DNA of 64,000 bases from Methanocaldococcus sp. (GTDB lineage Archaea > AGJL01 > Methanococci > Methanococcales > Methanocaldococcaceae): the NCBI RefSeq assembly GCF_024490875.1, contig NZ_JACCLX010000029.1:1-64000 (forward strand), given 5' to 3'. The notes below the pieces were generated by a model, which was not told the DNA's origin, did no database searches, and worked only from the letters and a program-made list of their open reading frames with translations. A program made the translations under genes and the position numbers. Below are positions 1 to 64,000 of the stretch, one piece after another (the first letter of the stretch is position 1; each line of letters begins with the position of its first letter).

Positions 1-126
1 GTAGAAAGCTTCTTCTCCCTCCTTAAACGAAAAACTAAGTCCTTCTATAATAGATTCCCTAATAATTCCAAATTTATTACCATTATCTCCTGGCTTAATT
101 CTTTCGCCTCCATCTATAACTACCTC
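1..126 (-). pseudogene. Partial open frame at left edge, no start codon
   Basis: On the minus strand a frame is open from position 126 to the window edge (42 codons). It reads like protein, with segments such as [14 protein letters not shown] and [12 protein letters not shown]. It is preceded in frame by a stop at 127-129 and has no ATG, GTG or TTG. A second frame just upstream (about 127-165) reads EIVKIRIRG and would join it after a one-base shift. This could be the frameshifted start of a gene lying beyond the window, a decayed gene, or chance. I do not recognise the protein. A competing 22-codon frame begins at an ATG near 112. Function is unknown. Confidence 0.25.
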
Positions 127-196
127 TTATCCTTATCTTGACAATCTCACTTAAAAATAGAGAAAAGAAAATTATCTAAAATAATATAATAATATT

Positions 197-206
197 AAAT
201 AAAAAA
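197..206 (-). terminator. T-rich tract after mtrH
   Basis: On the minus strand an uninterrupted run of six T followed by ATTT lies 7-16 bases past the mtrH stop codon, in a very AT-rich gap. Archaeal intrinsic termination commonly occurs at such oligo-T stretches, so this is a plausible end of the mtr operon. No hairpin precedes it. Confidence 0.35.
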
Positions 207-212
207 GTAAAA

Positions 213-1172
213 TTATAACAACTTATTAATTGGATGATTATCTACAGGAGTTGTTCCCATTTCTTTTGCTGCTTCTGCAATAACTGCATCTGTCATAGCA
301 ACTGCTGGAAATGCTAATTGAGCGTTATCAATAGGTCCGTATAAGACGAAGTCCCCTGAAGCCATGACTTGAACTATATTTGCTCCAATATCACATACAT
401 GATGAACATCTTTTGCTAATTGGGTTAATCCTTCCTCTTTTAGTTTTTTTCTAAATGATCTTAACCAATCCCATGCTGAAGGAATGTTGTGAATACCACT
501 TCCAGAAGGTAATCCTAATTTTGCTTTAACAGCAAATGTTGCTCTAACTGCTGGACCTGCACCATTTCCTAATGGTGTAACTGCTACATCAACTAATGGA
601 TATTTAATACCAGCTTGTTCTGCAAGTTCTAACATTCCTTTATCTGCTGTTTTTCCACCATTTAATAGAACATTTAATTTTCCTTCAACGGTTGAGTCCA
701 TTGGATCGAAACATAAAAGAATTGATGCTTCAAGGTCACTTTCAACTAAGTTTTGGAATTCTTCTTCATCAATAGAAACATTAATAGAGTTGTAAATACA
801 CTGATCGGCATAACCTGCCTCAGTTGCTCTTTTTGCTGCTGCCATTCTTGCCTCTTTTGCAGTTGAGTCAAGTAACATTGGACCATCCCAAATTTCAGCA
901 ACAAAGTCAATATACTTAACTAATGCTTCGGGAGTTCCACCAAATACCTGAACTAATGCTGGATTTCCAGTTGTATCTTCCATCTCTGCCTGTTTGTTTA
1001 TTAAATCTTCAGCTGCTGCCTTGTCAAATATACCTTTTCTTTCATCTTCTACGATTTTATGCCTTGCATAAAATATAGTTCCAGACAATGCTGTTGGATA
1101 TTCTCCTGGCTGACCACCGATTTTTCTACCAGCAATTTCTATAACCATTTGTTCTTTTTCAAATTTAAACAT
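213..1172 (-). CDS. mtrH: Tetrahydromethanopterin S-methyltransferase subunit H
   Basis: This is the peripheral subunit of the membrane Mtr complex (EC 7.2.1.4). It is thought to move the methyl group from methyl-H4MPT to the cobalamin carried by MtrA; the complex then methylates coenzyme M and pumps sodium ions. The 319-residue protein has no membrane segment and looks like the pterin-binding methyltransferase TIM barrel, opening MFKFEKEQMVIEIAGRK with the conserved GGQPGEYPTALSGTIFY. Its length is normal for the family. It is the last gene of mtrEDCBAFGH, 22 bases after mtrG, and is followed by an oligo-T tract. Identification is firm. Confidence 0.97.
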   Translation of the reverse strand: MFKFEKEQMVIEIAGRKIGGQPGEYPTALSGTIFYARHKIVEDERKGIFDKAAAEDLINKQAEMEDTTGNPALVQVFGGTPEALVKYIDFVAEIWDGPMLLDSTAKEARMAAAKRATEAGYADQCIYNSINVSIDEEEFQNLVESDLEASILLCFDPMDSTVEGKLNVLLNGGKTADKGMLELAEQAGIKYPLVDVAVTPLGNGAGPAVRATFAVKAKLGLPSGSGIHNIPSAWDWLRSFRKKLKEEGLTQLAKDVHHVCDIGANIVQVMASGDFVLYGPIDNAQLAFPAVAMTDAVIAEAAKEMGTTPVDNHPINKLL

Positions 1173-1194
1173 ACAATCACCTCTATTATTTAAT

Positions 1195-1422
1195 TTAATG
1201 AGATGACATTTTTATAATAAATTCCATTATCTTTAATAAATTAGGTAATATAATTGACAGTATGGTTCCAATAATCAACCCATAGGCAATACCTATATCT
1301 CTACCAACTTTTTTCCCAGCCCTTTGGAATATTTCAGCATTAGTATTTTCTACTTTCTCTTCAAGTTCATCTAATTTTTTCATTATTTGTTTAAATTCAT
1401 CCTTTGGTGTAAGGATAGTCAT
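1195..1422 (-). CDS. mtrG: Tetrahydromethanopterin S-methyltransferase subunit G
   Basis: A 75-residue subunit of the Mtr complex. Residues 10-35 are charged and predicted to form a short coiled coil (MKKLDELEEKVEN). Residues 45-65 form a single hydrophobic helix (IGIAYGLIIGTILSIILPNLL) that anchors it in the membrane. The start follows a GGGTGA ribosome site at five-base spacing. It lies between mtrF and mtrH in the operon, in the usual order. Small Mtr subunits vary in sequence, so the call depends on length, topology and position as well as similarity. Confidence 0.93.
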   Translation of the reverse strand: MTILTPKDEFKQIMKKLDELEEKVENTNAEIFQRAGKKVGRDIGIAYGLIIGTILSIILPNLLKIMEFIIKMSSH

Positions 1423-1427
1423 TTAAT

Positions 1428-1643
1428 TCACCCTATTATGGCTTTTAATATAATTGGAATTCCTACTAATACAATAGCACCAACTGCTCCAATAATTACT
1501 CCTGTTGTTGATTTTGTATATATTCCTGAAGCTAAACCAATGTCTCTCGTTATTAATCCTACTTTATACTCTAAATCTTCTAAGTGTTTGTCACAATGCT
1601 CTAAGTTTGGTTTTACCAATGTTGGAATTCCTTCAATTTCCAT
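1428..1643 (-). CDS. mtrF: Tetrahydromethanopterin S-methyltransferase subunit F
   Basis: A 71-residue Mtr subunit. The N-terminal half is polar (MEIEGIPTLVKPNLEHCDKH) and the C-terminal half is one hydrophobic helix (VIIGAVGAIVLVGIPIILKAI). I place the start at the ATG at 1643 and not the upstream GTG, because GGTG just ahead acts as the ribosome site and the GTG would overlap it. The gene is five bases upstream of mtrG and between mtrA and mtrG, as in other methanogens. Its exact role in the complex is not established. Confidence 0.92.
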   Translation of the reverse strand: MEIEGIPTLVKPNLEHCDKHLEDLEYKVGLITRDIGLASGIYTKSTTGVIIGAVGAIVLVGIPIILKAIIG

Positions 1644-1689
1644 AATTGACACCTACTTATATTTTACTTATATTTTATAAAATTTTAAT

Positions 1690-2412
1690 TTATAGTATTA
1701 ATGTAAATAAAAGTATTGAGATAAATAAGCCAATAGCCAATCCTTGAATTTTTCCATTATAATATCCTGAATTATATTTTGAAAGTAATGCTGCAGAATT
1801 TATTTTTTCGGAAATCATTCTTATTCTTGCCTCTATTAAAGCAGTTTCTGGGGACATTGGTTTAATTGCCAAACCTTCCTCTTCTTCTCCACCCTTAGAA
1901 CCTTCTAATTCTATTATCATTGGTTCTTCATCAATAGCTCCTGGATCTTTACTTAAACATTCTTTTATAGCCTGTGTTATTTTGTTAATATCTTCACAAT
2001 CAATTAAGTCAATAACTTCAATAATTTGCCTTCTAAATCTCTCAACTGCTTCTTTATCTACATTTTCTAAGAATGGAATTGCCCCTTTTGCACCTATAAT
2101 TTGCCCACTGTCATCAATACCATTTTCCCATAACGCTTTAAAACACTGTCCTGTTAGATGCCCCTGAACTTCAGAACCACAAAGGATCATAAATCTTATG
2201 TTAGGATTTGAAATATAATTTGCTATAACTTTTTCAATACCTAAATTTTCCGTGTGACATGGACCAGCAATAGCTGCTCCTGCTTCTACACATGCCTGTT
2301 CTAAACCATGAGAACCAAGTGTCACAACTCCAACACAACTCTCAGGATTTCCTACAACATATTCACCAGAAACTATTGGCCAACCTGGGGCTGGAGATTT
2401 TTTCTTTACCAT
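1690..2412 (-). CDS. mtrA: Tetrahydromethanopterin S-methyltransferase subunit A (corrinoid protein)
   Basis: The corrinoid-carrying subunit of Mtr. The 240-residue protein has a cytoplasmic cobamide-binding domain (about residues 1-170), a charged linker rich in Glu and Gly (about 175-185), and one C-terminal membrane helix ([17 protein letters not shown]). The conserved cobalt-ligand histidine is seen at residue 85 in EVQGHLTGQ. The methyl group bound here is passed from MtrH to coenzyme M, coupled to sodium export. The start has a strong AGGAGGTG site. The gene lies between mtrB and mtrF. Identification is firm. Confidence 0.97.
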
Positions 2413-2425
2413 AATTTACACCTCC

Positions 2426-2749
2426 TTATTGAATTAAGCCAGGATATAATTTAATTATTGCAAATATTACAAGTGTCATTATTGCTAAAGCTAACCAAAA
2501 ACCAAAGAATATTCCTTTAAAATGTCCTGCTATTTCATAAACTTCTTCTCTATTTGGGAAGGATTTTAATGGTGGATTTCTTGGATCTAATGAGTTTTCA
2601 AACGCTATAACTAATTCTTCCAATTTTTTAATTCTTTCTTCCACAGGATGTAAATCCACCATTAAAATATCTTTTCTTGTTTCTGCTACCAATCCTGAAT
2701 CAACATCCATAACAATATCAAGTTCAGGACATATTTTAACAATATCCAT
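2426..2749 (-). CDS. mtrB: Tetrahydromethanopterin S-methyltransferase subunit B
   Basis: A 107-residue Mtr subunit with a soluble N-terminal part (MDIVKICPELDIVMDVDSGLVAE, typical of MtrB) and a single C-terminal membrane helix at about residues 80-101 (GIFFGFWLALAIMTLVIFAII). It sits 13 bases before mtrA and nine bases after mtrC, with an AAGGTGG ribosome site. Length and order fit the family. Its role is structural within the membrane complex as far as is known. Confidence 0.95.
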   Translation of the reverse strand: MDIVKICPELDIVMDVDSGLVAETRKDILMVDLHPVEERIKKLEELVIAFENSLDPRNPPLKSFPNREEVYEIAGHFKGIFFGFWLALAIMTLVIFAIIKLYPGLIQ

Positions 2750-2758
2750 GTTTCCACC

Positions 2759-3556
2759 TTATTGTTCTTCTTTCTTAGGAATCTCAGGAACATAAAGAAC
2801 TGCACAAGCATCTTTGAATGACATCTTTACAAATTTCACATAACATATAGCCCATAATATAATTGAAACTACCATAGATAACAGATCTAATTTTATAATT
2901 GAAAATATAAACCATGTTAAAAATCCACAGGCAACTGCCAATGTTAATGTTCTTTTATGGCTTTCATTTGGACCTAAACATGCATTAAATGGGTGTAATA
3001 TTGCCATACCAGGAACTATAAATGCTAATGCCATTATTCCAGATTCTAATGCTCCTTTTATGTATAAGTTTGGATCTAATGAACCAACATATGCCGTAGT
3101 AAAACCTAACATTGCCAAAGCCCCTGCAACTGATAAATATGTCATACTTCTAACCATAACAGGAATTTTCATCCCTACTGGATTAACTGTCAATTTTCCT
3201 ACTATAAATCCAAAGATAAGTGAAATAATTAATGTTAATATTGGTGCAACTAATGGAGTTATTCCAACTGCTTTAGGTATTAAAACACCTGCAACTGCTG
3301 ATAATGTACCCATTCCTAAACTAACCATACCAATTGATGGAACTCCAGTACCTAATCCATATGATGCTACTTTTCTAACAGTATTTGCTCCAGCAACACA
3401 TGCTGATGAAACTAACAATCCTCCAATTAACATTGATAAATAACCTGGTAAAAAGTTTGCAGCATAAATTCCAACAATTGATAAAACTACCCCTATTACA
3501 AACAATTGATTTTCTGGGATTATTTCAGTTGCATGACCTCCTCCACCATGTGACAT
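2759..3556 (-). CDS. mtrC: Tetrahydromethanopterin S-methyltransferase subunit C
   Basis: An integral membrane subunit of Mtr, 265 residues. It starts with a Gly/His-rich stretch ([16 protein letters not shown]) and then has about seven to eight hydrophobic segments of the MtrC type, among them [19 protein letters not shown] and [19 protein letters not shown]. MtrC, MtrD and MtrE form the sodium-translocating membrane part of the complex. The gene is nine bases upstream of mtrB and 40 bases downstream of mtrD. Identification is firm. Confidence 0.96.
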
Positions 3557-3596
3557 ATTTTACCACCTTAAATCCTTATTATTAATTTTAATTATT

Positions 3597-4289
3597 TTAA
3601 ATAGCCATTAATATAGAAATTATTCCAAAGACGAATGAAGCTAATAATGATGCTAAAGCACCTTTAGGCATTCTTTTAAACTTAGGATCATGGAATCCTT
3701 CAATAGTACCCCCTATATTATAGGATGCAAGAACAGCATTTATAAAGAAAAATCCAAATGCTAACATACCAGCAGTAGCCATTGATAACCCTAATTTGAC
3801 TAATGCAATATATGCTAAAGCCCCTCCAATACCTCCTAAAGCTGCTCCTATTAATCCACTAATAAAACATACTGTTGGAATACCATGTCCTGTAGTCCCT
3901 GGAGTAATATATGGTTTTTGTGGATCCTTTGTTATTGGATCTATTTCACATTTATCTGCTGCAGGAACAGTACCTACTCCAAACACATAAATTAACTGGG
4001 CAATAAACATTGTTACTCCAAGCATGATCATTGAACCAACGGCTCCTGATAATAAAATTAGAATGGCTCCAATTCCTGAAAGACCTACAATTGACGACAT
4101 AACAGCCGCTGCCATCAAACCAGTGAATCCTGCTCCTGCTGCTAACTGTGTAGTCCCAGTACCTACCCCAGTAGATGTAGCCATTGCTGCTGGTGCTCCT
4201 CCAACTGGGATAAAATGAACACTCGCACTAACTATAGCTCCTGCAATAGTAATTTCAACTAAAGATAATATTAAATTAGCTATATCCAT
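3597..4289 (-). CDS. mtrD: Tetrahydromethanopterin S-methyltransferase subunit D
   Basis: A 230-residue integral membrane subunit of Mtr with about six hydrophobic segments that are rich in Gly and Ala, and a hydrophilic loop at about residues 112-135 ([21 protein letters not shown]) that is typical of MtrD. It is part of the sodium-pumping membrane core with MtrC and MtrE. A GGGTGA ribosome site precedes the ATG. It lies 26 bases after mtrE and 40 bases before mtrC. Confidence 0.96.
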
Positions 4290-4315
4290 TAAGTATCACC
4301 CTAAGCATTATGATT

Positions 4316-5215
4316 TTATTTATATGGACCAAATTTGTTTCTTGCAAAGACTTCAACCTTTCTATTAGCAATTGCCAAAATTGCTACAATTATTAAACCA
4401 ACAATTATTGAAATAATTGATGCTGAGATAGGATTATTCCCCTGTAAAATATTTCCAATAATCCCTCTCCAACCATCTAAGAAAACAATTAAACCAAAGC
4501 ATAAACCAGTTAATACTCCACCAACTCTAACACAGAAATATGAAGAATCCATACTATTTCTTAAACCATACTCTGCTTTAATATCGATATCTCCATGGTT
4601 AGCAACAGGTACTCCTCCTCCAAATGGATATTTTTGATATTCTCTTTCAGCACCATAATGAACGTCTCCAGTTGAGGAACCAATTGCCCCAACAGTAATC
4701 CCAAATATTAACGCAATTAATGGCAATGGGAATGGATTTCCTAATATAGTATTAGCAATATATGACATTAAAACCATGCAAAATACTGCAATAAAACCAT
4801 GTCCAACAATTGGACCAACATGACTCATTACAACATCCCAATAAACTGGCTGACCAAAGTTTTTTGACTGTCCTACAATTCTCCCCAAATATGCTGAAAC
4901 TGCATATACTCCATGAACAAATGCAGCTATTCCTGTACCTAAAATCATTGCTAAAAGTGGAGATAATCCTAAGTTTATCAATGCATAGGCGATAGTTCCA
5001 GCAACTGCTACATATAATCCATAAGAAACTGGCTCCCCGGATATTGCCTTATTGTAATATCTATGTATATTTCCCATCTGCGGAGCCAACTGAACCTGAG
5101 AGTTTGGGTTTGATTGGGATCCTACATCTGATTCTGCATCTTCTGCACATCCGGCAATAGTTGCCAGTGCTCCATATAAAGCCAGTGCTCCAAGTGTAAT
5201 TAATGTAGCATCCAT
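4316..5215 (-). CDS. mtrE: Tetrahydromethanopterin S-methyltransferase subunit E
   Basis: The first gene of the mtr operon, 299 residues. The protein begins with a membrane helix (MDATLITLGALALYGALATIAG), followed by a conserved acidic/polar segment (AEDAESDVGSQSNPNSQVQLAPQ) and then five or so further membrane helices. This layout is characteristic of MtrE, the largest membrane subunit of the complex. An AGAGGTGA ribosome site supports the ATG. A TATA box about 54 bases upstream (5267-5277) suggests that mtr has its own promoter, separate from the mcr operon that ends at 5398. Confidence 0.97.
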   Translation of the reverse strand: MDATLITLGALALYGALATIAGCAEDAESDVGSQSNPNSQVQLAPQMGNIHRYYNKAISGEPVSYGLYVAVAGTIAYALINLGLSPLLAMILGTGIAAFVHGVYAVSAYLGRIVGQSKNFGQPVYWDVVMSHVGPIVGHGFIAVFCMVLMSYIANTILGNPFPLPLIALIFGITVGAIGSSTGDVHYGAEREYQKYPFGGGVPVANHGDIDIKAEYGLRNSMDSSYFCVRVGGVLTGLCFGLIVFLDGWRGIIGNILQGNNPISASIISIIVGLIIVAILAIANRKVEVFARNKFGPYK

Positions 5216-5266
5216 TTTTTATTCACCTCTTTTTCTAAAATCTAAAATTTATATGTAGATATGGTC

Positions 5267-5277
5267 AATATATAAGG
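5267..5277 (-). promoter_or_regulatory. Probable TATA box of the mtr operon
   Basis: On the minus strand CTTATATATTG lies about 55 bases upstream of the mtrE start, with an A-rich stretch (GAAAAC) before it at the position of the BRE. An initiation site some 25 bases further on would leave a leader of about 30 bases. This is the best TATA match in the 182-base mcrA-mtrE gap. No other regulatory motif was recognised there. Confidence 0.5.
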
Positions 5278-5374
5278 TTTTCTATTTGAATTTTTTAAAA
5301 TTTTTTTAATTATATTTAACTTTCTTTTAATTAACCTTATTTTATTAAAACTAAATATTTCAATGTATGTGGCA

Positions 5375-5389
5375 ATAAATAAAAAATAA
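5375..5389 (-). terminator. T-rich tract after mcrA
   Basis: Nine to 23 bases past the mcrA stop, the minus strand reads TTATTTTTTATTTATT. It is a likely oligo-T terminator for the highly expressed mcr operon, keeping it apart from mtr downstream. The assignment is by composition only. Confidence 0.4.
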
Positions 5390-5397
5390 GTTAGAAA

Positions 5398-7059
5398 TTA
5401 ATGAGCTGGAATTATTGGATCTCTTTCTCCTGCTGGCTCGAACTCTCTTAAAGCACCTCTTGCAAACTCTTTTCTTGGATATCTGAAGTCAAATACCAAT
5501 GTTGGATCAGCAAATGCAACCTTAATCAATGGATTAAGTGCAAATGCATCTCCTCTTCCTGAGTGTGCTGCCTGTGTGATTCCTGCATATTCTCCTTGGT
5601 GTCCAACGTTCATTGCATAGTTTGGATAGTTAGGCCCTCTCAATTCTAATGGAGATCCTTCATCGTTTCTAAATGATAAGGAATTAGCGGCTCCACACTG
5701 ATCTTGTAAATCATATCCATAGAATCCTAATCTACTGTGGTATTCTTTGTGTAAGATTTGACTTAAATACCATCCATTAACTCCAGCATTTGAGTTTCCT
5801 GTTGCCAATGCAACAGTAATTCCTGCTGCCGCAGCAGTAACTGCTGCTCTTTGTGATCCTCCAAAGTGATCTTCTAACAATGCTGGGAATGTATCATATT
5901 GTTCTAAAGCATACAAGGTTACTTCTGTTGCAATGTCTTCAATAACATCCATAGTTGGCTTTACACTGTTACATCCACCGTATTTTTTATTTATATAGTC
6001 ATAACCATAGTATGAGAAGTCATCTAAGATATCATCAGTGTAAGATGCTGTAGCATACTGAGTGAATCCAACTCCACCAGACATGTAACTTCCTAACCAG
6101 ATTTGGTCATATAACATTGCTCCTGCTCCGACAACTTCTAATGACTGCTCAACTGGATCGTCACTAACTCTTGATGTCTGAACGACATCTGCTAAAACTC
6201 CAAAGAACATTCCCCCTGGCTCATTAGGTCCTCTTGCTCTTCTTGCTGGTAAGAATGTTGCCATTTGAATAACATCTGCGTGCTTAGCTGCATAAGCAAA
6301 GTCAGCAATTGCTGCCTCTCCAGCACATAACTTGTATGCTGTAATGAATGACATACCAATCTGCATTGCACTCCATCTTGCAATAGTACCTCCATCACAA
6401 ACTCTACCTGCTAATGTTGGAACTCTTGAAACTTGGTATGTTCTTTTACCAATTGCCTGTTTAATTTGTTCTGCTTGTTCTTCTGGGAATAACTTGTTTA
6501 TATCGATTAAGAATCTTTTGTCAATCTCATCTGCTAATTCGTCATCTCCTGTAAATATTTTAGCATAACTATCCCAAACTAATGCTGGGTGAATTTCAAC
6601 CATGTGCTCTTGAACAACTGCTCCTCCTGGTAATGCGTGGTTAATTGTCTCCATATATTCATTGATAGTTTCTGGAGTAACCTCTACCCCTAATCTTTTT
6701 TCTAATACAGCATGTGCTGTATCTAATCCAACTATAACTGTTCTTCTAATGTCATCCCAGAACTGTTGCATTGCAGCATTGTTCATAAAGTGTAAGTCAT
6801 CACCTTCAACAATTGCATCAGTATTTGAAACTTTGTAAGGCATTAATTTTCTCTGACCTAATGGAACTCCAATATCTGGATTGTAGAAAGGAAGTCCTCC
6901 TCTTTTTTCAATTAACTTCTGTGCAGCTTCAACGAATTCTCTTTTTCTTTTTGATTGTCTCCATCCACCAAATACATAGAACTTTGTATATTTTTCTCTT
7001 GGATCTTCTTCAAACTTTTCTTTTAATGCTTTTAAGAACAATCTTTTTTCAGCATCCAT
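5398..7059 (-). CDS. mcrA: Methyl-coenzyme M reductase subunit alpha
   Basis: The catalytic subunit of methyl-CoM reductase, which forms methane and the CoM-CoB heterodisulfide using nickel coenzyme F430. The 553-residue protein matches the family length. Every signature residue of the Methanothermobacter enzyme is found at a constant offset of three: the F430 axial ligand Gln150, and the positions modified in that enzyme, His260 (N-methyl), Arg274 (C-methyl), Gln403 (C-methyl), Gly448 (thioglycine, in FYGYD) and Cys455 (S-methyl, in QCGAAN). I chose the ATG at 7059 because GAGGTGA lies just ahead and the in-frame GTG overlaps it. It is the last gene of mcrBDCGA. The presence of mcrC and mcrD marks it as isoenzyme I and not mrt. 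Confidence 0.98.
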
Positions 7060-7117
7060 CTGACTCACCTCTATAATTTTTTATTTATAAATAAAAATTT
7101 TAAAGAAATTATAGAAT

Positions 7118-7900
7118 TTAAAGCTTTTCAAAGACATCTTCAACAGGAATAAATCCTCCTAATGTTCTTGCTCTGTGGATTCTTTTAACAACAATTAATA
7201 ATTCTTCATCATTTCTTAACGGTACTCCATCAATTCTATAAATTGTTGTAATTTCTTTCAATTTTTCTTCTGGTAATGGTTCGCCAACATCAACTGGCTC
7301 ATCTAATGGTCTACCTACTTGGTCTTTAACATATAAAACATGCCCTGTCTTTTCGTCATATACATATCTTTGGAGAGCATCAAACATTAAACCATTTTCA
7401 TCTAATCTTAATGAGTGTCCATGAACTGTTGCTCCTCTAATTCCACATCTTGCTGGATCATAAAATGCTGTATCAATTAAGAAATTCTTTGATAATGCTT
7501 CTAAGTCACTTTCTCTCATTTCAATAACTTGTCTTCCTGATAATGTACCTGTATCTACTCCTCTAAATCTCCACATGTATGTTCTTGCTCTATCATAAGG
7601 TTGTGCTGGAGCAAAATACATTGAGTCAGTAAATTGAATATATCTAATTCTATGTCCTTCCTTAGCTCCATTTATTGGCTCGACCAAGTCTCTAACGTAA
7701 TCTTCTGGCAAATCCATTTCTTCTAATGGTGGGTGAACTGTTTTGTAATCTTCTCCTGGCTGTCTGTGACCCATTATTTTAACAACATCATCATCTGGAA
7801 TATCTCTCAACTTTTCTAACTGAAAATCTGGATTCATATGATCTCTTCTATTTTGAGCAATTTTTGTCTGACCTGGATAAAACTGTGGCTTGTATGCCAT
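7118..7900 (-). CDS. mcrG: Methyl-coenzyme M reductase subunit gamma
   Basis: The 260-residue gamma subunit of methyl-CoM reductase, which helps form the F430 pocket in the alpha2-beta2-gamma2 hexamer. It begins MAYKPQFYPGQTKIAQNRR and carries the conserved SGRQVIEMRESDLEAL and GATVHGHSLRLDENG segments. A GAGGTGA site precedes the ATG. It lies between mcrC (28 bases) and mcrA (58 bases) in the standard order. Length is normal. Confidence 0.98.
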   Translation of the reverse strand: MAYKPQFYPGQTKIAQNRRDHMNPDFQLEKLRDIPDDDVVKIMGHRQPGEDYKTVHPPLEEMDLPEDYVRDLVEPINGAKEGHRIRYIQFTDSMYFAPAQPYDRARTYMWRFRGVDTGTLSGRQVIEMRESDLEALSKNFLIDTAFYDPARCGIRGATVHGHSLRLDENGLMFDALQRYVYDEKTGHVLYVKDQVGRPLDEPVDVGEPLPEEKLKEITTIYRIDGVPLRNDEELLIVVKRIHRARTLGGFIPVEDVFEKL

Positions 7901-7928
7901 ATAATCACCTCAAATTTAACTTTTTATA

Positions 7929-8531
7929 TTATAGAAGTTTTAAATGCTTTTTTATTTTTCTAATAATTTCGTCAATTTTACTTTGAGGACAGGATTCTCC
8001 CCTAATAACTCCTGTCACAATATCAACAACAATTCCTTTGGTTTTAGGTTCTAATGGCATAACATTTATAGTCTTTACCCCATATTTGGCAAGGTCTTCC
8101 ATATCCACAGGAGCTTGACAAACGATAATTGTTGGAATTTCCACATACTTTAAGAATAAAGCGGCTTTATATACAATATGACTAATAACATTTCCGAAAT
8201 GTACTATACAAAGTTTATGTCTATTTATTTGTTCAGCCTCCTCTGGTTTAATTCCGAAAGTTGATCCCAAAGAACCTCTTGGAGCATCATGAGGAATTCC
8301 TGATCCAGCGTTTAATACGAGAACACTGGTTTGAATTCCTGCCTCTCTTATACCATATGTTATTTCACACACTGGTTTTGTTATATGCCTTCTTCCTGGT
8401 GACATCGCTACTACTACAACATCGTTTCTTAGAGCCTCTGCAAATGTCCCTCTCTGTGCTAATCCTCCTCCTTCTCCTAATCCCATCACTGCTCTACAAT
8501 CTATAATTTGCTCTCTTCTACCAACGACCAT
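7929..8531 (-). CDS. mcrC: Methyl-coenzyme M reductase operon protein C
   Basis: A 200-residue accessory protein encoded in mcr operons but not part of the purified holoenzyme. McrC has been found in the ATP-dependent activation complex (component A3) of methyl-CoM reductase. The protein shows the family's [19 protein letters not shown] and [13 protein letters not shown] segments and the conserved C-terminal portion around [16 protein letters not shown]. It lies three bases after mcrD and 28 before mcrG. Confidence 0.95.
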
Positions 8532-8534
8532 ATT

Positions 8535-9023
8535 TCATTCCTCATTTTTTTCTTTCTCTATAACTTTTACAGTATTAGCCATTCTACTTCTTGGATCTAC
8601 CATCCCTATTAATCTTCTATCCATCTCATTTATTAAGAAAACTCCATCTTCTCCATATTTAATATAATCTGTAACTGTTGGTTTATCTTTTAAGAATTTC
8701 CCTACTCTCAAATCGTATCCAAATGGAAACATCTCTTTACAAATTTCATCTAATTTTTCTAATTCACTATCATCGCTGAGTGTTATCCAAAACCTCCCTG
8801 CCATAACTGTAAGTTCTACTGGAACTCCTTTAACATTAATTACTTTCCTTTCTGTGTGATTTACTGGTGTTCCTCTGGCAGGTCCATATGGAACAACTTT
8901 AGGAAGGGGTTGACCGTGGATAACCACTCTCTCCACGGTCTTTAAGTCATATATTTTATTAAGAAATTTTTCAGTTGTAGAGGCTTTTAAATACCTATAA
9001 GGGAAGATTTCAACTTCTATCAT
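8535..9023 (-). CDS. mcrD: Methyl-coenzyme M reductase operon protein D
   Basis: A 162-residue mcr operon protein. McrD is a small accessory protein that associates with methyl-CoM reductase during assembly and is thought to help deliver or position F430. Family features are MIEVEIFPYRYLKASTTEKFLN, the HGQPLPKVVPYGPARGTPVNH stretch, and MDRRLIGMVDPRSR near the end. The ATG at 9023 is preferred over the GTG at 9032, which forms part of the ribosome site. It lies between mcrB (nine bases) and mcrC (three bases). Confidence 0.93.
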   Translation of the reverse strand: MIEVEIFPYRYLKASTTEKFLNKIYDLKTVERVVIHGQPLPKVVPYGPARGTPVNHTERKVINVKGVPVELTVMAGRFWITLSDDSELEKLDEICKEMFPFGYDLRVGKFLKDKPTVTDYIKYGEDGVFLINEMDRRLIGMVDPRSRMANTVKVIEKEKNEE

Positions 9024-9032
9024 TATGATCAC

Positions 9033-10367
9033 TTAGATCTTATCTTTAACTTCTAATGCCCCTTCAATGATATATTTTAATGGTTCTCTAAATTCATCAA
9101 TTGCACTGAATACTGTTCCTACTAATGCAGAAGTTCTCTCTGGTGAGAACATTTGAGTTCCTGCATCTAAACACATTGCAGCTGCAACTGGTGGAATAGC
9201 AAATCCTTTGGAGTGTCTTGTAACAATGTGGTTTCCATTGAAGATACCTGGTCCTCCACCTCCATAGATGGAGTGACTGAAGAAACTGAAACCAACAGCA
9301 GTACCTTCTGCTCTACCGAAATCAACTCCTGGTAATCCAGTTTCATATTCTAAAATATCGTTGTAGTATAATATTGTTGATGCAATGTTTTGTGCTGCTC
9401 TAGCGGCTCCACAATTTACAATAGCTGCTGCAACTAAACCTGCTGCTGCATAAGCATTCCATTTAGCAACATCAACAGGTTTGTATAATGTAAATCCTGA
9501 TGGTAAGGTTTTATCCTCTTTTATTACTCCATCTTCTAAGGCTCTTTCAATAACTGATGCTACAACTGATCCAACAGTTCCATTTTTACCGTTTGCTTTT
9601 ACTAAATCAATTACTAAGTTGTCAGCATTTAATCCTTCATATGCTAATCCTAATAAATGTAATCTTTCAAATAATCCAACAGCGTCTCCCATTTCAAACA
9701 TTGCAGTTTGCTCCATTATTGCCGCAAACGCTACAGCGTTCATAATATTCTTCTTAGTACATGCAACAAAGTGATTTACCATAATATTTCTTAATGCATA
9801 ACCTGGACCTTCTAATGATAATGGACTACCTAATAGTGCCATAATATTTGAACCTTTCATTGAAACATCGTGTGGATATCCTCCTAAAATAGCAGCATGA
9901 ACCATTGGAGCGTCAAAGATATCTACATCAAAAGTTCTTATAATCGCCTCTTTTAATGCCTGAGCAGTAACCAATACAGAAACTGAATATTCTGCTGCAA
10001 TATCTAATCTTTTTGTTGGTATTTGAACAGCCATTTGTTTTCCATTATTAATTAATTTAATTGAAGTATCGTCATCTTCTGAAACTTTAATAACTTTTTC
10101 TACATATTCAGCAATTGTTTCAGCATTTTCGACAATTGGTAAATCTATTTCTCTCCCTTTAATTTTGCAACCTTTTCCACCAACACTACCTGTTTTTAAT
10201 GCATTTTCAATACCTGCTAAGTTTACAGCAACTGTTCTCTTAACATCTCTAACTAACTTCTGAATTGTTGGATTGTACAATGGACTAATTGCTTCTAAGG
10301 GAACATTCTCCTCTACTAATTCACCTTTTTCGTTATACAAATTTATGGTGTCTTTATACTTAACCAT
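9033..10367 (-). CDS. mcrB: Methyl-coenzyme M reductase subunit beta
   Basis: The first gene of the mcr operon, encoding the 444-residue beta subunit. Hallmarks are [23 protein letters not shown] at the start, the Gly-rich [30 protein letters not shown] region that lines the coenzyme pocket, and [17 protein letters not shown] near the end. A longer reading from 10382 adds MGVIN, but GGGTGTGATTA before the ATG at 10367 and the family start both favour the shorter form. The promoter lies in the 216-base gap shared with the divergent mmp10. Confidence 0.97.
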
Positions 10368-10410
10368 ATTAATCACACCCACATCTATTGGTTCGATATT
10401 TAGTATAATG

Positions 10411-10423
10411 ATTTTTATATATT
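10411..10423 (-). promoter_or_regulatory. Candidate TATA box for the mcr operon
   Basis: On the minus strand AATATATAAAAAT lies about 45 bases upstream of the mcrB ATG, which would give a leader of about 20 bases. A second AT-only block (10451-10463) is further upstream and could instead serve as a regulator or the divergent mmp10 promoter. The whole 10383-10583 gap is extremely AT-rich, so the exact box is uncertain. Confidence 0.35.
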
Positions 10424-10583
10424 CTATTTTTCATTTAAAAAAAATCGTAAATTATATATATAAAATAGATTTAAAGTTCATATTTAAGATCTTCTACAAA
10501 CATTTAAATAATTAAATTTATGTTAAATATTTATTTTATCAATTTATGATATAAATTATAAAACTACAATATTAAGTGGAAAT

Positions 10584-11831
10584 ATGAGGGAAAGTAGTTT
10601 ATTGGTAGATTTAAAAGGAGAGCCAGGAATTAACTGTAATGGGTTTTGCAAATTTTGTTATTTTAGAAAAGTGAATAAAAAAAATCCAAAACCTTTGGGT
10701 TGTAGATACTGTCAATTTACATTTGGCTGTGATTATTGTACTTACTCAGTTAGAGAAATTAATGGAGATTTTATTCCTTTACCATTGGCATTAATGGAAG
10801 TGCAAAGCAGTTTATTATTTAAAAGATATAAAAAAGTTAATATCACCGGAGGAGGAGATATAAGTTGTTATCCTCAATTAGTTGATTTATGTAAATATAT
10901 AAATAATATGGGATTGAACATACATCTTGGATATACATCAGGCAAAGGTTTTGATAATATAGAAATAGCCAAAAATTTAGTTGATTATGGAGTAGATGAA
11001 GTTACATTTTCAGTTTTTTCAACGAATGCAAAACTTAGAAAAGAGTGGATGAATGACAAAAATGCTGAAACTGCATTAAAATGCTTAAAATACTTTTGTG
11101 AGCATTGTGAAGTTCATTGTGCAATAATAGTTATTCCAGGAGTTAATGATGGTGAAGAATTAAAGAGAACTGTTTCAGATTTAGTAGATTGGGGAGCAAA
11201 GGCTGTTATATTAATGAGATTTGCAAATTCTGAAGAACAAGGATTAATATTAGGAAATGCTCCATTACTTGAAAATATAAAAACGCATACAGTTGAAGAA
11301 TTTAAAAAGATAGTTGATGAAATTCACAACGAATTTGGAGACAGTATTAGAGTTACTGGAACCCCATTATATGATCCAGTTACAAAAACACCTTTTGCGT
11401 TGGCAGATGATGAAAATAAACATATTTTAGAAAGATTAAAAAATAAAATACATGGAGAGGCTACAATAATAACTGGAAATGTTGCCTACCCATTCTTAAA
11501 AAAGATTTTTGACGAAACTTCTGTTAATGTTGTTAAAGTCAATAAAGACATTGCAGATTTAATAACTTCTAAAGATTTAGAAAATCTAAATTTAAAAGAT
11601 GTTAAAGAAACTGTTTTTATACCTCCTAAGGCATTTGTGCATGATAGAGTTGCTGAGGAACTTTTAAGTAGAGATGGAATAGAAAGAATAGTTGTTAGAG
11701 GCGTAGAGCAATTAACATTAGACGGAGAAGTGAGTGGAGTATATAGCAAAAAAGAAGCATTAGAATTTGAAATTAATGCATTTGAAGAGTTAATAGGAAT
11801 GATTAACTTTTTTGGAATGAGAAAGAGATAA
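10584..11831 (+). CDS. mmp10: Mmp10, radical SAM methyltransferase of McrA arginine
   Basis: Methanogenesis marker protein 10, a cobalamin-dependent radical SAM enzyme that methylates carbon 5 of the active-site arginine of McrA (Arg274 in the protein encoded here). The 415-residue sequence has the radical SAM cluster motif CNGFCKFC near residue 18, then a second cysteine-rich stretch ([13 protein letters not shown], about residues 39-51). The C-terminal part from about residue 290 is the family-specific domain. It is divergent from mcrB across a shared 216-base promoter region, so enzyme and substrate genes are neighbours. The call is strong from the N-terminal signature and the context. Confidence 0.9.
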
Positions 11832-11839
11832 GTTATTAT

Positions 11840-12823
11840 TTATTTCAACTGCATCTGTAATAATTTCCCTACGGCAAAACTTGGAGTTGCTAAGGAAACA
11901 TCTTTACCATACAGTTCTTTTATAGAGATTATATTATAATCTGTTAATGCATCTTTTAAAATTTCCTCTCCCAAACCAGTTATAACTACATGTTTCAAAT
12001 TATATCTCTTTGAAACACTATCAACATTTTTTCTAATTAAATTTAGTAGTTTATTGTAAAGTTTTTTTGCAAAGTCAATAATTTCATCCTCACTAACCAT
12101 ATTCAAATCAGCACACAAAACTCTTGCCAATCTTGTCAAACAACTTTTAAAATCTTTTCCTCCATTATCTGGAGTTTCACAACTATACTCATTTTCACTA
12201 ATCTTATTAAGAATTAAAGAAATATCTGCTATTATGGAAAAGTATTCTGATGATAGATTTGTTAATTTTCCTCTAAATTCTATTTTATTAGCTAAAAAAC
12301 TTACTGGTGTTCTTAATGCCCCAACATAAACAAGTTGGTTATTCATTAATCTATCTAAATCAGTTTTTTCTGCTAAAATCTTTTTGTTTTTTATTGGAAT
12401 TATGTCTGTTGTCGTAGAGCCCATATCTACTAAAATACAACTCTCTTTTATAAATTCAGCAACAAATTTCCCTGTAGCCACCCAATTTGACGCTGAAACT
12501 TTTAAATAATTTTTCTTAGCCTCTTCTGTTGTTAAAAAATTTCCATCAACATCAAAAACATATATTGGACAATTAAAGGATTGCTCAACTTTATTTATTA
12601 TGTCATAAACTCCCTCTTTTTTTGTTTTATAACAGTCTGCTAATTCAGCAGTCATTACTAATGCTACATATTCAACATTGTCATTGTTATAAGATTTCAA
12701 TAAATCAGGTAATTCATCTTTTTTCTTCCACATTGGAAAATATATATGATGAATTTTATATCTATCATTATCAATCTCTGCAATTTTTGTATTTGCTCCT
12801 CCAATATCAATTCCTAAAATCAT
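11840..12823 (-). CDS. mfnF: MfnF, methanofuran biosynthesis condensing enzyme
   Basis: A 327-residue protein of the ASKHA-like 'one-carbon unknown 1' family, to which MfnF of M. jannaschii belongs. MfnF joins the furan diphosphate unit to gamma-glutamyltyramine to make the core of methanofuran, the carbon carrier of the first step of methanogenesis. Visible motifs are the phosphate-binding MILGIDIGGANTKIAEI at the N-terminus and CILVDMGSTTTDIIPI near residue 135. The ATG at 12823 is chosen because GGTGA lies five bases ahead. It converges on mmp10 with eight bases between the stops and diverges from priS. Confidence 0.85.
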   Translation of the reverse strand: MILGIDIGGANTKIAEIDNDRYKIHHIYFPMWKKKDELPDLLKSYNNDNVEYVALVMTAELADCYKTKKEGVYDIINKVEQSFNCPIYVFDVDGNFLTTEEAKKNYLKVSASNWVATGKFVAEFIKESCILVDMGSTTTDIIPIKNKKILAEKTDLDRLMNNQLVYVGALRTPVSFLANKIEFRGKLTNLSSEYFSIIADISLILNKISENEYSCETPDNGGKDFKSCLTRLARVLCADLNMVSEDEIIDFAKKLYNKLLNLIRKNVDSVSKRYNLKHVVITGLGEEILKDALTDYNIISIKELYGKDVSLATPSFAVGKLLQMQLK

Positions 12824-12934
12824 AAGTTTCACCAATTATAAATTTAATTAATTTTTATATTGGAATTATTTATGATAAAATCTTAAAATATTTATTCTTT
12901 GTCTATTTTATTTTTGTTTAACGGTGATCTATAT

Positions 12935-13990
12935 ATGAACGCATTTGTAGAAGTTCAAAAGTTATATAAAGAATATTACAAATTTGCAATAAAAAACAAT
13001 ATCCTTGAAGTCCCTGAAGATATTGAGCATAGGGAATTTGGTTATGGATATTTAAAAAAAGTCGATAATAGAAACTTATCCTTTAAAAATGAGAGAGTGT
13101 ATAAAGATTGGGTTTTAAAAAATTCACCAATGCACTTATACAAATCCTTAGCTTATATGCTATATCCAAATAACCCCGGAGGGGCTGAAAAGAAAGGAGT
13201 ATTTAGGAGAGAGTTAGCTTTTGATATAGATGTCCATAAAACTAATAAGTGTAAGCATGAGGATGATTGGATATGCAAATATTGTTTAGAGGAAGCAAAG
13301 AATCAAGTTATCTATTTAATTGAAGACTTTTTAATTCCAGATTTCGGATTAAATGAGGAGGATATAAAAATTGTATTTAGTGGTAATAGAGGTTATCATA
13401 TCTATATAAAACCAAAAAATAATAAAATTAGAGACATTATTGAGAATTATTCAAAAGACGATAGAAAATTTTTAATTAACTACATCTTAGGAAAAAATTT
13501 AAATTTAAATATGGTTGGTAGATGTTGGAGAAGAAGATTAATAAAAGCAATTAAAGAGAAAGATAAAAGAATCTCAACAAAAAAACTAGAAAAAGAGAAA
13601 AATTGGAAAAAAATTATAGAAAATTTTAAATCTAAAAATAAAATTTATAAAATTATTGAAGAAACTAAAAATAAACTTGAATTAGATGAAAAGGTTATGG
13701 ATGATGATATAAGATTATTGAGAGTTATTAACTCTTTACATGGATATACAGGTTTTATCGTTAAATCATTAAATAGTTTAGATGACCTAAAAAAATTTGA
13801 CCCATTAAAAGATGCTATATTCAAAAATTTTGAAAATAAATTTTATGAGGTCAATATATATGACAGTAGAAAATTCGAAATTGAAATATGTGGAAAAAAA
13901 TATACTAATAAAAGTAAGAAGGTTACTGGTTCAGTTTTGTTATATCTATTTGGACACAACATTAAATTTGAACTACTTGGATCCCATTAA
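12935..13990 (+). CDS. priS: DNA primase small (catalytic) subunit PriS
   Basis: The archaeo-eukaryotic primase catalytic subunit, 351 residues, which makes RNA/DNA primers together with PriL. The metal-binding pair of aspartates is in AFDIDVHK (about residue 94), a zinc-binding cluster follows in CKHEDDWICKYC, and SGNRGYHIYIKP is the conserved nucleotide-binding stretch. INSLHGYTGFIVK is the conserved C-terminal catalytic segment. The ATG at 12935 has GGTGATCT ahead; an earlier in-frame start lacks a site. Its 3' end overlaps the convergent DUF166 gene by 29 bases. Confidence 0.93.
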   Translation: MNAFVEVQKLYKEYYKFAIKNNILEVPEDIEHREFGYGYLKKVDNRNLSFKNERVYKDWVLKNSPMHLYKSLAYMLYPNNPGGAEKKGVFRRELAFDIDVHKTNKCKHEDDWICKYCLEEAKNQVIYLIEDFLIPDFGLNEEDIKIVFSGNRGYHIYIKPKNNKIRDIIENYSKDDRKFLINYILGKNLNLNMVGRCWRRRLIKAIKEKDKRISTKKLEKEKNWKKIIENFKSKNKIYKIIEETKNKLELDEKVMDDDIRLLRVINSLHGYTGFIVKSLNSLDDLKKFDPLKDAIFKNFENKFYEVNIYDSRKFEIEICGKKYTNKSKKVTGSVLLYLFGHNIKFELLGSH

Positions 13991-14624
13991 CTAATAATTT
14001 TCCAGCTTTTGTTTTTTTACTTTCTTTTTCTACAAATAACCTTATTTTTCCAGCCCTACAAAAGTGTTGAACTCTCAAACCCATATTTGTTAAAGTTTTA
14101 TCATTAAATTCCTTGCCTATGTATTCCTTTAAGGTTTCTGACGTTGAACCACATGGAGCTTCTCTTAAAATTTCAACTTTTTTAATTATATTATCTTTAA
14201 CATATAACTTTGCTTTGGGCTTTCCAAAAAACTTTAAAAATTCTTTTAATTGAGGATATTTATATAGATATTCTTTTAATTCATTTTCATCAATATTACA
14301 CATTAAATCTGGACAAAAAGCATTTTTAAAACTCTCCAACTGTTTTTTGAATCCTAAACCTTTCCAAGCTCCTACAATAACAAAAGCTTTTTCATTAATT
14401 TCCTTTATTTTTTTAACAATTTCATAGGTTACATCTGGATTTAAAATATATGTGATAAACAAATTATAATTTTTTAATTTTTTAATAATTTTTTCATCTA
14501 TTTCAATTTTATCAAAATCTTCATAATTATATTTGACTACAATAAAATCGCATGGAAATTTTGACTTAATGGTTTTATATGCTCTATCTCCATATAGTCC
14601 ATCGCTTAAAATAGCTACTTTCAC
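13962..14624 (-). CDS. DUF166 family protein
   Basis: A 220-residue protein beginning with a Rossmann-like strand and loop (KVAILSDGLYGDRAY). It has conserved cysteines in FCPDLMCNID and APCGST; the PCG(A/S)T motif is typical of DUF166, an archaeal family with no settled function. No membrane segment is seen. I set the start at a GTG (14624) because GGTGA lies four bases ahead; a longer frame opening at 14669 has no ribosome site. The last 29 bases overlap the end of priS on the other strand. The family assignment is moderately sure and the function is unknown. Confidence 0.75.
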   Translation of the reverse strand: MKVAILSDGLYGDRAYKTIKSKFPCDFIVVKYNYEDFDKIEIDEKIIKKLKNYNLFITYILNPDVTYEIVKKIKEINEKAFVIVGAWKGLGFKKQLESFKNAFCPDLMCNIDENELKEYLYKYPQLKEFLKFFGKPKAKLYVKDNIIKKVEILREAPCGSTSETLKEYIGKEFNDKTLTNMGLRVQHFCRAGKIRLFVEKESKKTKAGKLLVNGIQVVQI

Positions 14625-14681
14625 AGTTTCACCATATTTAAATATATTCAAATTAATAAATATAAACATCTAAAATAAAAA

Positions 14682-14757
14682 TGGTAGCCCGGCGCGGATT
14701 CGAACCGCGGTCCCGGGGTCCAAAGCCCCGGATGATAGGCCACTACACCACCGGGCT
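14682..14757 (-). tRNA. tRNA-Gln (TTG)
   Basis: Reading on the minus strand, a full cloverleaf has the acceptor AGCCCGG/CCGGGCT, discriminator A, encoded CCA, and a five-pair anticodon stem CGGGG/CCCCG around loop CTTTGGA, giving anticodon TTG. The T-loop is TTCGAAT. Its promoter (BRE plus TATA) lies at 14794-14812, back to back with that of the tRNA-Thr gene. In archaea this tRNA is usually charged through Glu-tRNA amidation. Confidence 0.96.
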
Positions 14758-14793
14758 ACATCAAATGTAGGCAATTTAGTAAATACACATAAC

Positions 14794-14812
14794 TTATATA
14801 TATACTTTTCGG
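14794..14812 (-). promoter_or_regulatory. Promoter of tRNA-Gln
   Basis: On the minus strand CCGAAAAG is followed directly by TATATATATAA, a textbook BRE and TATA arrangement of methanogen stable-RNA genes. About 27 bases further is ATTGC, fitting the TGC-like start motif. It abuts the oppositely directed promoter of tRNA-Thr. Confidence 0.75.
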
Positions 14813-14817
14813 CGTAA

Positions 14818-14830
14818 TGTTTATATATGA
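14818..14830 (+). promoter_or_regulatory. Promoter of tRNA-Thr (GGT)
   Basis: TGTTTATATATGA is a TATA box centred near 14824, with the start motif ATGC at 14845-14848 some 23 bases on and the tRNA beginning at 14855. The upstream half of this promoter is the upstream half of the tRNA-Gln promoter, so both TBP/TFB complexes would sit side by side. Confidence 0.7.
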
Positions 14831-14854
14831 GTAATTATTTAATAATGCAAAGGT

Positions 14855-14931
14855 GCCTCGGTAGCTCAGCCTGGTGGAGCGCCTGCTTGGTAAGCAGGAG
14901 GTCGCGGGTTCAAACCCCGCCCGAGGCTCCA
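14855..14931 (+). tRNA. tRNA-Thr (GGT)
   Basis: The cloverleaf has acceptor GCCTCGG/CCGAGGC, discriminator T, and encoded CCA. The anticodon stem CCTGC/GCAGG encloses TTGGTAA, giving anticodon GGT. The T-arm is CGGG-TTCAAAC-CCCG. It is divergent from tRNA-Gln with a shared promoter region. Confidence 0.96.
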
Positions 14932-15002
14932 TTTATTTTTTTACATACATAAATTTAATAAATTAAATCTTTAAATATATTGTTTATTTTAAGGTGTAAT
15001 AA

Positions 15003-16196
15003 ATGAAAGTTATAGGTAAAATTGGAAAAGGAGATAAAAAGCTTAAAGAAGATGAGTTAGACGAATTAAAATATAACTTACTTTTAGATTATATATCTAA
15101 AAAAGTTGATATTAGTGAAGGAAAAAGGGCTGTGAAAGATATAATTAGAGTTATATATAGGCATCAACCTATATCAACCAAAAAAATAGCACAAAAAACT
15201 AAATTACCATTACCAATAGTGGCTAAGGTTAGAACTATTTTAGAAAGAGAAAAACTATTAAAAAGATGTGAAAAGGGGGCTGAATTAACTGAAAAAGGAT
15301 TAAAATTTGCTGAAAATGTTTTAAAATTGAAGTATAAAAAGTCTCTTACATGTAAAACTTGCAAAGGTAGAGGCATAGTATTAGATGAATTTTTTGAAGA
15401 GATTTTAAATAAAGTTAAAATATGGAGTAAAAAGAGACCAGTAGTTGATACATCATTAGACCAATCCTTTGCCACCCCTGAGACATCAACATACAGAGCG
15501 GCATTAATGTATGAGAGAGGAGATTTAGAGGGGAAGAATATTTTATTTGTTGGAGATGATGATCTAACCTCTCTACCAACAGCACTCACAAATATGGCTG
15601 AAAATATTGTGGTTGTAGATATAGATGAAAGAATTTTAAAGTTAATAGAAAAATTTGCAGAGAAGGAAAATGTTAATATTAAAACTGTTAAGCACGATTT
15701 AAGAAATCCACTACCTGAGGAGTTAAAAGAAAAGTTTGATGTAATTTCAACAGATCCTCCATATACTGTTGATGGTTTAAAGCTATTTTTGTCAAGAGGG
15801 ATTGAAGGATTAGGGAAAGAAGGTATAGCATATTTATCTTATTCTCACAAACCTATAGAGGAATGGTTGTTAATTCAAAAAGCAATAACTGATATGGGAT
15901 TCGTTATTTCTGAACTAATCCCCAACTTTAATTACTATGAAGGTAGTGAAATAATAGCAAATACTACATTTATATCAAGATTAATTGGAAAAGATTTAAA
16001 ACCAAATATAGGAGACATAAATAAAATATACACTGGCTTAGTTAAGCCAGTTATTAGATATTATAAGTGTTTAAAATGTGGAAAAATTTATAAGGTTGGA
16101 GATAAAATAAAAAAAGTTGAAGATTTAGTTTGTGAATGTGGAAGTAAAAAATTTAAAATGATTAAGAGAGAAAAGATTAAAAATAAAAATGATTAA
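15003..16196 (+). CDS. bpsA: N4-bis(aminopropyl)spermidine synthase BpsA
   Basis: A branched-chain polyamine synthase (formerly DUF43) that adds aminopropyl groups to spermidine; branched polyamines stabilise nucleic acids in hyperthermophiles. Of 397 residues, about 1-110 form a winged-helix-like N-terminal domain (YRHQPISTKKIAQKTKLPLP). From about 150 there is a Rossmann methyltransferase-like fold with FVGDDDLTSL and the active-site motif STDPPYTVDG. Unlike the 351-residue Thermococcus enzyme as I recall it, this one ends in a zinc-ribbon-like extension (CLKCG...CECG, about residues 353-383). A single CKTCKGRG lies near residue 117. The stop is one base from that of the convergent radical SAM gene. 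Confidence 0.9.
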   Translation: MKVIGKIGKGDKKLKEDELDELKYNLLLDYISKKVDISEGKRAVKDIIRVIYRHQPISTKKIAQKTKLPLPIVAKVRTILEREKLLKRCEKGAELTEKGLKFAENVLKLKYKKSLTCKTCKGRGIVLDEFFEEILNKVKIWSKKRPVVDTSLDQSFATPETSTYRAALMYERGDLEGKNILFVGDDDLTSLPTALTNMAENIVVVDIDERILKLIEKFAEKENVNIKTVKHDLRNPLPEELKEKFDVISTDPPYTVDGLKLFLSRGIEGLGKEGIAYLSYSHKPIEEWLLIQKAITDMGFVISELIPNFNYYEGSEIIANTTFISRLIGKDLKPNIGDINKIYTGLVKPVIRYYKCLKCGKIYKVGDKIKKVEDLVCECGSKKFKMIKREKIKNKND

Positions 16197-16197
16197 A

Positions 16198-17214
16198 TTA
16201 ATCAGAAATTACATCTAAGTTATACTTTTCAACTAAGTATATAACTCTCTCTATTTCTTCATAATTTAATATTCTATTTATATCTGGATATTCTTTTGCC
16301 TTATATTCTGGTCGATATTGAAACATAACATTAACTACAGCATTATATAGATTATTTGAAATAAATTGGAAAATTTTTTCTGTGCAACAGTCAATATGGT
16401 TTGGTAGAACTAAATGTCTTATTATAACTTCCTCATCTTTTATTAGGATATGGTTTCTGCCAACTATATCAAAATAGTTTTTAACCTTTGATAATCTTTC
16501 TCCACATTTGTTATTTCCAAATTTAAAATCAGTTAAAAATACATCAACAACGCCCTTTAATAAATTGAGAGATTCAACAGTTAGATACATATTTGAGTTC
16601 CAAACCACTGGAATATTTCTATTTAAATACTTCAATGTTTTTAGTATGCTCAATAAATTAGGAGTAGGTTCTCCACCAACAAAATTTACATTTTTTGAAT
16701 ATATTCTCTTATCTTCAATAATATTGGCAATTTTCTTAGGATTGTATGGAATACATCTATTTATTATTGATCTATCAAAATATACTTGAGATATATCCCA
16801 ATTTTGACAAAAGACACATTTAAAATTACACCCACAGAAAAAAATTGTATGTGAGGGAATTAAAACTCTCTCTTCTCCAAAATGCAAAAATTCTGTAGAA
16901 TAATAACTTTCTTTTATTCTACAAAATCCTCTTTCAATTTTTCTATTTACATAACATCTATGCTCACAAAACTTACAATTTTCAAAAATTCTTTTGGCAA
17001 TTTCTATTTTCAAATCTAACAAGTTTGGAGATACATATTCAATATCATAGAAGTCAAACTTATTAAAATCAACTTTTTTTAATGTTCTATTGTGAATTTC
17101 CCACAATTCATTTATTTCTAAATCTTCAAAATTTTCAACTTCTATTGATTTAGATATTATAAATTTTGCTGGAATTATATCTTTTGAAACTCCTAAGTAT
17201 CTTTCAAGTTTCAT
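16198..17214 (-). CDS. Radical SAM protein, PflX/AmmeMemoRadiSam-related
   Basis: A 338-residue radical SAM enzyme with the cluster motif CGCNFKCVFCQNWDIS near residue 128 (CxxxCxxC). Upstream is a second cysteine set (CKFCEHRCYVNRKIERGFC, about residues 80-98), the hallmark of the PflX-like group (COG1313) related to pyruvate formate-lyase activases. NFVGGEPTPN is the GGEP motif that binds SAM. The substrate is unknown. It faces bpsA tail to tail with one base between the stops and lies 79 bases after S8e on the same strand, so it may be read through from it. Confidence 0.82.
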   Translation of the reverse strand: MKLERYLGVSKDIIPAKFIISKSIEVENFEDLEINELWEIHNRTLKKVDFNKFDFYDIEYVSPNLLDLKIEIAKRIFENCKFCEHRCYVNRKIERGFCRIKESYYSTEFLHFGEERVLIPSHTIFFCGCNFKCVFCQNWDISQVYFDRSIINRCIPYNPKKIANIIEDKRIYSKNVNFVGGEPTPNLLSILKTLKYLNRNIPVVWNSNMYLTVESLNLLKGVVDVFLTDFKFGNNKCGERLSKVKNYFDIVGRNHILIKDEEVIIRHLVLPNHIDCCTEKIFQFISNNLYNAVVNVMFQYRPEYKAKEYPDINRILNYEEIERVIYLVEKYNLDVISD

Positions 17215-17293
17215 AATCTCCCTGTTTTATTTTTTAATTTAAATTAATAAATCATATCTTGTAAAAAATATAAAAAGTAATTTTAAAGTAATT

Positions 17294-17680
17294 TTATTCT
17301 TTAATTAAAACTGCATTGATTGTTCCATCCTGTCCTGGTCTTGAGGTAACTTTTGCTAATCCAATTTCAGTTTCGATAATTGCTCCTTTTGTTATAACGT
17401 TTCTTCTAATATAGTGAAGATTTGCAGTGTTTTCTTTAACTGTTAGTATTTTAACTTTTTTACAAGTGTTTGTTTCTGGATCTAATACATTGGCAAAATC
17501 AGCTCTAACAACTTTAACTTTTAAGTTACCTCCTCTTGTTCTAACTTTCTTTATTTTTAAACTATCTGCTACGTGTGTTTCTATAGGCTCTCTACCCATC
17601 TCATACTTTCTCTTTTTTCTTGCTGGTTTATATAAACCTCCTGTTGGTTTTCTTCTACTTCTACCTTGCCATACACTCAT
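17294..17680 (-). CDS. rps8e: 30S ribosomal protein S8e
   Basis: An archaeal/eukaryotic small-subunit protein, 128 residues. It has the signature start [30 protein letters not shown], which is basic and binds rRNA, and the C-terminal [20 protein letters not shown] reading four codons longer exists, but GGGTGTTAAT precedes the ATG at 17680. It is divergent from the pyrimidine reductase gene at 17850. Confidence 0.96.
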
Positions 17681-17807
17681 ATTAACACCCAAAAATGGTT
17701 ATTTGTTTTTATTAGTTTTTTATAGTCCTTATAATATTTACTTTAACTTTAAGGAGTTTAATGAATTATATCAATATGAAATATAAAAACTTAACTATGT
17801 AATTTAA

Positions 17808-18512
<705 letters not shown>

Positions 18513-18518
18513 TAGAAT

Positions 18519-19589
18519 ATGCTCCCAAATAAAAAAGGTTTAGAGATTATTAGAAAATATATGAAAATATACAATGGAAGTAATGAAGATTATATTAAAG
18601 AACATTTAGTTAAAGAATTAAAAGAAAACAATGTTTTAGTAGAAACTGAAGATGGAACCTATACTTTAAAATCTGAAAATGAAGAGGAAATGATGCACTC
18701 AAAAGTCGGGGCTTTGAAAGAGTCAATTTATAAATTTGTTAAACCTTCAAATATTGAAAATTTAGAAAATCCAAGAGTTTTAGATTTGTGTAGTGGTTTA
18801 TGTTATAATGCTATATCTGCTCTACATTATAATAAAAACAGCAAAATAGATATGGTTGAAATTTGTGAAGAGGTTTTATTTTTAACTTTATTTTTAGATA
18901 TTCCATTTAAAGAGCATGAAATTATAAAAGACAAAGTTAGAGAGTATTTTTTAAATAAAATAGGAATTAAATACAAGTCAGAATATGACAATATTAATAT
19001 ATATGTCGAAGATGCAAGAAAATTTATTGTAAATTGTAATAAAAAATATGATATAGTTTTTCACGATGCCTTTTCTCCTAAGAGAGACCCAACATTATAC
19101 ACTTACGATTTTTTAAGAGAAATTTACAAAAGATTAAATGATAATGGAGTAATAATATCTTATTCATCATCAATTCCTTTTAGAAGTGCATTAGTTAGTT
19201 GCGGATATATAATTTCAGAAAGAGAGAGTATTGGAAGAAAAAGAGGTATTACTTTGGGATATAAAAATCCAAATTTTAAGCCAAACAGAATTAATAAAAT
19301 TGATGAAAGAGTTATAGCCCTATCAATTAATGCAATCCCATATAGAGATGAAACTTTAAATTTAACAAAGGAAGAAATTATAAAAAATAGAAATATTCGT
19401 AAAGAAAAATTAAGAGAAAAATTAATTAAAGTTGGTAAGTATATCTCAACTAAACAGATAAAAAAAGGAAACATTCCAGAAGATATTTTAAAAATTCAAG
19501 AAGAGAATTTAAATTCCTCAGAAATTATTATAAAGATGAGAAGAGAATTCTTTAAGGACATATATGATGAGATTTTTTCTATTTATTAA
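18519..19589 (+). CDS. MnmC-like SAM-dependent methyltransferase (DUF752)
   Basis: A 356-residue protein with a central methyltransferase fold. VLDLCSGLCYNAISALHYN (about residues 86-105) is the SAM-binding loop, MVEICEE is the acidic ribose-binding strand, and VFHDAFSPKRDPTLYTYDFL (about 180-200) matches the catalytic DxFxPxxxPxLW region of the MnmC methyltransferase, which finishes mnm5U34 in bacterial tRNA. The FAD oxidase half of bacterial MnmC is absent; residues from about 265 are an archaeal lysine-rich tail. It lies six bases after the pyrimidine reductase gene. Its substrate is not known; wobble-uridine modification is an inference. Confidence 0.75.
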   Translation: MLPNKKGLEIIRKYMKIYNGSNEDYIKEHLVKELKENNVLVETEDGTYTLKSENEEEMMHSKVGALKESIYKFVKPSNIENLENPRVLDLCSGLCYNAISALHYNKNSKIDMVEICEEVLFLTLFLDIPFKEHEIIKDKVREYFLNKIGIKYKSEYDNINIYVEDARKFIVNCNKKYDIVFHDAFSPKRDPTLYTYDFLREIYKRLNDNGVIISYSSSIPFRSALVSCGYIISERESIGRKRGITLGYKNPNFKPNRINKIDERVIALSINAIPYRDETLNLTKEEIIKNRNIRKEKLREKLIKVGKYISTKQIKKGNIPEDILKIQEENLNSSEIIIKMRREFFKDIYDEIFSIY

Positions 19590-19673
19590 ATCTTTCAAAA
19601 ATAATAAAATATTTATTTGCCTTTCAAATTAAAATAAAAATTAAAGATACAAATTAAAACAAAAGGTGAAAAG

Positions 19674-20720
19674 ATGAAAATAAATGTTGGTGTCTTAGGG
19701 GCTACTGGTAGCGTAGGGCAGAGATTTGTTCAGTTGTTGGCAGAGCATCCAATGTTTGAATTAACAGTTTTAGCCGCATCAGAGAGAAGTGCTGGAAAAA
19801 AGTATAAAGATGCCTGTTATTGGTTCCAAGATAGGGATATTCCTGAAAATATAAAAGATATGGTTGTAGTTCCGACAGATCCTAAGCATGAAGCATTTGA
19901 AGATGTTGATATTGTGTTTTCAGCCTTACCATCAGATTTAGCTAAAAAGTTTGAACCAGAATTTGCTAAAGAAGGAAAGTTAGTTTTCTCTAACGCATCA
20001 GCTTATAGAATGGAGGAAGATGTCCCATTAGTCATTCCAGAAGTTAATGCCGACCATCTAAATTTAATAGAAATTCAGAGAGAAAAGAGAGGATGGGATG
20101 GAGCAATAATAACAAACCCTAACTGTTCAACAATTTGTGCAGTAATTACATTAAAGCCTATTATGGATAAATTTGGTTTAGATTCAGTTATTATAACTAC
20201 ATTGCAGGCAGTTAGTGGAGCAGGATATAATGGAGTTCCTTCAATGGCAATTTTAGATAATTTAATTCCATTTATTAAAAATGAAGAAGAAAAAATGCAA
20301 ACAGAGAGTTTAAAACTTTTAGGAACTTTAAAAGATGGCAAAGTTGAATTTGCTAAATTTAAATTAAGTGCTTCATGTAATAGAGTGGCAGTTATAGATG
20401 GACATACAGAATGTATATTTGTTAAAACTGAAAATGGAGCTGAGCCAGAGGAGATAAAGGAAGTTATGGATAAATTTGATCCATTAAAAGATTTAAACCT
20501 TCCAACTTATGCTAAACCAATAGTTATTAAGGAAGAAATAGATAGACCTCAGCCAAGATTAGATAGAAACATTGGAAATGGTATGAGTATAGTTGTTGGT
20601 AGAATTAGAAAAGATCCAATATTTGATGTTAAATACGTTGCATTAGAGCATAACACAATTAGAGGAGCAGCAGGAGCAAGTGTATTAAATGCAGAATACT
20701 TCGTTAAAAAGTATTTATAA
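19674..20720 (+). CDS. asd: Aspartate-semialdehyde dehydrogenase
   Basis: The enzyme makes L-aspartate 4-semialdehyde from aspartyl phosphate, on the way to lysine, threonine and methionine. The 348-residue protein starts with the NADP-binding [10 protein letters not shown] and has the catalytic Cys151 in [10 protein letters not shown]. Substrate-binding features include [11 protein letters not shown] and the histidine in [10 protein letters not shown]. The length is typical. An AAAGGTGAAAAG site precedes the ATG. It converges on purF with 17 bases between the stops; I recall the same neighbours in M. jannaschii. Confidence 0.96.
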
Positions 20721-20737
20721 AGATTTATAACTTTTTA

Positions 20738-22156
20738 TTACTTTCTTTCTAATACTTTTTCAAAATTGACATCAGTAGGATACTTTCCAGTTAAACAAGC
20801 TAAGCATAAATCTTTTCTACCAATTGCTTTAATTAACCCTTCCAACGATATATATCCAATAGATTCTACTCCAAGATCTTTTCTAATCTCCTCTTCTGTT
20901 TTATTTGAAGCAATAAGTTCTTTTTTAGTCGCCATATCTATACCATAATAACAAGGAGATATAATTTTAGGGCATCCTATTCTTAGATGCACTTCTTTTG
21001 CTCCAGCCTTTCTAACCATATTTACAATTCTCCTTGAAGTAGTTCCTCTAACAATACTGTCATCTACTAAAACAACCCTTTTACCTTCTAAAACACTTTT
21101 TACTGGACTTAGTTTTAATCTAACAGCCAACTCCCTTTCATTTTGGGATGGTAAAATAAAAGTTCTCCCTACATATCTATTTTTTATCAAACCTTCATAG
21201 TATGGAATTTTTGACTCTTCAGAAAAACCTAATGCAAAAGTAACTCCTGAATCTGGAATTGGAGAAACTACATCGGCATCTACTGGATGTTCCTTAGCCA
21301 AAATTTTTCCTATATTTTTTCTAACTTTATATACACTTATTCCATCAATTGTTGAATCTGGTCTTGCAAAATATACATACTCAAACATGCAGGTTGTCGC
21401 TCCCTCATATATTGAAGGAGCATTAACACATACAGGATCATAGTTTTTGGAAATATCATAATCAAATTCATAAGATGTTATTTCTCCATTCTTAATTTCT
21501 ATAATCTCTCCAGGTTTTACATCTCTAATAAACTCAGCATCTAATGTTGTTAAAGCACAATCTTCTGAAGAAACATATATATTATTTTCATCTCTTCCAA
21601 TACATAATGGTTTAAATCCTCGTGGGTCTCTAATGGCTATTAACGAATCGTTAAACATTATTAAAAGTGAATAAGCCCCAACGAGTTTTTTTAATGTATT
21701 TTTTATTGCCTCAATTTTATCAGAAGTTTTTAACAACTCTCTAACTAAGAGTTGGGCTATAACTTCAGAGTCTGTAGAAGAAACAAATATGTGCCCTTTT
21801 GATTCCAACTCTTTTCTTAATTCATTTGAATTTACTAAATCACCATTATGAGCTATTGCTATATTACCAAAAGAACTTTTAACTACAAATGGCTGACAGT
21901 TTTCAACAGATTTTCCACCAGTTGTTGAATATCTCACATGCCCAATTCCAATGTATCCAAATAGATTTTGCAGTATTTCACTTTTAAAGACATCTGTTAC
22001 TAATCCAACATTTTTATAGTAGTGTATATTTTTTCCATCACTTGTAGCAATTCCTGCTCCTTCTTGTCCTCTATGTTGTAAAGCAAATAATCCATAATAA
22101 ATTCTCTTTGCAACATTTAGTTTTTCATAAGAATAAACTCCAAATATCCCACACAT
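20738..22156 (-). CDS. purF: Amidophosphoribosyltransferase
   Basis: The first committed step of purine synthesis, making phosphoribosylamine from PRPP and glutamine. The 472-residue protein has the N-terminal nucleophile cysteine exposed after Met removal ([10 protein letters not shown]). The glutaminase domain includes [13 protein letters not shown] and HNGDLVN, and the phosphoribosyltransferase PRPP loop is [14 protein letters not shown]. The [10 protein letters not shown] pair near the end and further cysteines mark the [4Fe-4S]-containing type. I chose the ATG at 22156 since Cys must be residue 2. It lies 130 bases after purM on the same strand. Confidence 0.96.
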
Positions 22157-22285
22157 GTTGATAACCTTTTTATTTTTGTTTTTTATAAAGAAAATCATTG
22201 AAAAATTAAAATAAATTTAATAAAAATTGGAACTCTAAATCTCTAAAAATTAAAAGAATTTGTTAATATTTAATGTTTAGGTTAT

Positions 22286-23338
22286 TTAACCTAATATAAT
22301 ATATTTATCTTTGTATTTAACTACTGACTTTCCTACAATTTTTTCTCCATTAATATCTAAACTATTAACAACTCTCCCAATTATTTGGGCTGGAATATCA
22401 TACTTGTTAGAGATTTTTATAACTTTGTCTGCATCTTCTTCATCAACAATTACACAAAAGCCAATTCCCATATTGAATGTTCTAAACATCTCTTCATCAC
22501 TTACATTCCCCAATCTTTGAATTTCTTTAAATATTGGTAATGGCTCTGGAAGATTGTCAATATAATATGTAACATTGTTATTCAATCTCTTAAGTTTTCT
22601 AAAGCTACCTCCTGTAATATGGGCTAATCCTTTAACATTAATATCTTTATCTCTAACCATTTCTAAGATTGGCTTTACATAAATTCTTGTTGGTGTTAAA
22701 AGTTCTTCAGCAACTGTCTTTCCATAAGATAGTTTATCGAAAACATCTAACTTGGCTATATCAAAAAATACCTTCCTCGCCAATGATAAACCATTACTAT
22801 GAATTCCAGAACTTCTCAATCCAACAATTACATCTCCCGGTTTAACATCTCTTCCAGTTATAATTTCATCTTTTTTAACTATTGCTAAGACAGTCCCTGC
22901 TAAATCAATTCCTTTAATCATATCTGGTAAAGTGGCAGTTTCTCCTCCAATTATGTTTATATTTGCCTCTTTCGCACCCTCATTCAAACCTTTACCAATT
23001 TGTTCAGCAATTTCCTCAGTTATATGTCCCACTGCTAAGTAATCTACCAAGGCTATTGGCTCAGCCCCTATACATATAGCATCATTTACATTCATAGCAA
23101 TCATATCTATTCCTACAGTATCAAATTTATTAGCCATTTCAGCCACTATCATCTTACTTCCTACTCCATCAGTAGATAAAACCAAATAATAGTCTAAAAA
23201 TTCAACAGCCCCAGCGTAATGTAATCCTAACTCAGCTGGTTTTATATCACTTCTCTTAAATTTTATCTGTGAAACTAAAGATTTAATTATTTTATCTTCA
23301 TACAAGATATCTACTCCTGCATCTTTATATGTAACCAT
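22286..23338 (-). CDS. purM: Phosphoribosylformylglycinamidine cyclo-ligase
   Basis: AIR synthetase, the fifth step of purine synthesis, closing the imidazole ring with ATP. The 350-residue protein shows MVTYKDAGVDI, the DGVGSK motif, GIDMIAMNVNDAICIGAEP, and IHSNGLSLARK, all standard in PurM. Length is normal. It starts 14 bases after the DUF89 stop, with GGTGA, so DUF89-purM form an operon, and purF follows after a 130-base gap that may hold a separate promoter. Confidence 0.96.
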   Translation of the reverse strand: MVTYKDAGVDILYEDKIIKSLVSQIKFKRSDIKPAELGLHYAGAVEFLDYYLVLSTDGVGSKMIVAEMANKFDTVGIDMIAMNVNDAICIGAEPIALVDYLAVGHITEEIAEQIGKGLNEGAKEANINIIGGETATLPDMIKGIDLAGTVLAIVKKDEIITGRDVKPGDVIVGLRSSGIHSNGLSLARKVFFDIAKLDVFDKLSYGKTVAEELLTPTRIYVKPILEMVRDKDINVKGLAHITGGSFRKLKRLNNNVTYYIDNLPEPLPIFKEIQRLGNVSDEEMFRTFNMGIGFCVIVDEEDADKVIKISNKYDIPAQIIGRVVNSLDINGEKIVGKSVVKYKDKYIILG

Positions 23339-23352
23339 TGTTTATTCACCTT

Positions 23353-24231
23353 TTATCTTTTTAATAGTATATTATCTCCAACATTAACTCCTATATTTTC
23401 AGCAACTGGCTTACATTTTGCCTTTAATATATAATAAATTGGCTTATCTATTTCATTCTCATACTCTGTTAAACTTTCATAATTTCCCATACCCTTTGCA
23501 ATTATTAAATCAGCACTTCTAAATTCTTTTAGGAATTCTTCTGAACACTCCTCCAATATGATTCCAATTATATCAGATCCTGTTGTTATTACTCTACATA
23601 TTTTATCAATATTTGCTATCTTTGCATCCTCTAATGTAGCATCGTTTAAAATTGGTTTCCCTTTAACAACTGCAACAACTTCTTTATTATATTTAAGAAT
23701 TTCTTCTATTAAAATTCTGTCAAAAATTATTTCCCCTGCGTTATCACAAATATATAAAACTTTTTTTATTTTTTCATTTTTTAAATCTTCTAATAATTCT
23801 TTACTGTTATCTATTTTTAGTTTATCATTTAATGTATCTTCAATTAACTTCTCTATATCTATATCTATGCTGTATGCTCCAAAGTCTATAACATTACCAG
23901 CAATTGATGCCAATACTTTTTTTCTTAATCTTTCTAAATCGTTGTTATCATTACACAATTCTCTAACTTTGTCTAAATATTTTAATGCAATTTTATTCGC
24001 TTTTTCTTTTAAATTCTTATAAGGGTCTTCAGTATTGCTAATTTTTTTTAAATGCCTATGAACAACAGTTCCCATCCACGCTGGAACAGCATTTTCTCCA
24101 TAAACTTCTTTAATCACTTCCATAGTGTTTTTTATTAATCTAAATTGCTCTTTTTCATCATTTGTTATTTCTTTAACCGCTTCAACAACTTGCCTAATTA
24201 TACAGATAGCACATTCTGGTTTTATCTTCAT
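23353..24231 (-). CDS. DUF89 family metal-dependent phosphatase
   Basis: A 292-residue member of the DUF89/ARMT1 family, archaeal subtype, in which characterised members dephosphorylate damaged or over-reactive sugar and nucleotide phosphates in the presence of metal. Typical features are MKIKPECAICIIRQ at the start, the metal-site aspartate region YICDNAGEIIFDRILIEE (about residue 170), VKGKPILNDAT, and AKGMGNYESLTE. It is the first gene of a pair with purM, 14 bases apart, suggesting a housekeeping role in purine or phosphoribosyl metabolism; this is inference. The shorter start at 24231 has GGGAGA ahead. Confidence 0.83.
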   Translation of the reverse strand: MKIKPECAICIIRQVVEAVKEITNDEKEQFRLIKNTMEVIKEVYGENAVPAWMGTVVHRHLKKISNTEDPYKNLKEKANKIALKYLDKVRELCNDNNDLERLRKKVLASIAGNVIDFGAYSIDIDIEKLIEDTLNDKLKIDNSKELLEDLKNEKIKKVLYICDNAGEIIFDRILIEEILKYNKEVVAVVKGKPILNDATLEDAKIANIDKICRVITTGSDIIGIILEECSEEFLKEFRSADLIIAKGMGNYESLTEYENEIDKPIYYILKAKCKPVAENIGVNVGDNILLKR

Positions 24232-24344
24232 ATAATTCTCCCTCCACAATTTAGTATTTAAATTAGAACCTTGATATTTTTAGAGGTTTATATAATTGAG
24301 AATTATATAATTATGTGGAATGATTAAAAATCTTGGCGATAGAT

Positions 24345-24827
24345 ATGATTAACTTTGAGATATTTAAAGAATTCCTATTAAACCTTATAAAGGAATATGG
24401 GTATTTTGGTATTTTCTTAGTAGGATTTTCTGAGCCAATATTTCAACCTTTTCCAACAGAGATATTTATTGTCGCTGGCTTATTGGCTGGATTAGATTGG
24501 AAATTGGTTTGGATTATTTCAACAGTTGCTTGCAACCTTGGGGCTGTAGTTACATATTATCTTGCAATAAAGTATGGAAAACAGTTAATGTTAAAATTAT
24601 TTGAAAAGGAGAAAATAGATAAAGGAACTTTCTATTTAAAAAAGTGGGGTATTCTTGGGGTTATTATTGCGAGTTTTACACCAATTCCTTTTGAAGTTAT
24701 ATGTTGGATTTGTGATATCTTTAAAATGCCATTTAAAAAATATATGGTTGCAGTATTTTTAAGTAGGTTAATTAGGCATGGGATGGTTATTATTCCATTT
24801 GTTTTAAAAGATCACATCCATTTTTGA
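24345..24827 (+). CDS. DedA/VTT-type membrane protein
   Basis: A 160-residue integral membrane protein of the DedA-related (YqaA/VTT) group. Features are FGIFLVGFSEPIFQPFPTEIFIVAGLLAG, the Gly-rich ACNLGAVVTYYLAIKYGK, and VIIASFTPIPFEVICWICDIFKMPFKKYM, corresponding to the re-entrant loops and the FxPxPxE motifs of the family. About four hydrophobic segments are seen. DedA proteins act in membrane lipid homeostasis, probably lipid scrambling. I prefer the ATG at 24345, with GGCGAT just ahead. It is divergent from the DUF89 gene. Confidence 0.75.
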   Translation: MINFEIFKEFLLNLIKEYGYFGIFLVGFSEPIFQPFPTEIFIVAGLLAGLDWKLVWIISTVACNLGAVVTYYLAIKYGKQLMLKLFEKEKIDKGTFYLKKWGILGVIIASFTPIPFEVICWICDIFKMPFKKYMVAVFLSRLIRHGMVIIPFVLKDHIHF

Positions 24828-24919
24828 TTAATACTTTAAATAAAAAATTTCATAATCATAATTTTATATTCTTTATAGGAAAATAATTATTAGAGTTTAA
24901 ATTTTTATGGTGATGAATT

Positions 24920-25168
24920 ATGTGTTTGGCTATTCCCTGTAAAGTTGTAGAGATAATAGAAGAGGATGGAGAGAAATATGCAATAGCAGAATATAAAGGA
25001 GTTAGACAAAAAGCAAAATTAACATTATTAGATAAAGAAGTTAAAATAGGAGATTATATTTTAATTCACACTGGCTATGCATTAGAAGTTTTAAGTGAAG
25101 AAGATGCGAAATTAAGTTTAGAAGCATGGGAAGAACTATTTAATGCTTTAAAAGAAATGGAAGAATAA
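24920..25168 (+). CDS. hypC: Hydrogenase maturation chaperone HypC
   Basis: An 82-residue HypC/HupF family protein that, with HypD, assembles the Fe(CN)2CO unit of [NiFe]-hydrogenases. It has the signature [12 protein letters not shown], where Cys2 binds the iron centre, and the [20 protein letters not shown] segment. A GGTGATG site precedes the ATG. It stands alone and converges on the ferredoxin gene with 13 bases between stops. The organism would need it for F420-reducing, F420-nonreducing and Eha/Ehb hydrogenases. Confidence 0.96.
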
Positions 25169-25181
25169 AAAATAATCTATT

Positions 25182-25370
25182 TTATTCTGGTTCAACTTTT
25201 ACTGCCCCAGTAGGACAAACATCTTCACAGACTCCACAGTATGTGCAATCTTCTTCTCTTGCAACAACTACCTTATCTCCCTGAATTTCAAAAACTTCCA
25301 TTGGGCAATTATTTACGCACTCTGCACAGTCAGGACCTTTACATAAATCGTAGTTTATTGTTACTGCCAT
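25182..25370 (-). CDS. 2[4Fe-4S] ferredoxin
   Basis: A 62-residue small ferredoxin with two cluster motifs. The first is CKGPDCAECVNNCP, with an extra spacing between the first two cysteines compared with the clostridial type; the second is CTYCGVCEDVCP. It carries low-potential electrons in the cytoplasm, in methanogens typically between hydrogenases and formylmethanofuran or pyruvate/CO2-fixing enzymes. Its upstream region holds two tandem copies of an 18-base repeat (25428-25463) that each include a TATA-like block. GAGGTGA precedes the ATG. Confidence 0.93.
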   Translation of the reverse strand: MAVTINYDLCKGPDCAECVNNCPMEVFEIQGDKVVVAREEDCTYCGVCEDVCPTGAVKVEPE

Positions 25371-25427
25371 TTATTATCACCTCATTCTTAATTATTTTTA
25401 ATTGGATAGTTAAGATATAGTAATATT

Positions 25428-25463
25428 CTATCTATAAATAGTTATCTATCTATAAATAGTTAT
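25428..25463 (-). repeat. Tandem 18-base repeat over the ferredoxin promoter
   Basis: CTATCTATAAATAGTTAT occurs twice head to tail (25428-25445 and 25446-25463) with no mismatch. Read on the minus strand each copy contains CTATTTATAG, close to an archaeal TATA box. The pair lies 58-93 bases upstream of the ferredoxin start codon. It may be a duplicated promoter or a repeated regulator site; the duplication itself is directly visible. Confidence 0.85.
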
Positions 25464-25493
25464 CGAAAAATAAGAAAAATTTAAAAATAAATT

Positions 25494-26441
25494 TTAAAAT
25501 CTTCTTATATTTGGATTAATTATAGTCCTTTCTATGTTCCAAACTTCATTAAGGACATTTGAGGAAAGATTTGATCTCAAAAAAGGGACTTTAAAACTAA
25601 CTGCTATATGAGCTAATGAGGAATTATTTCCAAATATTACTGGATAAAGTCCTTTATCCACAATGTAGTTTATATAATAATACATCTCAGTTATTGTTCC
25701 CATTTCATAAGGGTATAATTTTACAAAGTCACTTTCTTCATAAATAACATCTGTGCATAAAAACCCATCAAACTCTATGGGTTCTTCAACTTCTAAGTAG
25801 TCAATTTGAGATAATTCCTTATCTTTAACAATATCCTTTTTAGTGCTAAGTCCTAATAAAACATCTAAATCTTCATCTTCTTTAAGCTCATCAATTAATT
25901 TCCTAATTTTTGGGATTTCGTTGAATATATCACTACAAGTGTATGCTCCATTAATATTTACAATTGAATAATCATTCATTAATTTTTTAGATAATGTTAT
26001 ATAAAAATTAACAATATCCTCTATAGATTCAGCCATAACAATTGGAATTAATTCATTATCATTTTTATCAACTAATATTCCAGATGCAACTATGGGTAAA
26101 TCTGTTGTTAAAGCCCCTCCTAAAAATTTAAACATAGGAATATCTAAACTATTTGATGCTGCTCTTGCTATACTTATAGATATTCCCATGGCAACATTAG
26201 GATTGTTAGATGCTGAAGTTTCACAAATTAATGAATCTATAAAATCAATGTCAGTTGCTGGATATCCAATAAGTTCTGGAGCTATAACATTTTCAACATC
26301 AGCTATAGCTTCCTCAGGATTAGCAACATCAATAATATCATAACCAACTGAGATATTAGTCATTGTAGTTATCATAACTTTAATTTTAGCCCCTTTAAAG
26401 ACTTTTTTTGCACTAATTTTTTCAATAATAACGTTTGTCAA
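25494..26441 (-). CDS. Enolase-like protein lacking key catalytic residues
   Basis: A 315-residue protein related to enolase along its length but about 100 residues shorter. NPNVAMGISISIARAASNSLDIPMF matches the enolase segment with LGANAILGVSLAVARAAA, IDYLEVEEPIEFD matches the acidic metal-ligand strand, and LYPYEMGTITEMYYYINYI matches the KxNQIGTLTET strand. The SRGNPTVE/SGASTG loop is missing and the SHRSGETED motif is replaced by FGNNSS. It starts with a TTG behind GGTGG. It sits right after rpoK, where many archaea carry the real enolase gene. A true enolase is presumably elsewhere in the genome. Role unknown. Confidence 0.85.
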   Translation of the reverse strand: MTNVIIEKISAKKVFKGAKIKVMITTMTNISVGYDIIDVANPEEAIADVENVIAPELIGYPATDIDFIDSLICETSASNNPNVAMGISISIARAASNSLDIPMFKFLGGALTTDLPIVASGILVDKNDNELIPIVMAESIEDIVNFYITLSKKLMNDYSIVNINGAYTCSDIFNEIPKIRKLIDELKEDEDLDVLLGLSTKKDIVKDKELSQIDYLEVEEPIEFDGFLCTDVIYEESDFVKLYPYEMGTITEMYYYINYIVDKGLYPVIFGNNSSLAHIAVSFKVPFLRSNLSSNVLNEVWNIERTIINPNIRRF

Positions 26442-26478
26442 TTATATCCACCTCAATTAAAGATTAGAAATTATTCTT

Positions 26479-26646
26479 TTATGGTCTTATAGGTCTTAAT
26501 GGGACTTTTCCTTGTTTAATCTCCTCATATGCTATTTTTAATGAACTATCTAAATTTGTTTTAATTGTTATATATGCTCCATTTGACAACTGCAAACTTC
26601 TTGCCCCTAAAATTCTTGCAATTTCAAATTTTGTTAATTTCAACAT
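26479..26646 (-). CDS. rpoK: RNA polymerase subunit Rpo6 (RpoK)
   Basis: A 55-residue subunit K of archaeal RNA polymerase, the counterpart of bacterial omega and eukaryotic RPB6, which stabilises assembly. It reads MLKLTKFEIARILGARSLQLSNGA and ends with PLRPIRP, typical of the family. An open frame runs on upstream, but that part lies inside the tRNA-Pro gene; GAGGTGAG just before 26646 fixes the start. The gene begins 28 bases after the tRNA-Pro CCA end. Confidence 0.95.
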   Translation of the reverse strand: MLKLTKFEIARILGARSLQLSNGAYITIKTNLDSSLKIAYEEIKQGKVPLRPIRP

Positions 26647-26674
26647 CTCACCTCTAAAACTAAATATATAAAAA

Positions 26675-26751
26675 TGGTGGGGCCGCCGGGACTTGAACCC
26701 GGGTCGCACGCCCCCCAAGCGCACAGGATAACCAGGCTACCCCACAGCCCC
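26675..26751 (-). tRNA. tRNA-Pro (GGG)
   Basis: On the minus strand the acceptor is GGGGCTG/CGGCCCC with discriminator A and encoded CCA. Stem TGCGC/GCGTG closes the loop TTGGGGG, giving anticodon GGG; a shifted folding would give TGG but leaves a G-G mismatch, and the other Pro tRNA at 44856 reads TGG. The variable region has only four bases, as in that gene. It is embedded in the ribosomal/RNA polymerase operon, 31 bases after rpoN and 28 before rpoK. Confidence 0.93.
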
Positions 26752-26782
26752 ATAAGAATGTAAAATTTCTAAAAATAATTTT

Positions 26783-27004
26783 TTATAAGTATTTTTCATC
26801 TTGAGCAATAATTTCATCTATAATCTCTTTTCCATCTTCACTAATTCTATATGATATAAACATTCTTCTACAACAGTATTTTTTAATACCTAAATCATCT
26901 AATACATCTTTTGGATTCTCTCCATTTAATATTCTTCTTTTATACTCTTCAAAAACTTCGGCAATAACATTACCACAAGAAAAGCATCTAATTGGAAACA
27001 TCAT
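26783..27004 (-). CDS. rpoN: RNA polymerase subunit Rpo10 (RpoN)
   Basis: A 73-residue zinc-binding subunit N of archaeal RNA polymerase (RPB10 homologue). It has the invariant MFPIRCFSCG start with CxxC and the second pair in KKYCCRRMF, which together hold the zinc. GGTGAT lies before the ATG at 27004; a reading three codons longer is unlikely. It follows rps9 and precedes tRNA-Pro and rpoK in the operon. Confidence 0.97.
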   Translation of the reverse strand: MMFPIRCFSCGNVIAEVFEEYKRRILNGENPKDVLDDLGIKKYCCRRMFISYRISEDGKEIIDEIIAQDEKYL

Positions 27005-27051
27005 AATCATCACCTTTTATAAAAAGAAAATTATAACATAAAATAAAGAAT

Positions 27052-27474
27052 TTATCTGTAAGATTTTTGTCTCTTTGCTCTTGGACCTTTTGTAGATCTA
27101 CTTGGTTTGTGTGGCTCGGTTCTTCTTGCATCACTAACTAACAATGTTCTGTCGTATGCTAAGAATTTATCTCTTAACTCTTTACTACCAGTAAATTCAA
27201 CTATTGCCTTACCAATAGCAGTTCTTGCGGCATCCATTTGTCCCATAACTCCTCCGCCATTTACGGTAACATCTATATCTATTTGGCTAATGATTTCCTC
27301 TCCAGCCAATAAAATTGGTTCCATTAATTTCATTCTTTTATACTTTGGCTCTATTAATTCAATTGGTATTTTATTAATTCTTATTCTACCTTTTCCAGGT
27401 CTTGCTACAGCCCTTGCAATTGCCCTTTTTCTTTTACCAACTGTTAAAACTATTTTTTTATTATGTTCTTCCAT
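27052..27474 (-). CDS. rps9: 30S ribosomal protein S9
   Basis: A 140-residue small-subunit protein (uS9). Features are [23 protein letters not shown] near the N-terminus, the [25 protein letters not shown] core, and the basic tail ending [10 protein letters not shown], whose final arginine reaches the P-site tRNA. It lies nine bases after rpl13 with GAGGTGA. Confidence 0.97.
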
Positions 27475-27483
27475 TTAATCACC

Positions 27484-27897
27484 TCAGAATTTCGCTCCTA
27501 AGTGTTTGCTTAACTCACCTAATGTAATATACTTTGTAGTGTTTAATGGATGAGATATTTTTTCATCAACTTGTAAATTTTTAGGATTGCCAACATAAAC
27601 CTTAACTCTCTTAAATGCCTCCCTACCTTTTGATTTTTTGTATGGAAGCATTTTTCTTACTGTTCTCCTCAATATATCATCAGGTCTTCTTGGAAACTTT
27701 GGACCAAATCTTCTTGGATTAGCAACGTTTTTCTTTTCTCTCTCTTCTTGATATTTTTTTATAATCCAATCTTTATTACCAGTTATAATTACCTTTTCAG
27801 CATTTACTATAACTATTTCTTCTCCTCTTAATACTCTCTTTGCCACTTCCGAAGATAATCTCCCCAATATCGCTCCTTCAGCATCTATTACTGTCAT
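27484..27897 (-). CDS. rpl13: 50S ribosomal protein L13
   Basis: A 137-residue large-subunit protein (uL13). It has VIDAEGAILGRLSSEVAKRVLRGEE, the archaeal GPKFPRRPDDILRRTVRKMLPYKKSKG segment, and VYVGNPKN. I choose the ATG at 27897 because GGTGAT lies just ahead and the longer frame overlaps it. It lies between L18e and S9 in the operon. Confidence 0.97.
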   Translation of the reverse strand: MTVIDAEGAILGRLSSEVAKRVLRGEEIVIVNAEKVIITGNKDWIIKKYQEEREKKNVANPRRFGPKFPRRPDDILRRTVRKMLPYKKSKGREAFKRVKVYVGNPKNLQVDEKISHPLNTTKYITLGELSKHLGAKF

Positions 27898-27915
27898 TAT
27901 TATCACCAACGTGTT

Positions 27916-28278
27916 TTATGCCATAATTCTAACATTTGAACCTTTTGGATTTCTTTTTATTAATTCTTCAATAGTTATAGCCTCTCCTCCTGATTCTTCA
28001 ATTAACTTTTTAGCTGTTTCTGAAAATGCAAATGCCGCAACTATTACCTTATGATCCAATTTACCTGCTCCTAAAACCTTACCTGGAACTAAAACTATGT
28101 CTCCTTCCTTTGTATATCTATTTATTTTACTTAAATTTACTTCAGCCCTTCTTCTTCTGGGCTTTGCTAATCTTCTTGCTATATCCTTCCAAATCTTTGC
28201 CTGATTTTTATAACTTTCATATTTTAAAGTCTCAATTAACTTAACCAATCTTGGATTTGTTGCTCTAATCTTTTTCAT
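27916..28278 (-). CDS. rpl18e: 50S ribosomal protein L18e
   Basis: A 120-residue archaeal/eukaryotic large-subunit protein (eL18). The sequence has [47 protein letters not shown], and [15 protein letters not shown], typical of L18e. CGGTGA precedes the ATG at 28278. It follows rpoD after 52 bases and precedes rpl13. Confidence 0.96.
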
Positions 28279-28330
28279 AATTCTCACCGTGTTTTAAACC
28301 TTTTTAAGGTTTTAAAAAATTTAATAATAT

Positions 28331-28906
28331 TTATTTCTCAATTTGTTCCAGTTGTTTTAAAAAACTTTCTGCCTTATTTTTTAATATTTTAACGGCCTCC
28401 TCTAATATTTCTTCAGCCTCCATTTGTCCAAATGTTTCTACTAGAAATTCTACCTCATCTTCACTAAGTTGTTTATAAACAGCATTGCATGGCTGCCATT
28501 TTGCATGTATTTTACCAATACCTGGAACTGCATCACATTCAATCTGTATTTTTTGCCCTTTACCTAATTTTACAATTGGAATATTTTTAAATGCTACTTC
28601 TCCATTATCAGATTTCAAATCTGATGAATAAACTACACATGGTCCTTCTTTTTCTAAGGTGAATTTTATAACTTCATTTTCTAATAATGGTTTTCCCTTA
28701 ATTGGAACTAATCCCAATCTATGCGCTAAAATTTCATCATCCATTGATGAAGAATTCTCATATATATAAACATCTTCAATAGCATAGGTTGGAACTTCAG
28801 AAATCATTATTCTTCTAATAGCATTAGAAAAAGATATTGGTGCTTTTAAAGAAAAAATAAAATTTTCACCAATTCTTGTTTTTTTCTTCTCTTTAATTGT
28901 AATCAA
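28331..28906 (-). CDS. rpoD: RNA polymerase subunit Rpo3 (RpoD)
   Basis: A 191-residue subunit D, the archaeal counterpart of bacterial alpha and eukaryotic RPB3, a platform for RNA polymerase assembly. SFSNAIRRIMISEVPTYAIEDVYIYENSS is the alpha-motif, followed by LAHRLGLVPIKG. The iron-sulfur insertion seen in some archaeal D subunits is absent here, as expected from the short length. It starts at a TTG behind GGTGGT, ten bases after the rps11 stop. Family name should not be confused with the bacterial sigma factor gene. Confidence 0.95.
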   Translation of the reverse strand: MITIKEKKKTRIGENFIFSLKAPISFSNAIRRIMISEVPTYAIEDVYIYENSSSMDDEILAHRLGLVPIKGKPLLENEVIKFTLEKEGPCVVYSSDLKSDNGEVAFKNIPIVKLGKGQKIQIECDAVPGIGKIHAKWQPCNAVYKQLSEDEVEFLVETFGQMEAEEILEEAVKILKNKAESFLKQLEQIEK

Positions 28907-28918
28907 AGGTTACCACCT

Positions 28919-29308
28919 TTATTTTTTAAACCTCTTCTTAGGAGTTGTACCATCGTGTGGTATTGGTGTAACATCCTCAATTCTACCTATTCTTAATCCA
29001 GATCTTGCTAATGCTCTAATTGCCGCTTGAGCTCCAGGTCCAGGATTTTTCTGACCACTACCTCCTGGCGCTCTAACTTTTATATGTATGTTGTAAATAC
29101 CTCTCTCTTTTAATACTTCAGCCAACTTAAAAGCCGCCTGCATTGCTGCATAAGGAGAACCTTCATCTCTCTGATTTCTTGTAACCATTCCTCCTGAGAT
29201 TCTTGCAATAGTTTCCGCTCCAGTAATATCTGTCGCGTGAATTATTGTGTTATTATAAGATGAGTATATATGAACAATCCCCCATTTTTCTTTTTTTTGT
29301 TCAGTCAT
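28919..29308 (-). CDS. rps11: 30S ribosomal protein S11
   Basis: A 129-residue small-subunit protein (uS11) of the platform. It has [21 protein letters not shown], the [21 protein letters not shown] segment, [22 protein letters not shown], and a basic tail [16 protein letters not shown] precedes the ATG. Standard operon position between S4 and RpoD. Confidence 0.98.
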
Positions 29309-29330
29309 GGTATTTCACCTTATTATTAAT

Positions 29331-29879
29331 TTATTCAGGCTGTGTTTCTTCTAAACCTATAATTTTTGCTCTTTCTGGATGATCCTCATAATTAAATGGA
29401 GAGTTTTTTGCATAGGTAATTTTGTCTTCTTCTTCAACTGATACCATATAACTTGGAGCAGTTACTACTCTACCATTTACAGCTATGTGACCATGAACTA
29501 TTAACTGCCTTGCTTGTTTAGGTGTTCTTGCCAATCCTTTTCTAAATACAAGTGTTTGTAATCTTCTCTCTAATATATCTTCAACAGTTAAGGATAAGAC
29601 ATCATCAAGAGTAGGATTTTCAATTTTTAAAATACCATATCTTTTTAATACATTAAATAACTGAACTGCCTCTTTAACTCCTTGTTCTGTTCTATCGCTA
29701 ATTAATCTTCTTGCCTGTCTTCTATACTTTCTTAAAATTGTTTCAGCTTTCCAAACTTCTCTTTTCCTTCTTAACCCATATTTTCTACATAATTCTTTTT
29801 CTCTTTCAATTCTTTCTTTAATCCATGGATGGTTAGGTGTTTCATAAGTCTTTTTAAATCTTCTTCTTGGATCTCCCAT
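29331..29879 (-). CDS. rps4: 30S ribosomal protein S4
   Basis: A 182-residue small-subunit protein (uS4), one of the first to bind 16S r[22 protein letters not shown] is the archaeal start, and the S4 RNA-binding domain is [45 protein letters not shown] precedes the ATG. It lies between S13 and S11. Confidence 0.98.
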
Positions 29880-29933
29880 TTAATCACCTTTGTTAAATTT
29901 TTAAATTTATGTTTGTTTTATAAACTTATTAGT

Positions 29934-30398
29934 TTATTTCTTTCTTCTTGAAACTCCAACAGTAGGTCCTCTTCTAAATGTACTTTTTGTTCTCTGTCCT
30001 CTACATGGTAATCCAAGTTCGTGCCTAATTCCTCTATAACATCTAATTCTTTTCAATCTGTTTATATCTTCTTGTTTTACAATCATTAAGTCACTTTCAA
30101 TAACGTGTTTATCTTTTCCAGTAACATAATCTTTTCTTCTATTAAACATCCATGATGGAATTCCATATTTAGCGGGATCAGCCAATATTTCCTCAATTTT
30201 TTTAACTTCTTCTTCAGTTAAGTAACCTGCCAACTTGTTAGGGTCTAATTTAGCTACTCTTATAACAGCTCTTGCCATTGCCTCTCCAACACCATAGGTG
30301 TCTTGGAGAGCCATTATTAACTTCTTATTACCATCTAAATCTGTTCTTGAAACTCTAATTAAGTATTTAAATTCAGAATTTTGCATATTTTCAGTCAA
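29934..30398 (-). CDS. rps13: 30S ribosomal protein S13
   Basis: A 154-residue small-subunit protein (uS13) that contacts the head and the P-site tRNA. Features are [34 protein letters not shown], the helix-turn [17 protein letters not shown], and [25 protein letters not shown]. It starts at a TTG (30396-30398) with a strong GGAGGTG five bases upstream, so the rare start is well supported. It is the first protein gene of its operon, 61 bases downstream of tRNA-Ser. Confidence 0.97.
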
Positions 30399-30459
30399 GG
30401 TTGCACCTCCATAATTCGTGTTTTAATATAAAAATAAAAAACAAAAAATAAAAAATAAG

Positions 30460-30548
30460 TGGCGCGGAGGGGGGGATTTGAACCCCCGCGGGGCAAAGCC
30501 CCATGGGATCTCCAGTCCCACGCCTTGGCCGGGCTAGGCTACCTCCGC
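30460..30548 (-). tRNA. tRNA-Ser (GGA)
   Basis: On the minus strand the acceptor is GCGGAGG/CCTCCGC with discriminator G and encoded CCA. The stem TGGGA/TCCCA surrounds CTGGAGA, giving anticodon GGA. A long variable arm (GGGGC-TTT-GCCCC) marks a class II serine tRNA. It lies at the head of the S13 operon and may be cotranscribed with it, since no clear promoter was found in the 61-base gap. Confidence 0.95.
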
Positions 30549-30610
30549 TCTAAAATTGTTTTGATCTTTACACTTATCTTATTATGCTATGATTATTAAT
30601 GGCAATTATT

Positions 30611-30630
30611 CTTATATATTATTTTCGGTT
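30611..30630 (-). promoter_or_regulatory. Probable promoter of tRNA-Ser and the S13 operon
   Basis: On the minus strand AACCGAAAATAATATATAAG resembles the BRE-TATA pair CCGAAAA + TATATA seen at the other stable-RNA genes in this window. It lies about 65-80 bases upstream of tRNA-Ser, giving a leader of about 40 bases. The remainder of the 198-base gap (30549-30746) is AT-rich with no other recognised feature. Confidence 0.55.
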
Positions 30631-30746
30631 TGTAGATTTAAAAATAATGTATATAGAAATATTTTAATTATTTAATTAAAATAAACTTTTATTTATATAA
30701 TTAAAAATTAATAGTATAGACATTAAGTATTAATGAGGGAAATAAT

Positions 30747-31526
30747 ATGAAAGTTAAAGTTTCTGAGTATATGACAAAAAATGTCATAACTGTCTCTAAA
30801 GATAACACGGTTAAGGATGTTATTAAATTGATAAAAGAGACTGGTCATAACTCATTTCCTGTTGTAGAGAATGGAAAATTAATAGGAATAGTTTCAGTTA
30901 ATGATATTATTGGCAAGGATGATAATGAAAAAGTGGAAAATGTAATGACTAAAAGAAAGGATATGGTAGTTACAACTCCTGACGCTAATATAATGGATGT
31001 TGGCAGAATAATGTTTAGAACAGGGTTTTCAAAATTACCAGTTGTAGATAATGAGAATAATTTAGTTGGGTTAATATCAAATATGGATGTTATTAGATCT
31101 CAAATAGAAAAAACTACTCCTAAAAAATTAGAAAATATAATTAAAACTTACCAAAGTTTAGGATACAACTTAAAAGTCGAAAAGAAAGAAGTGGAAGTTA
31201 GTAAATTAAAACCTACCCAAAATAAAATACAAGCTGATGAATTAGTCGGAAGAAAGTATGAATTAAAAAAAGGATTGGCTGAACCTATTATAGTAATAAA
31301 GAAAAAAAATGACAACCATTATATATTAATAGATGGACATCATAGGGCAGTTGCGGCATATAAAATGGGAATACCAAAGATAGATGCTTATGTTATATAC
31401 TTAGATACGGATAAAAAACTTGGTATTGAGAAGACTGCTGAAATGATGAATTTAAAATCATTAGATGATATTAAGATTGTTGATGAGGAAGACGAAAACT
31501 CAGTTAAATTGAAAAAAGTATATTAA
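30747..31526 (+). CDS. CBS-pair protein with ParB/sulfiredoxin-like domain
   Basis: A 259-residue protein. Two CBS domains occupy about residues 1-125 (VSEYMTKNVITVSKDNTVKDV; NVMTKRKDMVVTTPDANIMDVGRI), a module that binds adenosine nucleotides or SAM. About 150-230 is a ParB/Srx-like domain with LIDGHHRAVAAYKMG, equivalent to the DGHxR motif. In ParB proteins this fold binds nucleotides and DNA; in the archaeal serine kinase SerK the same fold phosphorylates serine. So this may be a regulated kinase or a regulator. It is 14 bases upstream of cgi121 and argJ follows, so the three may form an operon. Confidence 0.85.
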   Translation: MKVKVSEYMTKNVITVSKDNTVKDVIKLIKETGHNSFPVVENGKLIGIVSVNDIIGKDDNEKVENVMTKRKDMVVTTPDANIMDVGRIMFRTGFSKLPVVDNENNLVGLISNMDVIRSQIEKTTPKKLENIIKTYQSLGYNLKVEKKEVEVSKLKPTQNKIQADELVGRKYELKKGLAEPIIVIKKKNDNHYILIDGHHRAVAAYKMGIPKIDAYVIYLDTDKKLGIEKTAEMMNLKSLDDIKIVDEEDENSVKLKKVY

Positions 31527-31540
31527 ATTTAGGGATAGTT

Positions 31541-31972
31541 ATGATAATTAAGGGTATAAGGGGTGCAAAAATAAATAAAGACATTTTTAATTTAGGATTA
31601 GAATTTCAAATTTTAAATGCTGATTTAATAGCGACAAAAAAACATATATTACATGCAATAAATCAGGCTAAGACAAAAAAACCAATTGCTAAAAATTTTT
31701 GGATTGAAATTTTAGTTAGAGCATCGGGACAAAGGCAGATACAGGAGGCTATAAAGATTATAGGAGCAAAAGATGGAAATGTTTGCTTAATATGTAAAAA
31801 TGAGAATACATTTAAAAAGATTCATAAACTAATAGGTGGAGAAGTTGATGATTCAGTTTTAGAACTTAATGAAGAAAAAGAAAAACTAATTAGGAAAGTT
31901 TTTAACATAAAAGGTTTTGGAAATACTATTGAGAGAGTTTTGGAGAAGATAGCATTAATTGAATTAAAATAA
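31541..31972 (+). CDS. cgi121: KEOPS complex subunit Cgi121
   Basis: A 143-residue subunit of the KEOPS complex, which makes the universal t6A37 modification of ANN-decoding tRNAs; Cgi121 binds the tRNA 3' CCA end and recruits tRNA to the Kae1-Bud32 core. Family features are the segment LNADLIATKKHILHAINQA, FWIEILVRASGQRQIQEAI (the conserved ASGQRQI stretch) and NIKGFGNTIERVLEKIALIE. The M. jannaschii homologue has been studied structurally. It starts 14 bases after the CBS gene and ends 15 bases before the argJ GTG. Confidence 0.9.
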   Translation: MIIKGIRGAKINKDIFNLGLEFQILNADLIATKKHILHAINQAKTKKPIAKNFWIEILVRASGQRQIQEAIKIIGAKDGNVCLICKNENTFKKIHKLIGGEVDDSVLELNEEKEKLIRKVFNIKGFGNTIERVLEKIALIELK

Positions 31973-31987
31973 AATAAGGTGAATGTT

Positions 31988-33190
31988 GTGAAAGTTATTG
32001 ATGGTGGTGTTATAGTTCCAAAAGGTTTTAAAGCAAATGGTTATAAGGAAGGAAAGTATGGAGTGGCAATAATAATCTCTGAAAATGAAGCAATTGGAAC
32101 AGGAGTTTTTACAAAAAATAAAGTTGTTGCACATCCAGTTGTTTTATCAAAAAATCTCATAAAAAATAGAGATAAGTTTAGGGCGATAGTTGCAAACAGT
32201 GGAAATGCCAACTGTTATACAAAAAATGGTTTAGAAGATGCGAAAGAAATGCAAAAAATAGTTGCTGAACTTTTTAATATTAAAGAAGAGGAAATTTTAG
32301 TGGCTTCAACTGGGGTAATTGGAAGAAAAATGAATATGGAAATTATAAAAAATAGAATAAAAAAAGTTTATGAATTAATGCAAAAAGAAAGTAGTTCAAT
32401 AAATGCCGCTAAGGCTATAATGACAACTGATACAAAACCAAAAGAGATTGCAGTTGAGTTTGAAGTAAATGGAAAAAAAGTTAGAATTGGGGGAATTGCT
32501 AAGGGGGCGGGGATGATACATCCCAATATGGCTACTATGCTCTGTTTTATAACTACTGACATAATTATTGACAAAGAAAACTTAACTAAAATTTTAAAGA
32601 GAGTTGTGGATAAAACTTTCAATAATATATCTGTCGATGGAGATACTTCAACAAATGATACTGTCTTTATTTTAGCAAATGGTAGAAGTGGAGTTAATTA
32701 TGAGGAATGTAAGGAAGAGTTTGAAAAATCTTTACTTTATGTTTGTAGAGAACTTTCCAAAATGATAGTCAAAGATGGAGAAGGTGCAACTAAATTTGTA
32801 GAGGTAATAGTTAAAGGAGCAAAAAGTAAAGAGGATGCAATTAAAGCATCAAAGGCAATAGTTAATTCTTTATTAGTAAAAACTGCAATATTTGGAGAAG
32901 ATCCTAACTGGGGAAGAATATTAGCGGCAGTTGGTTATAGTGGGGCTGATTTTGATCCAAGTATTGTTGATATTATAATTGGTAATAATAAGGAGGAGGT
33001 TTATTTAGTCAAAGATGGAACTCCATTAGCAGATGAAGGAACTGATGAGTTAAAAAAAGCAGAAGAAATTATGAAAAGTGATGAAATCAAAATAATAGTT
33101 GATTTAAAAATGGGAAACTTTGATAATGTTTGTTATGGATGTGATTTAAGTTATGAGTATGTTAGAATAAATGCTGAATACACTACTTAA
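31988..33190 (+). CDS. argJ: Glutamate N-acetyltransferase/amino-acid acetyltransferase
   Basis: ArgJ recycles or donates acetyl groups between N-acetylornithine and glutamate in arginine synthesis. The 400-residue precursor cuts itself at the threonine of GMIHPNMATMLCF to give alpha and beta chains, with that threonine as nucleophile. NSGNANCYTK and FGEDPNWGRILAAVGYSG are other family motifs. I place the start at GTG 31988, five bases after GGTGA; a GTG three codons earlier overlaps that site. It converges on the L3-S19 operon with an 85-base AT-rich gap. Confidence 0.95.
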   Translation: MKVIDGGVIVPKGFKANGYKEGKYGVAIIISENEAIGTGVFTKNKVVAHPVVLSKNLIKNRDKFRAIVANSGNANCYTKNGLEDAKEMQKIVAELFNIKEEEILVASTGVIGRKMNMEIIKNRIKKVYELMQKESSSINAAKAIMTTDTKPKEIAVEFEVNGKKVRIGGIAKGAGMIHPNMATMLCFITTDIIIDKENLTKILKRVVDKTFNNISVDGDTSTNDTVFILANGRSGVNYEECKEEFEKSLLYVCRELSKMIVKDGEGATKFVEVIVKGAKSKEDAIKASKAIVNSLLVKTAIFGEDPNWGRILAAVGYSGADFDPSIVDIIIGNNKEEVYLVKDGTPLADEGTDELKKAEEIMKSDEIKIIVDLKMGNFDNVCYGCDLSYEYVRINAEYTT

Positions 33191-33275
33191 ATTATTTTTT
33201 ATTTTAAAATCTATATTTATAAATTTAAATTAATGAATCTTATTAATCAAAATAAAAAAAGAAAAATAAAGGATT

Positions 33276-33731
33276 TTATTTGATTGGAACGAACATTGAA
33301 CTTCTTGTAGCACCCATACCAGGAGCTCCGTGCTGAACAGGTTTTCTTGTTAATGAGAACTCTCCTAAGTAATGACCTATCATTTCAGGAGTCACTTTAA
33401 CTTCAACAAACTCTTTTCCATTATAGACACCAAATGTTAATCCAACCATATCTGGAGTTATAACGAAATCTCTACAATGAGTTCTAATAATTCTTGGTTC
33501 TTTACCTTTGTTTAATAATCTTCTTGCTCTTTTAATTTTCATAGCCAATTTTTTCTGTTGTGGAGTTAATCCTCTTAACAATGTTCTTCTCTGCCTTGCA
33601 GGTAATAATTTAGCAAACTCTCTCAAAGGCATTTGTTGTAGTTCTTCTAATGTGTATCCTCTATATCTAAATTCAACTCTCTTAGAAATTACCTGTTTTT
33701 TCTTTCTTATTCTTCTTCTTTTAGAAGCCAT
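33276..33731 (-). CDS. rps19: 30S ribosomal protein S19
   Basis: A 151-residue small-subunit head protein (uS19), archaeal type with an N-terminal extension. [30 protein letters not shown] is the archaeal part, and [41 protein letters not shown] is the S19 core. It is the last gene here of L3-L4-L23-L2-S19; L22 and later genes of the usual archaeal operon do not follow. Confidence 0.97.
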
Positions 33732-33803
33732 AATAATTCACCATTAGTTATTTTATTTTTATTGTATAATTTATGAAGGTAGGTAGAAAAAATTTAGAGA
33801 AAA

Positions 33804-34529
33804 TTACTTCCTGACTCCAGTTCTTCTTGCTGCAATGTGTCCAACTTTTCTTCCTGGGGGCATTCTTCTTGAAACTGTTGTTGGTTTTCCAGTGTGTTGG
33901 TGTCTTCCACCACCGAATGGGTGATCGACTGCGTTCATTGCTACTCCTCTAACTCTTGGCCATTTAATAGCCTTAGCCTTCATAGCATAATATTTCTTAC
34001 CTGCCTTAACAAATGGTTTCTCTTTTCTACCTCCACCAGCGACTACTCCTATTGTAGCTCTACACATTGAATGTAAAGCCTTAATATGTCCAGATGGTAA
34101 TTTAACATATGTTCTATCATCGTCATGTGTTAAGATATGAGCATAACATCCTCCTGCTCTAACTAATTTTCCACCATCTCCTGGGATTGTTTCTATGTTA
34201 AATACTGGGATACCCTCTGGAATTGATCCTAATGGTAAAACATTTCCTGGTTTTATATCAGCGGTAACTCCACATTCTATTATGTCTCCAACTTTCATTC
34301 CCTCTGGAACTATTAATAACCCTTCCTCCCCTGTTTCATATTCTACTTTTGCTACTGGGGCACTTCTTCCAGGATCATGTAAAATATCAACAATTTTACC
34401 TAAAACTTTTCCTTTTTTTTCTAATTCGTCAAATTTTCTATATTTTGCTTCTCCCCTTCTTTTATGTGAAGGACTTGTATATGTTGGGCTACCTCTACCT
34501 CTTCTTTGGGATACTAATCTTTTACCCAT
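33804..34529 (-). CDS. rpl2: 50S ribosomal protein L2
   Basis: A 241-residue large-subunit protein (uL2) needed for subunit association and the peptidyl transferase centre. MGKRLVSQRRGRGSPTYTSPSHKRRGEAKYR is the archaeal start, GVVAGGGRKEKPFVKAGKKYYAMK and RGVAMNAVDHPFGGGRHQH contain the invariant histidine region. GGTGATG before the ATG at 34529 sets the start against a slightly longer reading. Confidence 0.98.
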   Translation of the reverse strand: MGKRLVSQRRGRGSPTYTSPSHKRRGEAKYRKFDELEKKGKVLGKIVDILHDPGRSAPVAKVEYETGEEGLLIVPEGMKVGDIIECGVTADIKPGNVLPLGSIPEGIPVFNIETIPGDGGKLVRAGGCYAHILTHDDDRTYVKLPSGHIKALHSMCRATIGVVAGGGRKEKPFVKAGKKYYAMKAKAIKWPRVRGVAMNAVDHPFGGGRHQHTGKPTTVSRRMPPGRKVGHIAARRTGVRK

Positions 34530-34552
34530 ATTCATCACCGTTTTTTAATTTA

Positions 34553-34813
34553 TTAGTAGATTCCTAAACTTGCTGCTATTTTACGAGCATCATATCCTTT
34601 TTTCAACTTAATGTATGCCTTTTTTTCTCCCTTAGGAGTTATTAATGTATTTACCTTTTCTACTTCAACATCAAACAATTCTTTCATTGCTCTTTTTATG
34701 TCTCTTTTTGTAGCCTTTCTATCTACATAAAATACTAACTTGTTTTCTGTTTCAATTAATCTAACAGCCTTTTCTGAAACTACCGGCATTTTTATTACAT
34801 CAAAAGCATCCAT
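34553..34813 (-). CDS. rpl23: 50S ribosomal protein L23
   Basis: An 86-residue large-subunit protein (uL23) at the exit of the peptide tunnel, docking site for the signal recognition particle. [51 protein letters not shown] and [22 protein letters not shown] are typical. It lies 23 bases before rpl2 and 25 after rpl4. Confidence 0.97.
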
Positions 34814-34838
34814 AATTCATCCCCTTGTTTCAAATTTT

Positions 34839-35600
34839 TTATTTGTTAAATCTCTCTTTTAATTTTTCTATAGCATTTTCAGTCCATACTGTTAATCTTC
34901 CAGCAACTCCCCCTGGAGCTAAGTGTATAATTCCTAAATCTTTGGCTGTTATAACATCAACTCCAGGTAGATTTCTTGATGCTAATATTGCATTACATTT
35001 ATTACCAACAACGACTAAAACACTTCTTGGCTTTTTATATCTTCTACCTCTCATTTTTCCTCTTCCAGATCTAATCTTAATACCATTCTTAGCCCTTATA
35101 ACATCACTACTTATTCCCAATTTTTCAAAAACTTTAAAAACTTCTTTTGTTTTCTGCAAATCTTCAAATGAATTTTCAACGATTATTGGTAAATTTTCAT
35201 TTTCAAATATATGTCCTCTTTCTCTAACCAATTCTGGATTTGCTGTTGCGGCAATAGCACTTTTTATAGCCTTAATTCTTTCTTTTTTATTTACTCTCTC
35301 CCACAATATTTTTTCAACTTTTGGTGGATGTGCTCTTCTACCTCCAACAGCCTGTGGAACAAATGCCGCCCATCCTTGTGGGGTTCTTATAACTCTTGCC
35401 ATGCCATGCCCTTTACCTATACACTTTGCAGAAGTTCTCTTACCAGCCATAGGATCTGAACCTTTTGGTTGCAATCTTGCAGTAAATGCAGATAAAAATG
35501 CTCTTCTAATTAGATCAGGTCTATATTCTTCTTCAAATACTGATGGCAATTCAATTTCCTTGACTGTTTCACCATTTAAATTATAAACCACTGCTTTCAT
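34839..35600 (-). CDS. rpl4: 50S ribosomal protein L4
   Basis: A 253-residue large-subunit protein (uL4, eukaryotic L4-like). Features include [18 protein letters not shown], the tunnel loop [43 protein letters not shown], and [42 protein letters not shown] precedes the ATG. An 83-base gap separates it from rpl3. Confidence 0.98.
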
Positions 35601-35683
35601 CTTTATTCACCTTTATCATCTATTTACTCATATTTATCGTTTAAAATTTTTAATTTTAAATTAGTTTATTTTAATTTCCCTGA

Positions 35684-36691
35684 TTATTTCCCTTGTTTTG
35701 ATGTAGTACTTATGTATGTAATTTCTGGAACCTTAATTAATGGTTCTTGTGGTCTTATAGCTCTTCTTAACACAATTAACCTCTTTGCTGGTCCTTGAAC
35801 TGAACCTTTTAATACAACATATTTGTTTCTAATAACACCATAGTGTAAGAATCCTCCTTTTGGAGTAATTTCCTCTCCATTATCTCCAATTTTTAATATT
35901 CTTTTATTGTATTCTGTTCTTTGATGATAACCCATTTGTCCAGCCATTGGAACTGTCCACATTATCATTTTTGGTTGCCATGGACCTACAGAACCTACGT
36001 GCCTACCTACTCCTTTTCTTGCGTGCTTTCCAAATTGTATTTTAACTCCCCATCTTTTTACAGGTCCTTGGAATCCTTTACCTTTTGTAACTCCAATTGT
36101 ATCAACTAATTCTCCTTCTTGGAAGACATCTGTAATATTTAATTGCTTACCTAAAATCTCCTTAGCGTAGTTTAATCTTTCATCTATATTTTTTCCTCCA
36201 ATTCTAATTTCTAAAATTTCTGGCTTTTTCTTTGGTAAGGTTGTTAATTTTGGATTTGTATGAACTAAAACTCTAACTTCCTCTATTTTATCTTTTAATG
36301 ATTCTAAATCTTCTACTGTTTTTTTATCTTCTTTCTTTGGTAATTTGATTTTTCTTTCTAATTCTTTATCTAAATTATCTGCCCAAACTTCTGTTAATGT
36401 TGTTAAATAGTTTCTTTCATTTCTTCCATAAACTCTTATTCCAAATACATTAATTGGCGGAGCCTCTAATATTGTGATTGGAGTAAATATTTCCTGCCCA
36501 GCATTAGGACTTTTTGGATTATCTTCTTTAATAAATGCATGGCTCATTCCTGCTTTATATACAGGAAATGCTTGCAATCTTACAGTATCTTCTTCTGGCC
36601 AACTTCTAATTCTTGGCACAGGTCTTTTTGCTCTTTTTCTTGGACTGAATGCTAAGGAACCTCTTCTTGGTCTATTTACATTTAATCCCAT
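35684..36691 (-). CDS. rpl3: 50S ribosomal protein L3
   Basis: A 335-residue large-subunit protein (uL3), first gene of its operon. [32 protein letters not shown] is the archaeal N-terminus; [36 protein letters not shown] is the loop reaching the peptidyl transferase centre. GGAGGT precedes the ATG. The gap upstream (36692-36917), shared with the divergent translin gene, holds TATA-like blocks at about 36755-36775 and a GC-rich hairpin. Confidence 0.98.
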
Positions 36692-36793
36692 AATCTAACC
36701 TCCGAAATATTTATTACTATAAATTAAAAAATCTTAATAATTGTGTTTTTATGTTTTTATATTTATACTATATTAAATTTAAGCCTACAATCG

Positions 36794-36834
36794 TGCAAAC
36801 CTGTCATTGCCTATTATGGCTTTTCAGGTTTGCA
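36794..36834. ncRNA. Candidate structured RNA or operator: 10-bp GC-rich inverted repeat
   Basis: TGCAAACCTG (36794-36803) and its exact reverse complement CAGGTTTGCA (36825-36834) flank a 21-base loop. In a gap that is otherwise almost pure A and T, this GC-richer perfect stem stands out. An initiation site following the TATA-like block near 36760 would put the hairpin at the start of a roughly 125-base leader of the translin gene. It could be a leader element, a small RNA, or a DNA site for a dimeric regulator of either divergent gene. Strand is undecided. Confidence 0.45.
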
Positions 36835-36917
36835 TTAATATTAATAAACATAATAAAAGAAAAGAAGTGTATAAACAAATACTAACAAAAGAGTATATAA
36901 AATTTTTGGTGAGAAAC

Positions 36918-37526
36918 ATGGAAGAGTTGGAATACTTAATAAACTACCTTGCAAATAAAGACAGCGTTAGAGAAGAAATTTTAAAATTATCAAGGGAAAT
37001 AGTAAGAGATTGTTCAATGTTAATTAGAAAAATTCACAAATCAGATAAAGAAGAAAATTTTGAAGATAAATTAAAAGAAATTGAAGAAAAAATTAAAAAA
37101 TTGAATAGTATGGCTACATTTCCAGAGTTCATTGGATATTTATCAACTCCTCAGCAGGAGTTCGTAGAGGCATTGGCATTGTATATGATAAAATTTAAGA
37201 ACGAAATTCCTAAGTTCAAAGACCTTGATTTTATAAAGGAGGAAAATTATATTTTGGGATTATCTGATGTGATTGGGGAATTAAGGAGAGAAGTTTTAGA
37301 ATCTATGAAAAATGATGATCTATCAGAAGTTGAGAGATACTTTAAATTTATGGAAACATTATACGATTTTTTAATGAACTTTGATTACTACTATGTTGTA
37401 GATAATTTAAGAAGAAAGCAAGATATATGTAGAGGAATCTTAGAAAAAACTCATGGAGATATAGTTACATTTATAGAAAATTTGAAACTTAGAGAAGAAC
37501 TAAAAAATGTAAAAAATCTTAAATAA
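36918..37526 (+). CDS. Translin family RNA/DNA-binding protein
   Basis: A 202-residue all-helical protein of the translin/TRAX family. Eukaryotic translin forms rings that bind RNA and single-stranded DNA and, with TRAX, makes the C3PO ribonuclease. Key similarity is in EENYILGLSDVIGELRREVLESM (about residues 110-135), the translin GxxDxxGELxR signature; FEDKLKEIEEKIKKL is a helical N-terminal part. An open frame extends upstream, but GGTGA four bases before the ATG at 36918 fixes the start. It converges on mscS with four bases between stops. Archaeal function is unsettled. Confidence 0.85.
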   Translation: MEELEYLINYLANKDSVREEILKLSREIVRDCSMLIRKIHKSDKEENFEDKLKEIEEKIKKLNSMATFPEFIGYLSTPQQEFVEALALYMIKFKNEIPKFKDLDFIKEENYILGLSDVIGELRREVLESMKNDDLSEVERYFKFMETLYDFLMNFDYYYVVDNLRRKQDICRGILEKTHGDIVTFIENLKLREELKNVKNLK

Positions 37527-37530
37527 ATAT

Positions 37531-38589
37531 TTAATTATCTTTTTCATTATCTTTCTCTAAATATACTGTATATGTTGGGAATGCCATCTCTATTCCTTCT
37601 TTCTCAAACTCCTCTTTTATTTTTAAATTAATCTCATCAACAGCATTTAAATAATAATCAAAACTAATATTTCTTACAAAATATTCTACTCTTAAATTTA
37701 AACTCCAATCACCATATTCTGTAAAATGAACTCTATAGGGGGGTAGAGTGGCAGGATGATTTTCAACAATATTTGTTATTATTTCTTTACCTTTTTTAAT
37801 TTTCTCAACTGGTGTATTGTAAGTTAAACCAATAGTCATTAAAACTCTTCTTCTATCCCTAACTGTTAAATTTTCAATAGAGGATTCCAACAAATTAGAA
37901 TTAGGGACTGTTATTAATGTATAATCAAATGTCCTTATTCTTGTACTTCTCATACCAATTTCTTCAACGATTCCTTCAACATCGCCAACTTTAACCCAGT
38001 GTCCAAAACTAAATGGCTTATCAATTAATATTAAAACACCTGCAATAAAGTTTTTTATTGTATCTTGCATTGCCAGTGCTACTGCTAAACCTCCAATACC
38101 TAAACCAGCCAATATAGCAGTTACATCATATCCAACAGAACTTAAAGCAGTTAATATTCCAAGAACTATTATTAATATTTTTGTAAATTTTTTTAACGGT
38201 TTAAATATGTGATCATCAAGTTTTGTTTTAGTTTTTTCAACTAATGGTGATACATAATGTTCGAAAATCCCATCAACAAACTTAACAGCAAAGTATGTTA
38301 TTGAAAAAATAACAACAACTTTTATAGCACTTTCTATGATTTTATGAATGTAATCAGGTAATACTAAAAAGTTCAATCCAAAATAAAAGAATATAACCAC
38401 TATAATTACAACTGTTGGTATATCTATGGCGTCTAAAAAAATATCATCAAGTTTTGTTTTTGTTTTAGATACAATTTTTTTTATATAATTTTTTATAAAT
38501 TTATCTACAATTTTTCCTGCAACAATTCCTAACAATGTAATAGCAATAAAAATAACTATATGAGTTGGAGTATTATTAAATATCTCCAT
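37531..38589 (-). CDS. Small-conductance mechanosensitive channel (MscS family)
   Basis: A 352-residue channel of the MscS family, similar in length and layout to the characterised MscMJ of M. jannaschii. About five membrane helices are seen: residues 11-33, 52-72, 87-107, 131-150 and the pore-lining one around 158-180 (AILAGLGIGGLAVALAMQDTIKNF). The beta domain follows (DKPFSFGHWVKVGDVEGIVEEIGMRSTRIRTFD). It opens under membrane tension to release solutes on osmotic downshock. It ends four bases from the translin stop on the opposite strand and is 44 bases downstream of the ligase gene. Confidence 0.92.
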   Translation of the reverse strand: MEIFNNTPTHIVIFIAITLLGIVAGKIVDKFIKNYIKKIVSKTKTKLDDIFLDAIDIPTVVIIVVIFFYFGLNFLVLPDYIHKIIESAIKVVVIFSITYFAVKFVDGIFEHYVSPLVEKTKTKLDDHIFKPLKKFTKILIIVLGILTALSSVGYDVTAILAGLGIGGLAVALAMQDTIKNFIAGVLILIDKPFSFGHWVKVGDVEGIVEEIGMRSTRIRTFDYTLITVPNSNLLESSIENLTVRDRRRVLMTIGLTYNTPVEKIKKGKEIITNIVENHPATLPPYRVHFTEYGDWSLNLRVEYFVRNISFDYYLNAVDEINLKIKEEFEKEGIEMAFPTYTVYLEKDNEKDN

Positions 38590-38633
38590 ACTCCTACACC
38601 TTTCTTATAAAAGTTAATTATTGTTTAATTTAC

Positions 38634-40367
38634 TTACTTATTATTCTGTTTTCTACCTCTTTGAATTTCGTAAATTCTTTCTACATCCTCTACTGTGTTT
38701 ATATCATCCTTACCTTTATCAAATCTAAATCTTACAACTCTTGGAAATCTTAAAGCATATCCACAGGGATATTTATCAGATTTTTGTATTTCTTCATAAG
38801 CAACTTCAATAACAATTTTTGGCTCAACTTCTACCTCTTCCCCTAAATCTCTAATAATTATTTTATCAATCTCCTCTTTTAACATTTCTAAATCACTTTC
38901 AGTCAATCCAGTTCCTACATGTCCGATTGGATATAAATTACCCTCCTCATCCCTAACACAAATTTCAAAAGAACTATACCAATCTTTTCTCTTACCCATT
39001 CCCCTTTTAGCCTTTGTAATAACAACATCTAAATTTTCAAGAGTTGGTTTAAATTTATACATAGTTCTAACTCTACTCCCCGGAGTATATGGGGCTTTTA
39101 GATTTTTAATCATAACTCCCTCATGCCCAATAGACAAACTCCAATTGTAAAACTCTTTTGCCTCATCTGGATCGTTAGTAACTAACTTATAAGATATATC
39201 AATAATTTTATCTGATCTCAGTTCTTTTTCTATTCTTTCTCTTTCAGTTCTCCAATCATTTTCATAACCAACAATTTCCTCTAAAACTTTTCTTCTTTTT
39301 TCAAACTCTTCATCAATAAATGATTCTCCATTTTTATAAAGTATGTCAAATAAATAAACTCTCAAATTAATTTCCTTCATTATCTTTCCAATGTCATACT
39401 TTCTTCTAAACCTCCTAAGAATATCTTGAAATGGCCTTGGCTTTCCAGTATTTTTATCAATTGCTACACATTCTCCTTCAACAATTAACTGATCTACATT
39501 AATTTTTTTAACAGCCTCTACAATCTCAGGGAGAGCGTTTGTAACATCTTCCAATCTCCTACTGTAAATTTTAACTTTATCTTTATCTTTGTGTATTTGA
39601 ACTCTTGCTCCATCATACTTTGTCTCAAATTGTGCCCTACCCATTTCTAATAAAGCCTCTTCAATTGATGGAGCAATTTGTGCCAGCATAGGTTTTATTG
39701 GTCTAAATAGTTTTAATTTTAATTCTTCATCATCTAAATCTCCTCTTAATAATTTCTCAGCTAAAAGCCCAATGTCATTGGTTATAGCATATAATTTTTC
39801 CAATTTTTCCTTAGGCACATTGAAATAAACTGAAAGTGCCTCCAATATAGTAGGAACATTCATCCCTATTCTCATATCCTCCAATATTAACCTCGCTAAA
39901 TATCTACACTCAATTGGTGACGCTCTTAAAAATAAACTACTTATTAATCTCAACTTTTTCTTTACTGAACCTTCTCCTTCAATCTCTCCAACTCTCTTTA
40001 ATGTATTATAAACTTCATCTACAGTTAAAGGCTGAAAAAATAAATAGGACTGCTTAATTTTCGACTTTAACTTTTCAATAGCTAAACCAATATCCCCAGT
40101 TTCTTTAATTTTCTCCAATAATTCATCTTTTTTAATTCCTATTGATGTTACCGCATTAATTAAAAGTTTTTCTCCAATTCCTAATTCTCTTTCATCATAT
40201 TCTGGATAAACTCTACCTATTGCCATGTAACAAATCTTTTTTAAATCTTCTGGCGTTCCTTTTTCTTTAACCATATCAATTAATTTTATAAATAAATCTC
40301 TTTTTTCCAATCTTTTAGTGGTTTTTTCAATTTTGTCAAATATTTCACAAACATCTTTCCATAGCAT
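38634..40367 (-). CDS. lig: ATP-dependent DNA ligase
   Basis: A 577-residue archaeal replicative DNA ligase (ligase I type). The nucleotidyl lysine is Lys250 in the motif KYDGAR, inside FETKYDGARVQIH. Other motifs are YSRRLEDVTN (III), LIVEGECVA (IIIa/IV region), EGVMIKN (IV) and YKFKPT (V). An N-terminal DNA-binding domain takes up residues 1-210. It joins Okazaki fragments and repairs nicks. It lies 61 bases after pcm on the same strand. Confidence 0.97.
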   Translation of the reverse strand: MLWKDVCEIFDKIEKTTKRLEKRDLFIKLIDMVKEKGTPEDLKKICYMAIGRVYPEYDERELGIGEKLLINAVTSIGIKKDELLEKIKETGDIGLAIEKLKSKIKQSYLFFQPLTVDEVYNTLKRVGEIEGEGSVKKKLRLISSLFLRASPIECRYLARLILEDMRIGMNVPTILEALSVYFNVPKEKLEKLYAITNDIGLLAEKLLRGDLDDEELKLKLFRPIKPMLAQIAPSIEEALLEMGRAQFETKYDGARVQIHKDKDKVKIYSRRLEDVTNALPEIVEAVKKINVDQLIVEGECVAIDKNTGKPRPFQDILRRFRRKYDIGKIMKEINLRVYLFDILYKNGESFIDEEFEKRRKVLEEIVGYENDWRTERERIEKELRSDKIIDISYKLVTNDPDEAKEFYNWSLSIGHEGVMIKNLKAPYTPGSRVRTMYKFKPTLENLDVVITKAKRGMGKRKDWYSSFEICVRDEEGNLYPIGHVGTGLTESDLEMLKEEIDKIIIRDLGEEVEVEPKIVIEVAYEEIQKSDKYPCGYALRFPRVVRFRFDKGKDDINTVEDVERIYEIQRGRKQNNK

Positions 40368-40428
40368 AATTTCACCACATAGAACTAAAATAATTAAAGG
40401 ATTAAATAAAACTAACTATTTTATTGAT

Positions 40429-41073
40429 TTATTGAAAACCTTCTTTCCCAATTAAAGGAACGAATGCTACTGGACCACAATCTTTTATTATAACTTGATC
40501 TCCTCTCTTTTCTGCTAAAATCAATTTTTGTAAATATCTACCTACTGGCATTAATAATTTTCCTCCATCCTTCAACTGTTTTATTAACGGCTCTGGAATT
40601 TTAGGACCAGCAGCAGTTACATATATTCTATCATAAGGAGCCAGTGGCTCATAACCCAAAGTTCCATCTCCTACAATCACAATAACATTGTCATATCCCA
40701 ATTTTCTTAAAGTTCTTTCAGCCCTTTCAGCCAGTTCTGGAATTCTTTCTATACTAACTACTAAACCATCTTTACCAACGATTTCAGCAGTAACAGCCGC
40801 GTGATAACCACATCCAGTTCCTACCTCTAAAACTTTCATTCCTGGCTTTAAATCTAATAACTCACTCATCATGCCTACCATATGAATGGCTGAAATCGTT
40901 TGACCATAACCAATTTCTAAGGGAGTATCAACATAGGCATATTTTTTTAAATGTTCGGGAAGAAATTCCTCTCTTGGAACTTTTAGTAATGCATCTATCA
41001 CTCTCTTACTCTTTATATACCCCTCCCTAATTAACTTTTCAATAACTTTCCTTTTCTCTTCCTCTAAGTTCAT
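40429..41073 (-). CDS. pcm: Protein-L-isoaspartate O-methyltransferase
   Basis: A 214-residue SAM-dependent enzyme that starts repair of isoaspartyl residues in heat-damaged proteins. It shows [38 protein letters not shown], a signature of Pcm, and the SAM loop [18 protein letters not shown]. The ATG at 41073 has GGTGAT just upstream. It is divergent from the Tfx-type regulator and precedes the DNA ligase gene. Confidence 0.96.
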
Positions 41074-41151
41074 ACTTATCACCAAATAAAATTTAAATAA
41101 ATTCTATTTTATAATAATTTTTGTAATAGTTTGATTTTGCATGGTGTTAAT

Positions 41152-41556
41152 ATGGAATCCTTTCTAACAGAAACACAAATTAAAGTTTTAAAATTAAGAA
41201 AAAAGGGTTTAACACAAGAAGAGATAGCAAAATTATTGGGAACAAGTAGAGCAAATATTAGTATGATAGAAAAGAGAGCAAAAGAAAATATAAAGAAGGC
41301 ATATAACACAATAAAAATTTACAATATGATTATTGCCCCAGTATCTATTGAAATTGATGAGGGTATCGATGTCTTGGAGATTCCAAAAATTGTATTTAAA
41401 AAAGCTGATGAAGAAAATATAAAAGTAAAATACAACACCTTGGAGTTAATTGACCTTATAAAAGAAAAAGCTTCTGATTTTATTAAGAATAGAATAACCA
41501 CAAAGAAATTTAAAATATACATCCTTGAAAATGGAGATGTAGAAATTAGTAGATAA
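41152..41556 (+). CDS. Tfx-type helix-turn-helix regulator
   Basis: A 134-residue protein similar to Tfx of Methanothermobacter, which binds near the molybdenum formylmethanofuran dehydrogenase promoter. The N-terminal part is a helix-turn-helix (LTQEEIAKLLGTSRANISMIEKRAKENI), and residues from about 65 (VSIEIDEGIDVLEIPKIVFKKADE) form the Tfx-specific domain. The ATG at 41152 has GGTG ahead. Pelota follows 13 bases later. The targets in this organism cannot be read from the sequence. Confidence 0.85.
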   Translation: MESFLTETQIKVLKLRKKGLTQEEIAKLLGTSRANISMIEKRAKENIKKAYNTIKIYNMIIAPVSIEIDEGIDVLEIPKIVFKKADEENIKVKYNTLELIDLIKEKASDFIKNRITTKKFKIYILENGDVEISR

Positions 41557-41569
41557 TAGAGGGGATTAA

Positions 41570-42613
41570 ATGAAGATTGTTGAAGAGATTCCACAAAAAA
41601 ATATTATTAAACTTATGCCTGAAAATTTAGATGATTTGTGGGTTTTATATAACATTATTGAAGAAGGAGATAAAGTATTTGCAGTTACTGAGAGAAGAGT
41701 GCAAGATAAAGGAGATGTTATCAGAGCAGATAGAGGAGTTAAAAGAAAAATGTTCTTAGGTCTTGAAGTAAAAAATGTAGAATTTGACGAAAATTTAAAT
41801 AGATTGAGAATCTTAGGTTCAATAATTCATGGTCCAGATGATGTTCCTCTTGGAAGTCATCACACATTTGAAATTAAGCCATTTGACGAACTATCAATTG
41901 AAAAAAATTGGAAAAAATGGCAAATTGATAGAATAAAAGAGGCGATAGAGTCTTCTAAGAAACCTAAGATTTTAGTAGTAGTTATGGATGATGAAGAGGC
42001 AGACATTTTCGAAGTTAGAGATTACACTATAAAAGAAATTTGCTCAATAAAGTCACATACATCTAAAAGGTTGGATTATAAAATTAACGAAGAACTAAAA
42101 AAAGAATACTATCACGAAATTGCAAAGGTTTTAGAGGAGTATGATGTCGATAACATCTTAGTTGCTGGTCCAGGATTTGCAAAGAATACATTTTATAATT
42201 TTATCTCTACTCAGTATCCAGAACTTAAAAGTAAGATTTTAGTGGAAACTATATCTACAACTTCAAGAGCAGGGATGAATGAGGTTATTAAAAGAGGGCT
42301 GATTAATAAAATATATGCACAATCAAGAGTAGCAAAGGAAACACAATTAATAGAGAAACTTTTAGAGGAAATTTCTAAAAAAGGATTGGCAGTTTATGGA
42401 ATTGATGAGGTTAAAAAGGCATTAGAATACTCAGCCATAGACACATTGTTAGTTTCAGATAGTTTAATAAGAAATCATGAAATTGAAAAAATAATTGATA
42501 CTACTGAAGAGTTGGGAGGGAAGGTAGTTATTGTCTCCTCTGAACACGATGCTGGAAAACAGTTAAAAGCATTAGGAGGAATAGCAGGGTTATTAAGATT
42601 CCCTATAGAATAA
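41570..42613 (+). CDS. pelA: Pelota homologue, mRNA surveillance and ribosome rescue factor
   Basis: A 347-residue protein related to release factor aRF1 that works with ABCE1 to split stalled ribosomes (no-go and nonstop decay). The N-terminal Sm-like domain has LMPENLDDLWVLYNIIEEGD, the middle domain includes VLVAGPGFAKNTFYNFI-like sequence (NILVAGPGFAKNTF), and the C-terminus ends AGKQLKALGGIAGLLRFPI. There is no GGQ motif, as expected for pelota. It follows the Tfx-type gene closely and converges on minD with 11 bases between stops. Confidence 0.95.
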   Translation: MKIVEEIPQKNIIKLMPENLDDLWVLYNIIEEGDKVFAVTERRVQDKGDVIRADRGVKRKMFLGLEVKNVEFDENLNRLRILGSIIHGPDDVPLGSHHTFEIKPFDELSIEKNWKKWQIDRIKEAIESSKKPKILVVVMDDEEADIFEVRDYTIKEICSIKSHTSKRLDYKINEELKKEYYHEIAKVLEEYDVDNILVAGPGFAKNTFYNFISTQYPELKSKILVETISTTSRAGMNEVIKRGLINKIYAQSRVAKETQLIEKLLEEISKKGLAVYGIDEVKKALEYSAIDTLLVSDSLIRNHEIEKIIDTTEELGGKVVIVSSEHDAGKQLKALGGIAGLLRFPIE

Positions 42614-42624
42614 TAAAAATAAAA

Positions 42625-43398
42625 TCATCTCCAAAATAACTTTTTAATTTTGTCAATAAAACTCTCTTTCTTTTTAATTTTTATATCAAAATCTATTGGA
42701 ACCCCTGCTAATATTGATGCTAATTTCATATATGCTAAAGATGCAGGAGAGTTTGGTCTATACTCTATAACGCTCATATTTTTCAATGTTCCCGCTCTAA
42801 CATTTTCATCCTCAGGAACTTCAACTAAAACTTTTCCTTTTATTAACATCTCAATTTCGTTCTTTCTTATCTCTCCAAAATCTCTACCAACTCTATTTAA
42901 CACTATTCCCATTAAAGGAGTTCCAGCCATTTCAGCACTCTCTTTTAATCTAACAGCGTCAATAATTGAAAACATTTCAGGAGTAACAACAAGTAATAGT
43001 TTGTCTGCAACAGCAAGATGAGTAGCCATCTCTCTATTTAATCCAGCAGGAGCATCTATAATTATATATTCAAACTCATCCTCTATATCATTTATAACAT
43101 CTGGAAGTAGGTCAATATCTGACTTCTTATAACCTTCTAAGGATAAACTTGTTGGTAAAACATAAACTCCTGTTCTATGTTTATAAATAGCCTCTTTTAT
43201 ATCTGCCTCTCCACTTAAAACTTCGTGTAATGAGGGTTTTTTCTTTTCCATATTAAATAATATTCCCAAATTAGCCATTGATATATCTCCATCAACAGCT
43301 AAAACTTTTTTTCCTAATTTTGCAAGACCTACAGCCAACGATGCAGAAGTTGTTGTTTTTCCTACTCCTCCTTTTCCAGAAGCTATGGTAATTATCAT
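42625..43398 (-). CDS. minD: MinD/ParA family ATPase
   Basis: A 257-residue deviant Walker ATPase. It has MIITIASGKGGVGKTTTSASLAVGL (Walker A with the signature lysines), VDGDISMANLGIL, and IIDAPAGLNREM. The C-terminus ends KKESFIDKIKKLFWR, resembling a basic amphipathic membrane-targeting tail of MinD. In archaea MinD paralogues are involved in cell positioning of polar structures and not in division-site choice in the species tested. The start at 43398 is favoured by GTGAT upstream. It is divergent from the histone gene. Confidence 0.88.
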   Translation of the reverse strand: MIITIASGKGGVGKTTTSASLAVGLAKLGKKVLAVDGDISMANLGILFNMEKKKPSLHEVLSGEADIKEAIYKHRTGVYVLPTSLSLEGYKKSDIDLLPDVINDIEDEFEYIIIDAPAGLNREMATHLAVADKLLLVVTPEMFSIIDAVRLKESAEMAGTPLMGIVLNRVGRDFGEIRKNEIEMLIKGKVLVEVPEDENVRAGTLKNMSVIEYRPNSPASLAYMKLASILAGVPIDFDIKIKKKESFIDKIKKLFWR

Positions 43399-43484
43399 AC
43401 ATATCACTATCATGGTAATATTTGTAGATAATAATTGTTTTTAGTATCTTAGAAATTTTCAAAGTTAAGTAAAAATAAAATTAA

Positions 43485-43500
43485 CCGAAAAGTTTAAATA
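43485..43500 (+). promoter_or_regulatory. Promoter of the histone gene
   Basis: CCGAAAAGTTTAAATA is a strong BRE plus TATA box, of the same CCGAAAA form used by the tRNA promoters in this window. Initiation about 25 bases further on leaves a leader of around 25-30 bases containing GAGGTGG before the ATG at 43550. Confidence 0.7.
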
Positions 43501-43549
43501 AAGGATTTTATATCACTATTTAATTGAAAATCTATTGAGAGGTGGGATA

Positions 43550-43753
43550 ATGGGAGAGTTACCAGTAGCACCATTTGAAAGAATATTGAAGAAGGCAGGA
43601 GCAGAGAGAGTGAGTAGAGCAGCCGCAGAATACTTGGCTGAGGCTGTTGAAGAGATTGCATTAGAAATAGCAAGAGAGGCAGTTGAATTAGCTAAGCACG
43701 CTAAAAGAAAAACCGTTAAAGTCGAAGACATTAAGTTGGCATTAAAGCAGTAA
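43550..43753 (+). CDS. Archaeal histone
   Basis: A 67-residue histone-fold protein (HMf family) without tails. [41 protein letters not shown] and [16 protein letters not shown] cover the three-helix histone fold with the conserved RKTVK loop. Dimers stack to wrap DNA. The ATG at 43550 has GAGGTGG ahead; a frame five codons longer is not supported. The CCGAAAA-TATA promoter suggests high expression. Confidence 0.97.
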
Positions 43754-43866
43754 TTTCTTTATTTTTGATATTTTTATTTTTCAACTAATTGAGACCTTAT
43801 TTTTATATTTTTACAATAATTAAAAAAATTTTATTCTTATAGCGATTTATTTTATTAGTTCTTATT

Positions 43867-43880
43867 TCATATATATATGA
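43867..43880. repeat. Perfect AT palindrome at the 5' edge of tRNA-Arg
   Basis: TCATATATATATGA is a perfect 14-base palindrome ending one base before the tRNA. It is too close to be this gene's TATA box; the better TATA candidate is TTTTATATTTTT near 43800. It may fold in the precursor leader or simply be AT-rich sequence. Confidence 0.5.
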
Positions 43881-43952
43881 GCCCTGGTGGTGTAGAGGAT
43901 ATCACAGGGGACTTCGGATCCCCTGACCCGGGTTCAAATCCCGGCCAGGGCT
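43881..43952 (+). tRNA. tRNA-Arg (TCG)
   Basis: Acceptor GCCCTGG/CCAGGGC, anticodon stem GGGGA/TCCCC around CTTCGGA giving anticodon TCG, T-loop TTCAAAT. The discriminator appears to be T and no CCA is encoded, unlike most tRNAs here. The first 15 bases and the T-arm plus acceptor 3' strand are nearly the same as in tRNA-Asp (45419). The DUF92 gene follows closely and may share the transcript. Confidence 0.92.
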
Positions 43953-43982
43953 TTAATGATTAAAATTATAGACGATGAGATT

Positions 43983-44675
43983 ATGCTTAAATTGATAGTT
44001 TCTATAATTGTTATAATTATATTAGCATTACTCATTAAAAAAAGTAAGTGTTTGGATGATAAGGGAATTATTTGTTCTTCCCTTATGGGTTTCATATTAT
44101 TATATTTTTGTGGATTTGAATATTTAATTTTGTTACTATCTTTTTTTATATTGGGAGTTATTGTTAGTAAAATAGGTAAAGAAAAAAAGAAAAATAAAAA
44201 CATATATGAAAGTAGTAGAAGTTTAAAAAATGTTTTAGCTAATGGTTTAATTCCATTAATATTTGCAATTTTAACAGTTCTGGGTTTTAAATGGGCATTG
44301 TTTGGTTATGTATCTTCAATTGCCGCAGCAACTTCAGACACTTTTTCTTCAGAGTTGGGAGTATTATCTGATGAGAATCCAAGATTAATAACAACATTTG
44401 AAGTCGTAGAAAAAGGAACTGATGGAGCTATAACAATATTTGGATTAGTTGCTGGGCTATTAGGAGCTTTTATAATAGGAGTTATAGGATATCTATGTTT
44501 TAAAAATTCTAATATTATAATATGTAGTGTTATTGGAGGTATTTCTGGTAATTTAGCAGATAGCATCGTTGGAGCATTATTTGAAAGAAGGGGTATTTTA
44601 AACAATGAACATGTGAATTTAATTGCTACAATTGTAGGAGGAATCATAGGAGTGTTAGTAGTTAAAATATTATAA
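43983..44675 (+). CDS. DUF92 family membrane protein
   Basis: A roughly 230-residue integral membrane protein of the DUF92/TMEM19 family with about six hydrophobic segments. ESSRSLKNVLANGLIPLIFAILTVLG and the conserved AAATSDTFSSELGVLSDENPRLIT loop, followed by GTDGAITIFGLVAGLLGAF, are diagnostic. A plant homologue (VTE6) is a phytyl-phosphate kinase, so prenyl-phosphate salvage is a fair guess here. An ATG at 43956 lies only three bases past the tRNA; the ATG at 43983 with GATGAG upstream seems more likely. Confidence 0.85.
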   Translation: MLKLIVSIIVIIILALLIKKSKCLDDKGIICSSLMGFILLYFCGFEYLILLLSFFILGVIVSKIGKEKKKNKNIYESSRSLKNVLANGLIPLIFAILTVLGFKWALFGYVSSIAAATSDTFSSELGVLSDENPRLITTFEVVEKGTDGAITIFGLVAGLLGAFIIGVIGYLCFKNSNIIICSVIGGISGNLADSIVGALFERRGILNNEHVNLIATIVGGIIGVLVVKIL

Positions 44676-44717
44676 AAAATCTTATCAAAGATAATAAATA
44701 ATTAAATATACTAATTA

Positions 44718-44736
44718 CCGAAAAATTTATATATAA
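44718..44736 (+). promoter_or_regulatory. Promoter of the tRNA/5S cluster
   Basis: CCGAAAAATTTATATATAA is a near-ideal methanogen box A with BRE, and TGC at 44758-44760, about 27 bases from the TATA centre, fits box B. The tRNA-Thr starts seven bases later. This matches the promoter form described for the tRNA/5S operon of Methanococcus vannielii. Confidence 0.8.
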
Positions 44737-44766
44737 CTTCTGTAATTTAACTAATACTGCAAATGA

Positions 44767-44843
44767 GCCTCGGTGGCTCAGCCTGGTAGAGCGCCTGACT
44801 TGTAATCAGGTGGTCGGGGGTTCAAATCCCCCCCGGGGCTCCA
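44767..44843 (+). tRNA. tRNA-Thr (TGT)
   Basis: Acceptor GCCTCGG/CCGGGGC with discriminator T and encoded CCA. Stem CCTGA/TCAGG encloses CTTGTAA, giving anticodon TGT. It resembles tRNA-Thr(GGT) at 14855 over most of its length. First gene of the cluster. Confidence 0.96.
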
Positions 44844-44855
44844 TTTTCTGTTAGT

Positions 44856-44933
44856 GGGCCTGTGGGGTAGCTTGGTCTATCCTTTGGGATTTGGGATCCT
44901 GAGACCCCAGTTCAAATCTGGGCAGGCCCACCA
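44856..44933 (+). tRNA. tRNA-Pro (TGG)
   Basis: Acceptor GGGCCTG/CAGGCCC, discriminator A, encoded CCA. Stem TGGGA/TCCTG encloses TTTGGGA, giving anticodon TGG. The variable loop has four bases, as in tRNA-Pro(GGG). Second gene of the cluster, 12 bases after tRNA-Thr. Confidence 0.94.
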
Positions 44934-44996
44934 CTAAATATCAGTAATTTACTTTCAAAGTTGCGTTTGGATCAGGACAATCCCACCACTTTATGT

Positions 44997-45073
44997 CCGG
45001 CGGTAGTTCAGCCTGGTAGAACGGCGGACTGTAGATCCGCATGTCGCTGGTTCAAATCCGGCCCGCCGGACCA
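44997..45073 (+). tRNA. tRNA-Tyr (GTA)
   Basis: Acceptor CCGGCGG/CCGCCGG with the archaeal C1:G72 identity pair, discriminator A, encoded CCA. Stem GCGGA/TCCGC encloses CTGTAGA, giving anticodon GTA. As far as I can recall it is the same as, or nearly the same as, the M. jannaschii tRNA-Tyr. It is preceded by a 63-base spacer holding a repeat of CCCACCACT. Confidence 0.97.
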
Positions 45074-45100
45074 TCTTCAAAACTTTCTTTGTATGATTTG

Positions 45101-45117
45101 ACCAAAAAGTATATATA
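45101..45117 (+). promoter_or_regulatory. Internal promoter before tRNA-Lys and 5S rRNA
   Basis: ACCAAAAAGTATATATA in the 91-base spacer between tRNA-Tyr and tRNA-Lys looks like a BRE plus TATA box. Initiation would fall near 45140, about 25 bases before tRNA-Lys, so the second half of the cluster may be transcribed separately. Confidence 0.55.
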
Positions 45118-45161
45118 GGAGAAATACAATATGTTTGGAACACACATAAGTTAAAGGTTAA

Positions 45162-45241
<80 letters not shown>

Positions 45242-45248
45242 TTTCATT

Positions 45249-45364
45249 TGGTACGGCGGTCATAGCGGGGGATACACCCGAACCCATACCGAACTCGGAA
45301 GTTAAGCCCCCCAGCGATGCCCCGAGTACTGCCACCTGGCGGGAAAGGGGCGACGCCGCCGGCC
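45249..45364 (+). rRNA. 5S ribosomal RNA
   Basis: About 115 bases with archaeal 5S features: paired ends (GGTACGGCGG with CGCCGCCGGCC), the loop B/C stretch CCCGAACCCATACCGAACTCGG and AAGTTAAGCCC, and GCGATGCCCCGAGTACTGCC. It stands in a tRNA cluster and not with 16S/23S. The order Lys-5S-Asp agrees with the tRNA/5S operon of M. vannielii. End points are approximate by a few bases. Confidence 0.95.
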
Positions 45365-45418
45365 TCTTTTTATTCATTATTATTGAATGCTTTGTTAGGT
45401 TATCCTTGGCATTATTAT

Positions 45419-45496
45419 GCCCTGGTGGTGTAGCCCGGCCTATCATACGGGACTGTCACTCCCGTGACTCGGGTTCAAATCCCGGCCAGGGCGCCA
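45419..45496 (+). tRNA. tRNA-Asp (GTC)
   Basis: Acceptor GCCCTGG/CCAGGGC, discriminator G (an Asp identity base), encoded CCA. Stem CGGGA/TCCCG encloses CTGTCAC, giving anticodon GTC. Last gene of the cluster. It shares its 5' 15 bases and T-arm with tRNA-Arg(TCG). Confidence 0.96.
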
Positions 45497-45580
45497 TTTT
45501 TTATTTTAGATGAACTAATTGATAAATTTAAATATTTCTAATATTTTAATTAAATTTTAAAAGTTTTAAATGTGGGTAAT

Positions 45581-46207
45581 ATGGAAGAAGAATTTTATAA
45601 GATTATAAAAGGAGTAGGGATTATAAAAAATATTATCAAAATGATTTATTTATCGAATAAAAATAAGGATATATTTTCAAAGCCTTCCAAAACTAAGCCA
45701 ATTCAATTAGTTGAGTGTATTGGTTGTGGACTCTGTGTAAGTAAATGTCCGACCAATGCTATAAAAATATTTGATTTTAGAGAGACAATATGCTCTGTTT
45801 GTGGAACTTGCTTAGAAATATGTCCCAATAACGCTATAATAAAAGATAGATTTACAATAGATGAGAGTAAATGTATGAAATGTGGAATATGCATATCATT
45901 TTGTCCCATTCCAATAATTAAAAAAGAAATTCCAAAACCAAAGACACCAGTAATTTTAAAAGATAGATGTAACAGTTGTGGTTTATGTGATTGTGAGGCA
46001 ATAGATGTATTAAATAAAGAAATTGATCCAGAAAAATGCAAACTATGTTTAAAATGCATTGATAGATGTTCTTTACAGGCAATTTTAACGCCAGATGAGT
46101 ATGTAAATTCTTTAGTTATAAAGGTAGATATTGACAGTTGTATATTTTGTAGAGAATGTGAAGAAGTCTGTCCAATTAGGGGAAATAATGAGTTTAGAGA
46201 AGGCTAA
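45581..46207 (+). CDS. Polyferredoxin-type iron-sulfur protein
   Basis: A 208-residue protein with six four-cysteine motifs: CIGCGLCVSKCP, CSVCGTCLEICP, CMKCGICISFCP, a degenerate CNSCGLCDC, CKLCLKCIDRCS and CIFCRECEEVCP. The first 45 residues are helical with no membrane anchor. It probably carries several [4Fe-4S] clusters and transfers electrons, perhaps to a hydrogenase or oxidoreductase encoded elsewhere. The ATG at 45581 is chosen over the upstream GTG. The last 20 bases overlap the next gene. Confidence 0.88.
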   Translation: MEEEFYKIIKGVGIIKNIIKMIYLSNKNKDIFSKPSKTKPIQLVECIGCGLCVSKCPTNAIKIFDFRETICSVCGTCLEICPNNAIIKDRFTIDESKCMKCGICISFCPIPIIKKEIPKPKTPVILKDRCNSCGLCDCEAIDVLNKEIDPEKCKLCLKCIDRCSLQAILTPDEYVNSLVIKVDIDSCIFCRECEEVCPIRGNNEFREG

Positions 46208-46847
46208 AGAAGATTTTAGATATTTAATAAATAGGGGATATAAAAAAGATGTTGCATTAAATTTTGTTGCTAATCATTACAAGTTGAGTAAAGAAGATAG
46301 AATTAGAATTATTAGAACTACTCACACGGATGAGGAGATTAAAATAACAAAAAGTAAATTAAAAAGATTATCAGATATAAAAGGGAAAACACTATATATT
46401 GATGGATTTAATGTTCTTATAGGTTTAGAGGCTTTAATTAAAGGAAATAAAGTTGTTTTGTGTGACGATAATATATATAGAGACTTTGAAAAAGTTTATG
46501 GTAAATATAAGATAAACGAATACTCCGTTAAAGCAATATCGTTATTATTAAAAATTCTTAAAGAGTATGATATAAAGCCAATAATTTATTTAGATGCCCA
46601 AGTGTCAAAAAGTGGGATGTTAGCAAAAAATATTAGAGAAAAAATGAAAGATTATAATATAGTTGGAGAAGTTCATTGTGTTAAAAACTGTGACTATAAT
46701 CTTAAAAATAAAGAAATAGTAGCAACATCAGATAGTGTAATAATTAAAAGTAAGAATGTTAAATATATTGTTGATTTAGTAGCAGAGGCTATCGAATATT
46801 TAAAAAATCAGAAAAGGGGAGAAAATGAAAATTGGAATAATGAGTGA
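46188..46847 (+). CDS. DUF434/DUF5616 protein, PIN/NYN-like
   Basis: A 219-residue conserved archaeal protein. The N-terminus (SLEKAKEDFRYLINRGYKKDVALNFVANHYKL) is the DUF434 helical domain; then KGKTLYIDGFNVLIGLEALIKGNKVVLCDDNIYRDF and later EIVATSDSVIIKSKNVKYIVDLV resemble the acidic strands of NYN/PIN nucleases. A nuclease role is therefore possible but untested as far as I know. It starts at the ATG 46188 (AGGGGA ahead), overlaps the polyferredoxin by 20 bases and the phosphodiesterase by 23 bases, so translation is probably coupled. Confidence 0.78.
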   Translation: MSLEKAKEDFRYLINRGYKKDVALNFVANHYKLSKEDRIRIIRTTHTDEEIKITKSKLKRLSDIKGKTLYIDGFNVLIGLEALIKGNKVVLCDDNIYRDFEKVYGKYKINEYSVKAISLLLKILKEYDIKPIIYLDAQVSKSGMLAKNIREKMKDYNIVGEVHCVKNCDYNLKNKEIVATSDSVIIKSKNVKYIVDLVAEAIEYLKNQKRGENENWNNE

Positions 46848-47325
46848 TACTCACGACTATCTACCTAACATAAGAAAGGCAATAGAGATATTTAACAAGG
46901 AAAATGTTGAGACAGTAATACACTGTGGAGATTTTGTTAGTTTGTTTGTCATAAAGGAGTTTGAAAATTTAGATGCCAATATAATAGCAACATATGGAAA
47001 TAACGATGGAGAGAGATATAAATTACAGGAATGGTTAAAAGAGATTAATGAAGATAATATTATTGATGATTTCGTATCAATTGAAATTGATGGGTTAAAA
47101 TTTTTTATAACTCATGGTCATCATAAATCTGTCTTAGATTTGGCTATAAACTCTGGTTTGTATGATGTTGTTATCTATGGACATACCCACGAAAGAGTTT
47201 TTAAGGAGGTTAATAATGTTTTAGTTATAAATCCTGGGGAGTGCTGTGGATATTTAACAGGTATTGCCACAATTGGAATTTTAGATACAGAGAAAAAAGA
47301 ATATAGAGAAATAATAATAGAATAA
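46825..47325 (+). CDS. YfcE/MJ0936-type metallophosphodiesterase
   Basis: A 166-residue calcineurin-like phosphoesterase. All metal-binding motifs are present: [32 protein letters not shown] and YGHTHERV. The M. jannaschii homologue was characterised as a metal-dependent phosphodiesterase active on model esters. The natural substrate is unclear. It overlaps the DUF434 gene by 23 bases and is followed by purD 31 bases later. Confidence 0.93.
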
Positions 47326-47356
47326 TAAATTAAAAATAAAAATATGGGTGAAAATG

Positions 47357-48697
47357 ATGGTTAAAGTTCTGTTAATAGGAGGAGGAGCAAGAGAGAGTGC
47401 TATAGCTCATGCTTTAAAAAAGAATGATGAAGTTAAATTATACACTTTAATGAAAAATAAAAACCCGGGAATTGCAAGATTATCAGAAGAGATTAAACTA
47501 GCAAAAGAAACTGATTTAAATGAAGTTAAATCATTTGCTGAAAAAGTTAAGCCAGATTTAGCAGTTGTAGGTCCAGAATCTCCATTAGAGGCAGGAGTTG
47601 TTGATCTATTAGAGGATATGGGTATTCCAACTGTTGGCCCAAAAAAAGTAGCGGCTCAAATAGAAACAAACAAAGAATTTATGAGAAATTTATTAAAAAA
47701 ATATAATATAAAAGGTTCTTTAATGTTTAAAGCTTTTGAAGAGTATGGAGAAGAGTTAGAAAGTTTTATAGATGAACTTACTGAAAAAGGAATAAAGGCA
47801 GTTGTTAAACCAGTTGGATTAACTGGAGGAAAAGGAGTTAAAGTCGTTGGAGAGCAATTAAAAGACAATGAAGAAGCAAAAAAATATGCTAAAGAGATTT
47901 TTGAGACTGGATTAGGAGGAGGAAGAGTATTAATTGAAGAAAAATTAGAGGGCGTTGAATTCACATTGCACGGATTTGTTGATATTGACAGTATAAAATT
48001 CACACCATTTGTTCAAGATCATCCACATGCATTGGAGGGAGATAAAGGTAGTATAACTGGAGGTATGGGTTCTTACTCATGCCCAGATCATAATTTACCA
48101 TTCATGACTGAGGAAGATGTAAAATTGGCAAAAGAGATTATGGAAGAAACTGTTAAGGCATTAAAAGAAGAAGTTGGTGGTTATAAAGGAATTTTATATG
48201 GACAGTTTATGCTAACTAAGGATGGGCCTAAGATTATTGAATACAACGCAAGATTTGGAGATCCTGAGGCAATGAATATATTGGCAATATTAAAAAACGA
48301 CTTCTTAGAAATTTGTGATGCAATAGTCAATAAAAAACTCAAAAATGTAGATGTTGAATTTGAAAATAAAGCAACTGTTTGTAAATATGTTGTTCCTAAG
48401 GGTTATCCTGACAATCCAGTAAAAGGAGAACCAATAACAGTAGATGAAGAATCAATTGAAAAGTTAGGAGCAATATTACATTATGCATCAGTTAATGAAG
48501 AAGATGGAACTATATATATGACAGGTTCAAGAGCTGTTGCTGTTGTAGGAGTTGCAGACACAATTGAAGATGCTGAAAAGATTGCAGAAGAGGCTACAAA
48601 ATATATTAAAGGAGAAGTTTATCACAGAAGTGATATTGGTAAGAAGGAGTTAATTAAGAAAAGAATAGAGAAAATAAAACAGTTGAGAGGATTCTAA
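47357..48697 (+). CDS. purD: Phosphoribosylamine-glycine ligase
   Basis: GAR synthetase, the second step of purine synthesis, an ATP-grasp ligase using the unstable product of PurF. The 446-residue protein has [46 protein letters not shown] (ATP-grasp) and [18 protein letters not shown] prefer the ATG at 47357, five bases after GGTGA. It follows the phosphodiesterase gene and converges on the UPF0014 gene with seven bases between stops. Confidence 0.96.
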
Positions 48698-48704
48698 CTT
48701 TTTA

Positions 48705-49436
48705 TTATACCCTAATAATCTCTTTATACATTAAATAACAAATCAAAATTCCAGAAATTATTGACGAACTTAAAATCATCCACATTATTACAATTTGAAT
48801 TTCAGCAGCATATATAGGATTAGCCCCACTCAACAGCATACCAACCATAGCTCCCGGAATAAAGATAACTCCAACAGATTTCGTTCTATTCATCTGTGGA
48901 ATTATTGCTGACTTTACGGCATTTTTTATAAATGGCTTTAAAGCAGTTAATTCCGTAGCTCCTAATGCCAAATATCCCCATAAAATATCTCTTTCAGATT
49001 TTACTAAATCTATGATTTTATCTAAGGTTAAATGGACTGTATTCATTGTATTACCAACAACCATTCCCATTAGTGGAATTACATAAATAGGCTCAAATTT
49101 AATAACATCAGAAAATACCAATATAATTAATGAAATTATAGTTGTCGTTAAAAAGGTAACAAATAAACTAAGAAAAAGTTTTTTCTTATGCTTTAATTTT
49201 ATTTCTTTCATTATTAAATATGATGCCACAGTAATCATTACAGAAATCATAAGAAAAGCTCCCATCATTCCTAAAGAAAAAATATAAAGTAAGGCATATC
49301 CCAATATAAACAGTTGAATTAACGCCAATATTGAAACATAAAATATTTTTTTCTCAATGCCTAACTTTTCAATATATGCGATAACAATGGCTACTATAAC
49401 AAAAGCGAATGCATAGAGTAGTTTTATAAATAACAT
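48705..49436 (-). CDS. UPF0014/FetB-type membrane permease
   Basis: A 243-residue integral membrane protein with about seven hydrophobic segments. The diagnostic block is [65 protein letters not shown], followed by [30 protein letters not shown]. coli FetB with its ATPase FetA exports iron. No ATPase gene is next to this one. The start at 49436 has GGTGAT ahead. Confidence 0.85.
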
Positions 49437-49568
49437 CAAAATAATCACCCATCTCTATGGTTAATTATTATCTATTAACATTAAATTACATTAACATTAA
49501 TTGTTAAGTAATACTCATAAGTAAATTTAAATAAACTCTTAATATAAAAAATCTTTTAAGTGACTTAT

Positions 49569-50402
49569 ATGAAGTGGGAGATTACTTTTAATGGAATCAC
49601 TTATAGATGTATTAATTGTGCATACTGCTGTTCTTGTGAAGGATGGAGAATATATTTAAATTACTTCGATGTTTTAAAACTTAAAGATTACAAAGATTGT
49701 ATAGAGAGATGCAAAGGAGAATTTAAATATAGAGTAAAAATTAATGAAAGAGGATGTATTTTATTAAATAATAATTTATGTAGAGTTCATTTAGAAAAAG
49801 GTTATGAGTTTAAACCTTTAATGTGTAAAATTTTTCCATTCAGTAGTATGGTAAAGTGGAATGGAACTCCTTTGTTGATAATAAAACATTACTGCAAAGG
49901 AATTTGTAAGGGAGAAACTGATAAAAAAGTTATTAAAGAAGTTATTAAATATATAAAAGAACTTTATTTTGATAATTTTGAGGAAATTATAGAAAATGGA
50001 ATGGAACATAGTAGTAAAACTTTACTATATAAAGATTTTAGAATTAGTTGGGAAGAGAGAGAAGAGTTTGGAAGATATATTTTTAGTAGTAAAAATTTTG
50101 ATGAAATGTTTGAAAGATGCAAAGAAATTTTTGGTAGTAATATAAAATTAATAAATGTAGAACTTTTTAAATCTATAAAAAACAACATTGCAAAATACTC
50201 TAATCAAGAAAATGAGGAGGAAATTATAAGATACCTATTAGAGTTAAATAGGAGAGAGCATTTTAGAAAGATCCCATTTTATGAAGAAGTAGAAAAATTA
50301 TTAAAAATATCTCAATATCTTTCTAAATTTAAAAATGTATTAAGAGCTGAAGGTAATATTGATAAAAAGTTATTTATAGATAATACCTACAATTTAAAAT
50401 AA
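49569..50402 (+). CDS. YkgJ-like cysteine-cluster protein
   Basis: A 277-residue protein with the YkgJ (zinc/iron-chelating) cysteine pattern: YRCINCAYCCSCEGWRIYL near the start, GCILLNNNLCRVHLEKGYEFKPLMCKIFPF (CxxH...KPxxCxxFP) about 60-90, and HYCKGICKG. The C-terminal half is helical and lysine-rich with no known motif. Proteins of this family bind metal and some are linked to protein or metal-centre processing; function here is unknown. AAGTGA precedes the ATG at 49569. The helicase gene follows 32 bases later. Confidence 0.8.
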   Translation: MKWEITFNGITYRCINCAYCCSCEGWRIYLNYFDVLKLKDYKDCIERCKGEFKYRVKINERGCILLNNNLCRVHLEKGYEFKPLMCKIFPFSSMVKWNGTPLLIIKHYCKGICKGETDKKVIKEVIKYIKELYFDNFEEIIENGMEHSSKTLLYKDFRISWEEREEFGRYIFSSKNFDEMFERCKEIFGSNIKLINVELFKSIKNNIAKYSNQENEEEIIRYLLELNRREHFRKIPFYEEVEKLLKISQYLSKFKNVLRAEGNIDKKLFIDNTYNLK

Positions 50403-50434
50403 ACTTTTAAAAATTTACAGAATTGGGATTTTTT

Positions 50435-52387
50435 ATGGATTTTAAAAAATATATTAAAGAAAAGTTTCCTTATCCTAAGATTAGAGAGCCACAAAAAAGA
50501 ATGATGCTAAAAATTTATGAAAGTATTTTAAATAAAAAAAATTTGATAATTGAGGCTCCAACTGGTGTAGGGAAAACTTTGGGTTATTTAATTCCCGCTA
50601 TATATTTTGCTGAAAAGGGAAAAAAAGTTGTTATTTTAACTGAAACTATTGACCAACAGGTTAGAATTTACGAGGATTTAAGTTCTATAAAGCATAATTT
50701 AAAGGTTGCCTATCTGATGGGAAAAGGTAACTATATATGTAAATCAAAGGGTGGAAAAGCAAATAGGTTATACTGCCAACTAAACAAAAAATGTCCTTAT
50801 AGACCAAATAAAAGACCTATATGCTACTGTGGAACTAAAAAACAGGCAATAAATTTAGGAAATAAGACAATTTACCACTGTCCTTATTGTGTTTGTGAGT
50901 ATCAAAAGGCAAAAATTGATAGTATTTTGGCTGATATTGTTGTAGTAAATAATAGTATGTTTTACTATGCAAAGGAAGATATTGAAAGTAAAAGAGATAT
51001 AGATATAATTATCTGTGATGAGGCACACAAATTAGAGAACAGTGTAAGAAATGCTTCTACAATAGTTATTAATCCAGATATGGCTATTAATAGATTGAAA
51101 TATATGGCTATTTATTACGCTCCAAATATTTTAAAAAAGAGATTAAATGTTGAGGATGAAAACTTCTGGGAAATTATTGAGAATTATTTAGTTAATAAAA
51201 ATGTAGATATAGATATCTGCAAAGAAACGATTATTTTTGATGGAGAATTACACTCTTGGAGATATAAGACAGAATTGGCTATATTAGGATCTATATTAGA
51301 TGGATACTATCAAATAAACAATATAAAAAATAAAATTTTAAAATTTAATGAAAATGAAGAGATTGATAAAAATGAACTTAAATTTAATATTGATAATAGA
51401 GCTTTAATTTCTATAGAACTCGATTTTATTCATAAGAGGAAATTGTCTGATATGCACATTCTTGAATTTATTGAAAATATCAAAAATTTAAAATATATTA
51501 ATGATAATTATGTAATATATAGAAGTGGAAATTCCTTACTATGTGAGCCAGTTTTTGTTAGTTCTCATTTAAAAGAACTTTATAATAATGCAGTAGTTAT
51601 TCATTGTTCTGCCACAATAGGAAACTTAGAAATGCACGCTATAAAAACAGGAGTGGATAATCCAGATTTTTTAGTTTTAGAGAGCCCATTTCCAAAAGAT
51701 AGGAAGATAATTATAGGCTTAAAAGATGGAGTAGATATGAAGTATGAAAGAAGAGATAGAGAAAAGGCTAATAAAAACTTATTAAAAATATTGGAGGCAA
51801 TAAATGGAAACACATTAGTTTTATTTAAGAGCTTTGAAGATTTAGATAACTTTTATAAATATCTAAAAAGAGAAATTGATAAAACTAATATTAAAAATAA
51901 AAACATTCACGTGTATGAGCAGGGAATGGATGGAAAAGAGGCTAAGGAATTAAAAGAAAGATTTGAGAGAGTTGGAGGGATTTTATTGGCAACTGGTAGA
52001 TTTGCCGAAGGGGTAGATATTCCCGGCGAGGCATTAGTTGGTGTTGTTATTGACACACTACCATTTCCAGTTCCTACTCCTTTAATATTAAGAGAACAAA
52101 AAATATTAGAAGAAAAATTCAAAAAAAGAAATATTAAAAATGCTCATTGGAGATCTTTTTTAATGACCTCTTTTGATAGAATGGCAAGAACCTTAATTCA
52201 AATGATAGGTAGATTGATAAGAACAGAAAACGATTATGGAGTTGTAGTTATACAAGATAAAAGATTTTCAGATTGGGTTGGAAGAGTTTTGAAGGAAAAA
52301 GGTTATTTAAAAGATGACTATGAAATTATGAGTTTAAATATGGCTATAAAATACATTCCTAAATTTATGAGTCAGTTTAGAAGATAA
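50435..52387 (+). CDS. XPD/DinG-like iron-sulfur DNA helicase
   Basis: A 650-residue superfamily 2 helicase. Walker A is EAPTGVGKTLG (Lys47) and the DEAH box is IIICDEAHKLEN (about residue 190). Between them is a cysteine-rich insert with many cysteines (from GKGNYICKSK to HCPYCVCEYQ, about residues 98-160), the place of the [4Fe-4S] cluster in XPD and DinG. C-terminal motifs include ATGRFAEGVDIPGEALVGVVIDTLPF and ARTLIQMIGRLIRTENDYG (motif VI). It probably unwinds DNA 5' to 3' in repair. It is more like DinG/the M. jannaschii homologue than the archaeal XPD. Confidence 0.9.
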   Translation: MDFKKYIKEKFPYPKIREPQKRMMLKIYESILNKKNLIIEAPTGVGKTLGYLIPAIYFAEKGKKVVILTETIDQQVRIYEDLSSIKHNLKVAYLMGKGNYICKSKGGKANRLYCQLNKKCPYRPNKRPICYCGTKKQAINLGNKTIYHCPYCVCEYQKAKIDSILADIVVVNNSMFYYAKEDIESKRDIDIIICDEAHKLENSVRNASTIVINPDMAINRLKYMAIYYAPNILKKRLNVEDENFWEIIENYLVNKNVDIDICKETIIFDGELHSWRYKTELAILGSILDGYYQINNIKNKILKFNENEEIDKNELKFNIDNRALISIELDFIHKRKLSDMHILEFIENIKNLKYINDNYVIYRSGNSLLCEPVFVSSHLKELYNNAVVIHCSATIGNLEMHAIKTGVDNPDFLVLESPFPKDRKIIIGLKDGVDMKYERRDREKANKNLLKILEAINGNTLVLFKSFEDLDNFYKYLKREIDKTNIKNKNIHVYEQGMDGKEAKELKERFERVGGILLATGRFAEGVDIPGEALVGVVIDTLPFPVPTPLILREQKILEEKFKKRNIKNAHWRSFLMTSFDRMARTLIQMIGRLIRTENDYGVVVIQDKRFSDWVGRVLKEKGYLKDDYEIMSLNMAIKYIPKFMSQFRR

Positions 52388-52449
52388 TTTTTATACAAAA
52401 ATTAATTTATATATTTAAATTAATAAATATATTATTCAAAAATAAAAAA

Positions 52450-52527
52450 TGGTAGGGCGGCGGGGATTTGAACCCCGGACCACTCGGTTATCAGCCGAGC
52501 ACTCTAACCAGGCTGAGCCACCGCCCT
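52450..52527 (-). tRNA. tRNA-Ile (GAT)
   Basis: On the minus strand acceptor AGGGCGG/CCGCCCT, discriminator A, encoded CCA. Stem CTCGG/CCGAG encloses CTGATAA, giving anticodon GAT. A promoter at 52558-52574 and a TTGC start motif about 27 bases from it agree. The trm1 gene upstream encodes a tRNA methylase, and ileS is 3 kb away. Confidence 0.96.
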
Positions 52528-52557
52528 ACAAGAGCAAAAAATAGATAATAATAACCC

Positions 52558-52574
52558 ATATATATAGTTTTCGT
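52558..52574 (-). promoter_or_regulatory. Promoter of tRNA-Ile
   Basis: On the minus strand ACGAAAACTATATATAT is the BRE-TATA pair, with TTGC at 52534-52537 as the initiation motif. The arrangement and spacing equal those at the other stable-RNA genes of the window. Confidence 0.7.
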
Positions 52575-52591
52575 TAATTGATTAATTTAAA

Positions 52592-53710
52592 TTAATTTTT
52601 ACAACTATACATTACATCAATAACATCTTTTAATGTAGCATTAGTTTTTATTCCTTTTGAATTATAGTGAGTAACTGTGGCTTTAAAACCAAACTTTTTT
52701 AATTTATTTATAATATCTTTTATTGGTGGAACTGATATTTTTAAAATCTTTCCTAATTGGTGAGTATCGTAACAACCAACTTGATTTATTTCCGCTTCCT
52801 CACTAATGGCATTTAATATTTTTAAAACTCTCTCATTTAATTTTCTTTCCTCAGCTATTTTTAAAGCTTCATCAACGAGAGTTTTATCGTATAAATTACC
52901 TATATATAAAGGCCCTGAGAATCCTTTTTCATAACCTTCTTCAAATTTTTTAATTATCTTAATTCCATTAATATCTTTAACATAGCCAAGCATTTCAAAG
53001 GTTTTATCTGCCCTCTTAGCTCCTCTATCAGTAATTAAATATACTCTAACATAATGATCAGTAGAATGACAAAATACAGGTTTTAAAGATATTTCATATT
53101 TTGTAGCCATTCTCATAACATATCCTACCAAAACTCTCAATGCAAACTCATGGCAATCTCTACTAAATAATGGATATGCTAAATATTTCCTTAAACATGA
53201 TTTCTTAGATCTTCCACATAAAGCAGCTGTATCTGTTGCAGTTATACATAACAACCCATTTCTTGTAACTAATGCCCTAATAGCTTGGTCAATATAAGGA
53301 GATGGAGAGCCAAAGGGATCTAAATCTATAACATTGAAAAATCTAAAATGTTTTGATAAAAATGTGTTTGCATCTTCATTAAAAACTTTTATATTCTCAA
53401 TTTTATTCATTTTAGCATTATTTATTATTTTTTCATATGCCTTTGGATTTATGTCATTTAAGAAAACTTGTAAGTCTCCACGAAATTCTATTTCTTTTGC
53501 ATATCTAAGACCTCTAATCCCACTACCTGCCAAAGCGTCACATATATAGCATTTATCAACTTTATGATATAAATTTAAAAATGCTTGGACTATAACTATA
53601 CTTAAATCTCTACAAGTTTTCATTCTTGGGTTGTAAAAAACTTCGTCCTTCTTTGTAATTGTTAATTTATCTGGAACTTCAAAAATAACATCTCCCTCTT
53701 TTAAAATCAT
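52592..53710 (-). CDS. trm1: tRNA (guanine(26)-N(2))-dimethyltransferase
   Basis: Trm1 makes N2,N2-dimethylguanosine at position 26 of tRNAs, which prevents misfolding and helps heat stability. The 372-residue protein has KTCRDLSIVIVQAF, CDALAGSGIRGLRYAKEI (SAM loop), VIDLDPFGSPSPYIDQAIRAL (catalytic DPFGSP) and LCITATDTAALCG. The C-terminal domain includes VGCYDTHQLGKILKISVPP. The ATG at 53710 with GTGAG upstream is slightly favoured over one four codons earlier. Confidence 0.95.
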   Translation of the reverse strand: MILKEGDVIFEVPDKLTITKKDEVFYNPRMKTCRDLSIVIVQAFLNLYHKVDKCYICDALAGSGIRGLRYAKEIEFRGDLQVFLNDINPKAYEKIINNAKMNKIENIKVFNEDANTFLSKHFRFFNVIDLDPFGSPSPYIDQAIRALVTRNGLLCITATDTAALCGRSKKSCLRKYLAYPLFSRDCHEFALRVLVGYVMRMATKYEISLKPVFCHSTDHYVRVYLITDRGAKRADKTFEMLGYVKDINGIKIIKKFEEGYEKGFSGPLYIGNLYDKTLVDEALKIAEERKLNERVLKILNAISEEAEINQVGCYDTHQLGKILKISVPPIKDIINKLKKFGFKATVTHYNSKGIKTNATLKDVIDVMYSCKN

Positions 53711-53767
53711 AATCTCACTCATTATAAATTTGTTAAAAGAAAATAAAGAATAATTTTATATTTAGAT

Positions 53768-54997
53768 TTAAGTTCTATAATTTTTAATTAGTGAGTTGTT
53801 TTCGTTATATCCAATGCATAAATTTCTTATTGGACACTTTTTACAGTTTGGACTATCGTGATTAAAACAAAAGTTAGTTCCAATATATATTAAACCATCA
53901 TCAAAATCAGCTATTGAATAATTTACATTTTCTTCTTTATTTATAATTTTTATTAATAAGTTTGGAATGTGTTGAATTTCTATATTTCTTGGAGGTCTTT
54001 TATTTATTTTTAAATAGTTAATAACTAAGTCATCATATTCTTGTTTTAGATTTTCATCATTAATTGAAATTTTTTTACCTCTTAAATTTGTAACTCGAAT
54101 ATAATCTTTTTTACCTTTACCTCTTCCTTTTTGGATTACATCCCATTTTATATAATCTTTAATAGTACCTATTTTAGTTAAAAATCCACATCTAAATAAA
54201 ACTCTACCCGCATTACTATCAAATGGGACCTCATAAGAAATTCCAGTCCAACCAGTATCACTCCTTTTTTTAAGATTTAATCTATTTACATACAATTTCG
54301 CAAATAAATGGCACGCTTTATCTCCTATAGCACTTCCTAATCCATATCTTTCATTATCTTTTAAACCTCTCGCCATTAACTCAGCTGAATCATAACTTTC
54401 TAAATATTCAATAAGAGGTTCTATTGACTGTTTATTTTCTTTCTCCAAATCTTTTTCTAATAGTAAATACATAGCCAAAGGAGTGCCCCATCTATGTATT
54501 GAATAATCTAAAACCTGTTTAATCGGAACAATACCTCTTTGTGATTGTGCAAAGAATAAATTATACTTTGAAGGATTAGTATTGTTCAATTTTGCCCATG
54601 TTTCTGCTCTTATTTTTTTAACCGATTCATGTTGTTCAATTAAAGTATCAATTGATATTCCCAACTCTTTAAAAAAATCTAATGGTCTATGAAGAATTCT
54701 TATTTCTTCTCTATAAAGGTTAGTTATAACACCATTTAGCAGTTTTCTAACTCCTATAATATCTGGTCCCTGATCTAAAACGACCATTAACACCAAATAT
54801 CTTGCTAAAATTTCTCTCCTCGTAAATTTTCCATCTCTTCTATCTAAATCAGAATAATTTATTTCTCCATTTTTATCTAAAAAATGTTGAAATGGTTCAA
54901 CTTCACGTAAATCTGGTTTTAATTGATATTCTTTTCCAATCTCACATATTCTTTTAACTAAATCCTTTAAAAATTCTTCTATTGTATTACTATCCAT
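53768..54997 (-). CDS. HhH-GPD DNA glycosylase-like protein with Fe-S motif, beside a DNA methyltransferase
   Basis: A 409-residue protein that I match to the helix-hairpin-helix glycosylase fold, more distantly than endonuclease III. VLDQGPDIIG (Gln76) fits the SAQATD helix; YGLGSAIGDKACHLFAKLYV (about 218-237) fits the hairpin LPGVGRKTA, with Lys227 where the catalytic lysine lies; EVPFDSNAGRVLFR (Asp260) fits VDTHVxRV with the catalytic aspartate. The C-terminus has Cys377-x7-Cys385-x2-Cys388-x5-Cys394, one residue off the EndoIII [4Fe-4S] pattern. It is much longer than EndoIII (about 211), with an N-terminal extension and inserts. It follows the methyltransferase gene by 16 bases with GGTGTC before the ATG. 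It may be a restriction glycosylase/AP lyase or a mismatch-repair partner. The fold is inferred by eye. Confidence 0.7.
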   Translation of the reverse strand: MDSNTIEEFLKDLVKRICEIGKEYQLKPDLREVEPFQHFLDKNGEINYSDLDRRDGKFTRREILARYLVLMVVLDQGPDIIGVRKLLNGVITNLYREEIRILHRPLDFFKELGISIDTLIEQHESVKKIRAETWAKLNNTNPSKYNLFFAQSQRGIVPIKQVLDYSIHRWGTPLAMYLLLEKDLEKENKQSIEPLIEYLESYDSAELMARGLKDNERYGLGSAIGDKACHLFAKLYVNRLNLKKRSDTGWTGISYEVPFDSNAGRVLFRCGFLTKIGTIKDYIKWDVIQKGRGKGKKDYIRVTNLRGKKISINDENLKQEYDDLVINYLKINKRPPRNIEIQHIPNLLIKIINKEENVNYSIADFDDGLIYIGTNFCFNHDSPNCKKCPIRNLCIGYNENNSLIKNYRT

Positions 54998-55013
54998 TAT
55001 GACACCATTTACT

Positions 55014-55784
55014 TTATTTTTTTATAGTATTACTCTTATTAATCCACTTTATTAATCCATTCTCTTTTTGCCTTTCAATTTCTTCTAATCTCTTTTTTGC
55101 AAATTCATAATATTCTTTAACTATTTCAAAACCTAAATAATGTCTATTTAGCATTTTTGCAACAACACAAACCTGTCCAGATCCAAGGAAGGGATCAAAA
55201 ACTATATCTCCTTCATCACTTCCATATAGAATAATTTTTTTAACTAATTCAGTAGGCAATTTTGTTGGAGTTTTAACTTTACCTCTCCAATACTCCCTAT
55301 TTATTATCCAAACATCTTCTGGATAATGTTCTATTTTATTAAATTTGTATCTTTTTTCATCTTTAACAACAAATAAAATGTGGTAGTGGGATGTAACAAA
55401 TTTCCTTTTTGTAAAAACTCCAAATTGATATTTCCAAATAATGTGGTTTATTGTTATAAATCCTACATCATCCAATGCATTGAGAACATCCTTTAAATTT
55501 GTCCAACCAGAAAATACATACATACTCCCAGTTGGTTTTAATATTCTATATGCCTCTTTCATCCAATTATAAGAAAATTCGTAATATTTTTCTTTGGGAA
55601 TCTCATTGTAACCTTCTAAAACATTCTCATATTTTCTATTGTAGTTATTCTTTTTACCTTTAAAGTTAATTCCATATGGAGGGTCTGTAACAATTAGATC
55701 AATACTATCATCTGGAATGTCTTTCATTAAAACTAAACTATCTCCTAAATAAATATTGTCTATCTCAAATTTACCCAATTTCAT
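55014..55784 (-). CDS. DNA methyltransferase, beta class (N6-adenine or N4-cytosine)
   Basis: A 256-residue SAM-dependent DNA methyltransferase. Motif IV, TDPPYGINFKG (residues 33-43), comes before motif I, FDPFLGSGQ (196-204), the order of the beta class. DPPY favours N6-adenine but does not exclude N4-cytosine. KTPTKLPTELVKKIIL and GFEIVKEYYEFAKKRL are the other class features; the recognition region between is short, and the target sequence cannot be predicted. GGTGACTT precedes the ATG. It is the first gene of a two-gene unit with the glycosylase-like protein and lies 108 bases downstream of ileS on the same strand. Confidence 0.93.
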   Translation of the reverse strand: MKLGKFEIDNIYLGDSLVLMKDIPDDSIDLIVTDPPYGINFKGKKNNYNRKYENVLEGYNEIPKEKYYEFSYNWMKEAYRILKPTGSMYVFSGWTNLKDVLNALDDVGFITINHIIWKYQFGVFTKRKFVTSHYHILFVVKDEKRYKFNKIEHYPEDVWIINREYWRGKVKTPTKLPTELVKKIILYGSDEGDIVFDPFLGSGQVCVVAKMLNRHYLGFEIVKEYYEFAKKRLEEIERQKENGLIKWINKSNTIKK

Positions 55785-55892
55785 AATTAAGTCACCTAAA
55801 TTATTAAATTTAATTATAAAAGCGTTCGAAACAAAAATAAATAAAGCAAAAATAAAATAGAAATTAAATAAAAAACTAATAAAAAATTAAAT

Positions 55893-58800
55893 TTATTTCT
55901 TATTTATTCTTTCGATAGTTATTTTAACTCTATATATTTCCCCATTTGGAGTTTTTATTTCCCAATCTTTTGTATAGTCCTCTTTTATATCATCTACAAA
56001 TATTCCCCTTACTTCTCTTTCTATAATTTCCTTAAACTCATCTATATCTACTCCTTCAACTTTAACTTTAATTTTTTCTTCTATATCTAAGTCTAAATCT
56101 TTTCTCATTGCTTGAATTCTTCTTATAATTTCCCTCATTAACCCTTCTCTTATTAAATCATCAGTAATTTCAGTATTTATAAAGACAGTTCCCTTTGAAA
56201 ATTCAACTCCTGCAATGTGCTCAGGAACCTCTAACCTAATTTCAACATACTCTGGCTTAATTTCATATCCATCCAATATTACAGAACCTTCTTTTAATTT
56301 TTCCATTAACTCCTTAGGATCTACTTTTTTTAATATCTCAACGACCTTTGGAACTTCACTTCTATATCTCTTACCTAACTCTTTATAGTTTGGTTTTATT
56401 ATGTATTTGCTACCTTCAACTTCTCCAAATTTGATATTTTTGACATTACCCTGATTTTTTATTATGTATTTAAATCTCTCTACTGCTTTTTTAACCTCTT
56501 CCCCACCAGCAATAGTTATTTCTTTTAATGGATATCTTAAGGTGTATTTTATTTTATCTCTTCCTCTATAAATAGCGTCAACTATATCTCTAACTATTGC
56601 CATATCTCTCTCTAACTCTTCATCAATAAACTCTTCATCAACTTCTATTTTATTCATAAATATACTTTCTTCCATATCTTCTGTTTTTAAGTTTTGATAT
56701 ATTGCCTCAGCTACATGAGGAGATACAGGAGCCATTATTATAGATAACTTTAATAAGACATAGTAGAGTGTTTGATATGCTGCTAATTTATCATAGTCAT
56801 CTTTTTCTTTCCATGTTCTATCTCTAATCAATCTAATATACCATCTACTTAAGTCATTTAATATGAAATCTTTTAATGTCCATGTGTATGTGTGGAAATA
56901 TGGAATATCAAGGTTTTCAATTGCTATTTTGGCAACAGTATTTACTCTACTTAAAATCCATCTATCTTCATCTTTTAGATGTTCAAAGTATTTTTTATCA
57001 GGTTTAAAGTTATCTAACACCATGTAATTTACAGCGAACATATAGGCGTTCCATAAGGTATTAAATAAACTTAAAACATCATCCATTTCACTCCATACAA
57101 ACCTTAAATCTTCCCAAACCTTGTTTGCACTTAAAAGATAGAATCTTAATAAATCAGCCCCATATTTTTCAACGACATCATCTGGATTAACTATATTTCC
57201 TAAACTCTTACTCATCTTTTCTCCACGTTCATCCAAAGTAAAGCCGTGCATTAAACATTTTTTGTATGGGATGTCATTGAATACAATTGCTGAAAGTGCA
57301 TGTTGTGAATAAAACCACTTAGTAACTTGGTCATGCCCTTCTGTTATAAAGTCAGCTTTTTTTAATGTTTTTGAACCAATTGAAGCATAAGGAGCTAATC
57401 CAGAGTCAAACCAAACATCTAAGACATCTGGAACTCTCTCCATTACTCCTCCACATTCACATCTCAATTTTATTTTATCAACTGTTGGTTTATGCAAATC
57501 TTTAATCTCTCCAACTTCATCTTTATTTATCATTCTCTCCTCTAATTCTTCAACACTTTCCACAACTATATATTTTCCACATTTCTCACAAACCCATACT
57601 GGCAATGGAATTCCCCAATACCTCTGCCTACTTATATTCCAGTCCCCAACAAACTTAACTCCATTTATATATCTTGTTTCAACCCAGTGAGGTATCCATT
57701 TAACAGTTTTTGCATGCTCTATAATATTATCTTTAATTTTTGATATCTCTAAAAACCACTGCTCAGTAGCTCTAAACAAGAGAGGTGTTTTACATCTCCA
57801 ACAGTGTGGATAACTATGTTTTATTTTTCCAACATAAACTAACAATCCTTTATCTTTTAGAGTTTCTATTATTTCATTATCTGCATCTTTAACAAAAACT
57901 CCTTTCCATTTTCCTTCTATGTATTTACCTTCATCATCTATTGGTGAATATATAGGCAGATTGTATTTTTTACCAACTTCAAAGTCCTCTTCCCCATGTC
58001 CAGGAGCTGTGTGAACTAAACCAGTTCCTCCCTCTAAGGTTACATGCTCCCCTAATATTATAGTATGAGCATTTTCTAATTTAGCAAATTCTTTCTGCCT
58101 CTCATTCTCATCTAATAATGGATGAATATATTTTATTCCTTCTAACTCTTTTCCTTTAACTTTTTTAATTATTTTGTAGTTTTTGATATTGTATAATTTT
58201 TTAGCTTTGTTTATAACATCCTCAACTAACTTTTCAGCAATAATCCAAACTTCTTTTTTGTCATCAAATTCAACTTCTACATAAGCATAGTCATAGTTTG
58301 GATGTACTGCAACAGCCAAGTTAGCTATTAAAGTCCATGGAGTTGTTGTCCAAATTATAATATAGGTGTTTTCTTCATCTTTTAATTTAAATTTTACATA
58401 AACAGATGGATCATAAACTTCTTTATACTCTCCTCTAACTTCGTGCTCTGCTAAGGCAGTTTCACATCTTGGACACCAATAGACAACCCTCAAATCTCTT
58501 GTTAATAATCCTTTCTCATGAGCAACTTTTAATGTCCACCAACCTATCTCCATATACTCCTTAGTTATTGGCATGTATGCATTTTCCCAATCTAACCAAA
58601 CTCCTAAGTTTTTAAACTGATTTTCCATAATTTCTTTGTGTTTTAAAGCAAATTCTTTACATTTTTCAATAAATTGTTCTACACCAATTTTTGTTTCAAT
58701 CTCTTTCTTGTTTTTTATTCCAAACTCATTTTCAACTTTAACCTCTATTGGTAAGCCATGCATGTCCCATCCAGCTTTATCTAAAACATTATATCCTTGC

Positions 58801-59015
58801 ATTCTTTTAAATCTTAAATATGTATCTTTAATTATTTTATTCCATGCAGTTCCAAGATGTATTGCCCCAGAACAGTAAGGAGGTCCATCAACAAAATAAA
58901 ATTCTTTATTTCCTTCATTCTTTTTCTTTACTTTTTGATATATATCATTCTCTTCCCAGAATTTTTTTATTTTTTTGTCCAACTCTCTAAAATTAACTGG
59001 CCCTACACTTTTCAT
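55893..59015 (-). CDS. ileS: Isoleucyl-tRNA synthetase
   Basis: A 1040-residue class I synthetase charging tRNA-Ile. The HIGH-type motif is GPPYCSGAIHLGTAWNK (HLGT variant, about residues 46-58), and KMSKS is in DERGEKMSKSLGN (about 595). The editing domain includes TTTPWTLIANLAVAVHPNY and GTGLVHTAPGHGEEDFEVG. WCPRCETALAEHEV and CEKCGKYI are zinc-binding. The archaeal C-terminal extension is complete. GAGGTGAG precedes the ATG. The DNA methyltransferase unit lies downstream. Confidence 0.97.
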   Translation of the reverse strand: MKSVGPVNFRELDKKIKKFWEENDIYQKVKKKNEGNKEFYFVDGPPYCSGAIHLGTAWNKIIKDTYLRFKRMQGYNVLDKAGWDMHGLPIEVKVENEFGIKNKKEIETKIGVEQFIEKCKEFALKHKEIMENQFKNLGVWLDWENAYMPITKEYMEIGWWTLKVAHEKGLLTRDLRVVYWCPRCETALAEHEVRGEYKEVYDPSVYVKFKLKDEENTYIIIWTTTPWTLIANLAVAVHPNYDYAYVEVEFDDKKEVWIIAEKLVEDVINKAKKLYNIKNYKIIKKVKGKELEGIKYIHPLLDENERQKEFAKLENAHTIILGEHVTLEGGTGLVHTAPGHGEEDFEVGKKYNLPIYSPIDDEGKYIEGKWKGVFVKDADNEIIETLKDKGLLVYVGKIKHSYPHCWRCKTPLLFRATEQWFLEISKIKDNIIEHAKTVKWIPHWVETRYINGVKFVGDWNISRQRYWGIPLPVWVCEKCGKYIVVESVEELEERMINKDEVGEIKDLHKPTVDKIKLRCECGGVMERVPDVLDVWFDSGLAPYASIGSKTLKKADFITEGHDQVTKWFYSQHALSAIVFNDIPYKKCLMHGFTLDERGEKMSKSLGNIVNPDDVVEKYGADLLRFYLLSANKVWEDLRFVWSEMDDVLSLFNTLWNAYMFAVNYMVLDNFKPDKKYFEHLKDEDRWILSRVNTVAKIAIENLDIPYFHTYTWTLKDFILNDLSRWYIRLIRDRTWKEKDDYDKLAAYQTLYYVLLKLSIIMAPVSPHVAEAIYQNLKTEDMEESIFMNKIEVDEEFIDEELERDMAIVRDIVDAIYRGRDKIKYTLRYPLKEITIAGGEEVKKAVERFKYIIKNQGNVKNIKFGEVEGSKYIIKPNYKELGKRYRSEVPKVVEILKKVDPKELMEKLKEGSVILDGYEIKPEYVEIRLEVPEHIAGVEFSKGTVFINTEITDDLIREGLMREIIRRIQAMRKDLDLDIEEKIKVKVEGVDIDEFKEIIEREVRGIFVDDIKEDYTKDWEIKTPNGEIYRVKITIERINKK

Positions 59016-59071
59016 TTACTCACCTCAGTTTTTGTTACATTATAAAAAGAAAGAATATTTTTAGTAAAAAT

Positions 59072-59599
59072 TTAGGTTCTATCTTTTGTAAGAGATTTTA
59101 ATTTACGAATTCTTGAAATTATTTTATCTAAATATTTGTTAAGTTGAATATTCCCAGAAACTTTTTGATAATCTTCATCTGGTAAATTTTGAATTTTATT
59201 TAAAATATCTTTGTTATTTAAATTAGCAATCTTATATAACTCCATACAAATTTCTTTTATATTTAATCCTTTTTCAGCGACAATATTTAATAATTCATCA
59301 TAAGGCACTTTTTCCTCTATAATTTTCCAAGAATCTCCAAATATATCGTTTTCCATAATGTATTCAATAATTTCTAATATTTTTATACCTAAATCTAATT
59401 TTAAAATTTTAGTAGCTAAATAATTCTCTTTTTCTTCAAGTTCAGTAATTTTGTCTATGTTATTTTCTTCATCTTTTCTTAATTTCTCTAAAAGCACTCT
59501 AATCTCATTTAATTCTTTAAGCATTTTTTCTCCTTTTTCTATTGTCCTTTGTTTATTGTTTTTTATCTCGACTAATGTTGGATACTTATTTTTACTCAT
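59072..59599 (-). CDS. Predicted coiled-coil protein of unknown function
   Basis: A 175-residue, highly charged protein. Residues about 15-75 are predicted to form a long coiled coil (KGEKMLKELNEIRVLLEKLRKDEENN, ITELEEKENYLA), and the C-terminal part is helical and lysine-rich. No membrane segment, signal peptide or catalytic motif is seen. I do not recognise the family. It starts with GGTGAT and lies 20 bases after the DUF356-like gene and 56 bases before ileS, so it may be cotranscribed with one or both. Confidence 0.7.
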   Translation of the reverse strand: MSKNKYPTLVEIKNNKQRTIEKGEKMLKELNEIRVLLEKLRKDEENNIDKITELEEKENYLATKILKLDLGIKILEIIEYIMENDIFGDSWKIIEEKVPYDELLNIVAEKGLNIKEICMELYKIANLNNKDILNKIQNLPDEDYQKVSGNIQLNKYLDKIISRIRKLKSLTKDRT

Positions 59600-59619
59600 A
59601 TAATCACCATAAATATTAA

Positions 59620-59976
59620 TTATTTCTTTTTTTTTGATTTGTAATAACCTTTTAATATTGGCAATTTTGGAAAATCATCTAACAGTTTATAGTATATATC
59701 TCCATATCTTTCACTAATGACTACTATATGAGCAGGAGGATGAATTTTTCTAATTCTATCTATTGCTTTTGGAGCCTTTTCAGCAATCTTCGCAACGCAT
59801 GCCTTTTTACATGGCTTTTTTACCTCTCCTAAGATATGTCCTAATATTTCATCAGCCGCCTCTGGAACTATAATTTTAGGTTTTCCTATAATTGTTAATT
59901 CTGCATGTCTATCTACATCTGCTAAGGCATTCTTCAATTTTTCATAACTATCTCCTCTAATTAATAGTAGTGTCAT
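59620..59976 (-). CDS. Conserved methanogen protein, probably DUF356
   Basis: A 118-residue protein with alternating strands and helices: MTLLLIRGDSYEKLKNALADVDRHAELTI, the block VKKPCKKACVAKIAEKAPKAIDRIRKIHPPAHIVVISERYGDIY, and a lysine-rich tail. Two cysteines (CKKAC) could bind metal. It seems to belong to DUF356, a small family limited to methanogens, but I am only moderately sure. Function unknown. It starts behind TAGGGAT and lies between the HARP gene and the coiled-coil gene. Confidence 0.7.
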   Translation of the reverse strand: MTLLLIRGDSYEKLKNALADVDRHAELTIIGKPKIIVPEAADEILGHILGEVKKPCKKACVAKIAEKAPKAIDRIRKIHPPAHIVVISERYGDIYYKLLDDFPKLPILKGYYKSKKKK

Positions 59977-60055
59977 AACTATCCCTAATTCGTGTTTTAT
60001 TAATCTATAATTAATTCAAGTAATTTTTATTTCATTATATTATTAATAAAATTTT

Positions 60056-60742
60056 TTATAAATATCTTCTATGTCTATCCGCATGCCTTAAATATTCCTC
60101 AAGCATAAATGGAAAATTAACGGCATTTACAAATCTTAATCCTAATCTTTGAGCCCATTTTTCTATTCCCCCATCAGTAGCTACAACTGCGGCATCTAAC
60201 TCTTTGGCCAAAAGTAAAACATCCAAATCTGGAGCACTGTCTAATGTTCCAACTCTTAAAGCACTTCGATATTTATTTCTAAATGTATTTATTGTTTTTG
60301 ATAGAACTTTATTTATAATTTCATCCTTTCTCATTTCTGGATGTCTTTTTGATAATTCATAAACCATATCAGAAGATTTTATTATATGCTCTTCTCCAAT
60401 TCTCATCCCTTTATTAATCCTCTCCCTCAAATCCTTAACATATTCATAAAATATCTCTGAAGGAATTTTTATCTCATATCTGTTTGGAGTTTTCTTAACG
60501 AGCCAAGTATCTACCTTTATTATAACATCTTTTGGACAATTTTCACTATGTAAGAATCCAATTAACTCCTTATATACACTTGGATATGGTATATGACACG
60601 AGATATTCAACTTTATCCTTGCTTCTGCTATTAAATCCATCAATTTATCTGTTAATTCTGTAATTGTCTTAACATTCATTGCTTTTCTAACCGAGGGTTC
60701 AGTGAATGCACTTGTATCTAAGCAAAATCTCTGTTTCTGCAT
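60056..60742 (-). CDS. RNA-free RNase P (HARP, PIN domain)
   Basis: A 228-residue PIN-like nuclease of the UPF0278 family, the homologues of Aquifex RNase P that trim the 5' leader of tRNA precursors without RNA. Acidic catalytic positions are in FCLDTSAFTEP at the N-terminus and SAPDLDVLLLAKELDAAVVATDGGIEKWA at about residues 180-205; the central helical insertion holds SDMVYELSKRHPEMRKDEI. In methanogens the RNA-containing RNase P is also expected, so HARP is probably redundant or serves other RNAs. Its first 44 bases overlap the upstream nucleotidyltransferase gene. Confidence 0.9.
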   Translation of the reverse strand: MQKQRFCLDTSAFTEPSVRKAMNVKTITELTDKLMDLIAEARIKLNISCHIPYPSVYKELIGFLHSENCPKDVIIKVDTWLVKKTPNRYEIKIPSEIFYEYVKDLRERINKGMRIGEEHIIKSSDMVYELSKRHPEMRKDEIINKVLSKTINTFRNKYRSALRVGTLDSAPDLDVLLLAKELDAAVVATDGGIEKWAQRLGLRFVNAVNFPFMLEEYLRHADRHRRYL

Positions 60743-61823
60743 AATTCCACATATTTTGATTTATTTCATCATTATCTTTAACTGCTAATATTCTTATTTT
60801 AGAAGGGTAATTATTTATATATTTTGAAATGGTTTCATTTGGAATTCTTGCCTCTAACTTGGATAAAATTCTTTCTTTAAAATGTTTTGAAAATCCATTG
60901 GGTAAAGTATTTTTTATTTCATCTATATTATTGTATGGTTTATTTTTTTCTAATATCTCAGCAACATTGTTAGGAACATACTTATAAATATCATATTCAT
61001 TTACAGTTTCTAAAATTCTATCTTCAAATCTTTTTAATATTAAACTATTTAATTTTCCACTATTTGATAGTTCTTTTAATATTTCAAGGGTTGTAGATGG
61101 TAGCATATCCTTAACATCATCAAATCTATTGTTAAATATAGCCTCTCTTATCTTAGTTCCACTTATTCCTTCCAATCTTCTAATAAACACAAATTTTGGA
61201 TGAAAATTTAAATCTTCCTCTTTATTTAATTTATAAATCATTTGAGACATTGAAGCAATTACATAATTGTCTATATTTAATTTTTCCCTTAAAACTTCTC
61301 CTGTCTCCACACAGATAATTTTATAGGGCTTGACTTTTATGTGGTATCCTTTATTTATGCAACTAATAACTTTCTCTATAATTTTCTCTGGAATGTAGCC
61401 CCGTGGTATAATTTCAGCCCCCAAGTGGTAGAACATTTTTATTAAGCATCTCATATACTGCCCTGAACCCATAATTCCCATTGGTGGTCCTTCAACAACA
61501 ATATCAGCCCCTGCCTTTATAGCCATCTCTGCCCTTATATATCTGTTTAATAAATATGGAACTCCCCTACCACTCCTTTCTAATGGTCCAGGCAAAACAC
61601 TAATAAAAATCCCATACTTTTTCCCTACATCCAATGCATATTTATGCCCCCTATGTAATGGATTGTATTCTGTAAAATCACATACAATTTTATCTTTATT
61701 TTCTTTTTCTTTAATTTTTTCTACAATTTTTTTAAATTTTTTAAAAGATAATTCATCCTTTCTTTTGGAATCTTTAATTATCTCTTCTCTATCTTCTAAA
61801 AAAATTTTTAAATTTAAATCCAT
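60699..61823 (-). CDS. TmcAL-like HIGH nucleotidyltransferase (UPF0348)
   Basis: A 374-residue protein with the nucleotidyltransferase motif VCDFTEYNPLHRGHKYAL near residue 50, close to VxxYNPxHxGHxxH of TmcAL, which acetylates the tRNA-Met anticodon cytidine in Bacillus. Further TmcAL-like segments are LPGPLERSGRGVPYLLNRYIRAEMAIKAGADIVVEGP and RRLEGISGTKIREAI. The substrate in archaea is not settled. The ATG at 61823 has TTGGTGAAATT ahead. Its 3' end overlaps the HARP gene by 44 bases, suggesting linked translation and a shared role in tRNA metabolism. Confidence 0.8.
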   Translation of the reverse strand: MDLNLKIFLEDREEIIKDSKRKDELSFKKFKKIVEKIKEKENKDKIVCDFTEYNPLHRGHKYALDVGKKYGIFISVLPGPLERSGRGVPYLLNRYIRAEMAIKAGADIVVEGPPMGIMGSGQYMRCLIKMFYHLGAEIIPRGYIPEKIIEKVISCINKGYHIKVKPYKIICVETGEVLREKLNIDNYVIASMSQMIYKLNKEEDLNFHPKFVFIRRLEGISGTKIREAIFNNRFDDVKDMLPSTTLEILKELSNSGKLNSLILKRFEDRILETVNEYDIYKYVPNNVAEILEKNKPYNNIDEIKNTLPNGFSKHFKERILSKLEARIPNETISKYINNYPSKIRILAVKDNDEINQNMWNYAETEILLRYKCIH

Positions 61824-61844
61824 AATTTCACCAATAACCATAAA

Positions 61845-61855
61845 GTTTATATATG
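61845..61855 (+). promoter_or_regulatory. Promoter of tRNA-Val
   Basis: GTTTATATATG is a TATA box with TG at 61877-61878 as a start motif about 27 bases on and the tRNA five bases after. It sits in the 59-base gap between the divergent UPF0348 gene and tRNA-Val. Confidence 0.6.
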
Positions 61856-61882
61856 AGTAATTAGATTTTTATAGATGTCGAG

Positions 61883-61956
61883 GGCCCATGGTCTAGCTGG
61901 CTATGACGTCGCCCTTACAAGGCGAAGGTCGCCGGTTCGAATCCGGCTGGGCCCAC
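61883..61956 (+). tRNA. tRNA-Val (TAC)
   Basis: Acceptor GGGCCCA/TGGGCCC, discriminator A, but no encoded CCA (CTA follows). Stem CGCC/GGCG encloses CTTACAA, giving anticodon TAC. The T-arm is GCCGG-TTCGAAT-CCGGC. With tRNA-Arg it is one of two tRNAs here that lack a genomic CCA. Confidence 0.94.
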
Positions 61957-62044
61957 TATTTCTATTTTATTATAGAAAGATAAATTTGTTAATGCGAATA
62001 TATGAATGACTGGATTAGCAAAAAAATTAATTAAAAGAGCATTT

Positions 62045-62479
62045 TTAAGTTTTATTATCTTCTATATTCTTTTCCTGAGTTTTTTGAATAGATTCTTGTA
62101 AATCTTTCTTTAATGCAGAAATTATTTTAACTAATTCCTCAACTTTTTTCATACTTTCTTTTTCAGCCTTATTTAAATCTTCAATAGACTTTTTTAAATC
62201 TTCAACAACCTCATTAAATGATTTCTCTACATATATATCTGACTTTACTCCAATTAATGCTTTATCATCTATTACTTTTGCCTTTAAAAAAACACCTGGA
62301 CCAACAGGAATTAAAGTTTCAGAATCAACATTTATATTTTCAAGAGTTTTTATTGACTTTTCTATTTCTGATCTTAATGTTCTTATTGATGCTAATTCAC
62401 TTTGAAGCATTTGCAATTGTTGATTATACATTTCTAAAACTATAGCTTTTTGTCTTAAATCTTCGTTCATATTCTCCAT
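62045..62479 (-). CDS. pfdA: Prefoldin subunit alpha
   Basis: A 144-residue subunit of the archaeal prefoldin hexamer, which holds unfolded proteins for the thermosome. Two long coiled-coil helices (about residues 4-50 and 95-135) flank the two beta-hairpins that form the platform, with LIPVGPGVFLKAKVIDDKALIGVKSDIYVEK being the conserved block of the alpha type. The ATG at 62479 has GAGGTGA ahead; the longer frame opening at 62509 is not supported. It is divergent from the MnhE-like gene. Confidence 0.93.
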   Translation of the reverse strand: MENMNEDLRQKAIVLEMYNQQLQMLQSELASIRTLRSEIEKSIKTLENINVDSETLIPVGPGVFLKAKVIDDKALIGVKSDIYVEKSFNEVVEDLKKSIEDLNKAEKESMKKVEELVKIISALKKDLQESIQKTQEKNIEDNKT

Positions 62480-62578
62480 AATTTTCACCTCAGTAATTAT
62501 AATAAACATAAAAAATATATACTTATTCCTAATAAATTTTATTATGTTTATTAAATTGGAAATTTATAGGGGTTTATT

Positions 62579-62881
62579 ATGAGATTGTTTGGAGTTATTG
62601 GATACTTGGCTGTTTTAATTAAGGCAATTACTGAGTCTTGGATTGATGTTGTTAGAAGATGTATTAATGGAGATATAAAACCTGAGATTATAGAAATAGA
62701 ATCTATTATAAACAATCCAACTGGTTTAATTTTATTATCATGGTCAATAACAGCCACACCGGGAACATTAGTTATAGATCTAATCCCAGAAAAGAGAAAG
62801 TTAAAAGTGGCTACAATAAGTCCAAGGAGTAGAGAGGATATTGTACCTTTTGAACCATACATTAAAAAAATTTTTGATTAA
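62579..62881 (+). CDS. MnhE/MrpE-type antiporter subunit (possibly Ehb component)
   Basis: A 100-residue protein of the MnhE (PF01899) type. It has a hydrophobic N-terminus ([18 protein letters not shown]), a second hydrophobic segment, and the diagnostic [23 protein letters not shown], followed by a basic cytoplasmic tail. In methanogens such subunits belong to membrane hydrogenases like Ehb (EhbA), whose genes are scattered in Methanococcales, so an Ehb role is likely but not shown. The gene stands alone and converges on the alcohol dehydrogenase gene with 16 bases between. Confidence 0.82.
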
Positions 62882-62897
62882 ATTAAAAATAAATATT

Positions 62898-64000
62898 TTA
62901 TTCAATAGGTTTCATAGAATCTCTGTAGATTTGTTCTACCCTTTCTCTTGTAGCCTCTACAGGAGCTAAACTTAATAATAAATCTAAACTTGGAGTGTTA
63001 AATGCTAAATCAACTAATTGTGGAATGTCATCTTCTCCAAATCCTAAATCTGGCAGTTTTTCAGTTAATCCTACACTATTTAGCCATTGCTCAACTTGTT
63101 TTGCTAAATAAATACCATCCTCTTCTGCTTTCTTAACATCTTCAACTATTGGTTCGTAAATATGTGCAAATGTTTTTGGCAATGCTTTATGACAGTGTTT
63201 TATAACCGCTGGTAATAAAACACCCAATCCAATACCATGTGTTACTTCAGGATTAATTCCACTCAATGGATGTTCCAATGCGTGTGTATAATGTAATAAT
63301 CCATTATTAAAAGCTATTCCTGCAATTGCAGAGGCATATAATAACCAATATCTTGCCTCTAAGTTTTTAGGCTCCTCTAATGCTATTGGTAAGTATTTAG
63401 CAATAATTTCAATCGTTCTCCTTGCCAAATCAATTGAATATGGACTTCTTGTTATAGTCGTTGCAGCTTCAGTAACATGGTTTAATGCATCAATTGTTGT
63501 AGCAAGTGTTTGCTTTTTTGGTAATCCTGTAAGTAATGCAGGGTCATCAATAGAGTATTTTGGATATATACACTCTGCAACTAATGCTGGTTTATAGTTT
63601 TTCTCAGGAATATTTGCTACTGCAAACCTATCTACTTCAGTTCCAGTTCCATGAGTAGTATTAATTGCTACTATTGGTTTAGCCTTCTCTGGTGTAAATT
63701 TATACTCATATAAACTTCTACCATCTTCATTTGGATATTCTAATAATACTGCAACACCTTTAGCAGTATCTATTGGACTACCTCCCCCAATCCCTACCAC
63801 AATGTCGGCATTAATCTCTCTACCTAAAGCAACAGCCTCATCAATCATATCTACTGTTGGGTTTGGAGATACTTTGTTATAAATAGCATAATTCATATCA
63901 TACTTCTCTAAACTCTTTTCAACAACATCCCATGCCCCACATTTCTTATAAGAGGATTTACCTGTAACAAACAATACATTTTTCATACCTTTGTCTACAA
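62898..64000 (-). CDS. Iron-containing alcohol dehydrogenase, N-terminus cut by the window
   Basis: A group III iron-dependent alcohol dehydrogenase, about 365 residues visible. The NAD(P)-binding GGGSPIDTAKG, and the metal-ligand region with HVTEAATTITRSPYSIDLA and HALEHPLSGINPEVTHGIGLGVLLPAV (histidines) are present. An ATG occurs at 63986, but the frame stays open to the window end (VDKG before MKNVLFVTG), and the family normally starts some 25-35 residues earlier, so the true start lies beyond position 64000. It reduces or oxidises short alcohols or aldehydes; the substrate is unknown. It converges on the MnhE-like gene. Confidence 0.92.
   Translation of the reverse strand, partial: VDKGMKNVLFVTGKSSYKKCGAWDVVEKSLEKYDMNYAIYNKVSPNPTVDMIDEAVALGREINADIVVGIGGGSPIDTAKGVAVLLEYPNEDGRSLYEYKFTPEKAKPIVAINTTHGTGTEVDRFAVANIPEKNYKPALVAECIYPKYSIDDPALLTGLPKKQTLATTIDALNHVTEAATTITRSPYSIDLARRTIEIIAKYLPIALEEPKNLEARYWLLYASAIAGIAFNNGLLHYTHALEHPLSGINPEVTHGIGLGVLLPAVIKHCHKALPKTFAHIYEPIVEDVKKAEEDGIYLAKQVEQWLNSVGLTEKLPDLGFGEDDIPQLVDLAFNTPSLDLLLSLAPVEATRERVEQIYRDSMKPIE

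Follow-up and report, generated by a model that had tools for sequence, protein, structure and literature searches.

What does a protein that resembles a DNA-repair glycosylase do directly behind a DNA methyltransferase gene? This question is raised by a gene pair, here called M and R, in the window, which is the whole 64,000-nucleotide stretch of DNA that was analysed and comes from a Methanocaldococcus-like genome. The pair lies between ileS and trm1, and R is downstream of M with a gap of 16 bases (54998-55013). It is likely that M-R is a mobile Type II-like restriction-modification system in which R would act as an HhH-GPD glycosylase/AP lyase at unmethylated AGCT. The restriction-modification reading rests on the varied M partners of R, the loss of R with M kept and the avoidance of AGCT. 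Comparison gives good support to both the function and the target; the choice of base excision over hydrolysis is an inference from the fold and the conserved Lys/Asp pair. The features referred to in the text are as follows.

52592..53722, minus strand: trm1, flanking gene downstream of the M-R pair (context only)
53768..54997, minus strand: R, a 409-residue protein assigned to the HhH-GPD Fe-S proteins (TIGR01084, AlphaFold, Foldseek, invariant residues); predicted AGCT-specific restriction glycosylase/AP lyase, with base excision and AP lyase activity inferred, not shown
53816..53869, minus strand: Fe-S loop of R, C377-x7-C385-x2-C388-x5-C394, in the region matched by MutY/EndoIII Fe-S models
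54188..54232, minus strand: GPD segment of R, EVPFDSNAGRVLFRC, with the catalytic-type Asp260; D260, N262 and R265 invariant
54218-54220, minus strand: Asp260 codon, inside PFDSNAGRV
54281..54352, minus strand: helix-hairpin-helix segment of R, ERYGLGSAIGDKACHLFAKLYVNR, with Lys227; G219, G221, G225 and K227 invariant
54317-54319, minus strand: Lys227 codon, inside the hairpin GLGSAIGDKA
54770..54772, minus strand: Gln76 codon, in LDQGPD; invariant, and aligned by eye with Gln41 of EndoIII (SAQATD)
55014..55784, minus strand: M, a 256-residue beta-class N6-adenine/N4-cytosine DNA methyltransferase (PF01555, relatives CcrM and DpnA); predicted protector of AGCT, its methylation of AGCT being inferred
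55893..59015, minus strand: ileS, flanking gene upstream of the M-R pair (context only)

The methyltransferase and the predicted fold of R

M belongs to the beta class because motif IV (DPPY) precedes motif I (FxGxG). It matches PF01555 with an E-value of 6.7e-45, and its PDB relatives are CcrM and DpnA.

The assignment of R is based on sequence matches of the Fe-S region together with the fold given by AlphaFold and Foldseek. TIGR01084, the NCBIfam MutY model, matches the Fe-S region of window R at 2.5e-5 and matches 16 of 17 family members (best 1.7e-7), and PF10576, the EndoIII Fe-S model, weakly matches 9 of the 17. The Fe-S loop of the EndoIII/MutY branch is present in R, the cluster itself being inferred from sequence. 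R was rejected as a MutY equivalog since window R, matched only in the Fe-S region, scores 24 bits, far under the cut-off of 286.5. AlphaFold models were built with the family alignment for two proteins, window R (pLDDT 89.7) and a shorter relative, L010 (pLDDT 93.7). In Foldseek searches of the PDB, MutY/MUTYH were at the top for window R, and EndoIII-3, MUTYH and MutY were at the top for L010; the EndoIII-3 match had a probability of 1.00 and a TM of 0.52 by target length. The E-values of the EndoIII/MutY matches are weak (0.05-0.4), which is probably due to insertions that stretch the alignment, and R is ~200 residues longer than EndoIII. R is thus very likely, as the model predicts, an HhH-GPD protein with insertions.

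A referee may object that Pfam yields no notable match for R, that PF00730 (HhH-GPD) does not match it at E-values up to 10 and that R is not among the PF00730 matches in its own genome. We attribute the PF00730 miss to the sensitivity of the library and not to structure; it lowers the support for HhH-GPD membership and does not exclude it. When the core of R, minus the Fe-S loop, was compared with 58 HhH-GPD proteins by profile-profile comparison, only the GPD segment aligned (with VDThVfRv of EndoIII), and the score of 21.3 was inside the shuffled-control range (maximum 24.7) and not significant. The profile-profile comparison outside the Fe-S loop was therefore excluded from the proof of fold. 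Foldseek against the PDB gave no PD-(D/E)xK match for the R models, and no restriction model of PADLOC, Pfam or NCBIfam matches R. R as a PabI/HALFPIPE protein was also rejected, as the model is mainly helical and no PabI was among the Foldseek or PDB sequence matches.

In the AlphaFold model of R, the hairpin is followed by helix 226-239, which Lys227 opens, and Asp260 is directly ahead of helix 261-269, as in EndoIII. The equivalence of Gln76 to EndoIII Gln41 is only inferred from the alignment by eye. In 21 aligned members, for which the residue numbers are those of window R, the invariant residues include Q76, G77, D79, G225, K227, D260, S261, N262, G264 and R265; three of the four Fe-S cysteines are also invariant and the fourth is nearly so. 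Because they are invariant across the 21 members, the motifs are more than chance.

An earlier note, made from the sequence alone, had described the coordinates and the 16-base gap, a beta-class methyltransferase, Gln76 in VLDQGPD, Lys227 in GLGSAIGDKA, Asp260 in PFDSNAGRV and the C-x7-C-x2-C-x5-C motif; all of these held against the window sequence, with PF01555 and the order of DPPY and FxGxG supporting the methyltransferase. The likeness to endonuclease III that it had seen also held, by way of the TIGR01084 Fe-S region and AlphaFold/Foldseek and not by PF00730, and the structural check that it had proposed placed EndoIII/MutY on top without a PD-(D/E)xK match.

Distribution of R, its partners and its loss

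Scanning a single genome of each species returned 20 relatives of R, mostly 46-64% identical. The archaeal relatives come from DPANN, Thermoplasmata, Nitrososphaeria, Altiarchaeales and Methanococci, and the bacterial ones from Chloroflexi, Nitrospirae, Omnitrophota, Aminicenantes, Sumerlaeota, Ignavibacteria, Nitrospina, Thioalkalivibrio and a deep Firmicute; many are in metagenome bins, and single taxon assignments may err. Family membership is shown by comparison. In the phylum of the window 6 of 36 genomes have an R match, some only broken copies, and the counts in other phyla are 4/400, 3/398 and 1/399, with 4/35 in a fourth. The family is rare, patchy and horizontally spread among Archaea and many bacterial phyla. 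No relative of R was found in viral contigs or in phage and plasmid collections.

Obligate pairing is shown by the same comparison: an N6/N4 methyltransferase adjoins every intact R, both among the 19 loci taken first and among the further ones, and apart from R and M no gene is common to all 19. M is directly upstream on the same strand except at L012, where a divergent M is on the other strand. At least four kinds of M were distinguished, namely the window type (DPPY/F), a kind ~30% identical (L006, L009, L002), an SPPYW, m4C-like kind (L010, L019, L017, L013, L016) and a permuted kind (L020). Between L015 and L016 the R proteins are 63% identical and the M proteins 21%, and the R tree requires 5-6 switches from one kind of M to another. 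Since the kinds of M differ across the R tree, we conclude that R was repeatedly joined to unrelated methyltransferases.

In a Nitrospirae bin (L005:4620-5983) the pair sits between an ordinary nth (endonuclease III) and argG. This nth was considered as a third component and rejected, as it belongs to ordinary gene surroundings and recurs nowhere else.

The loss of R with M kept is also shown by comparison: at least six genomes have M beside a deleted, transposon-split or degenerate R. G005 and G006 encode an M with 98-99% identity to that of the window and cleanly lack ~1.3 kb with R, so that trm1 directly follows M. R is split by an IS607-like element beside an intact M in G010, frameshifted beside an intact M in G894 and truncated beside an intact M in G1266. 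R remnants without an intact M (G021, G026/L021) are likewise broken, and no intact R without M was found among the loci examined. This asymmetry fits a toxic restriction enzyme that depends on its methyltransferase; it speaks against a repair partner, which predicts no such asymmetry. The whole pair is absent from G001, where ileS and trm1 are ~70 bp apart.

The element in G010 (L008:1175-3178) lies inside R at about codon 135, encodes a 208-residue MerR-type serine recombinase and a 441-residue TnpB, and has no obvious target duplication. In G034 (L034, L024) an IS transposase follows an intact M, and a remnant of R (residues 273-409) starts at a contig end that is apparently the end of the same IS; R appears to have been broken there by this IS, which is different from that of G010.

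Avoidance of AGCT

AGCT was picked from the first five genomes, and another 22 R+ rows then served to test it. In the first five, no other 4-base palindrome was depleted in each of the three R+ genomes (AGCT O/E 0.56 in the genome of the window, 0.32 in G028 and 0.06 in the third) without being depleted in M. jannaschii (AGCT O/E 1.09). Among the 22 further rows, 21 were under 1 and 17 under 0.7. Values of 0.03-0.15 occur in several unrelated R+ phyla, and examples of strong depletion are G045 (0.06), G038 (0.06), G039 (0.07), L019 (0.11) and G037 (0.15). R- controls pool at 1.00-1.15 (other Methanocaldococcus 1.00, other Methanococci 1.11, Chloroflexi 1.08), except for an Omnitrophota group at 0.68. 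AGCT is the most depleted of 136 tetramers in 8 of 25 R+ rows, two of the eight being the same species. The R+/R- contrast is -1.64 log2 for AGCT and -0.59 for the next palindrome, and the two sets differ with a Mann-Whitney p of 7e-10 when the relatedness of rows is ignored. Avoidance of AGCT in genomes with R is thus shown by comparison. Since the depletion spans all flanks, the site is apparently just AGCT rather than a longer palindrome.

The R+ rows cannot be treated as independent, since several are Chloroflexi and R is identical in L116 and L019. Some samples are under 10 kb and three rows have a damaged R. Little or no avoidance was observed in G040 (1.03), L012 (0.93, from a 9.6 kb sample), L004 (0.79) and the genome of the divergent L020 (0.73). 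G040 and L012 may be recent arrivals or may have a changed site. The M of L011, in genome G040, is an odd DPPY kind. The M-only genome G005, at 0.77, lies between the R+ genomes and M. jannaschii, which fits a recent loss of R but also a partial effect of methylation.

Methylation alone was weighed as the cause of the depletion and rejected: the AGCT count of a published genome with an orphan m4C AGCT methyltransferase is still 0.69 of that expected from base composition, and the strongest R+ genomes, measured in the same crude way, have only 0.03-0.10. A second AGCT system may be the cause in some hosts and is not excluded. CTAG, GATC, GTAC and GGCC were rejected as the target as they are depleted about equally or more without R.

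In the genome of the window (G000, stretches L131-L150) CTAG, GCGC, GTAC and GGCC have O/E values of 0.04-0.31; their depletion is common to this genome and M. jannaschii and suggests further restriction systems.

Proposed mechanism, rival readings and known systems

In the mechanism that we propose, M would methylate AGCT (as m6A or m4C) and R would recognise the unmethylated site. R would excise a base by means of Asp260 and Lys227, in the manner of the corresponding pair of endonuclease III, and then nick the strand at the abasic site by beta-elimination. Incoming DNA would be destroyed by nicks or abasic sites in both of its strands. The excised base may be adenine, which is a guess from the resemblance to MutY and the PabI precedent. 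Without biochemistry, base excision, the base removed, the blocking by methylation and defence as the benefit all remain inferred. In a bolder reading, which we also consider likely, an Fe-S HhH-GPD repair fold evolved, independently of PabI, into a restriction enzyme with sequence specificity; it spread among Archaea and Bacteria and took on methyltransferases of unrelated m6A-like and m4C-like kinds as protectors of the same AGCT.

The main rival, considered unlikely, is that M-R is a restriction pair in which R hydrolyses phosphodiester bonds, the HhH-GPD fold only binding DNA and flipping bases while an unrecognised site cuts. The pairing, the asymmetry and the avoidance of AGCT are silent on chemistry, and the ~200 residues beyond EndoIII leave room for this reading. 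Against it, no hydrolytic nuclease match was obtained for R in Pfam, NCBIfam, PADLOC, PDB sequence or Foldseek searches, and Lys227 and Asp260, which a fold that only binds DNA would not need, are both invariant. The earlier note had offered two options, restriction by excision plus AP lyase and repair of methylation-caused mutations. The former is the better supported, its catalysis being inferred. The latter, in which R mends mutations or damage caused by its partner as Mig.MthI or Vsr does, is favoured by the HhH-GPD fold and by Mig.MthI, a glycosylase for T/G mismatches (PMC2714593) with a methyltransferase-linked gene. It is nonetheless very unlikely: the partners are N6/N4 and not m5C methyltransferases (PF01555 in the window and relatives), M often persists without R, and repair gives hosts no reason to avoid AGCT. 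Nor do m6A and m4C lead to T/G mismatches of the kind that Vsr and Mig.MthI mend. R could also be a modification-dependent (Type IV-like) glycosylase acting on modified phage DNA, with the methyltransferase an incidental neighbour. Phage-defence DNA glycosylases do exist (Brig1, PMC11078745); however, R is always beside a methyltransferase, and host avoidance of unmodified AGCT is unexpected if the enzyme is blind to host DNA, so that this reading is also very improbable.

Restriction by base excision was described for the PabI family (R.PabI, R.CcoLI), which has the HALFPIPE fold and the site GTAC (PMC4357717, PMC10273834), and to our knowledge it is not known outside that family. The restriction glycosylase proposed here shares with PabI its place next to a methyltransferase gene, the avoidance of its site by hosts and its frequent inactivation there (PMC4357717, PMC10273834), and excision of a base from the site unless it is methylated, with AP lyase activity, although for R these activities are only expected. 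It differs in its alpha-helical HhH-GPD fold with an Fe-S loop, its predicted site AGCT and its wide but sparse distribution. R resembles EndoIII/MutY in the predicted fold, the hairpin Lys, the Asp ahead of a helix, the Fe-S cysteine loop and a Gln near the base-flipping site, but it is roughly twice as large as EndoIII, has large insertions and an obligate methyltransferase partner, and is without a PF00730 match and far under the MutY cut-off. Mig.MthI, which mends T/G mismatches beside an m5C system, is likewise an HhH-GPD glycosylase encoded next to a methyltransferase gene, whereas R has N6/N4 partners and host site avoidance that points to restriction. Brig1, a glycosylase used for defence as R is proposed to be, belongs to the uracil-DNA-glycosylase superfamily and attacks glucosylated phage DNA, with no methyltransferase partner mentioned (PMC11078745).

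The earlier note had regarded an Fe-S HhH-GPD restriction partner as new. No description of an HhH-GPD restriction enzyme was found in the literature searched, which did not include REBASE or most subscription journals; prior annotation is possible. If the proposal is true, base-excision restriction arose more than once, with a second, unrelated fold that is the classic one of DNA repair, and repair glycosylases are able to become strictly sequence-specific on DNA without damage. The predicted AGCT site makes the M-R proposal directly testable. It would also follow that restriction enzymes outside nuclease libraries are missed beside 'orphan' methyltransferases. Orphan m4C AGCT methyltransferases without a restriction partner (HG11, HG16, HG19) are common in archaea (PMC10609329), and the orphan-type genome BD3 retains ~3,100 AGCT sites in 1.48 Mb (PMC6329791). 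HG11, HG16 and HG19 probably have the same methylation target as M; they are described as orphans, whereas M is paired with R.
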